Below, piece after piece: positions 1 to 64,000 of a DNA stretch of 64,000 bases (its first letter is position 1; each line of letters begins with the position of its first letter). Below the pieces are notes generated by a model. It was not told the DNA's origin. It did not search any database and saw nothing but the letters and a program-made list of their open reading frames with translations. The DNA comes from Kineococcus endophyticus (GTDB lineage Bacteria; Actinomycetota; Actinomycetes; Actinomycetales; Kineococcaceae). The translations under genes and the position numbers were made by a program. Location of the stretch: the NCBI RefSeq assembly GCF_040796495.1, contig NZ_JBFNQN010000006.1:1-64000 (forward strand). The letters run 5' to 3'.

Positions 1-3
1 GTG

Positions 4-121
4 GTCCGGTGGTCATAGCGGTGGGGAAACGCCCGGTCTCATTCCGAACCCGGAAGCTAAGCCCACCAGCGCCGATGGTACTGCTCGGGAGACTGGGTGG
101 GAGAGTAGGTCACCGCCGGCC
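4..121 (+). rRNA. rrf: 5S ribosomal RNA
   Basis: The sequence matches the conserved actinobacterial 5S pattern, including the central blocks CCGAACCCGGAAGCTAAGCCC and GGGAGAGTAGGTC at the expected spacing. The 5' and 3' ends (GTCCGGTGG and CCGCCGGCC) pair as helix I, with one mismatch near the tip. The exact termini are uncertain by a few bases. It is the last gene of an rRNA operon whose 16S and 23S genes would lie before the window. Confidence 0.95.
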
Positions 122-141
122 ACTCACACTTGTGAGAGGTT

Positions 142-181
142 GAGGGGAGTGGCACCGCCTGCGGGTGGTGCTGCTCCCCTC
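142..181 (+). terminator. Terminator of the rRNA operon
   Basis: The outer arms GAGGGGAG (142-149) and CTCCCCTC (174-181) pair perfectly. The inner arms GCACCGCC and GGTGGTGC extend the stem, and the structure is followed by TTCT. A smaller hairpin CTCACA/TGTGAG (123-136) lies just before it. The element separates the 5S gene from the convergent helicase gene, which ends 16 bases further on. Confidence 0.85.
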
Positions 182-196
182 TTCTGCGTTCCGGGG

Positions 197-3100
197 CTAC
201 TTTGACGTGCGCGGCAGGTGTCGAGACAGGTCGGCGGCGCAGCCGACGTCGTGCCAGTGCTGCCAGTCGCCGACGACGATCAACCGGTCCTGAGCGCGGG
301 TCACCGCGACGTTCAGCAGGTTCGGCGTGCCGGCTACCCACTGACGGGCGCCGACGGACTTCCCGCCGAGGACGAGCACGACGAGCGGCCGCTCCTGGCC
401 TTGGAACGTGTGCACCGTCCCCAGCTGCACGTTCTCGTGACCCTCCACCACCTTCTTGAGACCCTCGACCACGTCACGGAACGGGGCGATGACGGCGACT
501 GGGACGTTGCCGCCCGACTGACGAACGCTTCGCAGGACAGCGTCGACGACGAGACCGTCCGCAGGGGAGAAGTGGCTCCCTCCCGGGTGGGGGACGTCGA
601 TCCAGCGACTCTCGCCGACCGTGAGCACCCCGTCGGTGGCGGGACGTGTCCGGCCGAACACCATCTCGCCGTCGTAGGCCATCTCGTTGGCGATGGTGAA
701 CATCGGGTCGAGACAGCGGTTGTGGACGAGGAGGGGGGATCCGACCCACCCACCGGGACGCGCTGTGCCGCAGCGGGACACCGCGTCGGCGGACCTCTGC
801 ACCGAGCCCCGGGTGGGCGACAGCTCCGGGGGAGCGTCGTGGTGGGCCAGAAGCCGGTCGACGAGGACGTCGGGCAGCGCGACGACGGGTTCGAGCTGCT
901 GCGGGTCACCGACGACCAGGGCCCGGCGGCAACGGTGCAGACCGCCGACGGCCTGCGCGGGCGTCGCTTGTCCCGCTTCGTCGACGACGAGCCACCCGAG
1001 GGCGCCGGCCGAGACACCCGAGAACAGGCGGGCCATGGAGGCGAAGGTCGTCGACACCATCGGGACGAGCAGGAAGAACGAGCGCCACACGTCGGTGGCG
1101 AGCCGGGTCGCGTCGGGTTGACGTACCTCGCCGGACTGCAGGTGCATCCACGCCCGGAGGTTCGTCGCCACCTGCTGGCCGGCGCGGCGGGCGAACTGCT
1201 CGTGCACGGCCATCGCGGCGCCGAACACCTCGGCCTGCAAGGCGTGCAGGTCGTCGTCCACCCACGCCTGGCCCGTCTCCTGCTCGTCGCGGGACCGGGA
1301 CCACCAGCCCTCGTCGACCGCGGCAGGCCCCAGACCGGCGGAAGCCTCCTGGACCCTCCGCTCGCCGTCGTCACGGGCGGTCCCGGCGGCCAGGAACTCC
1401 GCTTCGAGCCGGACGTGGGCGGTGTGCGCTTCAGCGGCTGCGTCCACGAGCGACCGGAGTCGGTCCTCGGCGGCCGCGGAGTCGGTCACCGCGCGCTGGA
1501 AGGCGGCCTCGGCCTGCCGGGCGGCCGTCGACTTCCCGAGGCGGGCCCAGAACCCGGGCCGGGCGGCGCGGAGTCGGACCACGGCCTCGGCGGCGAGGCG
1601 GGCGCGGTCCTCCGCGGCGGGGACGTCGCGGCGTGCGGCGGTGGAGAGCTCGGTGGCCGCCGCGATGGCGTCCCGTGCGGTCGTCCAGCGGGCGGTGGCG
1701 TCGTCGGCGTCCGCTCGAGCGGCGCGCACCTCGTCCCGCGCCCTCGCCAGCCCGGCGAGATGGGTGTCGACCGCGGCGAGTGCCCTCGTGAACCGGTGCT
1801 GCGCCGCCTTCCAGTCCTCCAGGGACCCGCCCTGCCGCAATGACGCGAGGAGGTGCTCGCCCGGGTCGTCGGCCTTGAGGTACCGCCCGACCACCGAGCC
1901 GAAGCGGGCGCCCAGGCTGCGGCGCCCCAAGGTGGCGGCGGCGAGTCCCCAGGCGGGGGAGTCGTCGGTGAGCAGTCCGGGCCGACCGCGACCGGAGGAC
2001 GGGTCCGGTGCCGTGGCGTCGCGGAAGTGCGCGACCCGGTCTTGCCAGACGCCGGCGATCTCGCCGAGTCCCGGGACTTCCTGGCTCACGTTGGCGACGG
2101 CCGCGTTGTTGGAGGACGCGACGACGACCTCGAAGCCGGTGAGCCGCTCGTCGACGCGGTGGAACCGCCTTGTCCCACCCTGCGTGAGCGGGACGGTCTG
2201 CGCCGAACCGAAGGCGGACCGCGGTTCGTCGAACGTGGCCATCACCCGGGCCCGGTCGGTGACGACGGCGGCGTAGAACTCGCGGAGCAGCGTCGTCTTG
2301 CCCGTCCCCGGCGGACCGTTCACCGCGCAGACCGGGTCGTCACCCGTCAGCACGGACTGGACGGCGACCTGCTGCGAGAGGCGAGGCTTGTTCTCCCCCG
2401 GCCAGGTGGACCGTGGCAGGGCGAGGGGGTCGAGGAGCTGCTCGCGGACGTCGCGGCGCAGCACGTCGACCGCACCCACCGGGGTCGCGCCGGGACGGCC
2501 GGTGAGGAACGTGGCGGCGGCCGGGGACGTCGGGTGGGCGGCGACGTGCAGCAGGTCGGCGCGGTAGAAGCTGCGTGGCGGCGGGGAACCCGCCTGGTCC
2601 TCCGGCACCCAGCGGGCGTCGAACCGCACGTGACCGGTGCCGTCGTCGACGAGGTCGAGGACAGCGCGGACGTGGTCGGCTGGCTGCCGGTCCCCGCCGT
2701 GCAGGACCTCGGAGAAGGCCTCCGCCAGCGCCTGCTCACGACGCTGCACATGGCGCAGGGCCTCGGTGGTTCCGAGGGAGCCGCGGACGGCGGCCGTGAA
2801 GTCCACGAGCGGGTGGTACTGCAGCGACCCCTCGACCGGAGCACCGGCCGCGTCGACGAGGAACTCCGCGCGGTAGGTGAGGGGGCCGTCGGTGCGGGCG
2901 GGGCGCACGGACTCCGTCAGGCGCAGGTCGTCGGCGTACGCAGCGAGGAGGCCGTCCTCGACCTGGCGGCGGGGGACGCAGCCCACGAGCACCGAGCAGA
3001 CGAGCACCTCCCCGGCCCGGGCCGGTTGCGTCGGCCGTGGCGGCCAGACCCCGTCGAGGATCTCCGCCCGCAGCCGGCCGGAGGCCCGGTACCGCGAGTC

Positions 3101-3217
3101 CTTCGGCACCTCGGGCATCTCGAAGCGGTCGAGGTCGGCCCACGCGAGCAGTGCCCGTCGCGCGGCGTCGTCCACCCGCCGGAGCGGGGGCGTCGAGGTG
3201 GCCGCGGAAGGGATCAC
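197..3217 (-). CDS. Superfamily 1 DNA/RNA helicase, DNA2/NAM7 (UPF1-like) type
   Basis: This 1006-residue protein carries the SF1 helicase set. Walker A (GPPGTGKTTLL) is near residue 300, followed by a motif Ia-like VVASSNNAAVANV. Walker B (VVDEAGQAT) is near 743, GDPQQLEPVV near 770, and the C-terminal VTLP-type motif NVAVTRAQDRLIVVGD near 970. Between motifs Ia and II lies an Ala/Arg/Glu-rich stretch (about 480-640) that looks like a long antiparallel coiled coil, as in stand-alone COG1112 helicases. The first 290 residues match no domain I recognise. It should unwind nucleic acid using ATP; its process is unknown, and RNA metabolism, repair or defence are all possible. It lies 33 bases downstream of the pfkB gene on the same strand and converges on the rRNA terminator. 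The start is ATG. Confidence 0.85.
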   Translation of the reverse strand: MIPSAATSTPPLRRVDDAARRALLAWADLDRFEMPEVPKDSRYRASGRLRAEILDGVWPPRPTQPARAGEVLVCSVLVGCVPRRQVEDGLLAAYADDLRLTESVRPARTDGPLTYRAEFLVDAAGAPVEGSLQYHPLVDFTAAVRGSLGTTEALRHVQRREQALAEAFSEVLHGGDRQPADHVRAVLDLVDDGTGHVRFDARWVPEDQAGSPPPRSFYRADLLHVAAHPTSPAAATFLTGRPGATPVGAVDVLRRDVREQLLDPLALPRSTWPGENKPRLSQQVAVQSVLTGDDPVCAVNGPPGTGKTTLLREFYAAVVTDRARVMATFDEPRSAFGSAQTVPLTQGGTRRFHRVDERLTGFEVVVASSNNAAVANVSQEVPGLGEIAGVWQDRVAHFRDATAPDPSSGRGRPGLLTDDSPAWGLAAATLGRRSLGARFGSVVGRYLKADDPGEHLLASLRQGGSLEDWKAAQHRFTRALAAVDTHLAGLARARDEVRAARADADDATARWTTARDAIAAATELSTAARRDVPAAEDRARLAAEAVVRLRAARPGFWARLGKSTAARQAEAAFQRAVTDSAAAEDRLRSLVDAAAEAHTAHVRLEAEFLAAGTARDDGERRVQEASAGLGPAAVDEGWWSRSRDEQETGQAWVDDDLHALQAEVFGAAMAVHEQFARRAGQQVATNLRAWMHLQSGEVRQPDATRLATDVWRSFFLLVPMVSTTFASMARLFSGVSAGALGWLVVDEAGQATPAQAVGGLHRCRRALVVGDPQQLEPVVALPDVLVDRLLAHHDAPPELSPTRGSVQRSADAVSRCGTARPGGWVGSPLLVHNRCLDPMFTIANEMAYDGEMVFGRTRPATDGVLTVGESRWIDVPHPGGSHFSPADGLVVDAVLRSVRQSGGNVPVAVIAPFRDVVEGLKKVVEGHENVQLGTVHTFQGQERPLVVLVLGGKSVGARQWVAGTPNLLNVAVTRAQDRLIVVGDWQHWHDVGCAADLSRHLPRTSK

Positions 3218-3250
3218 GCGACGACCCTGGCAGACACCCCCGACAGAGCG

Positions 3251-4213
3251 TCAGCCCTGCAGGTGCTCCAGGACCCGGCCCCAGTCGCCGGCGGGCAGGC
3301 TGTCGTGCTCCCGGTGCCAGGCGATCGCCGTCGCGAGCTCGGCGCGCGTCGGCACGCCTGCGGAGCCACCGAGCCGCTGCACCGACAGGGACGCCGCCAA
3401 CACGGCGAAACCCACCGACGTCTCCAACGACCAGCCCGCGGTCCGGCCGCCGCAGAACGCCGCGACGAAGCAGTCGCCGGCCCCGGTGGGGTCGACAGCG
3501 GTCACGCGGGGCGCAGCGACCTCGCAGCGCTCCCCGGTCGCGGCGTCGACGGCGATCGCCCCGGCGGACCCGCGCGTCACGACGACCAGACCCGTGCGGG
3601 CGGCGAGGGCGTCGAGAGCGGTGGACGCGTCGGAGGTGCGGGTGTAGGCGAGGGCCTCGTCCTCGTTGGGCACGAAGGCGTCGAGCTCGGCGAGGCGGTC
3701 GAGCACGGCGGTGTCCCACTGCTCGGTCTCGTCCCACCCGACGCCACCGACGACGAGCGTCCCGGCGGCGCGCAGCTCGGCGACCCAGGCGGGGATGCCC
3801 TCGGCGATCCCGACGTGGCACGCGCCGACCGACGGCAGCGGAACGGGTAGCGCGTCGGACAGCCACGTCGCGCGCTCCTCGTAGGTGACGAAGCTGCGGT
3901 CGGCGGCGTTCGTCAGCGCGACGGTCACGGCGGTGTGGGCGTCGGGGAGCTCGGCGAGCCAGCGCAGGTCGAGGCGCTCCTCGGCGGCGAGCTCGGAGCG
4001 GACGGCCCCACCGAACATGTCCGTCCCCGTCGCGCCGACGAGCGCGGTGCGGAACCCGAGCCGGGCGCCCGCCACGGCGCGGGTGGCCGTCCCGCCGGCC
4101 GTCACCGTGAACCCGTCGGCGAAGACCTCGGCGCCGATCGTGGGGGCGGCGACGCCGGACATCACGAGGTCGCAGAAGACGCGCCCGCCGAAGACGAGGT
4201 CGAGGTCGGACAC
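3251..4213 (-). CDS. PfkB/ribokinase-family carbohydrate kinase
   Basis: A 320-residue kinase of the ribokinase fold. It has the N-terminal substrate-side glycines (VTAGGTATRAVAGARLG) and the C-terminal signature DPTGAGDCFVAAF, whose Asp is the catalytic base. Length and motif spacing are normal for the family. It probably phosphorylates a monosaccharide released by the divergent glycosidase genes; the exact sugar cannot be read from sequence. The start is GTG at 4213. The gene diverges from the GH4 gene, and the 117 bases between the two starts hold a bipartite repeat also found upstream of the sugar ABC transporter at 13.5 kb. That implies common control by the DeoR protein encoded there. 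Confidence 0.88.
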   Translation of the reverse strand: MSDLDLVFGGRVFCDLVMSGVAAPTIGAEVFADGFTVTAGGTATRAVAGARLGFRTALVGATGTDMFGGAVRSELAAEERLDLRWLAELPDAHTAVTVALTNAADRSFVTYEERATWLSDALPVPLPSVGACHVGIAEGIPAWVAELRAAGTLVVGGVGWDETEQWDTAVLDRLAELDAFVPNEDEALAYTRTSDASTALDALAARTGLVVVTRGSAGAIAVDAATGERCEVAAPRVTAVDPTGAGDCFVAAFCGGRTAGWSLETSVGFAVLAASLSVQRLGGSAGVPTRAELATAIAWHREHDSLPAGDWGRVLEHLQG

Positions 4214-4238
4214 GGGCGGGCTCCTCGCGGACGGGTGA

Positions 4239-4249
4239 TCGATCGTGCA
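4239..4249 (+). promoter_or_regulatory. TCGATCGTGCA motif, copy 1
   Basis: This 11-mer lies between the pfkB start and the bipartite repeat at 4255. It recurs exactly at 13491-13501 (reverse strand) and 25653-25663, each time in the control region of a sugar-utilisation gene set. At 25655-25668 the core is part of a perfect 14-bp palindrome. It may be a half-site for a regulator common to the clusters; this is inference. Confidence 0.45.
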
Positions 4250-4254
4250 GTGGA

Positions 4255-4283
4255 TTGCGCAACAGACTAGTCAAGGATGCGCG
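4255..4283. promoter_or_regulatory. Candidate DeoR operator, copy 1
   Basis: On the plus strand this reads TTGCGC, 15 bases, GATGCGCG. The reverse complement, CGCGCATC-N15-GCGCAA, is identical in all 14 fixed positions and in spacing to 13520-13548 upstream of the sugar ABC transporter and deoR. It sits between the divergent pfkB and GH4 genes, so a bound repressor could control both directions. Confidence 0.6.
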
Positions 4284-4329
4284 TTCGGTCATAGTCTGCG
4301 TGCGTGAACGAGCAGCGAGGGGTGGGCGC

Positions 4330-5691
4330 GTGAAGCTGGCGATCCTCGGGGGTGGCGGTTTCCGCACCCCCTTCGTGTGGCAGGCGCTGTTGCGCGACCA
4401 GGGCGACCCGCGGATCACCACGGTGACCCTGCAGGACTCCGACGAATCCCGCCTCGCGGGCATGCGCGCCGTGCTCGAGCAGCTGGCCGAGGGGTTCACC
4501 GAACCCCCGGCGCTGGAGACGACGACGAACCTCGACGTCGCGCTCGAGGGCAGCGACTTCGTGTTCTCCGCCGTCCGCATCGGCGGCCTCGCCGGCCGCT
4601 GCGCCGACGAGCGCGTCGCCCTGGACCTCGGCGTCCTGGGCCAGGAGACGACCGGCCCCGGCGGCCTCGCGTACGCGCTGCGCACCGTGCCGTTCATGGT
4701 CGACGTCGCCGAGCGCGTCAAGCGCCTCGCGCCGAGCGCGTACGTCCTGAACTTCACCAACCCCGCGGGCATCATCACCGAGGCCATGCAGGGTGTGCTG
4801 GGCGACAAGGTCCTCGGCATCTGCGACACCCCCTCCGGTCTCGGCCGCCGCGTCGCCATGCTCCTCGGGTACGACCCCGACCACGCGCGCCTGGACTACG
4901 TCGGCCTGAACCACCTCGGCTGGCTGCGCCGCGTCGAGGTCCACGGCCGCGACGTCCTGCCCGACCTGCTCGGCGACGACGGCCTGCTGGCCCACCTCGA
5001 GGAGCAGCACGTCTTCGGCGCCCCGTGGCTCAAGACGCTCGGCGCGATCCCCAACGAGTACCTCTACTACTGGTACCGCAACGCCGAGGCCGTCGCCCGT
5101 ATCCGCGAGTCCTCCCTCACCCGCGGGGAGTTCCTGCTCAAGACGCAGGGCGACTTCTTCGACCAGCTCCCCCGCTCCGGGTCCCGCGCCGCGCAGCTGT
5201 GGCGCGAGACGGTCCTGGACCGCAGCGCCAGCTACATGGCCGAGGCCAAGGGTGGCGAGCAGGGTGCGCCGGAGAACCCGGAGCCGCCGGAGACCGACCC
5301 CTCGCAGCAGGGCTACGCGGGCGTGGCGCTCGCCGTCATGGCCGCGATCAGCCGCAACGAGCCGTCGACCGCGATCCTCAACGTCCGCAACGGCGCCACG
5401 ATCGCCGGGCTGCCGTCCGACGCCGTCGTCGAGGTCCCCGTGGCCGTCGACGGGTCCGGCGTCCGTCCGTTCGCGACGACCGCGCCCGACCTGCACCAGC
5501 TGGGGCTCATGCAGCAGGTGAAGGCCGTCGAGCGGCACGTCATCGCCGCGGCCCTGCACGGCGACGAGTCCGAGGCGCTCATGGCCTTCGCGACGCACCC
5601 CCTCGTGCGCTCGGTGGACATCGCCGAGAAGCTGCTCGCCGGGTACATCGACCGGATCCCCGAGGTCGCCGCCGTCTTCGGCCGGTCCTGA
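4330..5691 (+). CDS. Glycoside hydrolase family 4, 6-phospho-beta-glucosidase-like
   Basis: A 453-residue GH4 protein. Members use NAD+ and a divalent metal in an unusual oxidation-elimination mechanism. The N terminus KLAILGGGGFRTPF is the Rossmann nucleotide site. NFTNPAG, GICDTPSG and GLNHLGW are the family blocks that hold the metal-binding Cys and His and the catalytic residues. The GTG at 4330 is chosen because the Rossmann strand begins immediately after it and a GAGGGG sequence precedes it; an upstream TTG at 4255 would fall inside the putative operator. GH4 6-phospho-glucosidases normally act after PTS import, but only ABC importers are visible here, so the substrate may be phosphorylated by the neighbouring kinase or may not be phosphorylated at all. 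Confidence 0.85.
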   Translation: MKLAILGGGGFRTPFVWQALLRDQGDPRITTVTLQDSDESRLAGMRAVLEQLAEGFTEPPALETTTNLDVALEGSDFVFSAVRIGGLAGRCADERVALDLGVLGQETTGPGGLAYALRTVPFMVDVAERVKRLAPSAYVLNFTNPAGIITEAMQGVLGDKVLGICDTPSGLGRRVAMLLGYDPDHARLDYVGLNHLGWLRRVEVHGRDVLPDLLGDDGLLAHLEEQHVFGAPWLKTLGAIPNEYLYYWYRNAEAVARIRESSLTRGEFLLKTQGDFFDQLPRSGSRAAQLWRETVLDRSASYMAEAKGGEQGAPENPEPPETDPSQQGYAGVALAVMAAISRNEPSTAILNVRNGATIAGLPSDAVVEVPVAVDGSGVRPFATTAPDLHQLGLMQQVKAVERHVIAAALHGDESEALMAFATHPLVRSVDIAEKLLAGYIDRIPEVAAVFGRS

Positions 5692-5741
5692 CCCACCTGC
5701 TCGCCCCCCCCGAACGTAGAACCCCTCAACGAGGAGCCCCC

Positions 5742-8700
5742 GTGCACGACGACCGTTCCCTGGTCGAGGGCCGCGTCCAGCGCGTCCTGAACCACCGCAT
5801 CCGCCCGGCGGTCCACCCGCAGCGCGTCCCCATGACCCTGTCGGCGTGGCTCGTCCCGGACGAACCGGTGCCTGCACGCGACGCCGTCGCCGCGCTGGAG
5901 GTCGGGGAGTTCGGCGAGTTCTCGACCGGCACCACGTGGGGCCGGCCGTGGTCGACGACGTGGGTCCGCGCGCAGGCGCAGGTCCCCGCGGAGTGGGCGG
6001 GCAAGCGGGTCGAGGCGCAGTTCGACCTCGGGTTCATCGGCGACTGGCCGGGGAACCAGGCCGAGGCGCTCGTGCACTCCCTCGACGGGGTGCCGATCAA
6101 GGGTGTCGCGCCGGACAACAAGATCGTCCCCGTCGTCCGCGACGCGCAGGGCGGGGAGACCGTCGACTGGCTGCTGGAGATGGCGGCCAACCCCGACATC
6201 ATGGCCGACGACATGAAGCCCACCCCCCTGGGCGACAAGTCGACCGCGGGGGAGCAGCACCTCTACACGATGAAGGTCGCCGACCTCGTCGTCCTCGACG
6301 AGGAGGTGTGGATGCTCGCGGTGGACGTCGAGTGCCTCGACGACCTCATGCGGCACCTGCCGGAGTCCGAACCCCGACGGTACGAGATCGCCCGCGCGCT
6401 CGACCGCGCCCTGGACGCCCTCGACCTCGACGACATCTCCGGCACCGCCACCGCGGCGCGCGCCGAACTAGCCGCCGTCCTGGCCTCCCCGGCCGTCGGC
6501 AGCGCGCACACGTTGTCCTCCGTCGGGCACGCGCACATCGACTCGGCGTGGCTGTGGCCGCTGCGCGAGACGCAGCGCAAGACGTCCCGCACGTTCGCCA
6601 ACGTGACGGCGCTCGCGCAGGAGTACCCCGAGTTCGTCTTCGCCTGCTCCCAGGCGCAGCAGTACGCGTGGGTCAAGGAGCGCTCGCCGGAGGTCTACGC
6701 CCGGATGCAGGCCGCCGCCAAGGCCGGCCAGTGGGTCCCCGTCGGCGGCATGTGGGTCGAGGCCGACGGGAACCTGCCCGGTGGTGAGGCCCTCGTCCGG
6801 CAGTTCGTCACCGGCAAGTCGTTCTTCCGCGACGAGTTCGACGTCGACTGCAAGGGCGTCTGGCTGCCCGACTCCTTCGGCTACTCCGGCGCCTACCCGC
6901 AGATCGCGCGGCTGGCCGGCATGGACTGGTTCCTCACCCAGAAGATCTCGTGGAACCAGACGAACAAGTTCCCGCACCACACCTTCCGCTGGGAGGGCAT
7001 CGACGGGACGCAGATCTTCACCCACTTCCCGCCCGTCGACACCTACAACGCGATCTTCTCCGCCGAGGAGCTCACGCACGCCGTCGAGAACTACTCCGAG
7101 AAGGGTCGCGGCACCCGTTCGCTCGCCCCCTTCGGTCACGGCGACGGCGGTGGCGGCCCCACCCGCGAGATGCTCGAGCGCGCCCGCCGGTTCGCCGACC
7201 TCGAGGGCTCGCCGAAGGTGAAGGTCGAGGACCCGAACCAGTTCTTCGCCGACGCCCGCGCCGAGTACCCCGCGCCGCCCGTCTGGGCCGGGGAGCTGTA
7301 CCTCGAACTGCACCGCGCGACGTACACGAGCCAGGCGCGCACCAAGGCCGGCAACCGCCGCAGCGAGCACCTGCTGCGCGAGGCCGAGCTGTGGGCGACG
7401 ACGGCCGCGCTGAACGTCCCCTCGTACTCCTACCCGCACGCCGAGCTCGACCGGTTGTGGAAGATCGTGCTGCTGCACCAGTTCCACGACATCCTCCCGG
7501 GCTCCTCGATCGCCTGGGTGCACCGCGAGGCCGAGCAGACCTACGGCCAGGTCCGCGCCGACCTCGAGGCGCTCGTCACCGAGGCCGTCCACGCGCTCGG
7601 CAGTGGTTCGCGCGTCCTGCTCAACACCGCCCCGCACGACCGCAGCGAGGTCGTCGGCGACCAGCTCGTCCACGTGCCGGCGTCCGGTGCGGCCGTGCTC
7701 GCCGACGCGACTCGCGAGAACACCACCCCGGTGACCGTGACGCGGGCCGACGGCACCCTCGTCCTGGCCAACGGCGTCCTCACGGTCGTCGTCGACGCCG
7801 ACGGGCTGCTGGCCTCCGTCGTCGACGAGGTGAACGACCGCGAGGTCCTCGCCCCCGGGACGCGCGGGAACCTGCTGCAGCTGCACAGCGACTTCCCGAA
7901 CAACTGGGACGCCTGGGACGTCGACCTGCACTACAAGCACCGGGTCGTCGACCTCGTGGACGCCGACGAGGTCACGGTCGTCGAGGAGGGTCCGCTGCGG
8001 GCCCGCGTGCGCGTCGTGCGCACCGTGAGGAAGTCCCGCATCGAGCAGGAGTACGTGCTCGCGGCCGGGTCCGACCGCATCGACGTGCGCACCGAGATCG
8101 ACTGGCACGAGCAGGAGAAGTTCCTCAAGGCGGCGTTCCCGCTCGACCTGCACGCCGCGGTGAGCTCCTCGGAGATCCAGTTCGGCCACGTGCAGCGCTC
8201 GACGCACACGAACACCAGCTGGGACCACGCCCGCTTCGAGACGGCCATGCACCGCTGGGTGCACGTCGCCGAACCGGGCTACGGCGTCGCCGTGGCCAAC
8301 GACTCGACCTACGGCCACGACACGACCCGCGCCGCCCGCGAGGACGGCGGGTCCACCACGACCGTGCGCCTCTCGCTCGTCCGCGGCCCGAAGATGCCGG
8401 ACCCGCAGGCCGACCAGGGCCGGCACGTCCTGTCGTACTCCCTCGTGCCGGGCGCGCAGATCGCCGACGCCGTCCGCACCGGGTACGACGTCAACCTGCC
8501 GCTGCGCGAGGTCGACGGCCCGGCCGAACTGCCCGAGGCGCCGGTGACGGTGACCGGCGACGGTTCGACCCTGGAGACCGTCAAGCTCGCCCAGGACGGT
8601 TCCGGCGACGTCGTCGTCCGCATCTACGAGTCCCGCGGGGCCCGGGCGAAGGGCGTCCTGCGGACGTCGTTCCCGATCGCCGAGGCGACCGTCGTCGACC

Positions 8701-8828
8701 TCCTCGAGGACCCGGCGCAGGACGGGACCGCGGCCGCCCGCGGCGTCGCCTCGCTGCTCGAGGACGGCACCGTCGGCTTCGCGCTGCGCCCCTTCGAGGT
8801 CCTCAGCCTGCGGCTGGCCCGCGCGTGA
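5742..8828 (+). CDS. Alpha-mannosidase, glycoside hydrolase family 38
   Basis: A 1028-residue protein with the GH38 zinc site HAHIDSAW (near residue 262; His and Asp are ligands). The nucleophile block WLPDSFGYSGAYPQ is near 375, whose Asp forms the glycosyl-enzyme intermediate, and HQFHDILPGSS is near 585. The C-terminal half is the beta-sandwich region typical of the large GH38 enzymes. No signal peptide is visible, so it should act in the cytoplasm on imported mannosides. The start is GTG at 5742 with GAGGAG six bases upstream. The stop overlaps the GTG of the next gene (GTGA), which indicates translational coupling in the GH4-GH38-GH2-phosphodiesterase run. Confidence 0.92.
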   Translation: MHDDRSLVEGRVQRVLNHRIRPAVHPQRVPMTLSAWLVPDEPVPARDAVAALEVGEFGEFSTGTTWGRPWSTTWVRAQAQVPAEWAGKRVEAQFDLGFIGDWPGNQAEALVHSLDGVPIKGVAPDNKIVPVVRDAQGGETVDWLLEMAANPDIMADDMKPTPLGDKSTAGEQHLYTMKVADLVVLDEEVWMLAVDVECLDDLMRHLPESEPRRYEIARALDRALDALDLDDISGTATAARAELAAVLASPAVGSAHTLSSVGHAHIDSAWLWPLRETQRKTSRTFANVTALAQEYPEFVFACSQAQQYAWVKERSPEVYARMQAAAKAGQWVPVGGMWVEADGNLPGGEALVRQFVTGKSFFRDEFDVDCKGVWLPDSFGYSGAYPQIARLAGMDWFLTQKISWNQTNKFPHHTFRWEGIDGTQIFTHFPPVDTYNAIFSAEELTHAVENYSEKGRGTRSLAPFGHGDGGGGPTREMLERARRFADLEGSPKVKVEDPNQFFADARAEYPAPPVWAGELYLELHRATYTSQARTKAGNRRSEHLLREAELWATTAALNVPSYSYPHAELDRLWKIVLLHQFHDILPGSSIAWVHREAEQTYGQVRADLEALVTEAVHALGSGSRVLLNTAPHDRSEVVGDQLVHVPASGAAVLADATRENTTPVTVTRADGTLVLANGVLTVVVDADGLLASVVDEVNDREVLAPGTRGNLLQLHSDFPNNWDAWDVDLHYKHRVVDLVDADEVTVVEEGPLRARVRVVRTVRKSRIEQEYVLAAGSDRIDVRTEIDWHEQEKFLKAAFPLDLHAAVSSSEIQFGHVQRSTHTNTSWDHARFETAMHRWVHVAEPGYGVAVANDSTYGHDTTRAAREDGGSTTTVRLSLVRGPKMPDPQADQGRHVLSYSLVPGAQIADAVRTGYDVNLPLREVDGPAELPEAPVTVTGDGSTLETVKLAQDGSGDVVVRIYESRGARAKGVLRTSFPIAEATVVDLLEDPAQDGTAAARGVASLLEDGTVGFALRPFEVLSLRLARA

Positions 8829-11713
8829 GGGAGTGGCTCGAGCCCGAGCACGTCGGGCGCCGTCGTGAACCCGTCGGAACCCTCCGGCGGGCCGTCCCCG
8901 ACGACGGGTTCACCTGTATCGACCTCGACGGCGACTGGGAGTTCCAGCTCCGGGCGCACCCCGAGGCCGCGGAACTCACCACCTGGCGCACCGCTCAGGT
9001 GCCCGGGTGCTGGACGACCGAACCCTCGCTGTGGGGGGAGGTCGCCGATCCGCCCTGGTACACGAACGACCAGATGCCGTGGCCGGACCTGCCGCCGACC
9101 CCGCCGACCGCGCACAACCCGACCGGCGTGTACCGCCGGGACGTCACCGTCCCGGCGGACTGGGCCGGGCAGCGCGTGCTGCTGCACGTCGGTGCGGCCG
9201 AGTCGACGCTGCTGGTCCGCGTCGACGGGGAACCCGTCGGGTCCAGCACGGACTCCCACCTCGCGGCCGAGTTCGACATCACCCCCTGGGCGGCGCCCGG
9301 GGCGACCGTGCAGGTCGAGCTCACCGTCGTGAAGTGGTCCGCGTCCACTTTCGTCGAGGACCAGGACCAGTGGTGGCACGGCGGGATCACCCGTTCCGTC
9401 CGCCTCTTCACGCGGCCGTCGCTGCACCTGTCCGACGTCCGGACCGTCGCCGACGCCGACGGACGCCTGTCCGTCGACGTCCGCGTCGGCTGCGACGGCG
9501 GCGAGGGCGCCCGCCGCGGGTACCTACCCGCGGGATGGCGCATCGACGTCCGCCTCGGAGAGACGGCGCTGGCGTTCGACGCGGCCGCGCACCAGCGCGA
9601 CCTCGACGACGAGCGCATCTCCCTGTACCGCGGCCGGGCCCGGTTCCGCGGCGAGTTCCCCGGGATCGCGACGTGGACCGCGGAGAACCCCGTCCTGCAC
9701 GACGTCACCGTGGAACTCCGGGACGCCGACGGGACGCTGGTGGACTCCGAGGTCCAGCGCGTCGGGTTCCGCACGGTGGAGGTCGTGGGCCCGGACCTGC
9801 TCGTCAACGGGCGGCGGATCTTCGTCCGGGGCATGAACCGGCACGACCGGGACCCGCTCACGGGCCGCGTCGTGACGACGGCGCAGGTGCGCGAGGAACT
9901 GCTGACCCTCAAGCGCTTCGGCTTCAACGCCGTGCGCACGTCGCACTACCCGAACGACCCCACGTTCTACGACCTCACCGACGAGCTGGGGTTCTACGTC
10001 GTCGACGAGGCGAACATCGAGTCGCACGCGTGGGCGCACGAGATCTGCGACGACCCGGCCTACCTGCCGGCGTTCACGCAGCGCGTGGCGCGCATGGTGC
10101 GCCGCGACCGCAACCACCCGAGCGTCATCGTGTGGTCGCTCGGCAACGAGAGCGACTACGGCGCGAACCACGACGCCGTCGCGGCCTGGATCCGGCGCGA
10201 CGACCCGACCCGTCCCGTCCAGTACGAGGGCGCCATCAAGGACGACTGGAGCGCGGGCTTCGCGGCCAGCGACATCGTCTGCCCGATGTACGCCCACCTC
10301 GACCAGATGGTCGAGCACGTCACGCAGCACCCGCCGCTGCGGCCCGTCATCCAGTGCGAGTACTCCCACGCGATGGGCAACTCCAACGGGTCCCTGTCGG
10401 ACTACTGGGCGGCGATCGAGTCGCTGCCCGGTCTGCAGGGCGGGTTCATCTGGGAGTTCGCCGACCACGGCATCCTGCAGCGCGAGGACGACCGCCTCCC
10501 CGCGGGCCGCGCCGGTGCGGGGCAGTTCGCCGACGGCGTCCCGGCCGCGGGATTCCGCTGGGCTCACGGCGGCGACTTCGGGGACACCCCGAACGACGGC
10601 GCGTTCTGCCTCGACGGAGTGGTGCTGCCCGACGGCACACCCAAACCCGCCATGTACGAGCACCGTGAACTCGCTTCGCCCGTGCGGCTGAGCCTGGAGG
10701 ACGGGGTGCTGCGCGTGCGCAACGCCCTCGACTTCTCCGGTCTGGGCCACCTGCGCGGGCAGTGGGTCCTCGAGTCCAGCGACGGCACGTCCCTGTCGGC
10801 ACCCGCCGACCTGCCCGACCTCGCCGCGGGCTGCACCGCCGTGGTCGAGGTGCCCGCAGAACTCGCCGAGGCCGGGGCCGGTGAACGGTGGCTCCAGCTC
10901 GTCGTGACCCAGGCCGAGGGCACGGCGTGGAACCCCGCGGGGGCCGAGGTCAGCCGGCCGTGCGTGCGGTTGCCCGACCGGGCCCGCGACGTGGCGGAGG
11001 GGACGCGGTCGCCCGTCGTCGTCGACGCCACGGGTGCCCTGGAGTTCCCGGGCCTCGCCCGGCCCGAGCTCACGCTGTGGCGCGACCCGACCGACAACGA
11101 CGACATCGCCGGTGACGGGGCGCGCTGGGTCGCCGCGGGGCTGCGCGACGCCCAGCCCGCCGTCGTCGCCGTCGAGGGTTCCGCGGTCGTGTCGGTGCTC
11201 AAGACCACGGCGGGGGAGGTCCGCCACACCCAGGCCCTCCGGTGGGACGAGCGCGGTCTGCACTGCGTGGACACGGTCGTGCTGCCCGACGGGCTCGACG
11301 ACGTCCCGCGCGTCGGCGTCCGGGTGCCGCTGGCCGGCGCGGCGATCGGTGCGCGCTGGTTCGGCACCGGCCCGTGGGAGACGTACCCGGACCGCTGCGC
11401 CGCCCCCGTCGGCTGGCACGAGCTGCCCGTCGCGGACCTCGCCGTACCGTACGTGCGGCCGCAGGAGAACGGTGCCCGCACCCACGTCCGCGAGCTCGCC
11501 GTCACCACGACGGCCGGGGTCCTGCGCTTCTCCTTCGACCAGCCGGTCACGGTGACGGTCCACGCCGACGCGGTCGTCGTCGACGTGGCCCACCGGGGGC
11601 TGGGATCGGCGTCCTGCGGCCCGAACGCGCTGCCGCCGTACCGCATCACCACCGGGACGCACACGTGGTCCTGGTCGGTGGAGCACGAGGACCGGACGGA
11701 CGCCCCGTCGTGA
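8825..11713 (+). CDS. Beta-galactosidase, glycoside hydrolase family 2 (LacZ type)
   Basis: A 962-residue LacZ-like protein. It has an N-terminal jelly-roll (about 30-210), Ig-like domains and a TIM barrel with the acid/base in SLGNESDYG (near 441) and the nucleophile in QCEYSHAMGN (near 512). The C terminus carries the beta-galactosidase small-chain domain beginning near WRDPTDNDD, and the protein ends in PYRITTGTHTWSW. Length matches full-size LacZ. The start is the GTG overlapping the alpha-mannosidase stop, and its own stop overlaps the next GTG. Cleavage of terminal beta-galactosyl residues is the expected reaction; GH2 also contains other specificities. Confidence 0.9.
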   Translation: MREWLEPEHVGRRREPVGTLRRAVPDDGFTCIDLDGDWEFQLRAHPEAAELTTWRTAQVPGCWTTEPSLWGEVADPPWYTNDQMPWPDLPPTPPTAHNPTGVYRRDVTVPADWAGQRVLLHVGAAESTLLVRVDGEPVGSSTDSHLAAEFDITPWAAPGATVQVELTVVKWSASTFVEDQDQWWHGGITRSVRLFTRPSLHLSDVRTVADADGRLSVDVRVGCDGGEGARRGYLPAGWRIDVRLGETALAFDAAAHQRDLDDERISLYRGRARFRGEFPGIATWTAENPVLHDVTVELRDADGTLVDSEVQRVGFRTVEVVGPDLLVNGRRIFVRGMNRHDRDPLTGRVVTTAQVREELLTLKRFGFNAVRTSHYPNDPTFYDLTDELGFYVVDEANIESHAWAHEICDDPAYLPAFTQRVARMVRRDRNHPSVIVWSLGNESDYGANHDAVAAWIRRDDPTRPVQYEGAIKDDWSAGFAASDIVCPMYAHLDQMVEHVTQHPPLRPVIQCEYSHAMGNSNGSLSDYWAAIESLPGLQGGFIWEFADHGILQREDDRLPAGRAGAGQFADGVPAAGFRWAHGGDFGDTPNDGAFCLDGVVLPDGTPKPAMYEHRELASPVRLSLEDGVLRVRNALDFSGLGHLRGQWVLESSDGTSLSAPADLPDLAAGCTAVVEVPAELAEAGAGERWLQLVVTQAEGTAWNPAGAEVSRPCVRLPDRARDVAEGTRSPVVVDATGALEFPGLARPELTLWRDPTDNDDIAGDGARWVAAGLRDAQPAVVAVEGSAVVSVLKTTAGEVRHTQALRWDERGLHCVDTVVLPDGLDDVPRVGVRVPLAGAAIGARWFGTGPWETYPDRCAAPVGWHELPVADLAVPYVRPQENGARTHVRELAVTTTAGVLRFSFDQPVTVTVHADAVVVDVAHRGLGSASCGPNALPPYRITTGTHTWSWSVEHEDRTDAPS

Positions 11714-12714
11714 AGCTGCTCCTCGTCGGGCTGGACGGGGTCCGCCTGGACCTCGCCCTGCCCGACGTCGTCGCCGGGGACCCGGCGTTCGCCGCTCCCG
11801 ACCACCCGGCGGACCCGAAGTTCGGGGCCGCGCCCCGGCAGACCCCCGTCGTGGAGGGCACGACCGAACGGGTCGCGCCCACCCTGGCGCGGCTCGCGGC
11901 CGGCGGCCGCGTCGTCCCGGTCTGGATGACCCCGCCGACGGACTCCGGTCCGGGGTGGTCGTCGCTGCTCACGGGGACGACGCACGAGCAGAACAACGTC
12001 TGGTGGAACGAGTTCGTGGGCCACCGCCTCGCGCGCTGCCCCGACCTGCTCTCCCAGGTCTTCTTCGCCGACCCCCGGGCCCGGACGTTCGCCGCGTGCA
12101 CGTGGCCGGCCCTCGTCGACCCCAGCGGCCCCGGGCCCGTCGTCCACAGCCGCCCGGACCAGCAGGTCGGCGGACAGCACCAGGTCTTCGGGGCCACCGA
12201 CTTCAGCGACGGGTGCCGCTCGGCGGACCGGCAGGTGCGCACGCGCGCGGCGTGGACCCTCAACCACGAGGGACCGGACGCCGCGTTCGTGCACCTCGAG
12301 GGGCCCGACGAGTCGGCGCACCGGCACGGCTCGGCCGGGCCGGAGTACCTCGAGGCGCTCGCGGCCGCTGACGAGCACGTGCGGTACCTCGTCAAGGCCG
12401 TCGCCGAGCGCTACGAGCAGCTCGGCGAGGACTGGCTCATCGCCGTCACGACCGACCACGGGCACAAGCCGGAGGGCGGGCACGGCGAGGACGAGGTCGT
12501 CGTGCGGCGCTCGTTCCTGCTGCTGCACCGCATCGGCGGGCCGCTGCCGCAGGAGCTGCTCGACCTCGGGACGCTGCGCAGCCACGAGGTCACGCCGACG
12601 CTGCTCGCGGCGGCGGGCGTCCGGCCGGCGTCCTACGCGGCGGACCACCCCGTCGGTGAGGTGCGGGACGTCCCGTCCGTCGGCCCGACCCGGGACCTCC
12701 GCTTCGAGTGGTGA
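11710..12714 (+). CDS. Alkaline-phosphatase-superfamily phosphodiesterase/nucleotide pyrophosphatase
   Basis: A 334-residue protein with alkaline phosphatase superfamily metal sites: LVGLDGVRLD at the N terminus, EGPDESAHRHG near 200, and TTDHGHKPEGGHGE near 255. The candidate nucleophile is a Ser/Thr in PPTDSGPGWSSLLTG near residue 80. No signal peptide is seen, so it is probably cytoplasmic. Its GTG overlaps the GH2 stop, making it the last gene of the coupled glycosidase run. A phosphodiester bond in the imported glycan, or a sugar-nucleotide by-product, would be a plausible substrate, but nothing in the sequence fixes this. Confidence 0.8.
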   Translation: MKLLLVGLDGVRLDLALPDVVAGDPAFAAPDHPADPKFGAAPRQTPVVEGTTERVAPTLARLAAGGRVVPVWMTPPTDSGPGWSSLLTGTTHEQNNVWWNEFVGHRLARCPDLLSQVFFADPRARTFAACTWPALVDPSGPGPVVHSRPDQQVGGQHQVFGATDFSDGCRSADRQVRTRAAWTLNHEGPDAAFVHLEGPDESAHRHGSAGPEYLEALAAADEHVRYLVKAVAERYEQLGEDWLIAVTTDHGHKPEGGHGEDEVVVRRSFLLLHRIGGPLPQELLDLGTLRSHEVTPTLLAAAGVRPASYAADHPVGEVRDVPSVGPTRDLRFEW

Positions 12715-12716
12715 CC

Positions 12717-12740
12717 CGCGCCGGTCAGGAGACCGGCGCG
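12717..12740. terminator. Bidirectional terminator between phosphodiesterase and deoR
   Basis: Arms CGCGCCGGTC (12717-12726) and GACCGGCGCG (12731-12740) form a perfect 10-bp stem with an AGGA loop. It begins three bases after the stop of the plus-strand gene and contains the deoR stop codon, so it can end transcription from both sides. Confidence 0.8.
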
Positions 12741-13495
12741 GTGTCCACGAGCTCGACCGCGACGCCTGCGTGGTGCAGGACCGAGCTCGTCTCGCCGTCG
12801 GGCAGGCGGTCGGTCAGCAGGTGCCGGTAGGCGCTGACGTCGCACACCGTCGCCGTCCCGCTGCCGGGGAACTTGGAGGCGTCGGCCAGGAGCACGACCT
12901 CGTCGGCGGCGGAGATCATCGCCCGCTTGACGGGGACCTCCTCGGTCACCGTGTCGACCGAGTGCCCGCTGCGGCGGATCCCGCTCGTGCCGAGCAGCAG
13001 GAGGTCGGCGCGCAGCTGGCGCAGGCTCTCCTCCGTCAGGTACCCCACGAGGGAGCGGTGGGCGGGGCGCACCTGGCCGCCGAGGAGCACGAGGTCCACG
13101 ACGGGGTCCTCGCACAGCTCGGCGTAGACGGCGAGGTTGCGGGTGACGACGGTGATGGGCCGGCCGTGCAGGTACTTGGCCACCCTGCCGACGGTCGTGC
13201 CGATGTCCAGCAGCACCGACTGCCCGTCCCGCACGCGGGCGGCCGCCGCCCGGGCGATGGCCTCCTTGGGCTCGGCCTGCCGGTCCACGAGGTCGGCGTA
13301 GACGTCGTCGCGCACGTCGACGGGGCGCGCCCCGCCGTGCACGCGCTTCAGCAGACCCGCGTCGTCCAGCTTGACCAGGTCCCGGCGGATGGTCGCCTCG
13401 GACAGTCCCAGGCGCTCGACGAGCTCGGCGACCGCCACGGGACCCTTCAGGCGGACGACCTCGACGATGGCCTCGCGCCGCTCCTTTGCTTGCAC
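12725..13495 (-). CDS. DeoR-family transcriptional repressor
   Basis: A 256-residue DeoR regulator. The N-terminal winged helix has the classic pattern KERREAIVEVVRLKG...LVERLGLSEATIRRDLVKLDDAGLLKRVHGGA. It is followed by the sugar-phosphate-binding domain with VLLDIGTTV and DLLLLGTSGI blocks. The GTG start at 13495 places the helix-turn-helix at the usual distance; a longer frame to 13588 would run through the promoter region. It is divergent from the ABC sugar transporter. Family members are released from DNA by a phosphorylated sugar, and the PfkB kinase in the same regulon could supply one. Its probable operator repeat is found here and at 4.26 kb. Confidence 0.92.
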   Translation of the reverse strand: MQAKERREAIVEVVRLKGPVAVAELVERLGLSEATIRRDLVKLDDAGLLKRVHGGARPVDVRDDVYADLVDRQAEPKEAIARAAAARVRDGQSVLLDIGTTVGRVAKYLHGRPITVVTRNLAVYAELCEDPVVDLVLLGGQVRPAHRSLVGYLTEESLRQLRADLLLLGTSGIRRSGHSVDTVTEEVPVKRAMISAADEVVLLADASKFPGSGTATVCDVSAYRHLLTDRLPDGETSSVLHHAGVAVELVDTAPVS

Positions 13496-13501
13496 GATCG
13501 A
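13491..13501 (-). promoter_or_regulatory. TCGATCGTGCA motif, copy 2
   Basis: The reverse-strand 11-mer TCGATCGTGCA overlaps the GTG start codon of deoR. It matches 4239-4249 and 25653-25663 exactly. Binding here would directly block initiation of deoR expression. Function is inferred only from recurrence. Confidence 0.4.
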
Positions 13502-13510
13502 CAGAATACC

Positions 13511-13548
13511 TTGCGCGTTCGCGCATCTGCCAAGTAGCGTTCGCGCAA
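13511..13548 (+). promoter_or_regulatory. Promoter and candidate DeoR operator of the sugar ABC transporter
   Basis: A -35-like TTGCGC (13511-13516) and -10-like TAGCGT (13535-13540) are 18 bases apart. TGCGCG-TT-CGCGCA (13512-13525) is an inverted repeat with a two-base centre. GCGTTCGCGCA occurs twice, 22 bp apart (13515 and 13537), and the outer ends TTGCGCG/CGCGCAA are inverted. Positions 13520-13548 read CGCGCATC-N15-GCGCAA and match 4255-4283 on the other strand. The overlap with promoter boxes fits repression. Confidence 0.6.
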
Positions 13549-13617
13549 CAACGCCAGTGCTGGCTGCCGAGGATGACTGTTCGATCACGGCGCCCGGATG
13601 TCGAGAAAGGTCTCGCC

Positions 13618-14901
13618 ATGAACCTGTCCCGTCGCAACCTCCTCCTCGGTTCGGGGCTGGCTGCCCTGGGAGCCGGGGCCCTCTCCGCCTGCTCCACGAG
13701 CGCCGGCGGCTCCGGTGGGAGCGGAGGCGGCTCCACGAGCGGCCTCGCGCTCTGGTACTGGAACGGCGGCCTGAGCGACAAGGTCGTCGAGGCGTCCAAG
13801 ACGCAGTTCCCCAAGGACGACATCAAGCCGAACAAGGTCGGCGGCGACTTCAAGCAGAAGCTGCAGACCACCCTCACGGGCGGCTCCTTCATCCCCCAGA
13901 TCACGGGCGTCAAGGGCGAGGACATGCCCTTCTTCCGCTCCGTGGCCGACAAGTTCACCGACCTCAACGAGTTCGGCGCCAAGGACATCGCCGCGACGCA
14001 GCTCGCCTGGAAGTGGGCCGAGGCGCAGACCGAGGACGGCAAGCAGCTCGGGTTCCCGATCGACATCGGCCCCACCGCGACGTTCTACCGCGCCGACATC
14101 CTCGAGCAGGCCGGCCTGACCTCCGACCCCACGGCCGTCGCCGCCGCCACGTCCACGTGGGACGACTTCTACGCCTTCGGCCAGGAGCTGCACGGCAAGG
14201 TCCCGGCCAGCTTCCCGGTCCCCTCGCTCGCCACGGTCTTCCAGATCATCGTCGGCCAGCTGACCAACCGCTTCGTCGGCAAGGACAACACCTTCACCGG
14301 CGGCAGCGACGAGATGAAGCAGGCCTGGGACACCACGGTCAAGGCGCAGGCGCTGGGCATCAACGCCAACGCGGGCCAGAACCTCGGGCCCGCCCTGGCC
14401 GCCGGCACCATCGCGATGGACCTCGGCGCCGCCTGGCACGCCCTCGACATCTCCGACGCCGCGCCCGACACCAGCGGCAAGTGGCGCATCGCCAACAACC
14501 CGGTGAAGCCCACCAACTTCGGTGGGTCCTTCCTGACGATCCCGTCGGCGACGGAGGACAAGCAGGCCGCCTTCGACGTCATCAAGTGGATCCTGAGCAC
14601 CGACAACCAGGGCCAGGCCTTCACCGACGCCACCATCTTCCCGGCCGACCCCGCCGCCTGGAAGCTGCCCGCCCTCACCGGTGGCGACGAGTTCTTCGGC
14701 GGCCAGAAGACGATCGACATCTTCGGCCCCGCCGGCGAGAAGGTCCCCGAGCAGTACGTCGCGGCCTCCGACTCCGCCGTGTCGGCCGCTTACTACAACG
14801 AGCTGACCAACGTCGAGGCCAACGGCAAGAACCCGGACCAGGCCTGGACCGACGCCGTCGCCGCCGCCAAGGACATCGCCCAGCGCCAGGGCGTGAAGTG
14901 A
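13618..14901 (+). CDS. ABC transporter sugar-binding lipoprotein
   Basis: A 427-residue extracellular solute-binding protein (family 1). The N terminus MNLSRRNLLLGSGLAALGAG has a twin-arginine pair and hydrophobic segment, followed by the lipobox LSAC, whose Cys would be lipidated. Next come a Gly/Ser linker and the two-lobed binding domain. The ATG at 13618 has GAAAGG upstream and yields an intact signal peptide. Its stop overlaps the GTG of the first permease. It captures the sugar degraded by the neighbouring glycosidases; the ligand is not predictable from sequence alone. Confidence 0.93.
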   Translation: MNLSRRNLLLGSGLAALGAGALSACSTSAGGSGGSGGGSTSGLALWYWNGGLSDKVVEASKTQFPKDDIKPNKVGGDFKQKLQTTLTGGSFIPQITGVKGEDMPFFRSVADKFTDLNEFGAKDIAATQLAWKWAEAQTEDGKQLGFPIDIGPTATFYRADILEQAGLTSDPTAVAAATSTWDDFYAFGQELHGKVPASFPVPSLATVFQIIVGQLTNRFVGKDNTFTGGSDEMKQAWDTTVKAQALGINANAGQNLGPALAAGTIAMDLGAAWHALDISDAAPDTSGKWRIANNPVKPTNFGGSFLTIPSATEDKQAAFDVIKWILSTDNQGQAFTDATIFPADPAAWKLPALTGGDEFFGGQKTIDIFGPAGEKVPEQYVAASDSAVSAAYYNELTNVEANGKNPDQAWTDAVAAAKDIAQRQGVK

Positions 14902-15872
14902 GCTCGGCCAGCCTCGACCGAGGGTTCCGTCGCAGCCGGTCGCGACCCCCGGGTCAGAAACCGGCTGTGACCGGAGCCAGGAGGAACCCCCTGCGGTTCT
15001 GGCCGCAGTACGTGGCCGTCAGCCCGTTCTTCCTGCTGTTCGCGGCGTTCGGGCTGTTCCCCCTGGCGTTCTCGGCGTGGCTGGCCTTCCACCGGTGGGA
15101 CGGGATCAGCCCGGTCACGTTCGCCGGCTTCGACCAGTTCCGGTTCCTGGTGGCGGACGCGACGTTCCGCAAGGCCGTCGTCAACACCATCATCATCTGG
15201 ATCATGGCCACCGTGCCCATGCTCTTCATGTCGCTGGGCCTGGCGTCGATGCTGAACTCGGTCAAGCGGTTCAGGACCCTCTACCAGGTCATCCTGTTCC
15301 TGCCGAGCGTCACCTCGATCGTCGCGGTCGTCATCTTCTTCAAGGCGATCTTCGACAACCAGGTCGGCGTCGTGAACCAGGTGCTCGAGGCGATCGGCCT
15401 GTCCGGGGTCCAGTGGCTCAACGGGTACTGGACGATCAAGATCGTCCTGGCCGTCATCATGACCTGGCAGTGGGTCGGCTACAACGCGATCATCTACTAC
15501 GCGGGTCTGCAGGCCATCTCGGGCGAGGTCTACGAGGCGGCGAAGCTCGACGGCGCGGGGCCGCTGCGCACCTTCTGGTCGATCACCGTCCCGCTGCTGC
15601 GGCCGGTCATCATCTTCACCGTCGTCGTCTCGACGATCGGCGGGATGCAGACCTTCGCCGAACCGCAGGTCCTCTTCGGCTCCAACGCCTCGATCAACCC
15701 GAACAGCGGCGGACCCGGGCAGGCCGGCCTCACGATGGTCCTGTACTTCTACCAACAGGCCTTCAACAACAACAACTACGGCTACGGTGCGGCCATCGCC
15801 TACGGGGTCTTCGCCATCGTCGCCGTGTTCACCCTCATCAACTGGCGGATCACCGCCCGTGCGGAGAAGTGA
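14898..15872 (+). CDS. Sugar ABC transporter permease, MalF/UgpA type
   Basis: A 324-residue inner-membrane protein with six predicted membrane segments, the first being YVAVSPFFLLFAAFGLFPLAF near residue 38. The cytoplasmic EAA loop, YEAAKLDGAGPLRTFWSITVP (about 212-232), docks the ATPase. The GTG start overlaps the binding-protein stop (GTGA). It forms the translocation pore with the next gene product. No ATP-binding subunit is encoded nearby, which fits actinobacterial importers that share one MsiK-type ATPase. Confidence 0.92.
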   Translation: MSSASLDRGFRRSRSRPPGQKPAVTGARRNPLRFWPQYVAVSPFFLLFAAFGLFPLAFSAWLAFHRWDGISPVTFAGFDQFRFLVADATFRKAVVNTIIIWIMATVPMLFMSLGLASMLNSVKRFRTLYQVILFLPSVTSIVAVVIFFKAIFDNQVGVVNQVLEAIGLSGVQWLNGYWTIKIVLAVIMTWQWVGYNAIIYYAGLQAISGEVYEAAKLDGAGPLRTFWSITVPLLRPVIIFTVVVSTIGGMQTFAEPQVLFGSNASINPNSGGPGQAGLTMVLYFYQQAFNNNNYGYGAAIAYGVFAIVAVFTLINWRITARAEK

Positions 15873-15877
15873 CGGAG

Positions 15878-16768
15878 ATGGCTGCTCACGACACGGCGAC
15901 GGTCGACCGCAAGGGTCCGTCGCGGCCGGCCCCGGTCCAGAAGGGCAAGAGCGTCCGCAACGCGGCCAAGTGGGCGCACCTGCCGATGGTCGTCGCCTCG
16001 CTGCTGCTGCTCTTCCCGTTCTACTGGACCGTGGTCATGGCCACGAACACGAACGCGGACTACTACGCGACGCCGCCCAAGGTCGTCCCGGGCACGCACC
16101 TGCTGGAGAACATCGCCTCGGTGCTGACGAGCATCAACTTCTTCGGCTCGATGGCCAACACGGCCATCGTCGCCGTGTCGGTCACGGTGCTCGTGCTGTT
16201 CTTCGACTCCCTGGCGGCCTTCGCGTTCGCGAAGTACGACTTCCCGGCCAAGAAGTTCCTCTTCGGCCTCATGCTGGCCTTCTTCATGGTCCCGGCCCAG
16301 CTGTCGACCGTCCCGCAGTTCATCACCATGATCAACATCGGGTGGGTCGGGACGCTGCAGGCGCTCATCGTGCCCGCGGCGGCCAACGCCTTCGGCATCT
16401 TCTGGATGCGCCAGTACATCTCGACGTCCATCCCGGACGAGATCCTGGACGCCGCGGTCATGGACGGGTGCGGGTTCTTCCGCCAGTACTTCCTCGTCGT
16501 CCTGCCGGTCATCCGGCCGGGCCTGGCCTTCCTCGGCATCTACACGTTCGTCCAGGCCTGGAACGACTACGTGTGGCCGCTGATCGTCCTCATCAACCCG
16601 GACATGCTGACCCTGCAGGTGGCGCTGTCGCAGCTGAACGTCAGCCGCGGCACCGACTACGCGGTCGTCATGGCGGGCGCCGTGCTGGCGATCATCCCGC
16701 TCATCGTCGTGTTCCTCGCCTTCTCGAAGCAGTTCGTCGCCGACTCGGTCAAGGGCGCGGTCCGCTGA
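15878..16768 (+). CDS. Sugar ABC transporter permease, MalG/UgpE type
   Basis: A 296-residue permease with six membrane segments. The EAA-type loop (ILDAAVMDGCGFFRQYFLVVLP, about 192-213) is near the C-terminal third and partners the upstream permease. The ATG at 15878 is used, with GGAG 12 bases upstream. A GTG at 15869 overlaps the previous stop in the GTGA fashion used elsewhere in this operon and would add three residues, so the start is uncertain by that much. Its last base overlaps the ATG of the acetyltransferase gene. Confidence 0.92.
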   Translation: MAAHDTATVDRKGPSRPAPVQKGKSVRNAAKWAHLPMVVASLLLLFPFYWTVVMATNTNADYYATPPKVVPGTHLLENIASVLTSINFFGSMANTAIVAVSVTVLVLFFDSLAAFAFAKYDFPAKKFLFGLMLAFFMVPAQLSTVPQFITMINIGWVGTLQALIVPAAANAFGIFWMRQYISTSIPDEILDAAVMDGCGFFRQYFLVVLPVIRPGLAFLGIYTFVQAWNDYVWPLIVLINPDMLTLQVALSQLNVSRGTDYAVVMAGAVLAIIPLIVVFLAFSKQFVADSVKGAVR

Positions 16769-17934
16769 TGCCGCGGACCGTCCTGCGCGCCGCCCGCCCG
16801 GAGGAGCAGGAGGAGGCCGGGGCCCTCGTGGGGGCCGCGTTCTCCGCCGACCCTCCCGGGCGGCGGACGTCGGACGGTCCGGACACCGCGCACCAGGAGC
16901 AGCACGAGCAGTACCTGCACCGCGTCGCGGTCGACGAGGGGACCGGGCGCGTCCTGGCCACCGCCGTCGTCCGCCTCGGCGGGCAGTGGTGGGGCGGTCG
17001 CCGGGTTCCCGCGGCCGCCCTCGCCGGCGTGGCCGTCGACGTCACGGCCCGGGGCCGCGGCGTCGGTCGTGCGCTCATCGCCGACACCTTCGCCGCCGCC
17101 CGGGAGGCCGGAGCGCAGGTCGTCGCGCTCATCCCCTCCACCCACGCCTTCTACCGCAAGGCCGGCTGCGGCATAGCCGGTCGCCGGTCGGTCTACGCGA
17201 TCGGCACCCACGACCTGCGCGACCTGCCCCGCGACCGCTCGCTGACGCACCGCGAGGCCACGCCGCAGGACGCTGCCCGGGTCGCCGAACTCGTCGCCGC
17301 CCACGGGGCGCGCACGAACGGCGTCCTCGACCACGACACCGACACCGGGTCGGCGCGGCAGTACGTCGCCGAACGGGACGGAACCGTCGTGGGGTGGTGC
17401 GCCCTCGGGCGTCGCCCCGTCCGCCCCGGCCACGGCGGCAACTACGCCGTCACCGTCCTCGACCTCGTCGGGGCCGACCCCGCCGCGGAGTTCGGCCTGT
17501 GGCGCGACCTCGCCGCCGACGAACCCAGCGCCCGCGAGGTGCACGCGCTCGTCCGGCCCGGCGGTCTGCTCGAGGCGCACCTGCCGCGGCAGACGGAGGC
17601 CGTCGAGGACTCCACCTGGATGCTCGGTCTGCTCGACGTCCCGGCGGCCCTGGCCGGTCGCGGGTACCCTCGCGGCGCCACGGGCCGGGTCGTCCTGGAC
17701 GTGGCGGACCACGGTGTCCTCACGCTGGACGTCGCCGACGGCGTCGGGACCGTGACCGAGGGCGGAACGCCGTCCGTGCGGGTCGGCCTCGCCGACCTCG
17801 CCTCCCTCTACGCCGGGCACCTCGACCCGGCCACCGCCCGGTACGCCGGTCTGCTGCAGGGCGACGACGAGGCCGTCGGCCTCCTGCGCACGTTCTTCGC
17901 CGGACCGCCCGCGGTCCTCGACCGTCCGTTCTGA
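16768..17934 (+). CDS. Eis-like GNAT N-acetyltransferase
   Basis: A 388-residue protein with the layout of the Eis family. An N-terminal GNAT domain has the acetyl-CoA loop VAVDVTARGRGVGRALI (about 88-104), a second GNAT-like domain follows, and a C-terminal sterol-carrier-like domain ends in DRPF, close to the free C-terminal carboxylate used by Eis enzymes. Known members acetylate amines, including aminoglycosides and lysine side chains. It overlaps the permease gene by one base (TGATG), so it is co-translated with sugar uptake. An amino-sugar substrate is an attractive but untested idea. Confidence 0.82.
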   Translation: MPRTVLRAARPEEQEEAGALVGAAFSADPPGRRTSDGPDTAHQEQHEQYLHRVAVDEGTGRVLATAVVRLGGQWWGGRRVPAAALAGVAVDVTARGRGVGRALIADTFAAAREAGAQVVALIPSTHAFYRKAGCGIAGRRSVYAIGTHDLRDLPRDRSLTHREATPQDAARVAELVAAHGARTNGVLDHDTDTGSARQYVAERDGTVVGWCALGRRPVRPGHGGNYAVTVLDLVGADPAAEFGLWRDLAADEPSAREVHALVRPGGLLEAHLPRQTEAVEDSTWMLGLLDVPAALAGRGYPRGATGRVVLDVADHGVLTLDVADGVGTVTEGGTPSVRVGLADLASLYAGHLDPATARYAGLLQGDDEAVGLLRTFFAGPPAVLDRPF

Positions 17935-17960
17935 ACCACCTCCACGAAGAGAGAACGCCC

Positions 17961-19034
17961 GTGACCCTGCGCTGGGGAGTCCTCGGACTCGGCACCATCA
18001 GCCGCGCGATCCACCTGCCGCTCATCGCCCGGCTCCCCGGTCACGAGCTCGCGGCCGTCGCCGACCTCGACCCCGAGCGGTGCGCCGAGCTGGCCGCCGC
18101 CTACGGCGCCCGGGCGCTGACGCCGGAGGAGCTGTTCGCCGCCGACGACGTCGACGCGGTCCTCGTCGCGACGCCGGGCCGGCACGCCGCGCACGCCGTC
18201 ACCGCGCTGCGGGCGGGCAAGCACGTCCTGGCCGAGAAGCCGTTCGCGCTGTCCGCCGAGGAGGTGCGCGAGGCCATCGCCGTCGCGCGGCAGACCGGGT
18301 TGCACCTGCAGGTCGGGTACATGAAGGTGCACGACCGGTCGGTCGACGTCGTCAAGGCGGCTCTCGCCGACCTCGGCGAGACCCGCCTCGTGCAGATCAG
18401 CGTGCGGCACCCCGTCGACGCCCCGCAGGTCGAGCACCTGCGGATGGCGCCGCCCGCCCCGCTGCCCGCGTCCGCCGGTCCGCTCATCGCGGCCGACGAC
18501 GACGCCGAGAACCGGGCGCTCGACGCGTCCGTCGGCGCGGACACCTCCCCGGAACTGCGCCGGTTGTTCCGCTCGGTGCTGTGCGGGTCCGTCGTCCACG
18601 AGCTGTCGCTGCTGCGCGGTCTGGGGTTCGGCACCCCGGAGTTCGACCACGTCGACCTGCTGGCCTGGGACGGGGGAGCGCCGCCCACGGTGTTCGCCAC
18701 CGGCCGCCTCACCGGCGGTGCGCGGTTCGTCCTGGACTGGGCGTGGACGCCGGACCGTCCCGACTACACCGAGACCGTGCGCATCACGACGACGGCCGGC
18801 GAGGTCGTCGTCGACGTGGCCCCGCCCTACCGCCTCGACGCGACGAGCCAGGTGACCGTCACGGGTCCGGACGGCACGCATCGTCCGCCCGCCGGTGCCG
18901 ACGGCGCCTTCCAGCGCCAGCTCGAGGCGTTCGCGTCCGCCGTCACCGGGTCCACCCCGCACCCCGACTCCGCGCCCGAGGGTGCCCTGCACGACCTGGC
19001 TGCGCTGCAGCGGATCGTGGAGCTCGTCCGATGA
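17961..19034 (+). CDS. Gfo/Idh/MocA-family oxidoreductase
   Basis: A 357-residue dehydrogenase. The N-terminal Rossmann domain begins WGVLGLGTISRAIH, and the conserved block AGKHVLAEKPFAL (about residues 84-96) contains the catalytic EKP lysine. The C-terminal substrate domain follows. Family members oxidise or reduce hydroxyls of sugars and inositols with NAD(P). The start is GTG at 17961 with GAAGAGAGA upstream. Its stop overlaps the ATG of the isomerase-like gene (ATGA), so the two are coupled, a pairing common in inositol and rare-sugar pathways. Confidence 0.88.
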   Translation: MTLRWGVLGLGTISRAIHLPLIARLPGHELAAVADLDPERCAELAAAYGARALTPEELFAADDVDAVLVATPGRHAAHAVTALRAGKHVLAEKPFALSAEEVREAIAVARQTGLHLQVGYMKVHDRSVDVVKAALADLGETRLVQISVRHPVDAPQVEHLRMAPPAPLPASAGPLIAADDDAENRALDASVGADTSPELRRLFRSVLCGSVVHELSLLRGLGFGTPEFDHVDLLAWDGGAPPTVFATGRLTGGARFVLDWAWTPDRPDYTETVRITTTAGEVVVDVAPPYRLDATSQVTVTGPDGTHRPPAGADGAFQRQLEAFASAVTGSTPHPDSAPEGALHDLAALQRIVELVR

Positions 19035-19972
19035 GCGGACTCGGGGACTGGATCGCCGGGGCGCCCGTCAGCTTCGGGGTCTGGGGTCCGCACGCCGGTG
19101 CTCCCGACGGCGACGGGGACGCGATCCTGCGCACCCTCGCGACGCAGGGGTACACCGGCAGCGAACTCGGCGACACCGGGTTCCTGGGCGACCCCGACCA
19201 GACCGCGGGGGTGTTCGCCGCGCACGGCCTGGCGCCCGCCGGGGTCTACGTCGGCCTGCCGCTGGCGCAGGGGGAGTGGACCGCCGAGGGGCGGGCGGGT
19301 TTCGAACTCACGTGCCGGACGCTGCGCGCCACGGTCGACCGGCACGCCCTCGGCACGGCCGCGGCGGGGGCCCCGCCGGCGCGGATCGTCCTCGCGGACG
19401 ACGGCGCCCCGGGCCTGGAGGCCGCGCGCGACCCGCACGACCGGTCGTCGGGTCTGGACGACCGGGCCTGGGCCCGCGCCGTCGACCTGCTCGCCGAGGC
19501 CGTCGCCATCGCTTGCGACCACGGGCTGCAGCGGACGTTCCACCCCCACCTCGGCACCTTCGTGGAGTCGACGTGGGAGGTCGACCGGCTCCTCGCCACG
19601 ACGCCCCTCGGGGTGACGCTCGACACCGGGCACGCCCTGCTGGCCGGCACCGACCCCGTCGAGGCGGCCGAGCGCTGGGCCGACCGGATCGACCACGTGC
19701 ACGTCAAGGACGTGCGGCTCGCGCCCCTGCAGGAGGCGCGCGCGGCCGGGCCGGCGTCGCTGCGGGACTGGTGGGCGGACGCGAACGTCCCCCTGGGTCG
19801 CGGGGACGTGGACCTCGCCGGGGTCGTCGACGCGCTGCGCCGCACCGGGTACACGGGCTGGCTCGTCGTCGAGCAGGACGCCGCGCCGCACGGCGGGCCG
19901 CAGCTGGCGCAGTTCGCGGCCGACCAGGAGCACAACCTCCGGGTGCTGCGCGGGCTGCTCGGCGACGACTAG
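19031..19972 (+). CDS. Sugar phosphate isomerase/epimerase (xylose-isomerase-like TIM barrel)
   Basis: A 313-residue AP-endonuclease-2/xylose-isomerase-like barrel. Metal-ligand blocks are visible: FHPHLGTFVES near 170, TLDTGHALLAG near 197, DHVHVKDVRL near 222 and WLVVEQD near 278. The opening GAPVSFGVWG resembles inosose dehydratase (IolE-like) proteins. With the upstream Gfo/Idh/MocA enzyme it probably forms a keto-sugar or keto-inositol processing step. It is the last clear gene of the plus-strand transporter operon. Confidence 0.82.
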   Translation: MSGLGDWIAGAPVSFGVWGPHAGAPDGDGDAILRTLATQGYTGSELGDTGFLGDPDQTAGVFAAHGLAPAGVYVGLPLAQGEWTAEGRAGFELTCRTLRATVDRHALGTAAAGAPPARIVLADDGAPGLEAARDPHDRSSGLDDRAWARAVDLLAEAVAIACDHGLQRTFHPHLGTFVESTWEVDRLLATTPLGVTLDTGHALLAGTDPVEAAERWADRIDHVHVKDVRLAPLQEARAAGPASLRDWWADANVPLGRGDVDLAGVVDALRRTGYTGWLVVEQDAAPHGGPQLAQFAADQEHNLRVLRGLLGDD

Positions 19973-19982
19973 CGTCGGGGCC

Positions 19983-20096
19983 GTGAGCGAGGCGTTCCCC
20001 GACCTGTCCGGCGGCGCGTTCGGCCGGGCCGCGCTCGGCAGCGCCGAAGGCGTGGACCAGGACGCGCTGTTCGAGCTCGCGCCCGACCTCGACTGA
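19983..20096 (+). CDS. Small open frame of 37 residues, possible gene remnant
   Basis: A GTG-initiated frame of 37 codons starts 11 bases after the epimerase stop and ends 3 bases before the stop of the convergent ABC exporter gene. Its product begins VSEAFPDLSGGAF and ends LFELAPDLD. No family is recognised. The acidic C terminus looks like the tail of a larger protein, so it may be a decayed fragment. No good ribosome-binding site is seen. Confidence 0.3.
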   Translation: MSEAFPDLSGGAFGRAALGSAEGVDQDALFELAPDLD

Positions 20097-20098
20097 CG

Positions 20099-21865
20099 TC
20101 AGGCGTGCTGCGCCGTCCAGGCGGCGTGCAGCCGCGAGTACGGTCCGCCTGCGTGGGCCAGTTCGGTGGCCGGGCCCACCTCGACGACGCGACCGGAGTC
20201 CACGACGACGACCGTGTCCGCGGCCTCGGCCGTCGACAACCGGTGGGCGATGGCCACCGAGGTGCGGCCGGACAGGACGCCCTCGAGGGCGCGCTGCAAC
20301 CGGACCTCCGTCGCCGGGTCGACGGACGACGTCGCCTCGTCGAGGACGAGCAGGTCGGGGTCGGCGAGGTGGGCGCGGGCCAGCGCCACGAGCTGGCGCT
20401 CGCCCGCGGACAGCCGTTCCCCGCGCTGCCCCACGGGAGTTCCGAGACCCTCGGGCAGCCCGTCCAGCCAGGCCGCAAGGCCCAGGTCGGCGAACGCCTC
20501 ACGGACGTCGGCGTCGGTCGCGCCGGGTCGCCCGCGGCGGACGTTGTCCCCGACGGTCGTGTCGAAGAGGAAACCCTCCTGCGGGACGGCGACGACCCGG
20601 CGGTGCAGTTCCGCCGACGGCAGGTCGCGCGCGTCTACGCCGGAGAGCAGGACCGTGCCCTCGACCGGGTCGACCAGCCGCGTGATGAGACGCGACAGCG
20701 TCGTCTTGCCCGACCCCGTCTCCCCGACGACCGCCGTGCGCGAGCCGGCGGGGAAGTGCAGCGTCACCCCGGACAGCACGACCGTGGCCGAGCCGGGGTA
20801 GGAGTAGGCGACGTCCTGGACCCGCACGTCGACCGGCCCGCGCGGCAGTTCGCGGGGTTCGCGGGGTTCGGGCACCGAGACGGGGGTGTCGATGAGGTCG
20901 ACGACGCGGCGCCACCCGGCGAGGGCGTTCTGCAGTTCGTTGAGGACCTCCGTCGCGGCCTGCACGGGCCCGACCCACAACTGCGCCAGGAACAGGAACG
21001 CCAGCAGCTTGCCGAGGGTGATGTCCCCGTCGAGACCGAGCAGGGTTCCGACGACGATGACGAGCGCCACGACGAGACCCGAGACGAACACGCCCGAGGA
21101 GAACGTCACGGCCGTCGCCGTCTGCGCCTTGACCGCCTGCTTGCGGTGCGCCTCGATCGCCGCGTCGATCCGCTTCCAGGACCGCTCCGACGCGGCGTGC
21201 GCGCGGATGACGTCGGCGCCGACGACGGTCTCGGAAACTGCGGCGAGCAGGTCGCCCATCCGCACCCGGACCGCCTTGTAGGCCCGGGTCACGGGGCGCT
21301 GCAACCGTTGCCGCGCCAGCACGAGCGGGACGAAGCAGCCGAGGACCACGAGGGCGAGCTGCCAGGAGTAGAAGAACATCACCGCCGTCGCCAGCAGCAC
21401 CTGCCCGGCGGACAGCACCAGGACGAGCATCCCGGTCTGCAGGAACGTCGAGATCGTGTCGACGTCGCTCGTCACGCGGCTGACGAGGGAGCCCCGGCGC
21501 TCGCCGCTCTGGGTCAGGACGGCGAGGTCGTGCACGTGCCGGAACGCGCGCACGCGCAGCGTCGCGAGCCCCGCCTCCGTGGCGCGGAACAACCGCACGT
21601 TGACGATCCACGCGGTGCCGGCCGTCACGAGGACGACGAGTGCCGCGACCACGCACAGCACCACGATGCGGCCGACGTCCGGGCCGCCCTGCGCCTGCAC
21701 GCCCGTGTCGATCGTCTGCTGGACGGCGACGGGGACGGCGAGCTTGCCGAGCGTCGTCGCGGCGGCGATGGCCAGGGTGACGCCGATACCCTCGGCGAAC
21801 TCGGGGGTGAGTTCCCGGGCGCGAGCGATCACCCCGCGGTCGACGGTGCTCTCCTGGACGCTCAC
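20099..21865 (-). CDS. ABC exporter half-transporter, catalytically complete subunit
   Basis: A 588-residue type IV ABC exporter with six membrane segments (about 30-310). Its nucleotide-binding domain has Walker A GETGSGKTT, signature LSAGERQLVALARA, Walker B LLVLDEATSSVD with the catalytic Glu, and the H-loop IAHRLS. The GTG start overlaps the stop of the upstream gene by four bases. That gene's product has Asp in place of the catalytic Glu, so the two probably form an asymmetric heterodimeric pump. The substrate (drug, lipid or peptide) is unknown. Confidence 0.92.
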   Translation of the reverse strand: MSVQESTVDRGVIARARELTPEFAEGIGVTLAIAAATTLGKLAVPVAVQQTIDTGVQAQGGPDVGRIVVLCVVAALVVLVTAGTAWIVNVRLFRATEAGLATLRVRAFRHVHDLAVLTQSGERRGSLVSRVTSDVDTISTFLQTGMLVLVLSAGQVLLATAVMFFYSWQLALVVLGCFVPLVLARQRLQRPVTRAYKAVRVRMGDLLAAVSETVVGADVIRAHAASERSWKRIDAAIEAHRKQAVKAQTATAVTFSSGVFVSGLVVALVIVVGTLLGLDGDITLGKLLAFLFLAQLWVGPVQAATEVLNELQNALAGWRRVVDLIDTPVSVPEPREPRELPRGPVDVRVQDVAYSYPGSATVVLSGVTLHFPAGSRTAVVGETGSGKTTLSRLITRLVDPVEGTVLLSGVDARDLPSAELHRRVVAVPQEGFLFDTTVGDNVRRGRPGATDADVREAFADLGLAAWLDGLPEGLGTPVGQRGERLSAGERQLVALARAHLADPDLLVLDEATSSVDPATEVRLQRALEGVLSGRTSVAIAHRLSTAEAADTVVVVDSGRVVEVGPATELAHAGGPYSRLHAAWTAQHA

Positions 21866-23700
21866 GCGGCACCCTCCCCGGCGGCCTCGGCAGTGGCCCG
21901 GTCCGCGGCGGCGCGGGCGTAGGCGGTGACGAGTTCCCGGTAGCCCTCGTCGCGGGCGGCGACCTCGGCGGCCGGTCCGCGGTCGACGACCCGGCCGTGG
22001 TCGAGGTGGACGACCTCGTCCGCGAGGGCGATGGTCGCGGGCCGGTAGGCGACGACCACGACGGTCGTCCCGGTCCCGGACTCCTCCAGCCCGTCCAGGA
22101 CGGCGCGTTCCACGGCCGGGTCCAGGGCGCTGGTCGCGTCGTCGAGGACGAGCAGCCGCGGTTGCCGGACGAGCGCGCGGGCCAGGGCGAGGCGCTGGCG
22201 CTGGCCACCGGACAGCGTGGAGCCCCGTTCGCCGACGAGTTCGTCGAGGCCGTGGGGGAGGGCGGCGACGAAACCGTCGGCGCGGGCCAGCCGCAGCGCC
22301 TGCCACACCTCGTCGTCGGACACCTCCAGGCCGAGGGCGACGTTGCCGCGGATGGTGTCGTCGAAGACGAACGTCGACTGCGGGACGAGGGCGGCGGCCC
22401 CGGCCACCTGTCCCTCGGCCAGGCCGCGGACGTCGACGCCGTCGAGCAGGACGTCCCCGGTGGAGGGGTCGACGAGGCGGACGAGCAGCCCGGCCAGCGT
22501 CGACTTGCCCGCACCGGTGCCACCGACGACCGCGACGGTGGTACCCGCCGTGACGTCGAGCGTGACGTCGGTGAGGACCGGCGGCGGTTCGTGGTGGGTC
22601 ACCCCGGGGTCGGCCAGCGGGTCGGGGGCGGGCGCGGGGTGCCGGTAGGACAACCCCGTCGTGGTGACGGTGAGCGGGCCGCCGGCCGGGGCCGGGTCCG
22701 TGCCCCACTCGGTGCGCGCCTCCTCCCGCAGCACGTCCTGCACGCGCGCGTCGCCGGCCACGGTGCGGGGCAGGTCGCCCAGCAGCCACCCGAAGGAGCG
22801 GACCGGGAACGCGAGCAGGCTGAGCAGGTAGGCGACCTGGACGAGGTCGCCGACGTCGGTGGCCCCCGACGCCACGCGCACCGACCCGACGACGAGGACG
22901 AGGAGCGTCCCGAGCGAGGGCAGGGCCTCGATGACGGGGTCGAACGCCCCGCGGGTGCGGCCGGCGGCGACGTTGGCGTCGCGCAGGCGTTCGGCGTCGG
23001 CGCGGAACCGGGTGACCTCCTCGTCGGCCAGGCCGAGCGTCTTGACGACCAGGGCGCCCTCGAAGCTCTCGTGGGCTGTCGCGGACACCTCCCCGCGCAG
23101 CCGCTGGACGGCGACGACGAGGGGGGACATGCGGCGCTGGTAGACGATGTTCGAGGCCAGCAGGGCCGGGATCACGAGCAACCCCACGGCGGCGAGCACG
23201 GGGTCCGCCAGGACCATCGCGATGCCCGCGAAGAGGATGAGGACCGCCGTGCCGATCGCGAACGGCAGGACCATCGTGGCCTGCCACGTCGCCTCGACGT
23301 CGGAACTCGCCGTGGCCAGCAGGCGGCCCGCGGGGTGGGCGTGGTGCCAGGTCAGCGGAAGGTCCAGGTACCGGCGGGCCAGGTGGCGCCGGTAGCGCGC
23401 CTGGAGGGCGAACGTGAACGCGCCGCCGAAGATCCGGCGCAGCAGGACGCCACCGACGAGCACGACGGTGACCGCCATGAGCGTCCCCCCGGCGAGCCAC
23501 ACGTCGCGGACGCCGACGGAACCCGACCCCGTGACAGCGGGGACCACGACGTCGCTGGTCACCCGGCCGACGAGGAAACCGCTGGCGGCGTTGCCGATGC
23601 CGTAGATCGCCGAACCGATGATCGCGATGCGGAAGGGGCGGGGCTCTTCGCGGACTCCGCGGGCCAGTGTTCGCACGCCGTCGAGGAACGTTCCACTCAC
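21862..23700 (-). CDS. ABC exporter half-transporter, degenerate-site subunit
   Basis: A 612-residue ABC exporter with a six-segment membrane domain (about 25-310). Its nucleotide-binding domain has Walker A GGTGAGKST, signature LSGGQRQRLALARA and Walker B LLVLDDATSALD. Asp follows the Walker B Asp where Glu is normal, and the switch region reads VVAYRPAT where His is expected. This matches the degenerate subunit of heterodimeric exporters. The start is GTG at 23700, with AAAGGG upstream. It is the first gene of a two-gene operon, preceded by an inverted repeat at 23714-23739. Confidence 0.92.
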   Translation of the reverse strand: MSGTFLDGVRTLARGVREEPRPFRIAIIGSAIYGIGNAASGFLVGRVTSDVVVPAVTGSGSVGVRDVWLAGGTLMAVTVVLVGGVLLRRIFGGAFTFALQARYRRHLARRYLDLPLTWHHAHPAGRLLATASSDVEATWQATMVLPFAIGTAVLILFAGIAMVLADPVLAAVGLLVIPALLASNIVYQRRMSPLVVAVQRLRGEVSATAHESFEGALVVKTLGLADEEVTRFRADAERLRDANVAAGRTRGAFDPVIEALPSLGTLLVLVVGSVRVASGATDVGDLVQVAYLLSLLAFPVRSFGWLLGDLPRTVAGDARVQDVLREEARTEWGTDPAPAGGPLTVTTTGLSYRHPAPAPDPLADPGVTHHEPPPVLTDVTLDVTAGTTVAVVGGTGAGKSTLAGLLVRLVDPSTGDVLLDGVDVRGLAEGQVAGAAALVPQSTFVFDDTIRGNVALGLEVSDDEVWQALRLARADGFVAALPHGLDELVGERGSTLSGGQRQRLALARALVRQPRLLVLDDATSALDPAVERAVLDGLEESGTGTTVVVVAYRPATIALADEVVHLDHGRVVDRGPAAEVAARDEGYRELVTAYARAAADRATAEAAGEGAA

Positions 23701-23713
23701 CGACTGACCCTTT

Positions 23714-23739
23714 CACAGGGAAAGCGCTTCCGCCCTGTG
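23714..23739. promoter_or_regulatory. Inverted repeat upstream of the ABC exporter
   Basis: CACAGGG (23714-23720) and CCCTGTG (23733-23739) flank a 12-base centre containing the palindrome AAGCGCTT (23722-23729). The wider GGAAAGCGCTTCC resembles operators of LacI-family regulators. It lies 14 bases upstream of the exporter start and 41 bases after the end of the upstream gene on the same strand. It could therefore be an operator or a terminator; no T-run follows. Confidence 0.45.
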
Positions 23740-23779
23740 GTGGTGTCCTCGGGACGTCACGCGGAGGTGGTGGGTGAGA

Positions 23780-24579
23780 TCAGACTCCCTCGACCCATCC
23801 GCGACGGTAGGCGTGGAGCAGCAGCCGGCCGCGGGCGGTGGAGGGTCCGCCGGCGGCGGTCAACTGGTCCACGAACTCGTCGTCGACCAGCAGTGCCAGG
23901 ACGGTCGCTGCGGCGTCGCGGTCCACCAGCGCGCGGGCCTGGGCACCTAGCCGGTGGGCCGCGGCCTCCCCGGGATCGAAGCCGTACGACTCGAGCAGGT
24001 CCGGATGGTTGTCGTAGAGCTGCTCGAGGTGGTTCTCGTGACCGCTGGCCACCAGGATCGTCCGCAGGTCCACCGCGTCCTTGCGGGTGTCCTGTCGCCT
24101 GTCCCTCCAGGCCAGCAGCTTCAACAGGGACTGGGCGGGGAGGGAAGCGACGGGTGCGACGACGCCACCCGGGAGTTCGACGAGCACGGCGCTGCGCAGA
24201 GCTTCCTCAAAACCCAGCACCGCCATGAGTGGTCGTTCGGCCAACGGATCGTCCTGCTGGACGTCTCCACGCCGCGGAAGGGAACGACGTCGACCTCGAC
24301 GCCGCGGACCAGGAAGCGGTGCGGGGAGTCGCCCACTCGTGGATGACTGCTCATCACGTCGTCGAGGTCGGACCACCGCGCCACCGCCAGAGCGATGTCG
24401 ATGTCCCGGGTGGCTCGGTCCGGCCTGGTCCCCTGCGCGTGGTGCACGAGCAGGTCGCGGGCCATGGCGCCGACGACCATCAGGTCGACGCCCGTCGTCC
24501 GAGCCCGCATCAGGAGGGGCTGGAGCGCACCGGCCAGGACGGACAGCTCAGGAGAGGTCGAGTCGGCGTAGGACAGCAT
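23780..24579 (-). pseudogene. AbiEii-like nucleotidyltransferase toxin, frameshifted
   Basis: The frame starting at 24579 encodes an AbiEii-type nucleotidyltransferase: VDLMVVGAMARDLL, TRDIDIALAV (metal Asp pair) and VRGVEVDVVPF (third Asp), ending in TIRWPNDH. The rest of the family pattern, MAVLGFEEALRSAVLVELPGG to GWVEGV, continues in the -1 register from about 24226 to the stop at 23780. One missing base near 24226-24231 would join the parts into about 266 residues. The start overlaps the end of the AbiEi-like gene by 32 bases, as expected of a type IV toxin-antitoxin operon. The toxin is probably inactive, unless the shift is programmed or a sequencing error. An ATG lies exactly at the junction, so the C-terminal part could also be made alone. 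Confidence 0.75.
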
Positions 24580-25576
24580 CACCACTCCGGAGACGTTCGG
24601 CCGCCTCGAGGCAGCGGGGATCGGTGGTCGCCACGAGGTCGGCGTAGACCAGAGGTGGAGGTGCCAGGGGATGGCCCTCTGCCGGTGTCGGCCAGTTCCA
24701 GAAGCGCTCACGTACCACGACGTCACCGACCCCGTCCGCCTTCCGCAGGCGGTGCGCGAGCAACGTCTGCCGCGGAAGGCCGTCGGCGTACACGGTTGCA
24801 ACAGCAGGGGAGAGGAACCCGTCCAGGAGGTGGGCTCCGGTCTCGCCGCCCCACACCGCACCGTCCGAACGGAGGTCCTCGTCCGCATGCCGCCACCACG
24901 AGTGGTCGGAGGAGTCGAAGCGTGCCCGGGTGAGGCGGGGAGCTGTGCGGACGACGTAGGCCTCGACCCACCGGTCGAAGAGCAGGCGCGTCCCGTGCAG
25001 CGTCCGTCGGCGACCGTCGACCAGGAGGTGTCCCTGCCCCTGCAGCTCCTCGAGCACGGCCTGGACCGTCCCGAGGGACGTCCTGCTGCGCTCAGCGATG
25101 GTCCGGTAGCTCTCCCCGACGGTCCCGGGATCGCACAGGAGCGAGAAGGTGACGCGTTGCCCGCGCGGGCTGTAGGCGCGGAGGGGACGGTCGGCCGGGC
25201 GGGCCTCAGAGGTGGGCGGGCGACGTCCACGGACGTCCACCACGGCGTCCGGCCATCGCAGGTGGACGTTGCCTGCGGTGTCTGCGAAGTGCGCGCCTCG
25301 ACCGCGCAGGACCTCCGCTGCGGCGTCCGCGACGTGCCGCGTCACGACGAGGGACGGACCGTCCAACAACGGGACCGTCGCTGCGGTGGCTGTGCTGAGC
25401 CGCTCACGCAGGACCACGTCGTACCGGTGTCGTGATCCCGTGGGGAGGACGACCCACCAGGCGGGTCCGGTGGGGTCGTCGAGGTCTTCCACGACGACCA
25501 CCCCGAGCTCACGGAGGTGGTCCTGCACCGCCTCAGGCCAACCGTCCACGGCACCGGTCCGTTCATCGAGGGACAA
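24548..25576 (-). CDS. AbiEi-type antitoxin/transcriptional regulator (DUF2186-like)
   Basis: A 342-residue protein with the block order of the AbiEi_2/DUF2186 family. LVVTRHVADAAAEVLRGRGAHFADTAGNVHLR (about 75-107) is followed by a winged helix (YRTIAERSRTSLGTVQAVLEELQGQGHLL, about 155-183). Then come WWRHADEDLRSDGAVWGGETGAHLLDGFL and PPLVYADLVATTDPRCLEAA near the C terminus. The assigned start is TTG at 25576; GTG at 25549 is an alternative, and neither has a strong ribosome-binding site. In AbiE systems the antitoxin represses its own operon and blocks the nucleotidyltransferase toxin, here encoded next and frameshifted. Confidence 0.82.
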   Translation of the reverse strand: MSLDERTGAVDGWPEAVQDHLRELGVVVVEDLDDPTGPAWWVVLPTGSRHRYDVVLRERLSTATAATVPLLDGPSLVVTRHVADAAAEVLRGRGAHFADTAGNVHLRWPDAVVDVRGRRPPTSEARPADRPLRAYSPRGQRVTFSLLCDPGTVGESYRTIAERSRTSLGTVQAVLEELQGQGHLLVDGRRRTLHGTRLLFDRWVEAYVVRTAPRLTRARFDSSDHSWWRHADEDLRSDGAVWGGETGAHLLDGFLSPAVATVYADGLPRQTLLAHRLRKADGVGDVVVRERFWNWPTPAEGHPLAPPPLVYADLVATTDPRCLEAAERLRSGDAVLRRLDLS

Positions 25577-25577
25577 C

Positions 25578-25594
25578 GTTCAAGAAAATCGAAC
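25578..25594. promoter_or_regulatory. Possible autoregulatory repeat of the AbiE operon
   Basis: GTTC and GAAC are inverted around nine A/T-rich bases immediately upstream of the antitoxin start. The surrounding 25570-25680 stretch is clearly poorer in G+C than its neighbours. The repeat is short and may be accidental. Confidence 0.25.
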
Positions 25595-25645
25595 AACTCG
25601 CAGCAGTGAACACGCAAGGGCGACGAAAAAGGTCTAGAGATTCTC

Positions 25646-25674
25646 TTGACCGTCGATCGTGCACGATCTACGGT
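25646..25674 (+). promoter_or_regulatory. Promoter of the xyloside operon with a perfect palindrome in its spacer
   Basis: A good -35 TTGACC (25646-25651) and -10 TACGGT (25669-25674) are separated by 17 bases. The spacer contains GATCGTGCACGATC (25655-25668), a perfect 14-bp palindrome ending directly at the -10 box. This is the expected place for a GntR-type operator giving autorepression. The 11-mer TCGATCGTGCA (25653-25663) is also found at 4239 and 13491. Confidence 0.7.
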
Positions 25675-25747
25675 CGATGACATCACGAACGGCTCGACGA
25701 GGAGCAGGCGCCGACGGCGGCGCCGAGGAGGTGACACCGATGCCGCA

Positions 25748-25771
25748 CCACCCGCCACACCACCCGCCACA
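25748..25771 (+). repeat. Tandem 12-bp repeat in the gntR leader
   Basis: CCACCCGCCACA occurs twice in succession in the untranslated region between the promoter and the GntR start. An ATG at 25741 preceded by GAGGAGG would read the repeat as a His/Pro-rich run (MPHHPPHHPPH), but that frame continues far into gntR and is probably not a gene. Confidence 0.5.
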
Positions 25772-25803
25772 CGAACCGATCAGCCCCCGGGAGGCTGTCT
25801 ACG

Positions 25804-26505
25804 ATGACGCTCGTGGATCAGACGAGGACCCGTCGTGCACCGGCGCCCAGCCGCCAGATGCTCGCGGACCACGTCTACGACGCCGTGCTGGACCTCCTCA
25901 TCGACGGCGAGCTCAAGGCCGGTGCGGCGCTGGGGATCGACGGGCTCGCCCGCGAGTTCGGCGTCTCGCAGACCCCCGTCCGCGAGGCCCTCGCGCGTCT
26001 GGAGTCCACCGGGCTCGTGCGGCGCACCGCGCTCAAGGGGTACCGGGTGGCGCCCGTGGCGACCCCCGAGGAACTCGTCCGCCTCATGCAGGCCCGGCTC
26101 GTCCTGGAACCCGCGCTCGCCGAGATGGCGGCCGAACGCCTCACCCCGCAGGTGCTGGCCGACCTCGAACAGGCCGTGCACGACCTCGCCACCGCCCCGC
26201 TGGGGCCCGCGTTCCACGAGTTCCGCCAGTACTGGGAAGCCGACGAACGCTTCCACCGCATCATCGCCGAGGCCACCGGCAACGAGTTCCTGCTCTCGGC
26301 CTACCAGGCCCTCGGCGGCCAGATCCAGCGCTTCCGCCTCTTCGGCGGCGGGGGCGTCACCGACTCCGACCACTGCGTCGCCGAGCACACCCGCGTGCTC
26401 GAGGGTCTGCGCACCGCTGACCCGGCCACCGCTCACGCGGCGATGGCCGCCCACATCACCGAGGCGCGCGACCGCGCCCTCGGGGCGTACGACGCCCCCG
26501 CCTGA
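25804..26505 (+). CDS. GntR-family transcriptional regulator, FadR/FCD subfamily
   Basis: A 233-residue repressor. The N-terminal winged helix contains LAREFGVSQTPVREALARLESTGLVRR (about 49-75). The C-terminal FCD domain has metal-binding His candidates in DERFHRIIAEATGN and CVAEHTRVLEGL. The start is ATG at 25804 with GGGAGG upstream. As the first gene of the xyloside operon it probably senses a sugar or sugar acid and controls its own promoter through the GATCGTGCACGATC palindrome. Confidence 0.92.
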   Translation: MTLVDQTRTRRAPAPSRQMLADHVYDAVLDLLIDGELKAGAALGIDGLAREFGVSQTPVREALARLESTGLVRRTALKGYRVAPVATPEELVRLMQARLVLEPALAEMAAERLTPQVLADLEQAVHDLATAPLGPAFHEFRQYWEADERFHRIIAEATGNEFLLSAYQALGGQIQRFRLFGGGGVTDSDHCVAEHTRVLEGLRTADPATAHAAMAAHITEARDRALGAYDAPA

Positions 26506-26565
26506 GCACCTCGCACCCGACTCGCCGGTCGTCACCCGGCTGAACCCTGCCCTGGAGGGCCCACC

Positions 26566-28290
26566 ATGAGCACCAGCACTGCTCACAACCCCGGTCTGTC
26601 GACCGACACGAACCACTTCCCCCGCTCCGCGCCGAGCGACCCGAACGCGCCGCACGTCGAGTCCGCCACCGTCGTCGTCGACGCGGCCAGCGACCGCGGC
26701 CCGCTCACCCGGTTGTGGGAGAGCATCGGCTACGACGAGATCAACTGGACGTACACGGCCACCGGCCGGACCCTCCTGAACACCTTCGGCGACCTGTCGC
26801 CGCGGCCGTTCCTCATCCGTCCCCACTACGTCTTCTGCTCGGGTTCCGGGTTCGGCATCCCGCACTGGGGGAACGGCAACGTCTACCACGAGGACGCCGA
26901 CGGGAACCCGTACTACGACTTCACCATCGCCGACCAGACCTACGACGCCATCGTCGAGGCGGGCCACCACGTGCTCATGGAGATCGCGTTCACCCCGCGC
27001 GACCTCCTGCCCCCGGAGGCCGACGAGCTGACCGTCGTCCCCAGCCCGACCGTGTACAGCAACTACGAGGCCGGCGCCTGGGCGTACCCGCCCAAGGACT
27101 ACGAGAAGTGGCGCGGTCTCGTCGCGGCCCACGTGCAGCACTGCGTCGAGCGCTACGGCGTCGCCGAGGTCCGCGAGTGGCTCTTCGAACTCTGGAACGA
27201 ACCGGACATCTTCTACTGGAAGGGCACCCCGGAGCAGTTCTGCGACCTGTACCGCGTCACGGCCGAGGCCGTCCGCAGCGTCCTGCCGGACGCGAAGGTC
27301 GGCGGGCCCGCGGTGACGGGTGGTGGGGTGGAGTTCCTGCGCACTTTCCTGTCGTACACCTCCGAGCACGACGTCCCCCTCGACTTCGTCTCCTTCCACA
27401 CCAAGGGATCGGCGTTCACCCCCTGGCGCGTCTACGGCCCGACGGGTGCGCCCGCGCCGGAGAAGCAGAACCCCTCGACGCACAAGATGCTCTACGAGAT
27501 CCGCCGCATGCAGCGCGTCGTCGCCGAGTTCCCGCAGTACCACGGCCTGCCCGCCATCGTCGACGAGTGCGACGCGGGCGTCCCCGCGCACTACAGCGTC
27601 TACGACAACGCGAACTTCCAGTTCCAGAACACCGAGTACTACCCGGTGTTCCAGGTCAAGCTGTTCAAGAAGATCCTCGACCTCAACGAGACCGAGACCG
27701 TCACGGTCGAGCAGGCCACGTCGTGGAGCTTCTACTTCGAGGGCGAGCGGTACTTCGAGGGGACGCGGGCGTTCCTCACCGCCGGCGGGATCGAGAAGCC
27801 GCTGCTGAACGCCTACCGCATGGTCTCCCGCCTCGGCGGCCGCCGGCTCACCGCGGTGTCGGACGCCATGAGCCCGGTCGAGGACCTCGACGCCGGGGAC
27901 GGCCGCAGCATGGCCGAGGAGGTCGACACCCTGGCCTCCGCCGACGCCGCCGGCCGCGTCAGCGTCCTCGTCTGGCGGCACACCGACGACCAGTACCACG
28001 AGGACACCCGGTCGACCCCGGTCGCGCTGCGGGTGGAGAACCTGCCCGACGGCACGTACTCGCTGCACCACCACCGCATCGACGCCACCCACAGCAACGC
28101 GCACACCGCGTGGACGGAGCAGGGCAGCCCGCAGAACCCGACGGCCGAGCAGCTCGCCGCGGTGAAGGCCCGGCAGGGTCTGGAGGAACTCGAACCCGCC
28201 CGCGACGTCACCGTCAGCGGGGGCACGTTCTCGGCCACCGTCGAGCTCCCGCTGCCGTCGGTGTCCCTCCTCGTGCTGGAACCGCGGTGA
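26566..28290 (+). CDS. Glycoside hydrolase family 39, beta-xylosidase-like
   Basis: A 574-residue protein with the clan GH-A/GH39 layout. The acid/base is in LFELWNEPDIFYW (near residue 212), the probable nucleophile is in AIVDECDAGVPAHY (near 335), and a C-terminal beta-sandwich follows. The N-terminal TRLWESIGYDEINWTYT block is typical of GH39 xylosidases. There is no signal peptide, so it should hydrolyse imported xylo-oligosaccharides in the cytoplasm. Related GH39 enzymes include alpha-L-iduronidases, so specificity is a prediction. Its stop overlaps the GTG of the aldo/keto reductase gene. Confidence 0.88.
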   Translation: MSTSTAHNPGLSTDTNHFPRSAPSDPNAPHVESATVVVDAASDRGPLTRLWESIGYDEINWTYTATGRTLLNTFGDLSPRPFLIRPHYVFCSGSGFGIPHWGNGNVYHEDADGNPYYDFTIADQTYDAIVEAGHHVLMEIAFTPRDLLPPEADELTVVPSPTVYSNYEAGAWAYPPKDYEKWRGLVAAHVQHCVERYGVAEVREWLFELWNEPDIFYWKGTPEQFCDLYRVTAEAVRSVLPDAKVGGPAVTGGGVEFLRTFLSYTSEHDVPLDFVSFHTKGSAFTPWRVYGPTGAPAPEKQNPSTHKMLYEIRRMQRVVAEFPQYHGLPAIVDECDAGVPAHYSVYDNANFQFQNTEYYPVFQVKLFKKILDLNETETVTVEQATSWSFYFEGERYFEGTRAFLTAGGIEKPLLNAYRMVSRLGGRRLTAVSDAMSPVEDLDAGDGRSMAEEVDTLASADAAGRVSVLVWRHTDDQYHEDTRSTPVALRVENLPDGTYSLHHHRIDATHSNAHTAWTEQGSPQNPTAEQLAAVKARQGLEELEPARDVTVSGGTFSATVELPLPSVSLLVLEPR

Positions 28291-29120
28291 CCGCCCCCGA
28301 ACTGGACGCCGTCCGGCTCGTTGACGGCGTCGCGGTACCGCAGCTGGGGGTCGGGGTCTTCCAGGTCCCGCCGGACGACGCCCAGCGCGTCGTCGAGGAC
28401 GCCCTGGACCTGGGGTACCGGCACGTCGACACCGCGGCCGCCTACGTCAACGAGGCCGGCGTCGGGGCCGCCCTGGCGGCGAGCGGGCTGCCCCGCGAGG
28501 ACGTGTTCGTCACGTCCAAGCTGCGCAACGGCGACCAGGGCTACGACTCCACGCTGCGCGCGTACGACGACACGTGCACCCGGTTGGGGCTCGAGCAGCT
28601 CGACCTCTACCTCGTGCACTGGCCCAACCCGGCGGCCGGCCGCTACGCCGACAGCTGGCGCGCCCTGCAGCGGCTGCACGCCGACGGACGGGTCCGGGCG
28701 GTCGGGGTCTCGAACTTCCTCGTCGAGCACCTCGACGCCCTGGACGGGGTCCCGGCGGTCAACCAGGTCGAACTGCACCCGACGTACCAGCAGCGCGACC
28801 TCGTCGCGGCCTGCCGGGAGCGCGGCATCGTCGTGGAGGCGTACTCCCCGCTCGGGCAGGGCGCCGACCTCGCCGACCCCGTCGTCGTCGGCATCGCCGA
28901 CAGCCACGGCGTGAGCCCCGCCCAGGTCGTCCTGGCCTGGCACCTCCAGTCCGGGCACGTCGTCATCCCCAAGTCCAGCCGCCGGGAGCGGCTGGCCGAG
29001 AACCTGGCCGCCGCGGAACTGGTCCTCACCGAGGACGAGCTGACGGCGGTGAGCGCGCTGGACCGGGGCCACCGGACCGGCGGCGACCCGGCCACCTTCT
29101 CGCTCAGCCAGATCCGGTAG
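28287..29120 (+). CDS. Aldo/keto reductase
   Basis: A 277-residue (alpha/beta)8 reductase with the full catalytic tetrad: Asp and Tyr in HVDTAAAYVNE, Lys in FVTSKLRNG, and His in DLYLVHWPN. The NADPH-binding C terminus has IPKSSRRERLAEN. It resembles 2,5-diketo-gluconate reductase-like members. The GTG overlaps the GH39 stop (GTGA), so reduction of the released sugar or its product is likely coupled to hydrolysis. A close relative lies at 55853-56674. Confidence 0.9.
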   Translation: MTAPELDAVRLVDGVAVPQLGVGVFQVPPDDAQRVVEDALDLGYRHVDTAAAYVNEAGVGAALAASGLPREDVFVTSKLRNGDQGYDSTLRAYDDTCTRLGLEQLDLYLVHWPNPAAGRYADSWRALQRLHADGRVRAVGVSNFLVEHLDALDGVPAVNQVELHPTYQQRDLVAACRERGIVVEAYSPLGQGADLADPVVVGIADSHGVSPAQVVLAWHLQSGHVVIPKSSRRERLAENLAAAELVLTEDELTAVSALDRGHRTGGDPATFSLSQIR

Positions 29121-29134
29121 GGAGGGAACCCTCG

Positions 29135-30109
29135 ATGGCGAGAACGATCAGCCCGCCTCCGGCCGTGGCTCCGACGGAGCTCGCGACCAGCCGACGCCGC
29201 CCGCGCGGCGTCGACACCCGCCGCCAGACGATCTGGATCTGGGCGTTCCTGACCCCGACGATCGTCCTCTACGGCCTCTACACGCTGTACCCGATCGTGG
29301 CGAGCTACTGGTACTCGCTCGTGGAGTGGAACGGGTTCTCCTCCAGCCAGCGCTTCGTCGGGATCAGCAACTACCAGGCCGTCCTGGCCGACCCGGCGTT
29401 CTGGTCGTCGGTGAAGATCACCCTCGTCTTCATGCTGTTGGTGGCACCGGCCCGGATCCTGCTCAGCCTGCTGCTGGCCATGCTGCTCAACTCGCCCAAG
29501 CTCCCCCTGCGGAACTTCTTCCGGACGGTCTACTTCCTCCCCGTGGTCACGACGACCGCCATCGTCGGGGTCGTCATGCAGTTCGTCTTCGACCCGGCCA
29601 GCGGCCCGTTCACGGCGTTCCTCAAGGCGCTGGGGGCCGACACCGGGATCGACTTCCTCGGCGACTCCGGGACGGCCCTCGTCACGGCCGCCGCGGTGTA
29701 CGTGTGGAAGTTCTTCGGGATCACGATGGTCTACTGGCTCGCCGCCCTGCAGACCATCCCGAACGAGCTCTACGAGGCGGCGCGCATCGACGGCGCCGGG
29801 TCGTTCCACATCTTCCGGTACGTCTCGCTGCCCCTGCTCATGCCGTTCCTGCTCATCATCACCGTGCTCACGGTCGAGGACACGTTCCACGCCTTCGACC
29901 TCATGCAGACGATGACGGGTGGCGGGCCGTTCTTCTCCACCGAGATCATCGAGATCTACATCTACCGCTGGGCGTTCAGCGCCTCCATCCCGCAGCTCGG
30001 CTTCGCCTCGGCGGCCGCCGTCCTGTTCGGGCTGTTCGTCATGGTCGTCGGTGCGCTGCAGGCCTGGGCGCTCGTCGTGGCACGGCGCAGCCGGAAGGAG
30101 CTCTCGTGA
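29135..30109 (+). CDS. Sugar ABC transporter permease, MalF/UgpA type (xyloside operon)
   Basis: A 324-residue six-segment membrane protein with the EAA loop YEAARIDGAGSFHIFRYVSLP (about 212-232). The start is ATG at 29135 with GGGAGGG upstream. It pairs with the permease that follows, whose GTG overlaps its stop. Unusually for such operons the binding protein gene comes after both permeases. Confidence 0.92.
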   Translation: MARTISPPPAVAPTELATSRRRPRGVDTRRQTIWIWAFLTPTIVLYGLYTLYPIVASYWYSLVEWNGFSSSQRFVGISNYQAVLADPAFWSSVKITLVFMLLVAPARILLSLLLAMLLNSPKLPLRNFFRTVYFLPVVTTTAIVGVVMQFVFDPASGPFTAFLKALGADTGIDFLGDSGTALVTAAAVYVWKFFGITMVYWLAALQTIPNELYEAARIDGAGSFHIFRYVSLPLLMPFLLIITVLTVEDTFHAFDLMQTMTGGGPFFSTEIIEIYIYRWAFSASIPQLGFASAAAVLFGLFVMVVGALQAWALVVARRSRKELS

Positions 30110-30996
30110 CCACGCTCACCCGGTCCCCGCGGGCCGCAGCCCCGCCCGCCGAGTCCCTCGGGCGCCGCATCGCCCGCCGCGCGCCCTGGTGGGGTGTGCT
30201 CCTCCTGCTCGCCGTCCTCGCGCTCGTCTGGGTCTACCCCTTCGTGTGGATGGTCTCGGCCTCGCTCAAGAGCTCGCTGGAGGTGTTCACCGCCGGGCTG
30301 AAACTCGTGCCGGAGGACTTCGCGTGGGAGAACTACTCCCGGGCGTGGACCGACGCGAACTTCGGCCGGTACATGGTCAACACCGTGATCCTCACGGTGT
30401 CGACGGTCGTCATCGTCGTCGTCCGCTGCGCCCTCGCCGGCTACGTGCTCGGCCGCTACCGCTTCCGGGGGCAGAAGGTCATCGTCGGTGTCCTCGTCGC
30501 CACGCTGTTCGTCCCGACCGGCTACACGATCATCCCCATCGTCAAGCTGTCGATGGAGTTGGGGCTGCTGAACTCCCTGACGGGGATGGTGCTGGCCCTC
30601 TCGGGGGCGGCCAACGTGTCGGCCATCCTCATCTACGCCGGCTACTTCCGGCAGCTGCCCAAGGAGCTGGAGGAGGCCGCGACCGTCGACGGGGCGGGTT
30701 TCGGGCGGGTGTTCTTCCAGATCATGCTGCCGCTGTCGATGCCCGTCACCGCCACCGTGGCGCTGCTGACGTTCCTGTCGACCTGGAACGCCTTCTTCCT
30801 GCCGCTGGTGTTCTCCTTCAGCGACCCCGACCTGCGGACCCTGTCGGTCGGGATGCAGGCGTTCGTCGGGGAGAACGCCACCGACTGGTCCGGGATGGCC
30901 GCCGCCGGCGTCATCTCGATCCTGCCCATCGTCGCGCTGTTCCTCTTCCTCCAGCGGTACTTCGTCGAAGGCATCGCCGGAGCCGTCAAGTCCTAG
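30106..30996 (+). CDS. Sugar ABC transporter permease, MalG/UgpE type (xyloside operon)
   Basis: A 296-residue permease with six membrane segments. The first is WGVLLLLAVLALVWVYPFVW, and the EAA loop is LEEAATVDGAGFGRVFFQIMLP. The GTG overlaps the previous stop. It completes the channel; the energising ATPase is not encoded in the operon. Confidence 0.92.
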   Translation: MTTLTRSPRAAAPPAESLGRRIARRAPWWGVLLLLAVLALVWVYPFVWMVSASLKSSLEVFTAGLKLVPEDFAWENYSRAWTDANFGRYMVNTVILTVSTVVIVVVRCALAGYVLGRYRFRGQKVIVGVLVATLFVPTGYTIIPIVKLSMELGLLNSLTGMVLALSGAANVSAILIYAGYFRQLPKELEEAATVDGAGFGRVFFQIMLPLSMPVTATVALLTFLSTWNAFFLPLVFSFSDPDLRTLSVGMQAFVGENATDWSGMAAAGVISILPIVALFLFLQRYFVEGIAGAVKS

Positions 30997-31042
30997 CTCG
31001 CTCCCCACCTCCGCACGACCACTCTCGACGAGGAGAACCGTC

Positions 31043-32482
31043 ATGCCCCAGATCTCGCGCCGCTCGCTGCTCGCCGGCAGCGGTGGACTGTCCGCCCTGG
31101 CCCTGCTCGCCGCCTGCGGAGGCAGCAGCGGCAGCGGCGCCGGCCCCGGTGCCTCCGCCTCCCTGCGGTGGTGGGACCACTTCAGTGCCCTGCAGAAGTT
31201 CCACAAGGAGTGGGCGAAGACCCAGTCGCAGGCCCTCGGCGTCGCCATCGAGTACACCTACAACGACGTCAGCCGCTCCACCGAGGCGCTGCAGCTGGCC
31301 AACCAGTCCAAGCAGCTGCCGGACATCTACAGCAACGTCGTCGGCCTGCCGCTGCCCGCGCTCGTCGCCGAAGGCTGGCTGCACGAGATCACCCTGTCCG
31401 ACCAGGCCAAGGCGGCCCTGCCCGAGGGCGCCTACGCCGAGGGCATCACGACGATCGACGGGAAGCTCTACGGGCTGCCGCTGTTCAGCTACCAGCAGTA
31501 CGCGGCGGCCCAGTGGTTCAACGTCGACGTCATCGGCGACGCGGGCCTGGACCCGGACTCCCCGCCCGCCTCCTACGACGAGTACCGCGCGAACCTGGAG
31601 AAGATCAAGGCGAGCGGTTCGGACGCCGCCCCCATGGTCCTGGCCCTCGGCGGCGTGGCCCGCATGCGGGAGCAGATGGACGACCTGGCGCAAGCCGCCG
31701 GTTTCCCCGGGTTCCAGGGCACCAAGTACACGACGGGCGAGTTCGCGTACGACGACGACACGTACGTCAACGCCATCGAGTTCTGGAAGGAGCTCAACGA
31801 CTCCGGGCTCATCCTCGCCGGCAGCGGCAGCCTGACCGTCGCCGACGCGCGGACCCGGTGGGCCTCCGGCGTCGCCGGCTACTTCCCGGACGGCCCCTGG
31901 TGCGCGGGCGGGGCGAAGAACGTCGTGCCCGCCTTCGTCGAGAAGATGGGCGTCGGGCCGATCCTCACCCCCGACGGCGCGGCACCGACCACCTACCGCG
32001 GGACCCCGCCGTCGCAGTTCTTCATCGCGGGGAACACCAAGAACCCCGAGCAGGCCAACGCCGTCATCGAGTCGATGACGACGACGGACTACCAGAAGGG
32101 CCTGGCAGCCGGCATGGACCAGCCGCCCTTCGACCTCTCGGTGGTCGAGTCGGCCGACGTCATCGCGCCCTACAAGAAGCTTTGCGGCTGGTTCGCCGAC
32201 ACCGTCAAGCGGGCGCCGGAACCCATCGTCCGCAACCCGCAGATCGCCAAGGTGCAGGCGGCGCAGAAGCCCATCAGCCCCCACCTCGGCGACATCGTCC
32301 AGGGGTACCTCGGGGGCGACGTCAAGGACCTCAAGGCCGCGCTGCGCGACCTCAACGCCCGGTCCAGCGCCGACCGCGACCAGGCGATCGCCGCGGCCAC
32401 GGCCGGCGGGGCCCAGGTCTCGCTCGCGGACTACGCGTTCGCGGACTGGCAGCCCGGTCAGGACTGGGTGCGACCCGCCTGA
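31043..32482 (+). CDS. Sugar-binding lipoprotein of the xyloside ABC importer
   Basis: A 479-residue extracellular solute-binding protein. The signal region MPQISRRSLLAGSGG has a twin-arginine pair, and the lipobox LLAAC gives the lipidated Cys near residue 24. A Gly/Ser-rich linker and the two-lobe binding fold follow. The start is ATG at 31043 with GAGGAG upstream. It delivers the sugar to the two permeases encoded just before it. It ends 10 bases before the stop of the convergent dehydrogenase gene. Confidence 0.92.
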   Translation: MPQISRRSLLAGSGGLSALALLAACGGSSGSGAGPGASASLRWWDHFSALQKFHKEWAKTQSQALGVAIEYTYNDVSRSTEALQLANQSKQLPDIYSNVVGLPLPALVAEGWLHEITLSDQAKAALPEGAYAEGITTIDGKLYGLPLFSYQQYAAAQWFNVDVIGDAGLDPDSPPASYDEYRANLEKIKASGSDAAPMVLALGGVARMREQMDDLAQAAGFPGFQGTKYTTGEFAYDDDTYVNAIEFWKELNDSGLILAGSGSLTVADARTRWASGVAGYFPDGPWCAGGAKNVVPAFVEKMGVGPILTPDGAAPTTYRGTPPSQFFIAGNTKNPEQANAVIESMTTTDYQKGLAAGMDQPPFDLSVVESADVIAPYKKLCGWFADTVKRAPEPIVRNPQIAKVQAAQKPISPHLGDIVQGYLGGDVKDLKAALRDLNARSSADRDQAIAAATAGGAQVSLADYAFADWQPGQDWVRPA

Positions 32483-32492
32483 GCCGGGTTCT

Positions 32493-33665
32493 TCAGGAGG
32501 GGGAGAAGACGGCGCGCAGGCAGCCGTCCTCCTTCTCCTTGAAGATCCGGTAGCCCTCCACCGCGTCCTCCAGGGGCATGCGGTGCGTCGCGAGGAACGA
32601 GGTCTGCAGTTCGCCGGCGGCCAGGTGGTGCAGCAGGCGCGGGACGTACCGTTGCCCGTGCTGCTGCGCCGCCCGGATCGTCAGGCCCTTGTTGAGCACG
32701 ACGCCGGTGGGGAAGGAGTCCGTGAGGCCGTAGACGCCGAGCAGTGCCACGACCCCGCCCTTGCGGCAGGCCAGCACGGCCTCCCGCAGCGGCGTCGCCC
32801 GGTCGGTCTCGGCGCGCACCGCCTGCTTGGCGCGGTCGACGACGTTCTGCAGGCCGGTGCCGTGGCCCTCCATCCCGACGGCCTCGACGACGGCGTCCGG
32901 GCCTCGGCCGCCGGTGGCCTCCCGCAACGCCTCCTGCACGCTGTCGACGTCCGAGTAGTCGACCGTCTCCGCGCCCACGTGGTCGCGCGCCGCGGCGAGG
33001 CGCTCGGGGAGGCGGTCCAGGACGATGACGCGCTCGGCGCCGAGGATCTTCGCCCCGGCCGCCGCCATGAGACCGACGGCGCCCGCGCCGAACACGGCGA
33101 CCGTGTCGCCGGGGGAGATGTCGCAGAAGTCCGCGCCCATGAAGCCCGTCGGGACGGCGTCGGAGACGAAGAGCGCCGACAGGTCGTCCACGGCCTCGGG
33201 GACGGGGAAGCAGTTCACGTCGCCGAACGGGACGCGGACGAACTGCGCGTGCGACCCGGCGTACCCGCCGAAGGGGTGGGTGTACCCGTAGATGCCGCCC
33301 GAGGGGTAGCCGAGCAGGGGTTGCTGCGCCGCGGCGTTCGGGTTCGTCGTGTCGCACAACGAGTACAGCTGCCGGTCGCAGTACCAGCAGTTCCCGCACG
33401 CGATGAAGGACGGGACGACGACGCGGTCGCCGACCTTGCGGTCCCGCACCTCCGGGCCCACCTCGACGATCGTGCCCGTGAACTCGTGGCCGAACACGTC
33501 GCCCTTGCGCATGCCCGGCAGGTAGCCGTCGATGAAGTGCAGGTCCGATCCGCACGTCGTCGTGAGGGACACCTCCAGGACGACGTCGCGCGGGTTCACG
33601 ACGTGGGGGTCGGGGACGGTCTCGACGGCGAGGTCGTTGACCCCGTTCCACACGAGGGCGCGCAT
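32493..33665 (-). CDS. Zinc-dependent alcohol dehydrogenase (MDR superfamily)
   Basis: A 390-residue medium-chain dehydrogenase. Catalytic zinc ligands are in TTCGSDLHFIDG and VFGHEFTG; the structural-zinc cysteines are in CGNCWYCDRQLYSLC. The NAD-binding GAGAVGL is near residue 180. The extended loop after the structural zinc resembles formaldehyde-dehydrogenase-like members. The ATG at 33665 shares its last base with the stop of the upstream SRPBCC gene (TGATG). The substrate cannot be assigned. Confidence 0.9.
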   Translation of the reverse strand: MRALVWNGVNDLAVETVPDPHVVNPRDVVLEVSLTTTCGSDLHFIDGYLPGMRKGDVFGHEFTGTIVEVGPEVRDRKVGDRVVVPSFIACGNCWYCDRQLYSLCDTTNPNAAAQQPLLGYPSGGIYGYTHPFGGYAGSHAQFVRVPFGDVNCFPVPEAVDDLSALFVSDAVPTGFMGADFCDISPGDTVAVFGAGAVGLMAAAGAKILGAERVIVLDRLPERLAAARDHVGAETVDYSDVDSVQEALREATGGRGPDAVVEAVGMEGHGTGLQNVVDRAKQAVRAETDRATPLREAVLACRKGGVVALLGVYGLTDSFPTGVVLNKGLTIRAAQQHGQRYVPRLLHHLAAGELQTSFLATHRMPLEDAVEGYRIFKEKEDGCLRAVFSPS

Positions 33666-34192
33666 CAGCGGTCCTCCTCCCGGGTCGTGGGCTGGGGTCC
33701 GAGGGTGGGGATCTCCCCGGTCTGCAGCAGGGCGCGCAACCGGTAGAGGACCGTGAAGTCCGCCGTGCCGCCGGGCAGCTGCGACCTCGCCCGGACCTCG
33801 GACCGGGTTCCGTCGCGGGTGGGGACGACCGTGAACTCGGCCCACGCCTCGACGGCCCGGTCGGCCCCGCCCTCGGTGTCGTCCTCGGGTTCGGCGACAC
33901 CGTCCGTGGCCGTCCGCGCGAACCGGAGGACGTCCACGGTCTCGGTGAGGACCGTCTCGACGGTCTCCCCACCCAGGGTCCACGCGTAGCGGGAACCGTC
34001 CGCGGTCGCCGAGCCGAGGTCGCCGAGCAGGCGCGTCAGGACGGCGGGGTCGCGCAGCGCGGCGAGCACGCTCTCGGCCGGACGTTCCACGGTGAGGGTC
34101 TGCGAGGAGGAACCGGGGTTCGCCCTCGCGTGCGTCAGCAGCTTCGCGGCTGCGTCGCGGGCACCGGTGAGGACGTTGCGGGGCAGGGCCAC
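33665..34192 (-). CDS. SRPBCC-family (START-like) protein
   Basis: A 175-residue protein. From residue 30 it follows the polyketide-cyclase/CoxG-like pattern, beginning SSSQTLTVERPAESVLAALRDPAVLTRLLGDLG and continuing with short beta strands. These helix-grip folds bind hydrophobic ligands. The GTG at 34192 is chosen because GGAG lies eight bases upstream; longer frames would extend into the divergent intergenic region. It is coupled to the downstream dehydrogenase, so it may act on or carry the same substrate. Confidence 0.7.
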   Translation of the reverse strand: MALPRNVLTGARDAAAKLLTHARANPGSSSQTLTVERPAESVLAALRDPAVLTRLLGDLGSATADGSRYAWTLGGETVETVLTETVDVLRFARTATDGVAEPEDDTEGGADRAVEAWAEFTVVPTRDGTRSEVRARSQLPGGTADFTVLYRLRALLQTGEIPTLGPQPTTREEDR

Positions 34193-34360
34193 GGCGCGCT
34201 CCAGGGACGAGGACGGCGGATCGGCGGCTGCTGCACCACGGGCGACGCTACGACCTCCCCGGACGGGGCGCAGCGCGGGAACCTCCGAGGTGCGGACCGC
34301 GCACCACGGCCCACACTCGGAACCGACCGGAACGACCACGACGAGACCGAGGAGAACCCC

Positions 34361-34507
34361 GTGCCCGACTTCGGCGACATCACCGAGAAGGCCAGCGACG
34401 CGGCCATCGACAAGGCCGGCGACGCAGCGGACGCCAAGACCGGCGGCGGCCACGCCGAGCAGGTGGACAAGGCCCAGCAGGCGGCCGACGAGAAGATCGG
34501 CGAGTGA
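34361..34507 (+). CDS. MT0933-like small antitoxin-type protein
   Basis: A 48-residue, highly charged protein with the pattern of the MT0933/Rv0909 antitoxin-like family: a short N terminus (PDFGDITEKASD), then AIDKAGDAADAKTGG and a helical tail DKAQQAADEKIGE. The start is GTG at 34361 with GAGGAG upstream. In mycobacteria the family is annotated as an antitoxin next to an SRPBCC-type toxin (Rv0910). Here an SRPBCC gene lies divergently 168 bases away, which is worth noting. Many actinobacteria also carry orphan copies. Confidence 0.7.
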   Translation: MPDFGDITEKASDAAIDKAGDAADAKTGGGHAEQVDKAQQAADEKIGE

Positions 34508-34511
34508 CCCT

Positions 34512-34567
34512 CGGGGACGCCTGACGTCCCCGGCTCCACAGGCCCGGTCCCCCGGCCGGGCCTGTGG
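34512..34567 (+). terminator. Tandem terminator hairpins after the small antitoxin-like gene
   Basis: The first hairpin is CGGGGACG (34512-34519) with CGTCCCCG (34525-34532). The second is a perfect 12-bp stem, CCACAGGCCCGG (34536-34547) with CCGGGCCTGTGG (34556-34567). Both follow the stop at 34507 closely and precede the next gene. Confidence 0.8.
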
Positions 34568-34631
34568 ACAACTCCCCGGGGCGGTGGTCGTGCCCGCCTA
34601 CGGTGGGGCTCCGCCGATCGAGGGGAGTCCC

Positions 34632-35570
34632 GTGGAGGAGCAGTGCACCGTGCGCGCGGTGGACGGGAGTTTCGCGCAGTGGCTCGCCGCGCAGTTCCCG
34701 CACCTGGGGACCGACGAGCTGGCCGCCCACCTGCGCACCTGGCGCGATTCACGACGCGACCTCCTGCAGGCCCGCGGCGAGGTGCGGACGGACCGGGTGG
34801 TCACGTCGCTCGGCGACGCCGACGTCGGAACCCTCGTCCGGTGCGCGTACCGCCGGGCCGACCTCGACGGACTCGACCGACGCGCGGAGGCCGGCGCGGT
34901 GGCCGACCTCTGGACCAGGTACGTGGAGTTCCTCCGCGGACGGGACGCGTGGACGGGCGCGCCCGACGGTTGCGCGGCCCTGGACGCAGTGCTGCGGACC
35001 GCGACCCGGGACGGTCTGCTCGGCAGGGGTGCGCACACCGCACGGCTCAGCCTCCCCGTCGAGCTCTCGCCCCTGCGCCGGACCCGCGTCGTCCAGGACG
35101 CCGAGGAGGTCCTGCGTGGCCGTGCCGAGGGGACCCCGTGGTTGCGGGCGCAGCTGACCGCCCTGGGCCTGGTCCGCCCCGACGGGCGTCGCGGGGAGCA
35201 GTGGCCGGCCTGGGACTCCGCACGCGACGTGGACGCGGCCTTCGCCCGGCGCCGCCTCGTGGTCGCCGAGCTGACCCACCTCCTGCGGCACGACCCGGCC
35301 GCGGCCCACGCGCTCGCCCTGGCGACCTCGCACGTGCCCGCCGAGGTCGCGGCCGGCGGACGCCGTCTGCGGGACCTCGTCGCCACCGGACGCCTCGACG
35401 ACCTCGTCGCGACCGGGGTGGTCCCGGGCCGCGGCCCGTGGCGCGTCGTCCGCGGTCTGCAGCTGTCGGTGCACGTCGCCCTGACCCGGCTGGCCGACGA
35501 GGGCGCCCTCGACCTCGACGCCCTCGACGCCCGCGCTGCTGGTCCCCGCGACAGGACGCTCGCGGGGTGA
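34632..35570 (+). CDS. Hypothetical protein, 312 residues
   Basis: I recognise no family. The protein is mostly alpha-helical and rich in Arg, Asp, Leu and Ala, with no membrane segment or signal peptide. An N-terminal part (FAQWLAAQFPHLGTDELAAHLRTWRDSRRDLLQ) and a C-terminal Ala/Leu-rich helical part are joined by a Trp- and Arg-rich middle. The GTG at 34632 has AGGGGAG upstream. Coding bias (G/C in third positions) supports a real gene. It stands alone between a strong terminator and the next unknown gene. Confidence 0.65.
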   Translation: MEEQCTVRAVDGSFAQWLAAQFPHLGTDELAAHLRTWRDSRRDLLQARGEVRTDRVVTSLGDADVGTLVRCAYRRADLDGLDRRAEAGAVADLWTRYVEFLRGRDAWTGAPDGCAALDAVLRTATRDGLLGRGAHTARLSLPVELSPLRRTRVVQDAEEVLRGRAEGTPWLRAQLTALGLVRPDGRRGEQWPAWDSARDVDAAFARRRLVVAELTHLLRHDPAAAHALALATSHVPAEVAAGGRRLRDLVATGRLDDLVATGVVPGRGPWRVVRGLQLSVHVALTRLADEGALDLDALDARAAGPRDRTLAG

Positions 35571-35645
35571 ACGTTCGCGGGATGCTCACGCCGGGGGCGC
35601 CGTCGGCGGTGGAGCCGAGCGGCGCGGGGATGACAGGCTGACCCG

Positions 35646-36857
35646 GTGGACGACACCCTCGAACCCGCCTCCTACGCGCTCGGCCGGCAGGCCATGGCAG
35701 ACCTCCGCGCCCCGTTCACCACGTGGCTGGACGAGAACGTGCACGTCGACGAGGAGGTCGGACCCGAGGCCGTCGTCGAGGCGCTCACCGTCGGCGCGGG
35801 TGGCCTGCTGACCCTGCGGCCGCAGGCGCGGCTGACCCGGCTCACCCCCGAGGACGTCGACGTCCTCGTCACCCGCGTCGTCCCGGCGATGGTCGAGGAC
35901 GCCGGCACCGACGAACCGGACGAGATGGCCGAGGACCTGCAGGCCGTCTGGTGGCAACTCCTGACGTTCCTCGGGGAGACCGGCCGGTGGGAGGGGACCG
36001 CCGGCGACCTCGAGACGAACCTGACCCTCGTGGCCGGGGAACCGCCGGAGCTCTCCGAGGTGTTCGCGGCCGCCGCGGAGGACGTCGACGAGGGCGAGGA
36101 GGACGAGACGGTCCTCGCCTCGTTCCCCGTGCGGGCCGCGCAGGCCGTCCTCGCCCACGTCGGCGACGGCCTGGAGGTGCCGGACGACGCCGAGCTCGCC
36201 GGCGACGACGTCACCGCCATCCTGGCCGCCGTCGAGCACCCGGTCCCCATCACGGCCGACGCCGAGGGGGAACCGCAGGAGCTCGAGGACGTGCCGTGGC
36301 TGCGCCAGGTGGTCCTGCTCATGCTGGGCCTGGACCTGCTCGACGGGGAGGACGAGACCCTCCTCGTGCCCGGCGCCGAGGCCGACGGCTGGCTCGACCC
36401 CACCCCGGAGCCGCGCGAGCTGCGCCGTCAGCTCGTCGGGCGCTTCGTCCTCGACGACCCGGCCACCCTCGACGAGGGGTTCTCCATCGCCGAGGCCGTC
36501 CTGCCGACCGTCCTGGCCTCGGCGGTGACGGGCAAGCCCTTCGACGACGCCGCCCTGGACGCCCTCGTCGACAACGCGGCCGTGCTCGGGCCGGCGGCCG
36601 GTGTGGCCGTCGAGGAACTGCGGGAGCGGCTCTCCGACCTCGGGGCACTCGGCCTCCTGTCCGAGTCCGCCCCCTGGACCATCGCCCGCGGGTTCTGGCC
36701 GGCGATCGCCGCGGCCGTCGAGGACGAGGAGGAGGACGACCTGCTCGGCGGCCTCTTCGGTGACGGGGAACCGCACTGGCTCGAGGGGGTCATGGGGCAG
36801 CTCGGGCTCGGCGACGACCAGGTGCAGCAGATCCGGGGCCTGCTCGGCGGGCGCTGA
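35646..36857 (+). CDS. Hypothetical acidic protein, 403 residues
   Basis: No family recognised. The protein is strongly acidic, with runs such as DVDEGEEDE and EDEEEDD, cytoplasmic and mainly helical. It ends HWLEGVMGQLGLGDDQVQQIRGLLGGR. The length and absence of a signal peptide suggest a cytoplasmic structural or regulatory role. The start is GTG at 35646. It converges on the SpoIIE-type phosphatase gene with a gap of 24 bases. Confidence 0.7.
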   Translation: MDDTLEPASYALGRQAMADLRAPFTTWLDENVHVDEEVGPEAVVEALTVGAGGLLTLRPQARLTRLTPEDVDVLVTRVVPAMVEDAGTDEPDEMAEDLQAVWWQLLTFLGETGRWEGTAGDLETNLTLVAGEPPELSEVFAAAAEDVDEGEEDETVLASFPVRAAQAVLAHVGDGLEVPDDAELAGDDVTAILAAVEHPVPITADAEGEPQELEDVPWLRQVVLLMLGLDLLDGEDETLLVPGAEADGWLDPTPEPRELRRQLVGRFVLDDPATLDEGFSIAEAVLPTVLASAVTGKPFDDAALDALVDNAAVLGPAAGVAVEELRERLSDLGALGLLSESAPWTIARGFWPAIAAAVEDEEEDDLLGGLFGDGEPHWLEGVMGQLGLGDDQVQQIRGLLGGR

Positions 36858-36881
36858 CGGGACGGAGCGCGGGGCGGGTGG

Positions 36882-38987
36882 TCAGTCGGACTCGACGGCG
36901 AGGTCGGCCCACACCGTCTTGCCGGCCTGGCCGACGTCCACCCCCCACGCGTCGGCGACGGCGTCGACGATCGACAGCCCCCGCCCGCCGAGCGCGTCGG
37001 GCGGGGCGTCGCGGCCGTGGGGGGACCGGGTCGAGGAGTCCTCGACCGCGATCCGCAAGCGCCGGTCCGCCCCGTCGAAGCGCAGCGCCAGACCGGCGCC
37101 CCCGTCGGTGTGCACGAGCGCGTTCGTCACCAGTTCCGACAGCACGAGCTCGGCCTCGTCGAGCAGCTCGTCGGTCGACCAGGCCGTCAGCCGGTCGCGC
37201 AGGAACTCCCGGGCGGTCGAGACGGCCCGGATGTCCGGCGGCAACCACAGCGAGGCGTCGAGGCGCCCGACGTCGGCTCCCGCGAACGTCGCCACGAGGA
37301 GCGCGGCGTCGTCGGTGAGCTCGTGCGGGATGGCCGCCATGACCGTCGTCGCCAGCTCGTCGGCGGTCGTGGCCCGGCCCGCCACCGTGCGCAACGTGTC
37401 GTGCAGCGCCCGCTCACCCTCGTCGGACCCCTCGCCCAGCACCTCCACGACCCCGTCGGTGTGCAGGACGAGGACGCTGCGGCCGAGCAGGCGGTAGCGG
37501 GTGGCGGGGTAGACGGCGCCGTGGTCGACGCCCAGCGGCGGCCCGGGGTCGACGGCGAGTTCCCGGAACCCCGCGTCGTCGACGACGAGCGGGGCGTTGT
37601 GCCCGGCCGAGGCCACCGTGAGCACCCCGGTCGCGGTGTCGAGCCGGACGAGGCAGCACGTCGCGAACCGGCCGGCGTCGAGGTCGACGAGCAGCCGGTT
37701 GGTCCGTTCCAGGGCCGCGGACGGGTCGTGCCCCTCGCTGACGTACGCCCGGACCGCGGTGCGCACCTGGCCCATCAGCCCGGCTGCGCGGGTGCTGTGC
37801 CCCTGCACGTCGCCGATGATCAGCGCCACGTCGGAGCCGTCCGACCCGTCGCCGACGGCGTCGTACCAGTCGCCCCCGATCTCCGACCCGGCCAGCGCGG
37901 GGGCGTACCGGGTGGCGACGTCCAACCCCGCGCGGTGCGGCAACCGCTGCGGCAGCAGGCCCCGCTGCAGGTCGCGGGCCAGCCGGCCCAGCGCCTCGTG
38001 GGAGCGGGACAGCGCGGCGCGGGAGGACCGTTCGGCGTCCAGCAGCTGCGCGCGTTCGAGGGCGACGGCGAGCTGGGCGGCGACGGCTGCGAAGAGGTCG
38101 AGGTCGGTGTGCTCCAGCGGGGAGCGTTCGGCCCAGTTCACGGTGAGGGTGCCGAGGACGAGCTCGTCGCGGCCCGCGAGCGGCACGACGAGGGCGACGC
38201 CGATCCGCTCGGGGTCCAGACCGGCGAGGTCGCGGTACCGGGGGATCTCGGCGCTCGTGAGGACGACCGGGCGTCCGGTGCGCACGGCCTCGCTCATGGG
38301 GGTGTCCGCCGCGCGGTCGACCCGCTGCAGCCGCGTGCGGACGGGTTCCGGCAGCGGGGGGTGCGCCTGACCCACGAGCTCGTCGCCGTCGACGACGTAG
38401 AGGGACGACGACAGGCAGTCCAGCACCTCCACGACGGCCGGCGGGATGCGCTCGGTGATCTCCGCGGTCGTGGCGCTCGTCTGCAGCAGACCCGTGACGC
38501 GTTCCAGCAGTGCGCCTCTCGACGCCCTCCCGGCCGCTGTGCGTTCGGACACCGTCAGCAGGGCGGACTGCACGGCCAGTCCCAGGCTCAGCCCGAGGAC
38601 GCCCGCGGCCTCCTCCTCGTCGGCCGAGAAGGCCGTGGCGCGTGTGAGGACGAGGGTGCCCGGCGTCCCGTCACCCAGCGGGACCACGAGCGCGTGCGGG
38701 GCGGGGGAGGCCAGGCCGGGGACGTCGAGGTCGCGCTCGGCGAGGGCCCCTCCGGCCCGGGCGGCGAGCCGAGGGGGCACGTCGACGTCGAGGAAACCCT
38801 CCCCGTCGACGAGGTACAGCCGGCCGCGCGGCAGGTGCGCGGGATCGCCCTGCACGCAGACGACGCTGTGGTCGGCGCCGACGGCCGCGCGGGCGGCCCG
38901 GCCGGCCGAGCGCAGCAGCGCGGGGACGTCCCCGGCCACGTCGGGGCGCGTGACGGCCCGGAGGTGGCGGTGGAGGCCGTCGAGCAC
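36882..38987 (-). CDS. GAF-SpoIIE phosphatase-HATPase fusion regulator
   Basis: A 701-residue signalling protein. It has GAF-like sensor regions at about 1-150 and 165-325, a coiled linker, a SpoIIE-type PP2C phosphatase (EIGGDWYDAV near 370, LIIGDVQGHS, SAGHNAPLV, LHTDGVVE) and a C-terminal HATPase_c domain (about 565-700: ELVLSELVTNALVHTDGG, GGRGLSIVDAVADAWGV). It therefore combines an anti-sigma-factor-antagonist phosphatase and an anti-sigma kinase-like domain in one chain, typical of actinobacterial partner-switching control. The start is GTG at 38987. A split version of the same module lies at 56702-58926. Confidence 0.9.
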   Translation of the reverse strand: MLDGLHRHLRAVTRPDVAGDVPALLRSAGRAARAAVGADHSVVCVQGDPAHLPRGRLYLVDGEGFLDVDVPPRLAARAGGALAERDLDVPGLASPAPHALVVPLGDGTPGTLVLTRATAFSADEEEAAGVLGLSLGLAVQSALLTVSERTAAGRASRGALLERVTGLLQTSATTAEITERIPPAVVEVLDCLSSSLYVVDGDELVGQAHPPLPEPVRTRLQRVDRAADTPMSEAVRTGRPVVLTSAEIPRYRDLAGLDPERIGVALVVPLAGRDELVLGTLTVNWAERSPLEHTDLDLFAAVAAQLAVALERAQLLDAERSSRAALSRSHEALGRLARDLQRGLLPQRLPHRAGLDVATRYAPALAGSEIGGDWYDAVGDGSDGSDVALIIGDVQGHSTRAAGLMGQVRTAVRAYVSEGHDPSAALERTNRLLVDLDAGRFATCCLVRLDTATGVLTVASAGHNAPLVVDDAGFRELAVDPGPPLGVDHGAVYPATRYRLLGRSVLVLHTDGVVEVLGEGSDEGERALHDTLRTVAGRATTADELATTVMAAIPHELTDDAALLVATFAGADVGRLDASLWLPPDIRAVSTAREFLRDRLTAWSTDELLDEAELVLSELVTNALVHTDGGAGLALRFDGADRRLRIAVEDSSTRSPHGRDAPPDALGGRGLSIVDAVADAWGVDVGQAGKTVWADLAVESD

Positions 38988-39023
38988 CCTCGCACCGTAA
39001 CCGGATCGGCTGTGCGCTTCCCG

Positions 39024-39923
39024 TCAGCCGCTGGGCGACAACCCCGAGGGACCGCTGGCCAGGACGGCGCCGGCCAGGGCGCGTGAGGCGGGCCGGTCGC
39101 GCGTCTTGGGGTTCGTCAGCAGGACGAGGTCGATCTGCCCCAGCTCGGGCAGCTTGTGCTGCGCGCCGAGGGCGACGAGCTGCGGGGGGACGAGCGAGCT
39201 CGCCAGGCAGGAGATGCCGATCCCCGCGGCCACCGCAGCGATGAGGCCGTTGACGCCGCGGCACACGCACGCCGAGCGGTACCCGATGCCGACGCGGTCG
39301 AGCGCCTGGTGCATGGCCGTCCCGCTGAGCGAGGGGGAGGGGTAGACGGCCAGCGGCACCGGTTGCGTGAGGTCCAGGCGCGTCGAGGGGTTGCCCACCC
39401 ACACCAGGCGTTCGCGCTTGACGAGCTTGCCCTCCCCGGACCCCCGGGGGCGCTTGCCGATGAAGATGTCGAGGCGGTCGTTCTCCAGCCGCCGGTGCAG
39501 CGTCCCGGACTGGTCGACCGTCAGCTCGAGGTCCACGCGGGGGTTCTCGGACCGGAAGTCGCGCAGGATCTGCGGCAGGCGCGTGAGGGCCAGGTCGTCG
39601 GACATGCCGATGCGCAACCGGCCGACGGGCCGGGCCCCGGTGAAGTACGCCGCGGCCTGCTCGTGGGCGGCCAGGATCGACCGCGCGAAACCGATCATGG
39701 CCTCGCCGTCCGGTGTCAGCGTCACCGAGTGCGTGTCGCGGTGGATCAGCTGGCGGCCCACGGAGTCCTCGAGCTTGCGGACGTGCTGGCTCACCGTGGA
39801 CTGCCGGACGCCGAGCCGGGCGGCGGCCTGGGTGAACGAGTGCGTCTGCGCCACAGCGAGGAACGTCCGCAGCTGCACGGGTTCGAAGGTTCCCGTCGGC
39901 CCCTGTCCGGCGCTCACGCCCAC
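39024..39923 (-). CDS. LysR-family transcriptional regulator
   Basis: A 299-residue LysR protein. Its N-terminal winged helix, VQLRTFLAVAQTHSFTQAAARLGVRQSTVSQHVRKLEDSVGRQLIHR, is followed by a periplasmic-binding-like effector domain from about residue 100. It is divergent from the MFS transporter gene, and a perfect 8+3+8 inverted repeat lies 15 bases upstream of its start. LysR regulators usually repress themselves and activate the divergent gene, so control of the transporter is likely. Confidence 0.93.
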   Translation of the reverse strand: MGVSAGQGPTGTFEPVQLRTFLAVAQTHSFTQAAARLGVRQSTVSQHVRKLEDSVGRQLIHRDTHSVTLTPDGEAMIGFARSILAAHEQAAAYFTGARPVGRLRIGMSDDLALTRLPQILRDFRSENPRVDLELTVDQSGTLHRRLENDRLDIFIGKRPRGSGEGKLVKRERLVWVGNPSTRLDLTQPVPLAVYPSPSLSGTAMHQALDRVGIGYRSACVCRGVNGLIAAVAAGIGISCLASSLVPPQLVALGAQHKLPELGQIDLVLLTNPKTRDRPASRALAGAVLASGPSGLSPSG

Positions 39924-39938
39924 CGCCCCGTCGCGCGC

Positions 39939-39957
39939 TCATCACGACCCGTGATGA
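39939..39957. promoter_or_regulatory. LysR-type operator palindrome
   Basis: TCATCACG (39939-39946) and CGTGATGA (39950-39957) are perfect inverted copies separated by three bases. They contain the T-N11-A arrangement recognised by LysR proteins. The site sits between the divergent lysR and MFS genes, next to the lysR start. Confidence 0.7.
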
Positions 39958-40099
39958 CTGATAAGCCTTCAACTGCGGTGCAGCCTACCCCTCGCGTCGC
40001 CGATGATGGTCACGCAGCGTCAGTGGCCCGGGAGCACCAGTCGGGCCGCCGCCCGAGGTCAGGTCAGCACCCGAAGGACAGCACGAGAGGCACCCGTTC

Positions 40100-41401
40100 G
40101 TGACACCGGCAGCCGCCGAAGCCAGCACCGAGTCGACCCCCGCCAGCCCCGAGAGCCCCCGCCGCACCGGCAGCACGTTCGCCGCCCTGCGCGTCCGCAA
40201 CTTCCGCATCTACGCCACCGGTCAGGCCTTCGCGAACACCGGTGTCTGGGTGCAGAACATCGCCCTCGACTGGCTGACCCTCGAACTCACCGGCTCCCCG
40301 GCGGCCGTCGGCATCGCGATGGCGCTGCAGTTCCTGCCGATCCTGCTGTTCGGCATGCACGGCGGTATGATCGCCGACCGCTACCCCAAGCGGACCATCC
40401 TGCTGATCACGCAGTTGTGCAGCGCCTCCGTCGCCACGACGCTCGCCGTCCTCACGATCTCCGGCCACATCACGGTCGGCGCGATCTACGCGATGGCCCT
40501 CGTCGGCGGTTTCGTCGTCGCCCTCGACAACCCCACCCGGCAGTCCTTCGTCGGCGAGGTCGTCCCCGCGCAGTACGTCCGCAACGCGATCGCCCTCAAC
40601 GCGGCCGTGTTCCAGACGACGCGCCTCGTCGGCCCCGCCGTCTCGAGCATCCTCATCGGGACGGTCGGCTCCGGGTGGGCGTTCGCCGTGAACGCGCTGC
40701 TGTACGTCGGGCCCACCATCACCCTCGCCTCGATGCGGACGGCGGAACTGCACCGCACCACGCCGCTGCCGCGCGAGAAGGGCCAGTTGCGTTCGGCCCT
40801 GCGCTACGTCCGCGACCGGCCGCACGTCGGCTGGACCATCGCCCTCGTCGGCGTCTTCGGCACCTTCGGGCTGAACTTCCCCGTCGTGCTCACCGCGATG
40901 GCGTCCGAGACCTTCCACGCCGGCGCCGGCATGTACGGGACGTTCAACATCGTCATCGCGGTGGGGTCGATCGCGGGGGCCCTCATCGCCGGCGGCCGCA
41001 GCCACTCCCGGCTGAGGCTCATCCTCCTGCTCGGCGCGGCCTTCGGTGCGGCGCAGACCCTCGCCGCCTTCGCACCGAACCTCGAGACGTTCACCGTCGT
41101 CCTCGTCCTCATGGGCGTGACGAACCTCGCGTTCCAGGCGATCGCGAACAGCTCCGTCCAGCTCTGGGTCGACCCGGAGTACCGCGGCCGCGTCATGGGG
41201 CTCTACGTGCTGGTGTTCATGGGCGGCACGCCCATCGGCGGCCCGATCATCGGCTGGATCACCGAGCACGTCGGCGTCCGCGCCGGGATGGCGGTGTGCG
41301 GGATCGTGCCGCTCGTCGCGGCCGTGGCCCTCGCCGCGGTCCTCGCGGCACAACCGGCCCTGGCGCGACGACGCCAGGGCGCGGCGGTGCTCGCGGGCTG
41401 A
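40100..41401 (+). CDS. MFS transporter (EntS-like)
   Basis: A 433-residue transporter with about 12 membrane segments, preceded by a 30-residue polar N terminus. The block RVRNFRIYATGQAFANTGVWVQNIALDWL and the loop GMIADRYPKRTILL match the EntS/MFS_3 group of exporters. The start is GTG at 40100 with GAGAGG upstream. The gene ends 3 bases before the ThrRS-like gene in tail-to-tail orientation, with a palindrome spanning both stops. Export of a small molecule is likely; its identity is not visible. Confidence 0.88.
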   Translation: MTPAAAEASTESTPASPESPRRTGSTFAALRVRNFRIYATGQAFANTGVWVQNIALDWLTLELTGSPAAVGIAMALQFLPILLFGMHGGMIADRYPKRTILLITQLCSASVATTLAVLTISGHITVGAIYAMALVGGFVVALDNPTRQSFVGEVVPAQYVRNAIALNAAVFQTTRLVGPAVSSILIGTVGSGWAFAVNALLYVGPTITLASMRTAELHRTTPLPREKGQLRSALRYVRDRPHVGWTIALVGVFGTFGLNFPVVLTAMASETFHAGAGMYGTFNIVIAVGSIAGALIAGGRSHSRLRLILLLGAAFGAAQTLAAFAPNLETFTVVLVLMGVTNLAFQAIANSSVQLWVDPEYRGRVMGLYVLVFMGGTPIGGPIIGWITEHVGVRAGMAVCGIVPLVAAVALAAVLAAQPALARRRQGAAVLAG

Positions 41402-41412
41402 CGTCAGCCCGC
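41393..41412. terminator. Bidirectional terminator over two stop codons
   Basis: GCGGGCTG (41393-41400) and CAGCCCGC (41405-41412) pair perfectly around ACGT. Both the MFS stop (41399-41401) and the ThrRS-like stop (41404-41406) fall inside the palindrome, so one sequence serves both genes. Confidence 0.7.
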
Positions 41413-42639
41413 CCGGCGGCCGACCGCCTCCCGGGCCGCGAGGTCGGCGCGGAGGCGGTCGACGGCCTCGGCCACCCGGACCCGCCGGCCGCGGGTCCCG
41501 CGTTCGGCGAGGTCGACCTCGTCCGCGGCGACCTCGGCGTCCCCCACCACGGCGACCCACGGCACGCGCTCCTCGCGGGCGGCCCGCACCCGCCGTGGCA
41601 ACGACCCGTCGTGGTCGACCTCCACGCGGAGGCCGGGGAACCGCTGCGCGAGCCGCTCCGCGTGCTCGCCGTGCCGGTCCCCGCTGACGGGCAGCACGCG
41701 CAGCTGCACCGGGGACAACCAGGTCGGCAGCCAGCCGCCGTCCACCTCCAGGAGCATCGCCACCAGTCGTTCCGCCGACCCCAGCAGGCCGCGGTGGACC
41801 ACGACCGGCCGGTGGCGCTCGCCGTCGCGGCCCACGTACTCGAGCCCGAACCGTTCCGGCTGCACGTGGTCCACCTGGACGGTGGAGACGGTCTCCTCAC
41901 GGCCCGCGGCGTCGGTCACCTGGACGTCGACCTTCGGGCCGTAGAACGCGGCCTCGCCCGGTGCCTCGTCGAACGGGCGGTCGCCCAGGGCGTCCCGCAG
42001 CGACGACTCCGCCCGGCGCCAGGCGTCGTCGTCGCCGAGGTGCCCCTCTCCCGGACCCCGCAGCGAGAGCCGGAACCGGCTCACCGGCAGGCCCAGCAGC
42101 GCGTACGCCTGTTCGACGGTCTCGAGGGCCAGGCGCACCTCGTCGACGACCTGGTCCGGGCGGCAGAACGCGTGCGCGTCGTCGAGGCTGATCTGCCGCA
42201 CGCGGCGCAGCCCGGTGAGGACGCCGGACAGTTCGCTGCGGAACATGGCGCCGAGTTCGGCGTAGCGGACGGGCAGGTCCCGGTAGCTGTGCGGCCGGGC
42301 GGCGAACACCTGGGTGTGGTGCGGGCAGTTCGCCGGGCGGAGAACGTACTCCTCGTCCCCGACGCGCACGGGCGGGAACATGTCGGCGGAGAACTTCTGC
42401 CAGTGACCGGACCGCTCGAACAGGGCGCGCTTGCCGAGGACGGGGGTGTTGACCCGTCGACAACCGGTCGCCAGCGAGAGGTCGACGGCCAGGCGTTCGA
42501 GTTCACCGCGGACGACGCCACCTGCCGGCAGCCACAGCGGCAGGCCGGGGCCGACGAGGGGTGAGGTGTCGAACAGGCCGAGGTGGCGGCCGACGGACGA
42601 GTGGTCCGCAGGTGCGGGGTGGTTCGCGGGGTCGTTCAC
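41404..42639 (-). CDS. Short threonyl-tRNA synthetase paralogue (catalytic plus anticodon domains only)
   Basis: A 411-residue class II synthetase. All three zinc ligands of ThrRS are in place: Cys in LRPANCPHH, His in DDAHAFCRP and His in VVHRGLLGSAERL. The motif 2 arginine region VRYAELGAMFRSE is present, and a C-terminal anticodon-binding domain spans about 300-400. The N-terminal TGS and editing domains of normal bacterial ThrRS (about 640 residues) are absent, so the enzyme cannot clear mischarged Ser-tRNA itself. It is likely a second copy; the housekeeping thrS would be elsewhere. The start is GTG at 42639 with GGGAGG upstream, partly buried in a hairpin. A leader peptide with Thr codons and a terminator precede it. 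Confidence 0.88.
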   Translation of the reverse strand: MNDPANHPAPADHSSVGRHLGLFDTSPLVGPGLPLWLPAGGVVRGELERLAVDLSLATGCRRVNTPVLGKRALFERSGHWQKFSADMFPPVRVGDEEYVLRPANCPHHTQVFAARPHSYRDLPVRYAELGAMFRSELSGVLTGLRRVRQISLDDAHAFCRPDQVVDEVRLALETVEQAYALLGLPVSRFRLSLRGPGEGHLGDDDAWRRAESSLRDALGDRPFDEAPGEAAFYGPKVDVQVTDAAGREETVSTVQVDHVQPERFGLEYVGRDGERHRPVVVHRGLLGSAERLVAMLLEVDGGWLPTWLSPVQLRVLPVSGDRHGEHAERLAQRFPGLRVEVDHDGSLPRRVRAAREERVPWVAVVGDAEVAADEVDLAERGTRGRRVRVAEAVDRLRADLAAREAVGRRAG

Positions 42640-42647
42640 AGGGTTCC

Positions 42648-42673
42648 TCCCGGGTTCGTGGGGGTCCCCGGGA
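42648..42673 (-). promoter_or_regulatory. Hairpin sequestering the ThrRS ribosome-binding site
   Basis: On the reverse strand TCCCGGG (42673-42667) pairs with CCCGGGA (42654-42648). The second arm contains part of the GGGAGG Shine-Dalgarno sequence of the ThrRS-like gene. This may add translational control to the upstream attenuator. Confidence 0.4.
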
Positions 42674-42679
42674 ACGACG

Positions 42680-42708
42680 AGAGCCCCGGGGGTGACCCCC
42701 GGGGCTCT
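42680..42708 (-). terminator. Attenuator terminator upstream of the ThrRS-like gene
   Basis: A perfect 13-bp stem, AGAGCCCCGGGGG with CCCCCGGGGCTCT, is closed by a three-base loop. It begins 12 bases after the end of the Thr-rich leader peptide and ends 40 bases before the synthetase start. Its 5' arm on the reverse strand includes CCGGGGGT (42702-42695), which can alternatively pair with ACCTCCGG inside the leader (42746-42739). That is the arrangement needed for attenuation. It may also terminate the upstream hydrolase gene. Confidence 0.75.
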
Positions 42709-42720
42709 GCTGACGTCAGC

Positions 42721-42783
42721 TCAGCGCTGACGGCGACGCCGGAGGTGGACCGGCGTCGTCGTGCAGGACGGGCTGCTGTTCAC
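42721..42783 (-). CDS. Threonine leader peptide of the ThrRS-like gene (candidate)
   Basis: A 20-codon frame starts with GTG at 42783, overlapping the stop of the upstream hydrolase (GTGA). It reads VNSSPSC, then three consecutive Thr codons (ACG ACG ACG, 42762-42754), then PVHLRRRRQR and TGA. The RNA arm GACGCCGG (42757-42750), overlapping the Thr codons, pairs with CCGGCGTC (42742-42735). A ribosome stalled for lack of Thr-tRNA would free ACCTCCGG to pair with the terminator's first arm and allow readthrough into the synthetase gene. Geometry and content fit amino-acid attenuation as known for trp, leu and ilv leaders; function here is inferred. The ribosome-binding site is weak, so translation may depend on coupling. 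Confidence 0.55.
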   Translation of the reverse strand: MNSSPSCTTTPVHLRRRRQR

Positions 42784-43775
42784 CCGTCCACCGTGGCACC
42801 GTCGGTGCCGTCCTGTCGAGGAGTTTCCGCGGCGGCCGGGTGCAGGGCGCGGCGCAACGCGCTCACGCCGAGCTGGAACGACGTCCGCGTCACCGGGGCG
42901 TCGACGGCCATCTGGTAGCCGTGGAACGCGCCCGGGTAGACGTGCAGCTCGGTCGGGACGCCGGCCCGCACGAGCCGGCGCGCGTACTCGACGTCCTCCT
43001 CGAGGAAGAGGTCCAGCGCACCGACCTCGAGGAACGTGGGCGGCAGGCCGCTGAGGTCCTCGGCGCGCGCGGCGGCGGCGTACGGCGAGATGCCGGCCGA
43101 CCCGGGGTCGGTGCCGAGGTGGGCGCGCCAGCCGAACTCGTTGTACGTCGGCGTCCACACGAACTGCCCCGTCACCGGGTTCGGGTCGTCCGTGGTGACC
43201 GTGCGGTCGTCGAGCATCGGGTAGACGAGGAACTGCATCACGAGGGGCACCTCACCGCGGTCGCGCGCGAGCAGTGCGAGGCCTGCTGTCAGTCCTCCGC
43301 CCGCGCTGGCACCCGCGATCGCCAACCGCGACCGGTCGACGCCGAGGTCGGCGGCGTGCTCGTGGAACCACCGCAGCGCGGCGTAGCAGTCCTCGACGGG
43401 GCCCGGTGCGACGTTCTCCGGGGAGAGCCCGTAGTCCACCGAGACGACGACGGCGTCGAGCGCCAGGGCGTAGGTGCCCGACAGCGCGCGGTCGGCGTCC
43501 GGGCTGCCGAAGACGTACCCGCCGCCGTGGATCCACAGCACCCCGGGGGCGTCCGGTGCGAGGGAAGCGGGCCGGTGCACGAGGACCCGCACCGGCTCCT
43601 TCCCCTCCCGGGGGACGAAGACCTCCTCCTCGCTCACCCCGTCCGGCAACGGAGGGGTCGGCGCTGCGGCCATCGCCGCGCGCACCGCACCGAGCCCTTC
43701 CGGGGTGAGGTCCAAGGGCGGCAGCAGGGCGAGGGCGCCGGCGATGTCGGGGTCGATGAGGTGCGTGGTGTCCAC
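42780..43775 (-). CDS. Alpha/beta hydrolase, hormone-sensitive-lipase-type esterase
   Basis: A 331-residue esterase with the HSL oxyanion motif LWIHGGGYVFGS, nucleophile Ser in IAGASAGGGLTAG, an acid residue in FLEVGALDLFLEEDVEYA, and the catalytic His in YPGAFHGYQM. The GTG at 43775 (VDTTHLIDPDI) with CGGAG upstream is preferred over a longer frame to 43823. It should hydrolyse small acyl esters in the cytoplasm. Its stop overlaps the start of the Thr leader peptide. Confidence 0.9.
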   Translation of the reverse strand: MDTTHLIDPDIAGALALLPPLDLTPEGLGAVRAAMAAAPTPPLPDGVSEEEVFVPREGKEPVRVLVHRPASLAPDAPGVLWIHGGGYVFGSPDADRALSGTYALALDAVVVSVDYGLSPENVAPGPVEDCYAALRWFHEHAADLGVDRSRLAIAGASAGGGLTAGLALLARDRGEVPLVMQFLVYPMLDDRTVTTDDPNPVTGQFVWTPTYNEFGWRAHLGTDPGSAGISPYAAAARAEDLSGLPPTFLEVGALDLFLEEDVEYARRLVRAGVPTELHVYPGAFHGYQMAVDAPVTRTSFQLGVSALRRALHPAAAETPRQDGTDGATVDG

Positions 43776-43970
43776 GGGGCGCTCCGGGAGTCGGCGGTGA
43801 CGACGAGAGGTGGATGACAGCAAGCCTGTCCTACCAGGTGCGGGACCCCGCGACCAGCGTCCGCGACGGGCGATCGACGCAGCGTGGCCCCGGGCGGCGG
43901 CCTGTGGACGACGAACGACGCGGTTCTCCTGCCGCGGCTAGTTTCCGGCGCACCGGAGAGGAGGTGGTGC

Positions 43971-45233
43971 GTGGACGAGTTGTCGGGGTTGTCGGTGGCG
44001 CTCGCCGACGCGGCCGCCTCCGCCGCCCGGGCCGCCGCGGACGGGACCGCCGACGTGTCCGTCGACGTCGCCCGGGCCGTGGAGTCGCTCGGCGGCTGGT
44101 ACGGCGTCGCCCGCGACGGTTTCGCCGACCGGGTCCTGGAACTCGACCGGCACCTGGGGACGCTGCAGGACGTGGCGCGCGCCGGTGCCGACCTCGTCGA
44201 GGAGTACTCCCGCGAGCTCGGGATGCTGCAGGGTCAGCTCGCGCGGGTCGACGTCGGCCGGGAGCAGGTGCAGGCCCGTCTCGACGCCGGGATCGGGGAC
44301 CTGGTCGCCTGGCACGCGGACTGGGCCGAACTGGACCGGTGGGAGGCGAGCCGCCGGGTCGTGCTCGAGGAGTTCGACACCCTCACGCAGACCTTCGCCG
44401 CCCGGGTGTTCGCGGTGGTCGACCAGGTGCCCCGACGTCCTCGACGCCTCGGGGAACACGTCGACGACGCGGCCCGGACCGTCGGTGGCGCGCTGCTCGA
44501 GGGCGCGTACCTGGCCGCCGGGTGGTCGTGGGACCGGTCGGGGTGGGCGGGCACGGTCGGCCAGATCCCGTCTGCGGCGTTGGACGCGGTCAGTCATCCC
44601 GTGCGGACGTTGGCCGACGCCGTCGCCTGGGACGACTGGCGGGACGGGCGCTACGGCGCGGCGGGCGCGACGCTCGGGATGGCGGTCGTCGGCCGAGGTC
44701 TGCGCGGCAAGCCGCTCGGGACGGCGCTCGGCAAGACGCTGCCGGAGGAGCATCCGCTAAGGGAGCACCTCGATGCGAAGGGGGTTCCGAGGCCGCAGAG
44801 CCTCGACGACCTGTGCGGCGGTGTGGACCTCGGGCGGAGCGAAGTGTTCCTGCCGGCGCACACGCTGGGACGGCACGTGGACGTGGATGATGCGTTCTTG
44901 AAACGGCGCCTGGAGACGGGGCAGGTGGAAGAAGGGGTGGAGGGGTTGAGAACTCCGCCGCGTGCTTCGCGGTTCGTGGACCAGGCGACGGCGGAAGCGG
45001 TCATCGGGGAGGCGCTGAGGAGTCAGCGGTCCGAGATCGACGCGGTCGCGGCGTCAGGTGCGCGTGAGGTGCTGGTGACGGCCCCCGCGCCGTCGAACGC
45101 AGGTGTCATCTGGAAGAAGGACGGCAATGGCGGATTCGAGCAGGTTGAGGTGTCGACGGTGAAGGTCGTGTTGAACAAGGCGCGCGACGGATCGTGGTTC
45201 GTCCTGACGGCGTACCCGGACGACCGGTCGTGA
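43971..45233 (+). CDS. Polymorphic toxin with C-terminal CdiA RNase A-like domain
   Basis: A 420-residue protein. Residues 1-130 are an all-helical segment resembling WXG/LXG-type secretion modules, and a middle part (about 150-285) is Ala/Gly-rich. The C-terminal domain (about 297-420) matches the bacterial RNase A-like toxin pattern: HTLGRHVDVDDAFLKRRLE, a central FVDQATAEAVIGEAL helix and terminal FVLTAYPD. The His, Arg, Thr and Tyr expected in the CdiA RNase A active site can be placed at H297 or H302, R312/R313, T413 and Y415. From about 44750 the codons change (CAT, CTA, AGG, GAT, GTT appear), suggesting a swapped-in toxin tip. GTG at 43971 has GAGGAGG upstream. Its stop overlaps the probable immunity gene. 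Confidence 0.8.
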   Translation: MDELSGLSVALADAAASAARAAADGTADVSVDVARAVESLGGWYGVARDGFADRVLELDRHLGTLQDVARAGADLVEEYSRELGMLQGQLARVDVGREQVQARLDAGIGDLVAWHADWAELDRWEASRRVVLEEFDTLTQTFAARVFAVVDQVPRRPRRLGEHVDDAARTVGGALLEGAYLAAGWSWDRSGWAGTVGQIPSAALDAVSHPVRTLADAVAWDDWRDGRYGAAGATLGMAVVGRGLRGKPLGTALGKTLPEEHPLREHLDAKGVPRPQSLDDLCGGVDLGRSEVFLPAHTLGRHVDVDDAFLKRRLETGQVEEGVEGLRTPPRASRFVDQATAEAVIGEALRSQRSEIDAVAASGAREVLVTAPAPSNAGVIWKKDGNGGFEQVEVSTVKVVLNKARDGSWFVLTAYPDDRS

Positions 45234-46108
45234 TCGGCTCCCTGGTGCCCCTCGCGTACGCGGATCTGGACTGGGGTCTGTGTCCCCGTGAGCGGCTGGA
45301 GCACCTGCTCGCGTCGAACGGCGTGGACTTCGCGCGGGAGCGTGACGTCTGGGCTGAGTTCCTGTCCCGCGCGCGAGCCGGTGACGTCGAGTGGGAGATC
45401 GCGGAGAGCAGCGGTGTCCATTCAGTCCTGCCGCCGGAAGGAGTCTCCTGGGCGCGATGGGCCGAGTGGTTGGACAGCCGGTTGAGCGAGGTCGCCGACG
45501 ATCCGTCCTCCACCGTCGACCTCCCGAACTACCTCCCGGGATGGCGCTCCTACGCCTCCGAACTGGCCCCCGGGGCTCAGGACCTCGTGCAGCGTGCACT
45601 GGCGCGAGTGGCGCTACCGGAGACCTCCACGATGCGGGACTTCGTGGTGGTCGACGCGGGTGCACCGGTGGGTGCGGTTCTTCGCGGGGCTGAGGACTCC
45701 GCGGAGGAGGAACCATTGGTGTCCCACGCCCTGGGGGTGGTCCTGGAGAGGACAGACCGCCTCCGCGTCGTGCGGGTGAACGCTGTCGACCCGCGGGTGG
45801 ACGAGCGGTTCCCCCGGTGGAGTTCCTCGTGGCCGCTGCTGACCGCCGTCCTCGGGGGATGGTTCAGCGACGCGGCTCTCGGACAGGGGGACCCCTGGTT
45901 CCAGCAGGCCGCGATGCTGGCGTCCGAGAGCGACGAGGTGCTGACCGGGCTCGTCCGGGAGGGGCGGGAACTGCTGCTGCTGGACGACGCGGACCTCCGC
46001 GCGTTCGTCGCGTCGACGGGGTCGTGCATCCAGCCGGACCACCTCCGCTGGTGGTTCGAGTGGATGTTCTGGCGCATCGAGACGTTCGACTGGAAGAGTC
46101 CTGCCTGA
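45230..46108 (+). CDS. Probable immunity protein of the RNase A-like toxin
   Basis: A 292-residue cytoplasmic protein without a family I recognise. It starts with a GTG overlapping the toxin stop (GTGA). The position and coupling are those of an immunity gene in polymorphic toxin loci. It is acidic and rich in Trp, with no signal peptide or membrane segment. It is large for an immunity protein, so a different role (chaperone or adaptor) is possible. Confidence 0.6.
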   Translation: MIGSLVPLAYADLDWGLCPRERLEHLLASNGVDFARERDVWAEFLSRARAGDVEWEIAESSGVHSVLPPEGVSWARWAEWLDSRLSEVADDPSSTVDLPNYLPGWRSYASELAPGAQDLVQRALARVALPETSTMRDFVVVDAGAPVGAVLRGAEDSAEEEPLVSHALGVVLERTDRLRVVRVNAVDPRVDERFPRWSSSWPLLTAVLGGWFSDAALGQGDPWFQQAAMLASESDEVLTGLVREGRELLLLDDADLRAFVASTGSCIQPDHLRWWFEWMFWRIETFDWKSPA

Positions 46109-46163
46109 CTGGGCCGAGCCCGGCCCGGCGCCCCCGCCGTCGTCGCCGGCCGCCGCGGGGGTC

Positions 46164-46586
46164 ATGCGGCGGACCCGGCGGCGGGACACGGCGCCCGAGC
46201 TGGCGCTGCGTCGGGAACTGCACCGGCGGGGGCTGCGCTACCTGGTCGACGCCGCACCCGCGGGGACGAACCGTCGCCGCCGGGCCGACGTCGTGCTGCG
46301 CGGGTCGCGGATCGCACTCTTCGTCGACGGGTGCTTCTGGCACTCCTGCCCCGTCCACCTGCACCTGCCGCGAGCGAACGCGGCGTGGTGGGCGGTGAAG
46401 CTGGCCAGCGTCACCGCTCGCGACCGGGACACCGACGAGCACCTGCGCGCGCACGGCTGGTTGCCGGTGCGCGTGTGGGAGCACGAACCCGTGGCAGTGG
46501 CAGCGGATCGGATCGTCGACCTCAACCACCAGCGCAGGGCCGAACGGCTCACGCGGCCCGGTCGTCCCGTTCGAGGGCGCGGGTGA
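46164..46586 (+). CDS. vsr: Very short patch repair endonuclease (Vsr)
   Basis: A 140-residue Vsr family nuclease. It shows the N-terminal RRRDTAPELALRRELHRRGLRY, catalytic Asp in RRRADVVLRG, the zinc-site and active-site block FVDGCFWHSCPVH, and the final VRVWEHEP. Vsr nicks T:G mismatches created by deamination of 5-methylcytosine and normally accompanies a cytosine methylase, but none is encoded in the window. The 3' end overlaps the convergent HNH gene by 38 bases. The ATG at 46164 has a GGGGG just upstream. Confidence 0.9.
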   Translation: MRRTRRRDTAPELALRRELHRRGLRYLVDAAPAGTNRRRRADVVLRGSRIALFVDGCFWHSCPVHLHLPRANAAWWAVKLASVTARDRDTDEHLRAHGWLPVRVWEHEPVAVAADRIVDLNHQRRAERLTRPGRPVRGRG

Positions 46587-47982
46587 GGTCCTCCACCTGC
46601 TGCAGCAGGGCGGGGTGGTTGTTCCGCGTCCAGGGTCCGGGGGTCATGAGCTGGCCCAAGTCCCGTTGGAGGCGTCTGGTTTCCGGTAACCCGTCCTCGC
46701 CGAACCGGGCTTCGAGGCGGCCGGCGTGGAGGGCTCGGTGGTCCCTGCTGCAGAGCAGGACGAGGTTGTCGACGCTGGTCGGTCCGCCGTCGGCCCAGTG
46801 GACCACGTGGTGGAGGTGGCAGGCCCAGGCCGGGGCTCCGCAGCCGGGGGCGATGCAGCCGCGGTCGCGTTCGGCGACGATGAGGCGCTGGTTGTCGCTG
46901 GCGTGCCGTTCCAGGGTGTGCAGGGACCGGGGCCGGCCGAGGCGGTCCATGACGGCGACGGTGACGTCGCCGTCGCAGGAGGCGGCACGCAGGGTCGCGT
47001 CGCTGACGGGGCCGTGGGTGTCGGCGGTGGCGGTGCCGGTCTGGAGCTGCCCGGTGTCGTCGAGGGTGGCGCGCAGGACGACGGTGGCCTTGTGCGCGAC
47101 GACCGGGTCGGTGCTGCTGGCGGGGTGGTGGGCGCCGGTGGTGACGAGGTCGACGAGCCCGTCGTGGCGGCGTTGACCGACCGAGCGGGTGTCGTCACCT
47201 GATGCCGTGGGCAGGGGTTTGGCGGCGGCTTCGACGGCGGAGCGGACGACGACGGCGTCGGCCTCGTCGAGGTCGACGGTCATCCGCAGCATCCCGTGGC
47301 GGCGGGTGAAGGTGAGGGTGCGGCGGCTGGCGGAGTCCGGTTCGAGGTCGCGGACGTGCCGGTCGACGCGTTCGGGGTCCAGGCGGGTGAGGAGTTCTTC
47401 GCTCAGGTGGGTCGCGGTGCCCAGCGGTTGGGTGCCGCTGACGGTGGCGAAGTGCCCGTCGATGAGGTCGGCGCGGCGTTGGGTGGTCCAGACCCGCTCC
47501 CCGGTGTCCATCTGCACGTCGATGTCCACGGTCCCGCGTCGCAGGGGGGTGGGGATGGACTGCAACGCGGTGACCGCGCCGTGGACGTGGGCCAGGGTGG
47601 TGCCGCCCGACGCCAGGGCCTCACCCGTCCGCGCGAGGGATCCGCGGTCCCCGTCGAGTCCGCCGATCTTCCCGTTCCAGTGCGCGTCGGGGTCGGTGTG
47701 CCGGGCCGCGGCGACGTCCTTGCGGGCCAGGGTGCGGGACAGGTTCACCGGTGAGGTCGCGAGCAGGTCCACCACCGAACTCTCGGGGGCGTGCTCCAGG
47801 GCGCGTCGCAGGAGGTGGAGTTTGGCGGCGTCGAGGCGGTTGCCGAGGGCGTAGAGGGTGCGGGTGAGGTGGTCGACGTCGTCGCGGTCGAGGGTTCCCA
47901 ACGGCAGGGCGTTGAGGTCGTCCAGGACGGAACTCAGGCGCGTGAGGGCGTCCTGGGCTGCGTGCTGGGCGGTGCCGGTCAC
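46549..47982 (-). CDS. DUF222/HNH endonuclease domain protein
   Basis: A 477-residue protein typical of the large actinobacterial DUF222 family (13E12-like in mycobacteria). It has an N-terminal helical DUF222 region (about 1-330) and a C-terminal HNH nuclease: RGCIAPGCGAPAWACHLHHVVHWADGGPTSVDNLVLLCSRDH (about 365-410) with zinc-binding cysteines and the HH-N-H residues. Function is unknown; such genes are numerous and often linked to mobile DNA. The start is GTG at 47982. Confidence 0.9.
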   Translation of the reverse strand: MTGTAQHAAQDALTRLSSVLDDLNALPLGTLDRDDVDHLTRTLYALGNRLDAAKLHLLRRALEHAPESSVVDLLATSPVNLSRTLARKDVAAARHTDPDAHWNGKIGGLDGDRGSLARTGEALASGGTTLAHVHGAVTALQSIPTPLRRGTVDIDVQMDTGERVWTTQRRADLIDGHFATVSGTQPLGTATHLSEELLTRLDPERVDRHVRDLEPDSASRRTLTFTRRHGMLRMTVDLDEADAVVVRSAVEAAAKPLPTASGDDTRSVGQRRHDGLVDLVTTGAHHPASSTDPVVAHKATVVLRATLDDTGQLQTGTATADTHGPVSDATLRAASCDGDVTVAVMDRLGRPRSLHTLERHASDNQRLIVAERDRGCIAPGCGAPAWACHLHHVVHWADGGPTSVDNLVLLCSRDHRALHAGRLEARFGEDGLPETRRLQRDLGQLMTPGPWTRNNHPALLQQVEDLTRALERDDRAA

Positions 47983-48076
47983 GTGTTCCAGGGTAGTCGA
48001 ACAAACCCTGTAGGGCTAGACCCTGCGACGCCCAACTCCCTGTGCGGCAATGGTTCACGCGTCGTGCACTGTGGAT

Positions 48077-48104
48077 GGGGTGTGGACGACGATGTCCACA
48101 CCCC
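48077..48104 (-). terminator. Terminator of the MetE-like gene
   Basis: GGGGTGTGGAC (48077-48087) and GTCCACACCCC (48094-48104) form a perfect 11-bp stem with a six-base loop, six bases after the stop of the methyltransferase gene on the reverse strand. Confidence 0.8.
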
Positions 48105-48110
48105 GCCCTC

Positions 48111-49250
48111 TCAGCCCCAGACGCGCTCGGCCACGCGCACGACGAGATCGAGTTTGCGCCACTGCTCGTCCTCGGTGAGGTCGTTCCCCTCCTCGGTCGA
48201 GGAGAAACCGCACTGCCCGCTGAGCGCCAGCTGCTCCAGCGGGGCGAACGTCGCGGCCTCCTCGATGCGCCGCACGAGGGCGTCCTCGTCCTCCAGGGTC
48301 GGCACCTTGGTGGTGACCAGGCCCAGGACGACGCGCTTGCCCGGGGGCAGGAACCGCAGGACGTCGAGGGAACCGGAGCGTTCGTCGTCGAACTCCAGGA
48401 AGTACCCGTCGACGTGCAGGGAGTTGAACAGCGCGTCCGCGATCTGCTCGTACCCGCCCGTCTGCGCCCACGAGGACCGGTAGTTCCCGCGGCACAGGTG
48501 CGTCGCCACGGTGAGGTCGTCCGGCCGGTCGGCGATGGCGGCGTTGAACAGGTCGATGAACGCGGGCAACCGGGTCTGCGCGGTGCCCTCGTTCTTCGGG
48601 TCCCCGAAGAACGTCAGCGTCACGTCGTCGAGCTGGGCGTACCGCAGGCCCTGGGCGTGCAGACGGCGCAACTGCTCGGCGTAGGCGGCGGCGATGTCGC
48701 TGCGGAGCCGGGCGTCGGCGTCGGTGCCCGGTCCGCCCTCGCCGTAGGCCGCGGTGCCGTCCAGGGGGATGAAGGAGTTGTGCACCTGGTTGGGCGACGG
48801 CATCGTCAGCTTGGGCACCTGCCCGGCGCCCTGGTCGGTCGCGGCCTGCTGCAGGAACTGCAGGTGGTCCGCGAACACGGTGTGCTCCAGGTGGACCGGC
48901 GCGGTGGCCTTGACGCGGGTCAGCGGCACCTCGATCGGCTGCCCGTCGAGGGTGCGGAACTCCCGCGTGAACGACTCCTTCGCCTCGATCCCGCCGAGGG
49001 AGAGGATGAAGTCCTCGTGCCAGTAGTGGCGTCGCAGCTCGCCGTCGGTCACCACCGTGAGCCCCAGCTCGGCCTGGCGGCGGACGACGTCGCGCACGGC
49101 CGCGTCCTCGACCTCCCGCAGCTGGGCGGCGTCGATCTCGCCGGCCGCTCGCCGGGCGCGGGCCTCCCGCAGGGCCGGCGGGCGCAGCAGGCTGCCGACG
49201 TGGTCAGCGTGGAAGGGGGCGCGGTCCGCGGCCGCACTGCTCGACGTCAT
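48111..49250 (-). CDS. MetE C-terminal-like (cobalamin-independent methionine synthase II) protein
   Basis: A 379-residue barrel of the MetE catalytic-domain family. All zinc ligands are visible: His and Cys in VATHLCRGNYRS, Glu in YFLEFDDE, and Cys in LALSGQCGFSS. The opening FHADHVGSLLRPPALREAR is typical of short MetE paralogues that lack the N-terminal half of true MetE (about 750 residues). Such proteins may transfer methyl groups from other donors to thiols; folate-dependent methionine synthesis is not assured. The start is ATG at 49250. Confidence 0.87.
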   Translation of the reverse strand: MTSSSAAADRAPFHADHVGSLLRPPALREARARRAAGEIDAAQLREVEDAAVRDVVRRQAELGLTVVTDGELRRHYWHEDFILSLGGIEAKESFTREFRTLDGQPIEVPLTRVKATAPVHLEHTVFADHLQFLQQAATDQGAGQVPKLTMPSPNQVHNSFIPLDGTAAYGEGGPGTDADARLRSDIAAAYAEQLRRLHAQGLRYAQLDDVTLTFFGDPKNEGTAQTRLPAFIDLFNAAIADRPDDLTVATHLCRGNYRSSWAQTGGYEQIADALFNSLHVDGYFLEFDDERSGSLDVLRFLPPGKRVVLGLVTTKVPTLEDEDALVRRIEEAATFAPLEQLALSGQCGFSSTEEGNDLTEDEQWRKLDLVVRVAERVWG

Positions 49251-49315
49251 CGCCCCAGTCTGGTCGAGCGCGGACGCGTGCACCCGTCGGACGGCGTGCA
49301 CCGGACGGCGGTCCG

Positions 49316-49345
49316 TTGACACCTGGTGCCGCAACGGGCCAGGGT
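49316..49345 (+). promoter_or_regulatory. Promoter of the MFS-SDR operon
   Basis: A perfect -35 TTGACA (49316-49321) and a -10-like CAGGGT (49340-49345) are 18 bases apart and lie 18 bases upstream of the GTG start of the transporter. The AGGAGG ribosome-binding site is at 49353-49358. Confidence 0.55.
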
Positions 49346-49362
49346 CGGCGGCAGGAGGTCCG

Positions 49363-50571
49363 GTGCGGTCGTACGTCGAGGTGCTCAGCCCGCGGGCGCA
49401 CCTGCTGCTGGCCGTCAGCGGACTGCTGGCCCGCGTCCCGCTGGCCGTCGTGGGGTTCGCCGCGCTGCTCGTCGTGCGCCGTTCGACGGGGGAGTTCGCG
49501 CTCGCCGCGACGGTGTCGGCCGTCGTCGTGGCCACGGGGGCGTTCGTCGGCCCGGCCCTGGGCCGGTGGGGCGACCGCCGCGGCCAGGCGGTCGCCCTGC
49601 GCGCGGCCGCGGTCGTGGGTGTCCTCGGGGCGGTCCTCTTCGTCGCCGTGACCGCCGGGGACGCACCGGCCCCCGTGGTCCTGCTCGCGGCGGCCGTCGT
49701 CGGGGCGGGGGTGGCGCCCGTGGGGTCCTTCACCCGCACCCGCTGGGCCCGCACCTACCCGCGACGCGAGGGGGCCGCCGATCCCCGCCTGGCGACGGCG
49801 TTCGCGCTCGAGGGGGTCTTCGACGAGCTCGTCTGGGTCGCCGGGCCCGCCCTGGCCTCCCTCGTCGCGGCGGCTGCCGACCCGCGGCTCGCCCTCGTCC
49901 TGGCCTGCGCCGCCGGGGCCGCCGGGTGCCTGGTCCTGTCCGTCCAGGGACACGGTGCCCCGACGGGAACCCCGGAGGGGCGCCGCCGGCTGGGCCTGCC
50001 CGTCACCCGGCCCGAGGTCCTCGGTGTGCTGGCCGCGGGCGTCGCCGTGGGGGCCGTGTTCGGGCTCGCCGACCTGTCCGCCGTCGCCCTCACGACCGAA
50101 CGCAGCGTGCCCCAGCTCGCGGGGTCGGTGCTCGGCGCGGGAGCGCTCGGTGCCGTCGTCGGCGGACTCGTGGTGGGGGTGCTGCCGCCCGTGGCCGACC
50201 CGCGGCGGGGAGTGGTCGCGGCCGCAGCGCTGTTCGGCGCGGGGTACGCCTCCCTGGCCACCGTCCCCGGCGTCGTCGGGATCCTCGTCCTGAGCTTCCT
50301 CGCCGGGGCCACCTACGCACCCCTCGGTGTCGCGGTGAACCGCCTCGTCGAGGACGCCGCCCCGGCCCACCGGCTCAGCGAGTCCCTCGCCTGGGTGAGC
50401 ACGGCGGGGACGGCCCTCGGCACCGTCCTCGGCGGGTTCGTCGTGGACGCCGCGGGGGCCCGGGGCGGCTACCTGCTCGTCGCGCCGCTCGCCGCCCTCC
50501 CGGTCCTCTGCGCGCTGGCCGGCACCCGCCGCGCGCGCCGGGGCGAGCGGACCGGCAGGATCGGCGGGTGA
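49363..50571 (+). CDS. MFS transporter
   Basis: A 402-residue membrane protein with about 12 hydrophobic segments and the loop motif GPALGRWGDRRGQ between segments 2 and 3. The layout resembles sugar-efflux/drug-efflux MFS members. The GTG at 49363 with AGGAGG five bases upstream is preferred over longer frames that run into the divergent metE-like gene. Its stop overlaps the GTG of the dehydrogenase gene. Confidence 0.87.
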   Translation: MRSYVEVLSPRAHLLLAVSGLLARVPLAVVGFAALLVVRRSTGEFALAATVSAVVVATGAFVGPALGRWGDRRGQAVALRAAAVVGVLGAVLFVAVTAGDAPAPVVLLAAAVVGAGVAPVGSFTRTRWARTYPRREGAADPRLATAFALEGVFDELVWVAGPALASLVAAAADPRLALVLACAAGAAGCLVLSVQGHGAPTGTPEGRRRLGLPVTRPEVLGVLAAGVAVGAVFGLADLSAVALTTERSVPQLAGSVLGAGALGAVVGGLVVGVLPPVADPRRGVVAAAALFGAGYASLATVPGVVGILVLSFLAGATYAPLGVAVNRLVEDAAPAHRLSESLAWVSTAGTALGTVLGGFVVDAAGARGGYLLVAPLAALPVLCALAGTRRARRGERTGRIGG

Positions 50572-51314
50572 ACGCCTCCCAGAGCCCCGGCCGCTTCGCC
50601 GACCGCGACGTCGTCGTCACCGGGGCCGCGCACGGCATCGGCCGCGCCTGCGCGGTGCGCCTGGCCGCCGAGGGGGCGCGCGTCGCCGTCCTGGACCGCG
50701 ACCTGGCGGCCGCCGAGGCGCTCCTTCCCCAACTCGCGGGCACCGGTCACCGGGCCCGCGCCGTCGACGTCCTCGACGACGCCTCGGTGCGCGCGGCCTT
50801 CGACGGCCTCGCCGCCCACGCGCTCGTGCACGTCGTCGGCCTCGCCCTCGCGCAGGGGGAGTTCGAGGAGTCGCTCGACGAGGAGTGGACGGCCAACCTC
50901 GACCTGAACCTGCTCGGCGCCGTCCGCTGCACCCGTGCCGCCCTGCCGGCGCTGCGGGAGCACCCGACCTCCGCCGTCGTCCTCGTGAGTTCCATCAACG
51001 CCCTCGCCGGGCTGGGCAGCGAGGCCTACGCGGCCTCCAAGGCCGGGCTCGGGGCGCTCGCGCTGAACCTCACCCGCACCCACGCCCCGCACGGGGTCCG
51101 GACGAACGTCGTCGCCCCCGGCACGATCCGCACCCGCGTCTGGGACGGGCAGCCCGGGATGCCGGACGCGTGGGCCCACTGGTACCCGCTGGGCCGCGTC
51201 GGCGAACCCGAGGACGTCGCGGCCGCCGCGGCGTTCCTCGCCTCCGACGACGCGGCCTGGATCAGCGGCCACACCCTCCCGGTCGACGGCGGGTTCCTCG
51301 CCAACGTCCGCTGA
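50568..51314 (+). CDS. Short-chain dehydrogenase/reductase
   Basis: A 248-residue classical SDR with NAD(P)-binding VVVTGAAHGIGRACA, catalytic Ser in VLVSSINALAG, and the Tyr-Lys pair in EAYAASKAGLGAL. The C-terminal block is SGHTLPVDGGFL. The start is GTG overlapping the MFS stop (GTGA). Co-translation with the transporter suggests a shared small-molecule substrate. It converges on the deaminase gene with 10 bases between stops. Confidence 0.92.
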   Translation: MNASQSPGRFADRDVVVTGAAHGIGRACAVRLAAEGARVAVLDRDLAAAEALLPQLAGTGHRARAVDVLDDASVRAAFDGLAAHALVHVVGLALAQGEFEESLDEEWTANLDLNLLGAVRCTRAALPALREHPTSAVVLVSSINALAGLGSEAYAASKAGLGALALNLTRTHAPHGVRTNVVAPGTIRTRVWDGQPGMPDAWAHWYPLGRVGEPEDVAAAAAFLASDDAAWISGHTLPVDGGFLANVR

Positions 51315-51324
51315 ACCGGAGGGG

Positions 51325-52347
51325 TCACAGCGGCGGCGCCACGAGCGCCTCGTACGCGTCGAGTTCGGCGAGGAACCCCTCCTTCACGTCGTCGGAGGCC
51401 CAGGAGATGTCGATGGCGTTGCGCTGCAGCTGGATGAGTTCGTCCGGTCCGAGCGACGCCGCGCGCGTCAGGGCGACGAGGTTCTCCGTGACGTACCCGC
51501 CGAAGTAGGCCGGGTCGTCGGAGTTCACCGTCACCTTCACCCCGCGGCGCAGCAGGTCGGCGATGACGGGGGCCTTGCTGTCGTCGGTGACGAAGGAGTT
51601 CGAGACCGGGCAGCAGGTCAGGCCGGTCCCGCGCTCCTGCAGCAGCGCCAGCAGCCGGGGGTCCTCCACGACGTTCGTGCCGTGGTCGATGCGGTCCACC
51701 GCGATGTCCTCCAGCGCCTGCCGCAGGTGCTCGACGGTGTCCTCCTGGTCGATGTCGCAGTGCACCGTCACCTTGAACCCGGCCTCGCGGGCGCGGGCGA
51801 ACAGGTGGGCGAACTTGGCCGGCGGGTTCCCGCGCTCGTCGGAGTCCAGGCCGATGCCGACGACCTGCTCGCGGAACTCCAGCATCCGCTCCACGACGTC
51901 CTCGGCGCTCTCGACGGGCAGGTCGCGGACGATGCAGAGGATCAACCCGGCGCTCAGCCCCAGCTCGCGCTGCGCCTCTTCCACGGCGTCGTGGTACCCG
52001 AGGACGACGTCCTCGAACGCCACCCCGCGCGCCACGTGGACCTGCGGGTCGAAGAACACCTCGGCGTGCCGGACGTTCTGCGCGGCGGCCTTGCGGAAGT
52101 AGGCCATCGCGAGGTCGCGGAAGTCCGCGCGCGTCACCAGCACGTCCATCGCGGGGTAGTAGACGGCCAGGAAGGACGCCAGGGAGTCGAAGACGTAGGT
52201 GGCCCGCACCTCCTCGACCGTGCTCTGGCCGATGTCGACGCCGTTGCGGCGGGCCAGTTCGAGCTTGAGCTCCGGTTCGAGGGTCCCCTCGAGGTGCAGG
52301 TGCAGCTCGACCTTGGGCAGGGCGGCGGTGAAGGCGTCGAGGTCCAT
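51325..52347 (-). CDS. Adenosine/adenine deaminase-family protein with altered catalytic motif
   Basis: A 340-residue amidohydrolase. The metal site VELHLHLEGTLEP, the block RHAEVFFDPQVH, and the second metal/active-site blocks RIDHGTN and VTVNSDDPAYFGGYV are those of the adenosine deaminase family, closer to the adenine-deaminase (AAH1-like) branch. The catalytic HAGE motif is replaced by HCDIDQ near residue 196, so the general-acid Glu is missing at its usual place. A neighbouring Asp may substitute, or the substrate may differ. The start is ATG at 52347. Confidence 0.85.
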   Translation of the reverse strand: MDLDAFTAALPKVELHLHLEGTLEPELKLELARRNGVDIGQSTVEEVRATYVFDSLASFLAVYYPAMDVLVTRADFRDLAMAYFRKAAAQNVRHAEVFFDPQVHVARGVAFEDVVLGYHDAVEEAQRELGLSAGLILCIVRDLPVESAEDVVERMLEFREQVVGIGLDSDERGNPPAKFAHLFARAREAGFKVTVHCDIDQEDTVEHLRQALEDIAVDRIDHGTNVVEDPRLLALLQERGTGLTCCPVSNSFVTDDSKAPVIADLLRRGVKVTVNSDDPAYFGGYVTENLVALTRAASLGPDELIQLQRNAIDISWASDDVKEGFLAELDAYEALVAPPL

Positions 52348-52397
52348 GCCGCGATCCTGCCCCCTCACGGGACCCCGCCGTCGTACCGGTCCGGCTG

Positions 52398-52418
52398 GCA
52401 ACACGACCGCAACACGAC
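52398..52418. repeat. Tandem 11-bp near-repeat in the deaminase/hydrolase intergenic region
   Basis: GCAACACGACC and GCAACACGACG follow each other directly (10 of 11 positions equal) between the divergent deaminase and hydrolase genes. One turn of helix separates the copies, so this could bind a regulator. Nothing further supports it. Confidence 0.3.
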
Positions 52419-52500
52419 GGCCACCGGGACGAAACCCACCGGGGTCGCCCGCGGGGCACGCTGGGAGACCGCACGACGCTGCGAGACCGAGGAGTCCGAC

Positions 52501-53493
52501 GTGCCGACGTCCCCCGTGCTCGACCCCCGTCTCACCGACGTGGAGGCCGCCCGGCTCCACGCCGCCCGCGCGCTCGTCGACGCCTCGCTCACCCCGCGGC
52601 ACCTCGCCGGGCTGGCCGTCGCCCGCGCCCGCGCCCGCCGCCCCGCCCCGTCCACTCCCGATGTCGGGGTGCGCACCCAGGACCTCGCCGTCCGCGGCGC
52701 CGCCGGGCCGCGGCCGGCGCGGCTCTACGTCCCCGACGAGCTGGAGCAGTCGGCCACCGTCCTCTTCCTGCACGGCGGCGGCTGGGCCCTCGGCGACCTC
52801 GACACCGACGACCTGCTCTGCCGGCGCCTCGCCGGGACGGCGGGCGTCACCGTCCTGAGCCTGGCCTACCGCCTGGCCCCCGAGCACCCGTGGCCCGCGG
52901 CGCTCGACGACGCCGCGGCCGTGCTCGAGGCGCTCGCGGCGGGCCGGGTGCCCGGGCTCACGGGGCCGCTCGTCGTGGCCGGGCACGGCGCGGGCGGTCA
53001 GCTGGCCGCCGTCCTGGCCCTGCGCGCCCGCACGGGGCGGGTGCCGCCGCTGGCCCACGCGCTGCTGTTCTGCCCGTTGCTCGACGACGCCCTCGACCGC
53101 GACTCCCACCGCCGCTACGGCGACGGTCTCGGGCTGTCCGTGGACGACCTCGCGTGGTTCTGGCGGATGTACGTCCCCGACCGCGCGACCCGGCACCGCA
53201 GCGACGTCGCACCCGCCCGGGCGCGCGAGCTCGCCGGTTGCGCCCCCACCACGGTCGTCGTCGCGGGCGCCGACCCGGTCCGGGACGAGGGCCTCGCCTT
53301 CGCGGCGGCGCTGCGGGCCGCGGGGGTCGACGCCCGGGAGGTGCTCGTGGACGGCGTGCCGCACGACGTGCTCGCGACACCCGGCCCGGCGGCCGGGGAA
53401 CGGGCGGTGCGGACGGCCGCGGAGCACCTGACCGCGACGCTGTCCGCCGGCCGGGTGCTGGACCTGCGCGAGGGCGTACCGCAGCTGCGCTGA
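52501..53493 (+). CDS. HSL-family alpha/beta hydrolase lacking the nucleophilic serine
   Basis: A 330-residue protein with the HSL oxyanion motif LFLHGGGWALGDLD and the fold blocks AYRLAPEHPWPAALDD. The nucleophile elbow, normally GDSAGG, reads VAGHGAGGQLAA (residues about 159-170), with Gly at 163 where the catalytic Ser should be. The acid region VVAGADPVRDEG and the His in VDGVPHDVL remain. It may be a non-catalytic relative or use another residue. The start is GTG at 52501 with GGAG upstream. Confidence 0.8.
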   Translation: MPTSPVLDPRLTDVEAARLHAARALVDASLTPRHLAGLAVARARARRPAPSTPDVGVRTQDLAVRGAAGPRPARLYVPDELEQSATVLFLHGGGWALGDLDTDDLLCRRLAGTAGVTVLSLAYRLAPEHPWPAALDDAAAVLEALAAGRVPGLTGPLVVAGHGAGGQLAAVLALRARTGRVPPLAHALLFCPLLDDALDRDSHRRYGDGLGLSVDDLAWFWRMYVPDRATRHRSDVAPARARELAGCAPTTVVVAGADPVRDEGLAFAAALRAAGVDAREVLVDGVPHDVLATPGPAAGERAVRTAAEHLTATLSAGRVLDLREGVPQLR

Positions 53494-53511
53494 GTACGGC
53501 ACTCTCGGGGG

Positions 53512-55842
53512 GTGAGCGGGGGTGACGGGCAGTTCATCGTCGACGGGCGCACGGCGCGCCGCACCGACGCCGCCGCGGTCGTGCTGCTCGTGCTCGCGGG
53601 TGCCTACGCCGTCGTGGCGGCCGGGTGCGCCCTGGGCCTGTGGCCGGTGCGGGTCGGCCGTCTCGCGGACGGGACCCTCGGCAACGTCGTCGAGGCGGGG
53701 GTCCTCGCGGCCTTCGTCTGGCGGGCCCGGCGGTGCCACCGGGTCTCCCCGTTCTGGACGCTCATGGCCGTCGGGGTGGGCGCCTACTGCGCCTCCGAGG
53801 TCGCGTTCGACGTCGCCGAGGCCCTCCTGGAGCGGGGGGTGCGGGGCATCACGGGTCTGGAGCTCGGCTACGCCGTCGGGTACGGGACGCTCCTGGTGGC
53901 CGGCGTCCGGCTCGTGTGGGTGGGCGCGCGGCGCTGGCGCGTGGGCTACGTGGCCGAGGCCCTCGGCATCCTCCTGCTCTCGGCGGCGCTCGCGCAGGAG
54001 TTCGTCGTGCGGCCCCTCGTCGGTGCCAGCGGGATGCCGTCGGCCGCGGTCACGACGTGGGTCATGCTCGTCGTCCTCGACGCCCTGCTCTGCGCGGCGA
54101 CGGTCGTGGCCGCCGTGCGGTCCCGCGGGCGTTGGTGGTCGCTGGCCGTCGGCTTCGGCCTCCTGGCGCTGGGCGACACGACCTTCACCGTGGTCTCGCT
54201 CGCCGGCCGGTACACCCCGGGCGGGGGTGTCGACGGCCTCGCCGTGGCGGGGTTGGCCTTCCTCGGTGTCGGGGCCCTGCGCATCCGCACGGGGGCCGGC
54301 GGACTGCGCCGCAGCCGGTTCTCGATCGTGCTCACCCCCGCCGTCGTGCTGCCCCTGAGCTTCGTGCTCCTGGCCCTGGACCACGTCCACCGGCTCAGCC
54401 CGTCGGCCGTCTGGCTCACCGCGGGCGCCGCGACCGCGGCCATCGTCCGGCTGGTCCTGTCCCAGCAGGAACTGCTGGAGCTGGCGACGCTGCGGCGCGA
54501 GGCCTTCACCGACGACCTCACGGGGATCGCCAACCGGCGCGCGCTGCTCGCCGACCTGGAACGCCGGTGCGCGACCGACACGCCGTTCGCGCTGGCCATC
54601 GTCGACCTCGACCGGTTCAAGGAGGTCAACGACGGCCTCGGCCACGCGGCGGGGGACGAGCTGCTGCGCCAGGTCGTGCACCAGCTGCTGCAGGCCGCGC
54701 CCGACCCCGTCCTCGTCGCCCGGCTGGGCGGCGACGAGCTGGCGCTCGTCCTCCCGGGGACGAGCGGGCCGGACGCCGGCGCGGACGCACTGACCCACGC
54801 CCTCGCCGTGCACCGGGCGATGGTCCGCTCCTACGACCTGCTGGGGCACCGCGTCCACGTGGCCGCGAGCATCGGCGTCGCGACGTGCCCCGAGGACGCG
54901 CAGCGGCCGTCGGACCTGCTGCGGTGCGCCGACATCGCGATGTACGAGGCGAAGACGCTCGGGGGCACGGTGTGCGCCTTCGGTGCCGGTGACGCGAGCG
55001 ACCCGGCCCGCCAGCGCAGCAGCCTGACCCTCATGACCCAGCTGCGGACGGCGCTGGGCCTGTCCGACGACTCGCTCGCCGCGGCGGACTGCGGACGGCT
55101 CACGGTGCTCTTCCAGCCGCAGATCGACGTGCCCACCGGGACGGTGTGCGGGGCCGAGGCGCTGGTGCGCTGGGACCACCCCGACCTCGGGACGCTGAGC
55201 CCCGCCGCCTTCCTCGACGAGGCCGAACGGCACGGCCTCATGGGGCACCTGACGCACCGCGTCCTCGACGACGCGCTCGCCGCGGCCGCGACCTGGGCCG
55301 TGGACCTGCCCGGGCGGCCGCTGCGCCTGGCCGTGAACCTGTCCGCCACGAACCTCCTCGACGTCGACCTGCCGACCCGCGTCGCCGACCTGCTCGCCCG
55401 GCACGGGGTCGCCCCCGCCGTCCTGGTCCTGGAGATCACCGAGACCGTCCTCATGAGCCGCTCCCCGCGCACCCGGTCCGTCCTGGAGGGGTTGCGCGCG
55501 CTGGGCGTCGGGTTGTCCATCGACGACTTCGGCACGGGCTGGTCGTCCCTGGCCTACCTCAAGGAACTGCCCGTCGAGGAGGTCAAGCTCGACCGCAGCT
55601 TCGTCGCCGACATCGCCGCGGACCCGCGGTCGGCGGCGATCGTGGCGTCGACGATCTGGCTGGGACACCAGCTCGGGGTGCGGATCGTGGGGGAGGGGGT
55701 GGAGTCCGAGCACACGCTCGAGGTCCTGCGGCGCCTCGACTGCGACACGACCCAGGGTTTCCTGCACTCCCCGGCGCTGCCGGCCGCGGAGTTCCGGGAC
55801 TGGTGCTCGGTCCACCTCGCCGGGCTGGAGGCGGCCCCGTAG
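53512..55842 (+). CDS. Membrane GGDEF-EAL cyclic-di-GMP protein
   Basis: A 776-residue protein. An N-terminal membrane sensor of about eight segments (residues 20-325) precedes a GGDEF domain and an EAL domain. The GGDEF signature reads GGDEL near 406, which may still be active; DLDRFKEVNDGLGHAAGD is upstream. The EAL phosphodiesterase has GAEALVRW near 549, LAVNLSATN, ITETVLM, SIDDFGTGWSS, VKLDRSF and GEGVES, so its catalytic set is complete. It makes and/or degrades cyclic di-GMP in response to a membrane signal. The start is GTG at 53512, 18 bases after the hydrolase stop. Confidence 0.92.
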   Translation: MSGGDGQFIVDGRTARRTDAAAVVLLVLAGAYAVVAAGCALGLWPVRVGRLADGTLGNVVEAGVLAAFVWRARRCHRVSPFWTLMAVGVGAYCASEVAFDVAEALLERGVRGITGLELGYAVGYGTLLVAGVRLVWVGARRWRVGYVAEALGILLLSAALAQEFVVRPLVGASGMPSAAVTTWVMLVVLDALLCAATVVAAVRSRGRWWSLAVGFGLLALGDTTFTVVSLAGRYTPGGGVDGLAVAGLAFLGVGALRIRTGAGGLRRSRFSIVLTPAVVLPLSFVLLALDHVHRLSPSAVWLTAGAATAAIVRLVLSQQELLELATLRREAFTDDLTGIANRRALLADLERRCATDTPFALAIVDLDRFKEVNDGLGHAAGDELLRQVVHQLLQAAPDPVLVARLGGDELALVLPGTSGPDAGADALTHALAVHRAMVRSYDLLGHRVHVAASIGVATCPEDAQRPSDLLRCADIAMYEAKTLGGTVCAFGAGDASDPARQRSSLTLMTQLRTALGLSDDSLAAADCGRLTVLFQPQIDVPTGTVCGAEALVRWDHPDLGTLSPAAFLDEAERHGLMGHLTHRVLDDALAAAATWAVDLPGRPLRLAVNLSATNLLDVDLPTRVADLLARHGVAPAVLVLEITETVLMSRSPRTRSVLEGLRALGVGLSIDDFGTGWSSLAYLKELPVEEVKLDRSFVADIAADPRSAAIVASTIWLGHQLGVRIVGEGVESEHTLEVLRRLDCDTTQGFLHSPALPAAEFRDWCSVHLAGLEAAP

Positions 55843-55852
55843 GGTTCCGGAG

Positions 55853-56674
55853 GTGACTGTTCCCAGCATCCAGCTCCACGACGGCGTCAGCATCCCCCAA
55901 CTGGGTTTCGGGGTGTGGCAGGTCCCCCCGGAGCAGACGGCCGAGGTCGTCCTGCAGGCGTTCCAGGCGGGCTACCGCCACATCGACACGGCCGCCGGGT
56001 ACGGCAACGAGGCGGGTGTCGGTGACGCGTTGCGCGCCAGCGGGATCCCGCGCGAAGAGGTGTTCATCACCACCAAGCTCGCGAACGGCGAGCACGGCCG
56101 GGAGAAGACCCTCGCGGCGTTCGACGCGTCCCTGGCCAAGCTCGGCCTGGACTACCTCGACCTGTACCTCATCCACTGGCCGCAGCAGGCCGACGACTAC
56201 GTCGAGACCTGGCAGGCGTTCGAGGAGCTCAAGGCGTCCGGGCGGGTCCGGACCATCGGCGTCTCGAACTTCCAGAAGACGCACCTGCGCAAGCTCCTCG
56301 ACGAGACCGGCACCGTGCCGACGGTGAACCAGGTCGAGGTCCACCCCTACCTCGTGCAGGAGGACCTGCGCGGTTTCAACGCCGAGCACGGCATCGCGAC
56401 CGAGGCGTGGAGCCCGCTGGCCCAGGCCCTCGGTCTCGTCGAGGACCCCGTCGTCACCGGCATCGCCGAGCAGACCGGCCGGACCCCGGCGCAGGTCGTC
56501 CTGCGCTGGCACCTGCAGCAGGGGAACATCGTCATCCCCAAGTCGGTGACGCCCGAGCGCATCGTGTCGAACTTCGACGTCACCGGGTTCGAGCTGTCGG
56601 CCGAGCAGGTCGAGGCGCTGACGGGGCTCAACCGCGACGAGCGCACCGGCCCGGACCCCGACGTCTTCGGCTGA
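55853..56674 (+). CDS. Aldo/keto reductase
   Basis: A 273-residue reductase with the tetrad Asp/Tyr in HIDTAAGYGNE, Lys in FITTKLANGE and His in LYLIHWPQ, and the NADPH site IPKSVTPERIVSN. It is closely similar in layout to the reductase at 28287-29120 but is in no sugar operon. The start is GTG at 55853, just after the GGDEF-EAL gene. Confidence 0.92.
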   Translation: MTVPSIQLHDGVSIPQLGFGVWQVPPEQTAEVVLQAFQAGYRHIDTAAGYGNEAGVGDALRASGIPREEVFITTKLANGEHGREKTLAAFDASLAKLGLDYLDLYLIHWPQQADDYVETWQAFEELKASGRVRTIGVSNFQKTHLRKLLDETGTVPTVNQVEVHPYLVQEDLRGFNAEHGIATEAWSPLAQALGLVEDPVVTGIAEQTGRTPAQVVLRWHLQQGNIVIPKSVTPERIVSNFDVTGFELSAEQVEALTGLNRDERTGPDPDVFG

Positions 56675-56701
56675 CGCGAGCGTCGAACCCCGCGCGTCGA
56701 C

Positions 56702-57070
56702 TTACGCCAGGGGCAGTTCGAACCAGACGGTCTTCCCGGCCCCGGCCGGGTCCAGACCCCAACGGTGGGCGAGGGTGTCGACGAGCGCGACACCCCGTCC
56801 GCCGGTGGCCGTCGGGGGGACGTGCCGCACGAGGGGGCGACCGGCGCCGCCGTCGCTGACGGACACCCGCACCAACCCCTCGAGGTGGCGCAGCCGGACC
56901 TCGATGGGTTCGCCGCCGTGACGGACGGCGTTGGTGACCAGCTCGGTGGTCAGCAGCTCCAGCGTCTGCCGGACCTGGGTGGGCAGAGCGACGGTCGCGA
57001 ACTGCTCACGCAACCACGACCGGGTGCGCCGAGCAGCCGACGGATCAGCCCGCAGCTCCAGACGCGTCAT
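56702..57070 (-). CDS. Anti-sigma-factor-like HATPase (RsbW family)
   Basis: A 122-residue stand-alone HATPase_c protein. The N-box is LLTTELVTNAVRHGG, the G1 region VSVSDGGAGRPLV, the G2 region TGGRGVALVDTLAHRWG, and the C terminus GKTVWFELPL. Family members bind and phosphorylate anti-anti-sigma proteins or hold sigma factors. It is divergent from a SpoIIE phosphatase gene 123 bases away, suggesting an opposing kinase/phosphatase pair. The start is ATG at 57070. Confidence 0.88.
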   Translation of the reverse strand: MTRLELRADPSAARRTRSWLREQFATVALPTQVRQTLELLTTELVTNAVRHGGEPIEVRLRHLEGLVRVSVSDGGAGRPLVRHVPPTATGGRGVALVDTLAHRWGLDPAGAGKTVWFELPLA

Positions 57071-57192
57071 GCCACCTCGTTCGTCCCCGATCCGTGCTCG
57101 TCCGGGTCCAACTCTGGCACCCGCGGGCCCCGGGGCAACCCGGACCCACCGGAGCGGGTGCCGTCGAGCCCCTCGACAGGGATGATGCACCG

Positions 57193-58926
57193 GTGCAGAA
57201 GGCCGCGACCGACCAGACCCCGACGGGGCTGGCCGAGACCACCCTGCTCCCCGCGCACCCCGACGTCGACCTGGACCGCTTCGCCCGCCTCGGCACCCTC
57301 GCGCTGGGGGTCCCGGTGGCCCTGGTGAGCATGGTCAGCCGCCACGGCCAGGTGTTCCCCGGAGCCGTCGGACTGCCCGAACCGTGGCAGACCGAGCGCG
57401 AGACGCCCCTGAGCCACTCGCTGTGCCAGCACGTGGTCACCTCCGGCGCCGTCTTCGCCGTCGAGGACGCCCGGCTCGACCCCCTCACCGCGGACTCCCT
57501 CGCCATCCCCGACCTCGGTGTCGTCGCCTACGCCGGCGCGCCCCTGCGGCTGCCGGACCCGGGCACGGGGCTGGCCGAGGCCGGGTCCCCCGTCGTCGGC
57601 GTGCTGTGCGCCATCGACGGCGCCCCCCGCCGGTGGACCGACGAGCAGCTCGGCGTCCTGAAGGACCTCGCCGCCGCCTGCTCCGCCGAGCTCGGGCTGC
57701 GCGTGCTCGAGGAGCGCAACCGGCTGCTGCTGCGGCTCGGCGACGCCCTCGTCGGCGCTCGGACGGTCGAGGAGGTCAGCACCACCGTCGCCCGCGTGAC
57801 GAGCACTGAGCTCGGCGGGGCCTGGAGCGGGCTGCTGCTGCCCGACGGGCACGGGCGCCTGCGCTTCACGACGCTCGAGACCCTGCCCCCGGGCACCGCG
57901 CCCGCCTGGCGGACCATCGACCTCGACGCCCCCGTCCCCTCCGCCGCGGCCGCCCGCGAGCGCCGCCCGATCCTCTTCGCCTCGGTCGAGGAGCTGCGGG
58001 CGGCGTTCCCGCTCGTGGAGACGAAGGCGCTCATGCCGGACTTCGCGGCGTCGGCCTACCTGCCGCTGCTCGTGCAGGACCGGCTCATCGGGGTGCTGTG
58101 CCTGGTGTGGGCGACGGAGCGGCAGACGCTGGAGGCCGAGGCCGACGTGTGGAGCGCGCTGGCGCGGTTCACGGCGCAGGCGCTGGACCGGGCGATGCTC
58201 GACGCCGAGCGGCGCTCGCGCGCGCAGGTGCTGCAGCAGTCGCTGCTGCCCCGGCTGCCGGAGTCGACGGGGCGCCTGCAGGTGCGGGGCCGGTACGTGC
58301 CGGCGACGCGCGAGGAGCAGATCGGCGGCGACTGGTACGACGTGGTCGTCGGGCCGCAGGGTGCGGTGACGCTCGTGCTGGGCGACGTCGTCGGTCACGA
58401 CATGGCGGCGGCCGCGACGATGGCGCAGGTCCGCGGCCTGCTGCGGGCCTTCGTCTGGGACCGCGGGGAGTCGCCGACGGGGCCGGTGGAGCGGCTGGAC
58501 CGGGCCCTGCCGGGGCTGGGCGTGGACGCGCTCGCGACGCTCGTCGTGGCCTGCGTGGAGGAGGGGCCGGAGGGCTACACCCTGCGGTGGACGAACGCCG
58601 GGCACCCGCCGCCGGTGCTGCTGCACCCCGACGGCCGCACGGAGCTGCTGACCGGGGCGCCCGACCTCCTCGTCGGTCTGGTCGCCGACGCCCCGCGCCA
58701 CGAGCACGTCGTCGACGTCCCGTCGGGGTCGACGCTGGTCCTCTACACCGACGGACTCATCGAGCAGCGCGGCCGCAGCCTCGTCGGCGGCATCGAGCGG
58801 GTGCGGGAGTCTCTGCGCGGCAACCGTTCCACCGACCTCGACGTGCTGCTGGACACGCTGCTGGAGGAGCTGGTCGGGAACCGGGGCGAGGACGACTGCG
58901 CCCTCCTCGCCGTCCGGTTCCCCTGA
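57193..58926 (+). CDS. GAF-domain SpoIIE-type (PP2C) phosphatase
   Basis: A 577-residue regulator. The first GAF domain (about 25-175) has the VALVSMVSRHGQVFPG and ETPLSHSLCQHVV blocks of the bacterial GAF phosphatase type. A second GAF follows (about 190-340), and then a SpoIIE phosphatase (about 365-577) with QIGGDWYDVV, VLGDVVGHDMAAA, WTNAGHPPPVLL, LYTDGLIE and GEDDCALLAVR. It would dephosphorylate an anti-anti-sigma factor. The GTG at 57193 is preferred; a GTG at 57094 would add 33 residues with no domain content. Confidence 0.88.
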   Translation: MQKAATDQTPTGLAETTLLPAHPDVDLDRFARLGTLALGVPVALVSMVSRHGQVFPGAVGLPEPWQTERETPLSHSLCQHVVTSGAVFAVEDARLDPLTADSLAIPDLGVVAYAGAPLRLPDPGTGLAEAGSPVVGVLCAIDGAPRRWTDEQLGVLKDLAAACSAELGLRVLEERNRLLLRLGDALVGARTVEEVSTTVARVTSTELGGAWSGLLLPDGHGRLRFTTLETLPPGTAPAWRTIDLDAPVPSAAAARERRPILFASVEELRAAFPLVETKALMPDFAASAYLPLLVQDRLIGVLCLVWATERQTLEAEADVWSALARFTAQALDRAMLDAERRSRAQVLQQSLLPRLPESTGRLQVRGRYVPATREEQIGGDWYDVVVGPQGAVTLVLGDVVGHDMAAAATMAQVRGLLRAFVWDRGESPTGPVERLDRALPGLGVDALATLVVACVEEGPEGYTLRWTNAGHPPPVLLHPDGRTELLTGAPDLLVGLVADAPRHEHVVDVPSGSTLVLYTDGLIEQRGRSLVGGIERVRESLRGNRSTDLDVLLDTLLEELVGNRGEDDCALLAVRFP

Positions 58927-58941
58927 GCCTCACGCCGGGGT

Positions 58942-59385
58942 TCAGAGCGGGGCGGTCAGCTCCAGGTTGATGTCGTCGGGGTCCTGCAGCGACAGGACCG
59001 CGATGCCCTGGTCGAGCTCGAGGACCTCGCCGTGCTCGACGCCGCGGGCGGACAGCCGCTCGGCGGCGTCGTCGAGGTCGGCGCGGGAACCGACCTGCAG
59101 GCTGACGTGGTCCAGCCCGACGCGCGTGGAGACGAAGCGGTCCCCCGTCTCGGCCACCGGCCGCAGGCCGAGGAGCTGGTCGCCCACGGCGAAGACGCAC
59201 CCGCCGTAGAGCTTCTCCTGGTCCTCGCGGACGCCCGGGTCGCCGGCCTGCGCGCTGAAGTCGACGGCCGGCTCGACGCCGAAGACGTCCTGGTAGAAGG
59301 CCTTCGACCGGACGATGTCGGTGACGGTCAGCCGGACGTGGTGGATGCCGGTGGGCCGCACGGCGGGGGTGTCGGTGGTGGTCAT
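58942..59385 (-). CDS. VOC-family (glyoxalase-fold) protein
   Basis: A 147-residue protein with the vicinal-oxygen-chelate pattern. GIHHVRLTVTDIVRSKAFYQDVFG supplies the first metal His, GLDHVSLQVGSRADLDDAAERL the second repeat, and DPDDINLELTAPL the C-terminal Glu ligand. The family includes dioxygenases, glyoxalases and antibiotic-binding proteins; the reaction is not predictable. The start is ATG at 59385. Confidence 0.88.
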   Translation of the reverse strand: MTTTDTPAVRPTGIHHVRLTVTDIVRSKAFYQDVFGVEPAVDFSAQAGDPGVREDQEKLYGGCVFAVGDQLLGLRPVAETGDRFVSTRVGLDHVSLQVGSRADLDDAAERLSARGVEHGEVLELDQGIAVLSLQDPDDINLELTAPL

Positions 59386-59446
59386 GCGCTCAACCTCCTC
59401 CGCCGCTCGACCGTCCGCATCCCGGGGTCGGGCTAGCGTGCTCGGC

Positions 59447-60358
59447 GTGACCGGAACCCTCACCGACGTCGCCGGGCTGCAGGTCGGGCACGTCACCCGC
59501 CGCGGTGACGGCTGGCTCACCGGCGTCACCGTGGTGCTGCCCCCGCCCGGCACGGTCGGCGGTGTCGACGTCCGCGGCGGGGGGCCGGGCACCCACGAGA
59601 CCGACGCGCTCGACCCGCGCACGCTCGTCCCGACGGTGGACGCCGTCGTCCTCACCGGCGGGTCCGCCTACGGCCTCGTCACCGCCCACGGCGTGCAGCG
59701 GTTCCTCGCCGCGCGCGGCCGCGGGTTCCGCGTGGGCGCGGCGCCCGGGGAGGTCGTCCCGATCGTCCCGGCGGCCGCGGTGTTCGACCTCGGCCGCGGC
59801 GGCGTCTTCGGCCACCACCCGACCGAGGAGATGGGGTTCGAGGCGGCCGCGGCCGCGACGTCGGAGCCGGTGGCGCGCGGCGTCGTGGGCGCCGGCACGG
59901 GGGCCGTGGTGGGCGGCCGCTGGAAGGGCGGGGTGGGGACGGCCTCGGCCCGGGTGGCCCTGCCGGCGGGGGGCGCGGTGGTGGCGGCGCTCGCGGTCGT
60001 CAACGCGGTCGGGGTGCCGGCCGGCGGCCCCGCCGAGCGCGGTCCGGCGGCCCCGCTCAACACGACGCTCGTCGTCGTCGCCACCGACGCCGCGCTGGAC
60101 CCCGCGGAGACGTCGCGGACGGCGACCGCGGCCCACGCCGGGTTGGCCCGGGCCCTGGACCCGGTGCACACGCTCGCCGACGGCGACACCGTCTTCGCGC
60201 TCGCCACGGGCGCCGTGCCGCTGGCCGGTGACCGGACCGCGCGGGTCGGGCAGCTCGTCGAGCTGCAGCGGGTGGCGGCCGACGGCGTGCGCGCCGCCGT
60301 GCTGGACGGGGTCGCGTCGGCCGAGCCCGTGGGCGACTGGCCGCGCTTCCCCGGCTGA
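59447..60358 (+). CDS. P1-family peptidase (DmpA/S58 type)
   Basis: A 303-residue N-terminal-nucleophile amidohydrolase-type protein. The opening LTDVAGLQVGHVTR and the blocks VLTGGSAYGLVTAHGVQRFL and GVVGAGTGAVVGGRWKGGVGTAS are typical. The self-cleavage site PLNTTLVVVATDA (near residue 203) would release the catalytic Thr/Ser-led chain. Members hydrolyse N-terminal amino acids from amides and beta-peptides, or nylon oligomers. GTG at 59447 is used; a GTG at 59438 is also possible. Confidence 0.87.
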   Translation: MTGTLTDVAGLQVGHVTRRGDGWLTGVTVVLPPPGTVGGVDVRGGGPGTHETDALDPRTLVPTVDAVVLTGGSAYGLVTAHGVQRFLAARGRGFRVGAAPGEVVPIVPAAAVFDLGRGGVFGHHPTEEMGFEAAAAATSEPVARGVVGAGTGAVVGGRWKGGVGTASARVALPAGGAVVAALAVVNAVGVPAGGPAERGPAAPLNTTLVVVATDAALDPAETSRTATAAHAGLARALDPVHTLADGDTVFALATGAVPLAGDRTARVGQLVELQRVAADGVRAAVLDGVASAEPVGDWPRFPG

Positions 60359-60361
60359 GCG

Positions 60362-62221
60362 TCAGGCTCCGGCGGTCCGCAGGTCGATCGTGCGGGGGGA
60401 GGGCGCGGACCGGACCCGGCCCTTGCCGGAGCCCTTGGCGGCGTACATGGCCTGGTCGGCCTGCTGCAGCACGCGGGTGGCGTCCTGGGAGGCGTCGGCC
60501 ATCGCCAGACCGACGCTGATCCCGACGCGGAACTCCCAGCCGGCGACGGGGAACGGGTCCTGCATGGCGGCCACGACGCGTTCGGCGACGTCGGCGGCGG
60601 CGGCCTCGTCCGGCAGGCCGGGGCAGACGACGGCGAACTCGTCGCCGCCGAGGCGGGCCACGGTGTCGCCGGGGCGCACGGCCGCGGTGAGGCGGTCGGC
60701 GACGTCGATGAGGACGTGGTCGCCCGCGGCGTGGCCGCCGGTGTCGTTGACGGGCTTGAAGTCGTCGAGGTCGCAGTACAGGAGCGCGACCTGGTCGCCG
60801 CTGCGGGCGGCGGCCGACAGCGCGTGGCGCAGGCGGTCCTCCAGCAGCGTGCGGTTCGGCAGCCCGGTCAGCGGGTCGTGGAGGGCGGCCTCGCGCAGAC
60901 GGCGCTGGACGAGCCTGCGCTGGGTGACGTCGGCGACCTGGACGACGGCGCCGACCTCGCCGGGCCGGCCGTCGTCGCCGGGGGTGGGCCACGCGGCGGC
61001 GGCCAGCTCGAGCCAGACCTCGCCGTCGCCGTGCTGGAGCTCGGCGTGCCAGTGCGCCTGGCGGCCCTCGCCGACCTCGAGCGCCATCTCCGCCACGGCC
61101 TCCACGAAGACCTCGCGGTGGTCGGGGTGGACCTGCTCGGCCCAGTCCGAGCCGACGGCGACGTCGGTGCCGAGCATCGACTGCAGGCGCTCGTTGACGC
61201 GCGCCACCACGGCGGACCCGTCCGGGCGCAGCCGCAGCAGCGCGACCCCGAGCAGGGCGTCGTCGAACGTGCGGCGGAACACCTCCTCGCGGCGCTCGGC
61301 GGTGACGGTCGCGCGTTCGCGGGAGCGCACGACGAGGGACATGACGAGCGCGACGGCGCCGGAGACGAACAGGAGGGCCTGCAGGGCCAGCGACCCCTGG
61401 ACGCCGCTGCCGTAGGGGCCGCGGCCCAGGGCCGTCCCGGTGGTGGCGACGACGGCGACGACGAGCTGACACGACAGGGCCCGGCCCACCCCGAGACGTG
61501 CTGCACCCCAGAGGATCGGCACGATGACGAGGAACGCCCACGGGCCGCGGGAGTGGTTCCAGAACACCGTCCCGGAGACGGTCGCGGACAGCAGCAGGAC
61601 CAGGGCCCACTCCGACGCCGCGGCCCGCGAGCGCCGCCCGTCCGCGGGGTGCTGGGTCCAGGAGGACGGCGGCAGCAGGAGCAGCGGGGCGACGAGCAGG
61701 ATCCCGAGCAGCTGCGCCAGCGCGTACGGCCCGCCGTCGGAGCGGTCGGCGGTCTGGACGAGCAGCGTCGCCGCGGCGACCCCCGCGCCGGCCCCCGCGG
61801 TGAAGCGCCAGGCGTCCCGGCCCCGACGCAAGCGCGCAGACTCCCCTCGGCCGAGCGCGGAGATCAGCGCCGCGCCGACCCCGCACTGCAGCGCCTGCGC
61901 ACTCGCGAAGATGGGCGTCTCGATGCCCTGGACCGGCACCACCTGGCAGGCGAGGACCGAGCCGACGAGCGTCCCGGCGACGCACCACCACCGCCGGGCC
62001 GGCCGACGTGCCGCCAGCCCGAGCGCGGCCCCCGCCGCCGGCCACCAGACGACCTCGGAGAGGTCCTGGGTGTCGGCCAGCACCGGCATGAGCGCGGTGA
62101 GGAGGGTGACGAGGAGCGCCGTGGTGACCGCGAGCCGGACGCCGCCGCCGCGCACGGGGGCGTCGGGACGGGCGGTCCGGTCGGGCTCACCCGTCCGGCC
62201 CTGCTGCAGTCTCGCGATCAT
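60362..62221 (-). CDS. MASE1-like membrane protein with PAS and GGDEF domains
   Basis: A 619-residue diguanylate cyclase. The N-terminal eight-segment sensor (about 25-290) resembles MASE1. A PAS domain follows (about 310-440: FRRTFDDALLGVALLRLRPDGS), then a GGDEF domain with HDPLTGLPNRTLLEDRL, DLDDFKPVNDTGGHAAGD and the intact signature ARLGGDEFAVV near 524. It should synthesise cyclic di-GMP. The ATG at 62221 has GAGGAGG upstream; the longer frame to 62302 has no such site. Confidence 0.9.
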   Translation of the reverse strand: MIARLQQGRTGEPDRTARPDAPVRGGGVRLAVTTALLVTLLTALMPVLADTQDLSEVVWWPAAGAALGLAARRPARRWWCVAGTLVGSVLACQVVPVQGIETPIFASAQALQCGVGAALISALGRGESARLRRGRDAWRFTAGAGAGVAAATLLVQTADRSDGGPYALAQLLGILLVAPLLLLPPSSWTQHPADGRRSRAAASEWALVLLLSATVSGTVFWNHSRGPWAFLVIVPILWGAARLGVGRALSCQLVVAVVATTGTALGRGPYGSGVQGSLALQALLFVSGAVALVMSLVVRSRERATVTAERREEVFRRTFDDALLGVALLRLRPDGSAVVARVNERLQSMLGTDVAVGSDWAEQVHPDHREVFVEAVAEMALEVGEGRQAHWHAELQHGDGEVWLELAAAAWPTPGDDGRPGEVGAVVQVADVTQRRLVQRRLREAALHDPLTGLPNRTLLEDRLRHALSAAARSGDQVALLYCDLDDFKPVNDTGGHAAGDHVLIDVADRLTAAVRPGDTVARLGGDEFAVVCPGLPDEAAAADVAERVVAAMQDPFPVAGWEFRVGISVGLAMADASQDATRVLQQADQAMYAAKGSGKGRVRSAPSPRTIDLRTAGA

Positions 62222-62329
62222 GACCACCTCCTCGGCAGGTGGGACGCGTTCCTTGAGTGCTCCGACCGGGTGAATCCAGCATCGTGGCTGAATCGTCACC
62301 AAGCGTGCAGAGATCGTCGCACTCCGACG

Positions 62330-62917
62330 TCAACGGGGCGCGGTCACGACCAGGTAGCGCGCCGTCGTGTCGTCCGGAGCGCGGAAGGTGCAGTCGGTCG
62401 GGGGGCCGAACTGAACGCCGTCGCCGGCCGCCAGGACGTGCGTCACGACGCCCTCGACGAGTTCCAGCGTGCCGTCGAGGACCCACACCTGCTGGTGGAT
62501 GCGGGCGTACGCGGCGGCCGGGTAGGTCACGGCCGCCCCGGCGGGCAGCTCGATCTCCGTGAGCTCGAGGTGGCCGCCGGCGGGGGACAGGGACCGGCGG
62601 CGGTACCCGCTGGCGGGGTCCGTCCACACGGGGGCGTCGGCGGCGCGCACGACCCGCTCGTCCTCCCGGGTGGGTCCCTCGACGCGCGTGAAGAGCTCCG
62701 ACAGCGTCAACCCGAGCGGTCCGCAGAGCCTGCCGAGCAGGGCCGCTGAGGGTTGCGACGCCCCGCTCTCCACCTTCAGCACCGCACCGCGCGAGACCCC
62801 GGCGGCCTCGGCCAGCGCGGCGGTGCTCAGGCGGCGGTCCAGCCGGGCGGACCGCAGCTCGTGCGCGAGTCGTGCACCGAACCCTCGGGTGGTGTCGGCG
62901 GTGCCGCGGTCGTCCAC
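62330..62917 (-). CDS. XRE-family regulator with C-terminal cupin
   Basis: A 195-residue regulator. The helix-turn-helix (about 15-70) reads LAHELRSARLDRRLSTAALAEAAGVSRGAVLKVESGASQPSAALLGRL, and a cupin domain (about 110-190, HQQVWVLDGTLELVEG) may bind a small ligand. The start is GTG at 62917 with GGAGG upstream. It is divergent from the oxidoreductase gene, with two tandem CACT-NN-AGTG palindromes between them that are its likely operators. Confidence 0.9.
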   Translation of the reverse strand: MDDRGTADTTRGFGARLAHELRSARLDRRLSTAALAEAAGVSRGAVLKVESGASQPSAALLGRLCGPLGLTLSELFTRVEGPTREDERVVRAADAPVWTDPASGYRRRSLSPAGGHLELTEIELPAGAAVTYPAAAYARIHQQVWVLDGTLELVEGVVTHVLAAGDGVQFGPPTDCTFRAPDDTTARYLVVTAPR

Positions 62918-62922
62918 CCCTC

Positions 62923-62944
62923 CACTGTAGTGAGCACTCCAGTG
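62923..62944. promoter_or_regulatory. Tandem palindromic operator for the XRE-cupin regulator
   Basis: CACTGTAGTG (62923-62932) and CACTCCAGTG (62935-62944) are two copies of the palindrome CACT-NN-AGTG, repeated with a 12-bp period (GAG or AG follows each). They fill the space between the two divergent starts (62917 and 62963), as expected for autoregulation and control of the oxidoreductase. Confidence 0.65.
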
Positions 62945-62962
62945 AGCGGTGGAGGAGCAGAT

Positions 62963-64000
62963 ATGCCTACCGTGGTGGTCATGGCCGCCTCCTCGCCCCG
63001 CCCCGACCGCGCCCCCGTCCCCGTGCGCACCCCGCCGGACGGTGCCCACGCCCTCGTCGTCGGCGCCACGGGGATCACCGGCACCGCCCTGGCCGAGCAG
63101 CTCGTCGCCGCCGGCTGGCGCACCTCGGGCCTGTCCCGGCGTCCGCCCACGGTCGACGGGGTCGAGCACGTGCGGGCCGACCTGTTCTCCCGCGACAGCC
63201 TCGAGCGCGAGCTCGCCGGTCTGGCCCCGACCCACGTGTTCGTCACGGCCTGGGCGCGGCAGGAGACCGAGGCCGAGAACGTCCGCGTCAACGGCGGCAT
63301 GGTCCGCGACCTGCTCGCCGTCCTCGGTGCGCAGGGGTCGGTCCGGCACACCGCGCTCGTCACCGGGCTCAAGCACTACCTCGGCCCCTTCGAGGCGTAC
63401 GGCCAGGGGGACCTGCCCGACACCCCGTTCCTGGAGGACGCCCCGCGGCTGGACGCGGAGAACTTCTACTACGCCCAGGAGGACGAGCTGTTCGCCGCCG
63501 CCGAGCGCCACGGGTTCGGCTGGTCGGTGCACCGCGCGCACACCGTCACCGGCTTCGCCGTCGGCAACGCCATGAACCTCGTCCCGACCCTCGGGGCCTA
63601 CGCGGCCGTCGTCCGGGCCACCGGCCGGCCCTTCGTCTTCCCGGGCTCGCGCACCCAGTGGGACGGCGTCGTCGACCTGACAGACGCCGGGCAGCTGGCC
63701 GACCACCAGCTCTGGGCCGCGACGACCCCCGAGGCGGCCGACACCGCGTTCAACGTCGTCAACGGCGACGTCGTCCGCTGGCGCCGGCTGTGGCCGCGGC
63801 TGGCCGGGCACCTCGGCGTCGAAGCGCAGGGCCCGGGCACCGAACCCCTCACCCTCACCGAGCAGATGCGGGACGCCGAACCCGTCTGGGCGCGGCTGGT
63901 GGCCGAGCACGGCCTGGTCGAGGAGGACCTGACGAAGGTCGCCTCCTGGTGGCACAGCGACTCCGACCTCGGCCGCGACGTCGAGGTGTTGGCCGACATG
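62963..64000 (+). CDS. NAD(P)-dependent oxidoreductase, SDR/PRISE-like, partial at window end
   Basis: At least 346 codons are open to the end of the window, with no stop. The Rossmann motif ALVVGATGITGTALAEQL (about 31-48) is that of atypical/extended SDRs. Blocks such as HTALVTGLKHYLGPFEAYG and ENFYYAQEDELFAAAERHGFGWSVHRAHTVTGFAVGNAMN match progesterone-5-beta-reductase/iridoid-synthase-like (PRISE) enzymes, with the catalytic Tyr in NFYYAQED. The ATG at 62963 has GGAGGAG upstream. It is probably controlled by the divergent XRE-cupin regulator. Confidence 0.88.
   Translation, partial: MPTVVVMAASSPRPDRAPVPVRTPPDGAHALVVGATGITGTALAEQLVAAGWRTSGLSRRPPTVDGVEHVRADLFSRDSLERELAGLAPTHVFVTAWARQETEAENVRVNGGMVRDLLAVLGAQGSVRHTALVTGLKHYLGPFEAYGQGDLPDTPFLEDAPRLDAENFYYAQEDELFAAAERHGFGWSVHRAHTVTGFAVGNAMNLVPTLGAYAAVVRATGRPFVFPGSRTQWDGVVDLTDAGQLADHQLWAATTPEAADTAFNVVNGDVVRWRRLWPRLAGHLGVEAQGPGTEPLTLTEQMRDAEPVWARLVAEHGLVEEDLTKVASWWHSDSDLGRDVEVLADM

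Follow-up and report, generated by a model that had tools for sequence, protein, structure and literature searches.

A short threonyl-tRNA synthetase (ThrRS) gene of Kineococcus endophyticus is preceded by a leader that, to judge from sequence and conservation, is very probably a Thr-sensing leader-peptide switch over a spare synthetase without an editing region. The gene lies on the minus strand of the stretch of DNA analysed here (64,000 nucleotides, referred to as the window). A first-pass annotation, which had proposed threonine attenuation at this place, regarded the arrangement as unusual for an actinobacterium, but among the loci examined a Thr leader is the rule for the short ThrRS paralogue, and thrL of Streptomyces lividans had already been listed.

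Organization of the locus

The first-pass annotation had described a 20-codon frame with three consecutive ACG codons, an arm over these codons that pairs downstream, an alternative pairing with one G-U, and a ThrRS start 40 bases beyond a hairpin. All four were recovered. The frame is on the minus strand (42783-42721, with the ACGs at 42762-42754), CGACGCCGG pairs with CCGGCGTCG, ACCTCCGG can pair with CCGGGGGT, and the ThrRS start codon is the GTG at 42639, 40 nt 3' of the T hairpin. The claimed 13-bp terminator is present as a hairpin at that place (42708-42696 pairs with 42692-42680, minus strand), but as a terminator it is less convincing, since the U-tract is poor in most species and the window tail after T, CTCGTCGTTCCC, is weak. 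The features of the locus are as follows.

42822..42827, minus strand: GAAACT, WblC/WhiB7-like box immediately 5' of the -35, with GAAA 32 nt upstream of the -10
42814..42819, minus strand: -35-like TCGACA, 18-bp spacer (read from the sequence)
42790..42795, minus strand: -10-like CACGGT, ending 6 nt 5' of the leader GTG (comparison with 108 leaders)
42721..42783, minus strand: leader ORF, 20 codons plus stop, probably leaderless (sequence and conservation)
42754..42762, minus strand: Thr run ACG ACG ACG (ACG run in 108 leaders)
42750..42758, minus strand: P1 5' arm CGACGCCGG (sequence, fold, alignment)
42734..42742, minus strand: P1 3' arm CCGGCGTCG (sequence, fold, alignment)
42739..42746, minus strand: antiterminator (AT) 5' strand ACCTCCGG (conserved, almost invariant)
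42695..42702, minus strand: AT 3' strand CCGGGGGT, in the T 5' arm and loop, one G-U with ACCTCCGG
42680..42708, minus strand: T hairpin, 13 bp, terminator-like, weak U-tract (fold; covariation in relatives)
42694..42700, minus strand: P4 5' strand GGGGGUC, end of the T 5' arm plus loop (duplex tests, alignment)
42660..42666, minus strand: P4 3' strand GACCCCC, 3' of T (duplex tests, alignment)
42667..42674, minus strand: P5 5' arm UUCCCGGG, anti-Shine-Dalgarno (predicted duplex, locus L001)
42647..42654, minus strand: P5 3' arm CCCGGGAG, over most of the Shine-Dalgarno sequence (predicted duplex, locus L001)
42646..42651, minus strand: Shine-Dalgarno sequence GGGAGG of the ThrRS gene (read from the sequence)
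41404..42639, minus strand: short ThrRS of 411 aa, limited to the class II catalytic core and the anticodon-binding domain (PF00587, PF03129, TIGR00418)

The leader peptide, MNSSPSCTTTPVHLRRRRQR, is opened by the GTG at 42783, and its stop codon ends at 42721. Upstream, an alpha/beta hydrolase gene ends on the leader start, the two codons overlapping in GTGA (42780-42783), and the promoter lies within the 3' end of that gene. The 161-nt region folds at -100.4 kcal/mol, compared to -74.2 kcal/mol for shuffled sequences (z -6.2; none of 200 shuffles was as good).

On the other side, an MFS transporter gene (40100-41401, plus strand) is convergent with the ThrRS gene. Inspection of ORF translations by eye placed an MFS transporter next to the short ThrRS gene also in the Kineococcus loci L004 and L028, and a different ORF in its place in L005 and L006. 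A functional link between the transporter and the short ThrRS is possible.

The short ThrRS paralogue

The product of the window gene matched PF00587, PF03129 and the ThrRS equivalog model TIGR00418 (407.9 bits; cut-off 383.65). It is devoid of the N-terminal editing region, and its alignment begins at residue 239-241 of full-length ThrRS. A second ThrRS-like gene with a long open frame is present in the source genome and is 39% identical over residues 11-403. We take this long-frame ThrRS to be the canonical copy and the short window ThrRS, therefore, to be the second one, in line with the paralogue named in the first-pass annotation.

For a possible borrelidin- or obafluorin-resistant (ObaO-like) enzyme, which would be marked by replacement of E. 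coli Gly463 or Leu489, these two positions were compared. The glycine of the (F/I)YGPK motif (E. coli Gly463) is retained in 72 of 72 short ThrRS. At the position of E. coli Leu489, Q was found in 64 of the 72 and also in 26 of 32 matches treated as canonical, and since most of the latter share the change, it is not diagnostic of drug resistance. The matches L074-L094 from a phylum sample, which have long open frames and 43-47% identity, were counted as canonical and entered only the residue comparison.

One genome carries two equal-scoring short ThrRS copies, oppositely oriented in a stretch of 26 kb close to the end of a contig (G1080:C1:26991-28190 and 51556-52755), perhaps as a terminal inverted repeat.

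In Anabaena, an editing-defective second ThrRS (T2) is described as mischarging Ser and as almost undetectable before stress (PMC4787780). By analogy, strict control of the short ThrRS would make sense because it is without the editing region.

Conservation of the Thr-run leader

Short ThrRS was found in 5 of 11 Kineococcus genomes. Leader, P1, T and promoter hexamers are present in each of the five, with variation in the spacing and in the N-terminus of the peptide. The Kineococcus leaders read TTTPV followed by a mostly basic tail. The gene 5' of the leader is not conserved in the genus according to ORF translations inspected by eye, by which a hydrolase-like ORF was also seen about half a kilobase upstream in L005.

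Beyond the genus (E <= 1e-92), 15 of the 396 genomes searched in the order gave a match, compared with 63 of 394 in the class and 82 of 150 in a sample of one family. In a phylum sample, 58 of 296 genomes matched, mostly with canonical-looking ThrRS. The family is labelled Streptomycetaceae-like, a name chosen in part because its leaders resemble the thrL published for S. lividans. Part only of the family-sample matches (n = 83) entered the locus set; G661 was left out, as its contig starts 48 nt upstream. The set comprised 112 examined loci, with L143 (contig end) and L146 and L147 (full-length ThrRS) set aside.

The first-pass annotation had staked its proposal on relatives that keep the synthetase also keeping the Thr run and both alternative stems. 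The run was retained in all 109 short-ThrRS loci with a readable upstream region, 108 of which have at least three Thr codons and one (L155) two. As a control, the regions upstream of 11 canonical Kineococcus thrS genes were inspected (one gene per genome; 450 nt, placed by an assumed N-terminal extension of 720 nt and not by annotated starts), and a Thr-run leader ORF was found in 0 of 11. A typical leader peptide is MTTTPESVPAR. Pro follows the first three Thr in 105 of 108 leaders, and no other residues are kept as strictly as the Thr run and this Pro; the length of the leader and its N-terminal residues vary among loci.

Codon usage in the run was also scored. ACG occupies codons 1, 2 and 3 in 103, 108 and 108 of the 108 leaders, the other five having ACC at codon 1; in six genes of the window, ACG accounts for 74 of 149 Thr codons. 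P1 involves the last ACG only in most species, and the near-absolute use of ACG in the run exceeds what P1 pairing needs there. One possibility is that the strict ACG usage reflects the sensing of a single isoacceptor, tRNA-Thr(CGU).

Genome-wide searches and decayed copies

An RNA covariance model (R1), trained on 46 short-ThrRS loci, was run over whole genomes, where it scored 150 candidate places per genome in Kineococcus and, with stricter filters, 55 in Streptomycetaceae-like genomes. The 61 Streptomycetaceae-like genomes yielded 36 matches with E < 1e-11, and the next best match had an E-value of 9.7e-6. Each of the 33 short ThrRS matches in the 61 genomes has an R1 match directly upstream; the short ThrRS match in G1021 contains a TGA. 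The three other R1 matches (G1070, G1039 and G1030) lie at decayed loci where there is no short ThrRS match. What is left there is a stretch covering ThrRS residues 12-108, a frameshifted copy that extends no further than residue 213, or no ThrRS at all in the roughly 1.9 kb that follow. These are natural relics of gene loss, and with the gene disrupted or absent the leader region decays too. G1070 retains the Thr run and has an altered P1 3' arm, in G1039 the leader part is replaced, and in G1030 the Thr run and stop of the leader have decayed while T remains. In this last orphan relic (L222, G1030:C1:6010341-6010468), T and a 10-bp P4, GGGGCCGGUG:CACCGGCCCC, are still complementary.

In the 11 Kineococcus genomes, R1 ranks the five short ThrRS genes first, with the lowest of them (40.3 bits) barely above the next match (37.4 bits, in G009). 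The latter looks by eye like a tRNA gene plus hairpin and was rejected, as was a second match in G1059 (40.2 bits), which appears by eye to be without a leader. Among the top-scoring candidate places in the 11 Kineococcus and 61 Streptomycetaceae-like genomes, no other gene was convincingly placed under the element. The pattern ACNACNACGCCGG..CCGG alone is unspecific; it occurs in 7 to 14 copies per Kineococcus genome, with similar counts in genomes without a short ThrRS.

Probable leaderless start and promoter class

A -10-like hexamer is located 6-7 nt 5' of an in-frame start in 108 of 108 leaders, as TANNNT in 103 and as CANNNT in the 5 from Kineococcus. Shuffled controls contained TANNNT within 4-8 nt of the start in 4% of cases; the CANNNT of Kineococcus was found by a looser pattern that carries no shuffle control. 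According to the published S. coelicolor study, transcription from WblC promoters starts mostly 7 or 8 bp past the -10, and this is where the start codons of the leaders begin. Likewise, thrL of S. lividans was reported to be leaderless by 5'-end RNA-seq (PMC8079986). The leader is, then, probably translated from the 5' end of the transcript. The first-pass annotation had counted a weak ribosome-binding site of the leader as a caveat. The site is indeed weak, but this is to be expected because the -10-like box ends 6 nt 5' of the GTG and the leader is probably leaderless.

The published WblC promoter consensus consists of GAAAWY 3 bp upstream of the -35, a spacer of 16-19 bp, and TANNNT. GAAA was found 30-36 nt upstream of the -10 in 61 of 108 leaders, compared to 4.4% of shuffles, and the full GAAAWY in 32 of 108, compared to 0.6% of shuffles. 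Of the five Kineococcus leaders, four have GAAA and none has the full motif; the -35 reads TCGACR in four and TGGACG in the fifth (by eye). The window promoter (GAAACT, 2 bp, 18-bp spacer, CACGGT) is thus WblC-like yet off consensus: GAAACT departs from GAAAWY at the W position and is separated from the -35 by 2 bp, not 3. The gene thrS2 is named in the table of WblC-activated genes of S. coelicolor, and we infer that it is the short paralogue. For Kineococcus, WblC control of the element is only a suggestion, because the box in the window is GAAACT.

Covariation and pairing of the helices

The helices were analyzed in a MAFFT alignment (A2) of 46 diverse loci. The diverse set comprised 55 of the 108 loci (identity < 0.86, stop-to-start distance up to 105 nt), and A2 left out L040, L069, L071, L072, L073, L119, L121, L125 and L156, which include the most divergent ones. 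In P4 and P1, some rows of A2, Kineococcus included, appear misaligned, so that the counts would come out too low. In addition, the energies of cognate and cross-species duplexes were compared by an alignment-free method in 52 of the 55 diverse loci (without L035, L119 and L121). Six loci with a mis-called T (L035, L041, L119, L121, L129 and L137) were dropped from the pairing, folding and U-tract counts, which refer to 102 loci. The permutations ignore relatedness, and the slid controls preserve it.

In A2, 90.2% of the cells of T are paired and 8 pairs have changed on both sides, with slid controls reaching at most 70.3%. For P4, the corresponding values are 84.2% and 7 two-sided changes, with slid controls at 46-55% (maximum 55.2%); its covariation score was above all 500 shuffles, and its count of two-sided changes was reached by 34 of the 500. 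P5 is paired in 68.7% of the cells with 10 two-sided changes and slid controls at 30-66%, the shift by +3 being nearly equal (65.8%); 10 of 500 shuffles reached its covariation score. The alternative stems expected by the first-pass annotation are kept as well, with 91.6% of the cells paired for P1 and 88.8% for AT (still 81.6% when slid by -1). Both stems are near-invariant in the 46 loci, so this pairing comes without covariation support.

The comparison of cognate with cross-species energies (52 loci) gave z values of -15.3 for T, which served as the positive control, -11.3 for P4, -8.6 for P5 and -2.5 for AT, and of 0.0, 0.7 and -0.7 for three negative-control pairings. In the duplex test with 102 loci, the values were -13.9 for P4 and -11.2 for P5, and AT gave -2.5 with 75 distinct loci. 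When the downstream segment was shuffled, P4 became weaker in 100 of 102 loci. With the test confined to the five Kineococcus loci, 266 of 5000 permutations did as well as the real P4, which is thus only suggestive, and 1959 of 5000 did as well as P5, which is unsupported. P4 reads GGGGGUC:GACCCCC in the window, GGGGAAC:GUUCCCC in K. vitellinus, GGGGAGA:UCUCCCC in L030, GGCGAACG:CGUUCGCC in L150 and GGGCGGGUG:CACCCGCCC in L142; GGCGAGUG:CACUCGCC is a further example. The loop sequences of T differ between lineages.

In a subgroup (L103, L109, L111, L116, L117 and L157), the ribosome-binding site GUGGAG replaces GAGGAG, and the upstream arm of P5 is changed to match, giving CCACUCG:CGAGUGG in several of these loci.

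The P1 3' arm is common to P1 and AT, and the 5' arm and loop of T are used by AT, T and P4. P4 and P5 overlap by at least 3 nt in 89 of 102 loci, in the segment after T; in the window they abut, with no overlap. Because the helices share or abut strands, {P1, T, P5} and {AT, P4} are predicted to be alternative to each other.

At least 5 T within the 9 nt counted from the last two bases of the T stem were found in 10 of 102 loci, a count that ignores U paired deeper in the stem. Since a U-tract is present in so few loci, intrinsic termination at T is doubtful in most species. With leader-peptide attenuation in the broad sense the element shares a leader ORF with cognate codons (109/109) and mutually exclusive helices, one of which overlaps the control codons. 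Trp-type attenuation in the strict sense includes an intrinsic terminator with a U-tract, and given the weak tail in the window the element is better described as working like a classical transcription attenuator than as being one.

Folding predictions for exposure of the Shine-Dalgarno sequence

At the stage before the Shine-Dalgarno sequence is made, the mean predicted pair probability of P4 was 0.83 with AT on the T 5' arm and 0.14 if T can form. The mean probability that the Shine-Dalgarno sequence is unpaired was 0.28 with T and 0.47 with P4 forced, and it was higher with P4 in 90 of 102 loci. When equilibrium folds were computed without forcing P4, an increase in exposure above 0.2 was seen in only 7 of 102 loci. 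Masking hardly exceeded that found with shuffled upstream sequence (0.28 versus 0.33 unpaired, lower in 58 of 102). In the window, the pair probability of P4 was 0.43, and forcing P4 costs 13.3 kcal/mol; in three of the five Kineococcus loci (L005, L006 and L007), forced P4 raises the exposure by less than 0.1. By these predictions, the window itself is a weak case for a P4 relay.

Alternative explanations

In a GC-rich genome, ACG triplets and GC-rich hairpins might come together by chance, and both the abundance of ACG among the Thr codons of the window genes and the repeated occurrence of ACNACNACGCCGG..CCGG in Kineococcus genomes would suit this reading. It is refuted by conservation, and its probability is practically nil: the Thr-run leader is found in 109/109 loci against 0/11 canonical controls, and the strongest genome-wide R1 matches are at short ThrRS loci or their relics. 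Because it is conserved across species, the leader is more than a product of chance. A structured 5' region of a ThrRS gene also brings to mind autoregulation, in which T, P4 and P5 would form a tRNA-like operator bound by ThrRS; E. coli ThrRS binds its own mRNA in this way. Autoregulation would leave the conserved in-frame Thr-run ORF at the 5' end of the transcript unexplained, and the T loop sequences vary among lineages; we regard it as very improbable.

Two further readings keep the leader ORF. Classical transcription attenuation alone, with T as an intrinsic terminator and P4 and P5 without a regulatory role, would fit the trp-type layout of P1, AT and T, the strength and covariation of T and the U-rich tails of the few species that have them, and GC-rich actinobacterial terminators can be without U-tracts. 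Against it, P4 and P5 covary well above the negative controls, U-tracts are mostly absent, and the S. lividans authors describe termination at thrL as "not clear" (PMC8079986), so that we find this account rather unlikely as it stands. The leader might otherwise be a general sensor of translation stress like the wblC/whiB7 uORF, where any stalled ribosome turns the gene on. The WblC-like promoter boxes speak for such a role, as do the place of thrS2 within the S. coelicolor WblC regulon and the uORF-mediated attenuation of wblC itself that the S. coelicolor WblC study reports. The Thr run and the next Pro are, however, kept most strictly while leader length and N-terminal residues vary, and the amino acid of the leader matches the downstream gene, which makes an unspecific sensor improbable.

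Proposed mechanism

For the Thr-sensing switch that we favour, the helices suggest the following course. When Thr-tRNA is plentiful, the ribosome would run to the leader stop and cover the P1 3' arm, and T would form. A ribosome at the leader stop codon would also cover the AT strand. With T formed, the P4 strand would be locked in T and P5 would hide the Shine-Dalgarno sequence, leaving the gene off through termination, lack of initiation, or both. When Thr-tRNA is scarce, owing to starvation or to an inhibited housekeeping ThrRS, the ribosome would stall on the Thr codons and cover the P1 5' arm, so that AT forms and T is prevented. P4 would then form before the Shine-Dalgarno sequence is transcribed, P5 would be disfavoured, and the gene would be on. 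The element would thus alternate between the two helix sets {P1, T, P5} and {AT, P4}, and a WblC/WhiB7-type promoter may provide transcription under translation stress.

Translation is possibly an output as well, because the U-tract is poor and a further pair of helices leads to the Shine-Dalgarno sequence; we give this P4/P5 branch about even odds. The full five-helix relay is the more demanding proposal. Here, one stall decision at the ACG codons would control, via P1/AT, T/P4 and P5, both readthrough and exposure of the Shine-Dalgarno sequence; the leader would be a sensor of tRNA-Thr(CGU), and, under a translation-stress promoter, the whole would lock a potentially Ser-mischarging enzyme twice over. 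Its chances appear to us to be slightly worse than even.

Relation to known systems

The attenuator of an auxiliary, indolmycin-resistant TrpRS gene in S. coelicolor, from the work of Vecchione and Sello in 2010, is reportedly ribosome-mediated. In it, as in the proposed switch, a second, inducible synthetase is reportedly controlled by ribosomes through codons for its own amino acid; it differs in using Trp instead of Thr and in being transcriptional. We know of no P4/P5 relay in that attenuator. T-boxes, for their part, sense tRNA by direct binding. The translational T-box of actinobacterial ileS is similar to our element in that a hairpin masks the Shine-Dalgarno sequence of a synthetase gene and an alternative pairing opens it (PMC1262725), but it operates without a leader peptide. 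The same survey (Seliverstov et al. 2005) predicted candidate trpS and leuS attenuators in Streptomyces, which likewise place a leader peptide, an antiterminator and a terminator before an actinobacterial tRNA synthetase gene; for threonine operons, the survey states that it saw no conserved RNA structure upstream, and Kineococcus radiotolerans is among the genomes it lists.

The closest published precedent is from S. lividans TK24, where thrL was listed from RNA-seq data upstream of thrS (SLIV_19410), a threonine-tRNA ligase gene (PMC8079986). It is leaderless, as the present leaders probably are; it has 18 codons (MKRVRPFLETTPGFVPAR), two Thr before Pro, and the VPAR* end that recurs in many of the present leaders, and from this leader we infer that SLIV_19410 is the short paralogue. 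The entry differs in that it concerns a single species, leaves termination "not clear" and, in its accessible text, gives no antiterminator, P4, P5, link to a short-ThrRS clade or conservation. The Anabaena T2 enzyme is alike as a stress-induced second ThrRS without effective editing; it differs in being controlled by the zinc repressor Zur, and the accessible text of PMC4787780 describes no leader switch.

A T-box or another Rfam family was rejected, as the window element and 15 related loci had no match at gathering score. A relaxed scan of 201 bases returned 17 sub-threshold matches on both strands; those with the lowest E-values, Guanidine-II (23.4 bits; cut-off 32) and gntR-DTE (24.2 bits; cut-off 63.6), were taken as chance matches to GC-rich hairpins. 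Among the matches listed in a search of open-licence PMC titles and abstract starts, no report of a widespread element or of the P4/P5 helices was found.

With these results, a one-line entry for one Streptomyces strain becomes a conserved regulatory RNA with a defined target in many actinobacterial lineages. With P4 and P5 covarying, the idea that a single leader peptide gates transcription and translation alike can be tested directly. The element also suggests a reason for the tight lock on a ThrRS that lacks the editing region, and a route by which a housekeeping ThrRS might be replaced when poisoned or overloaded.
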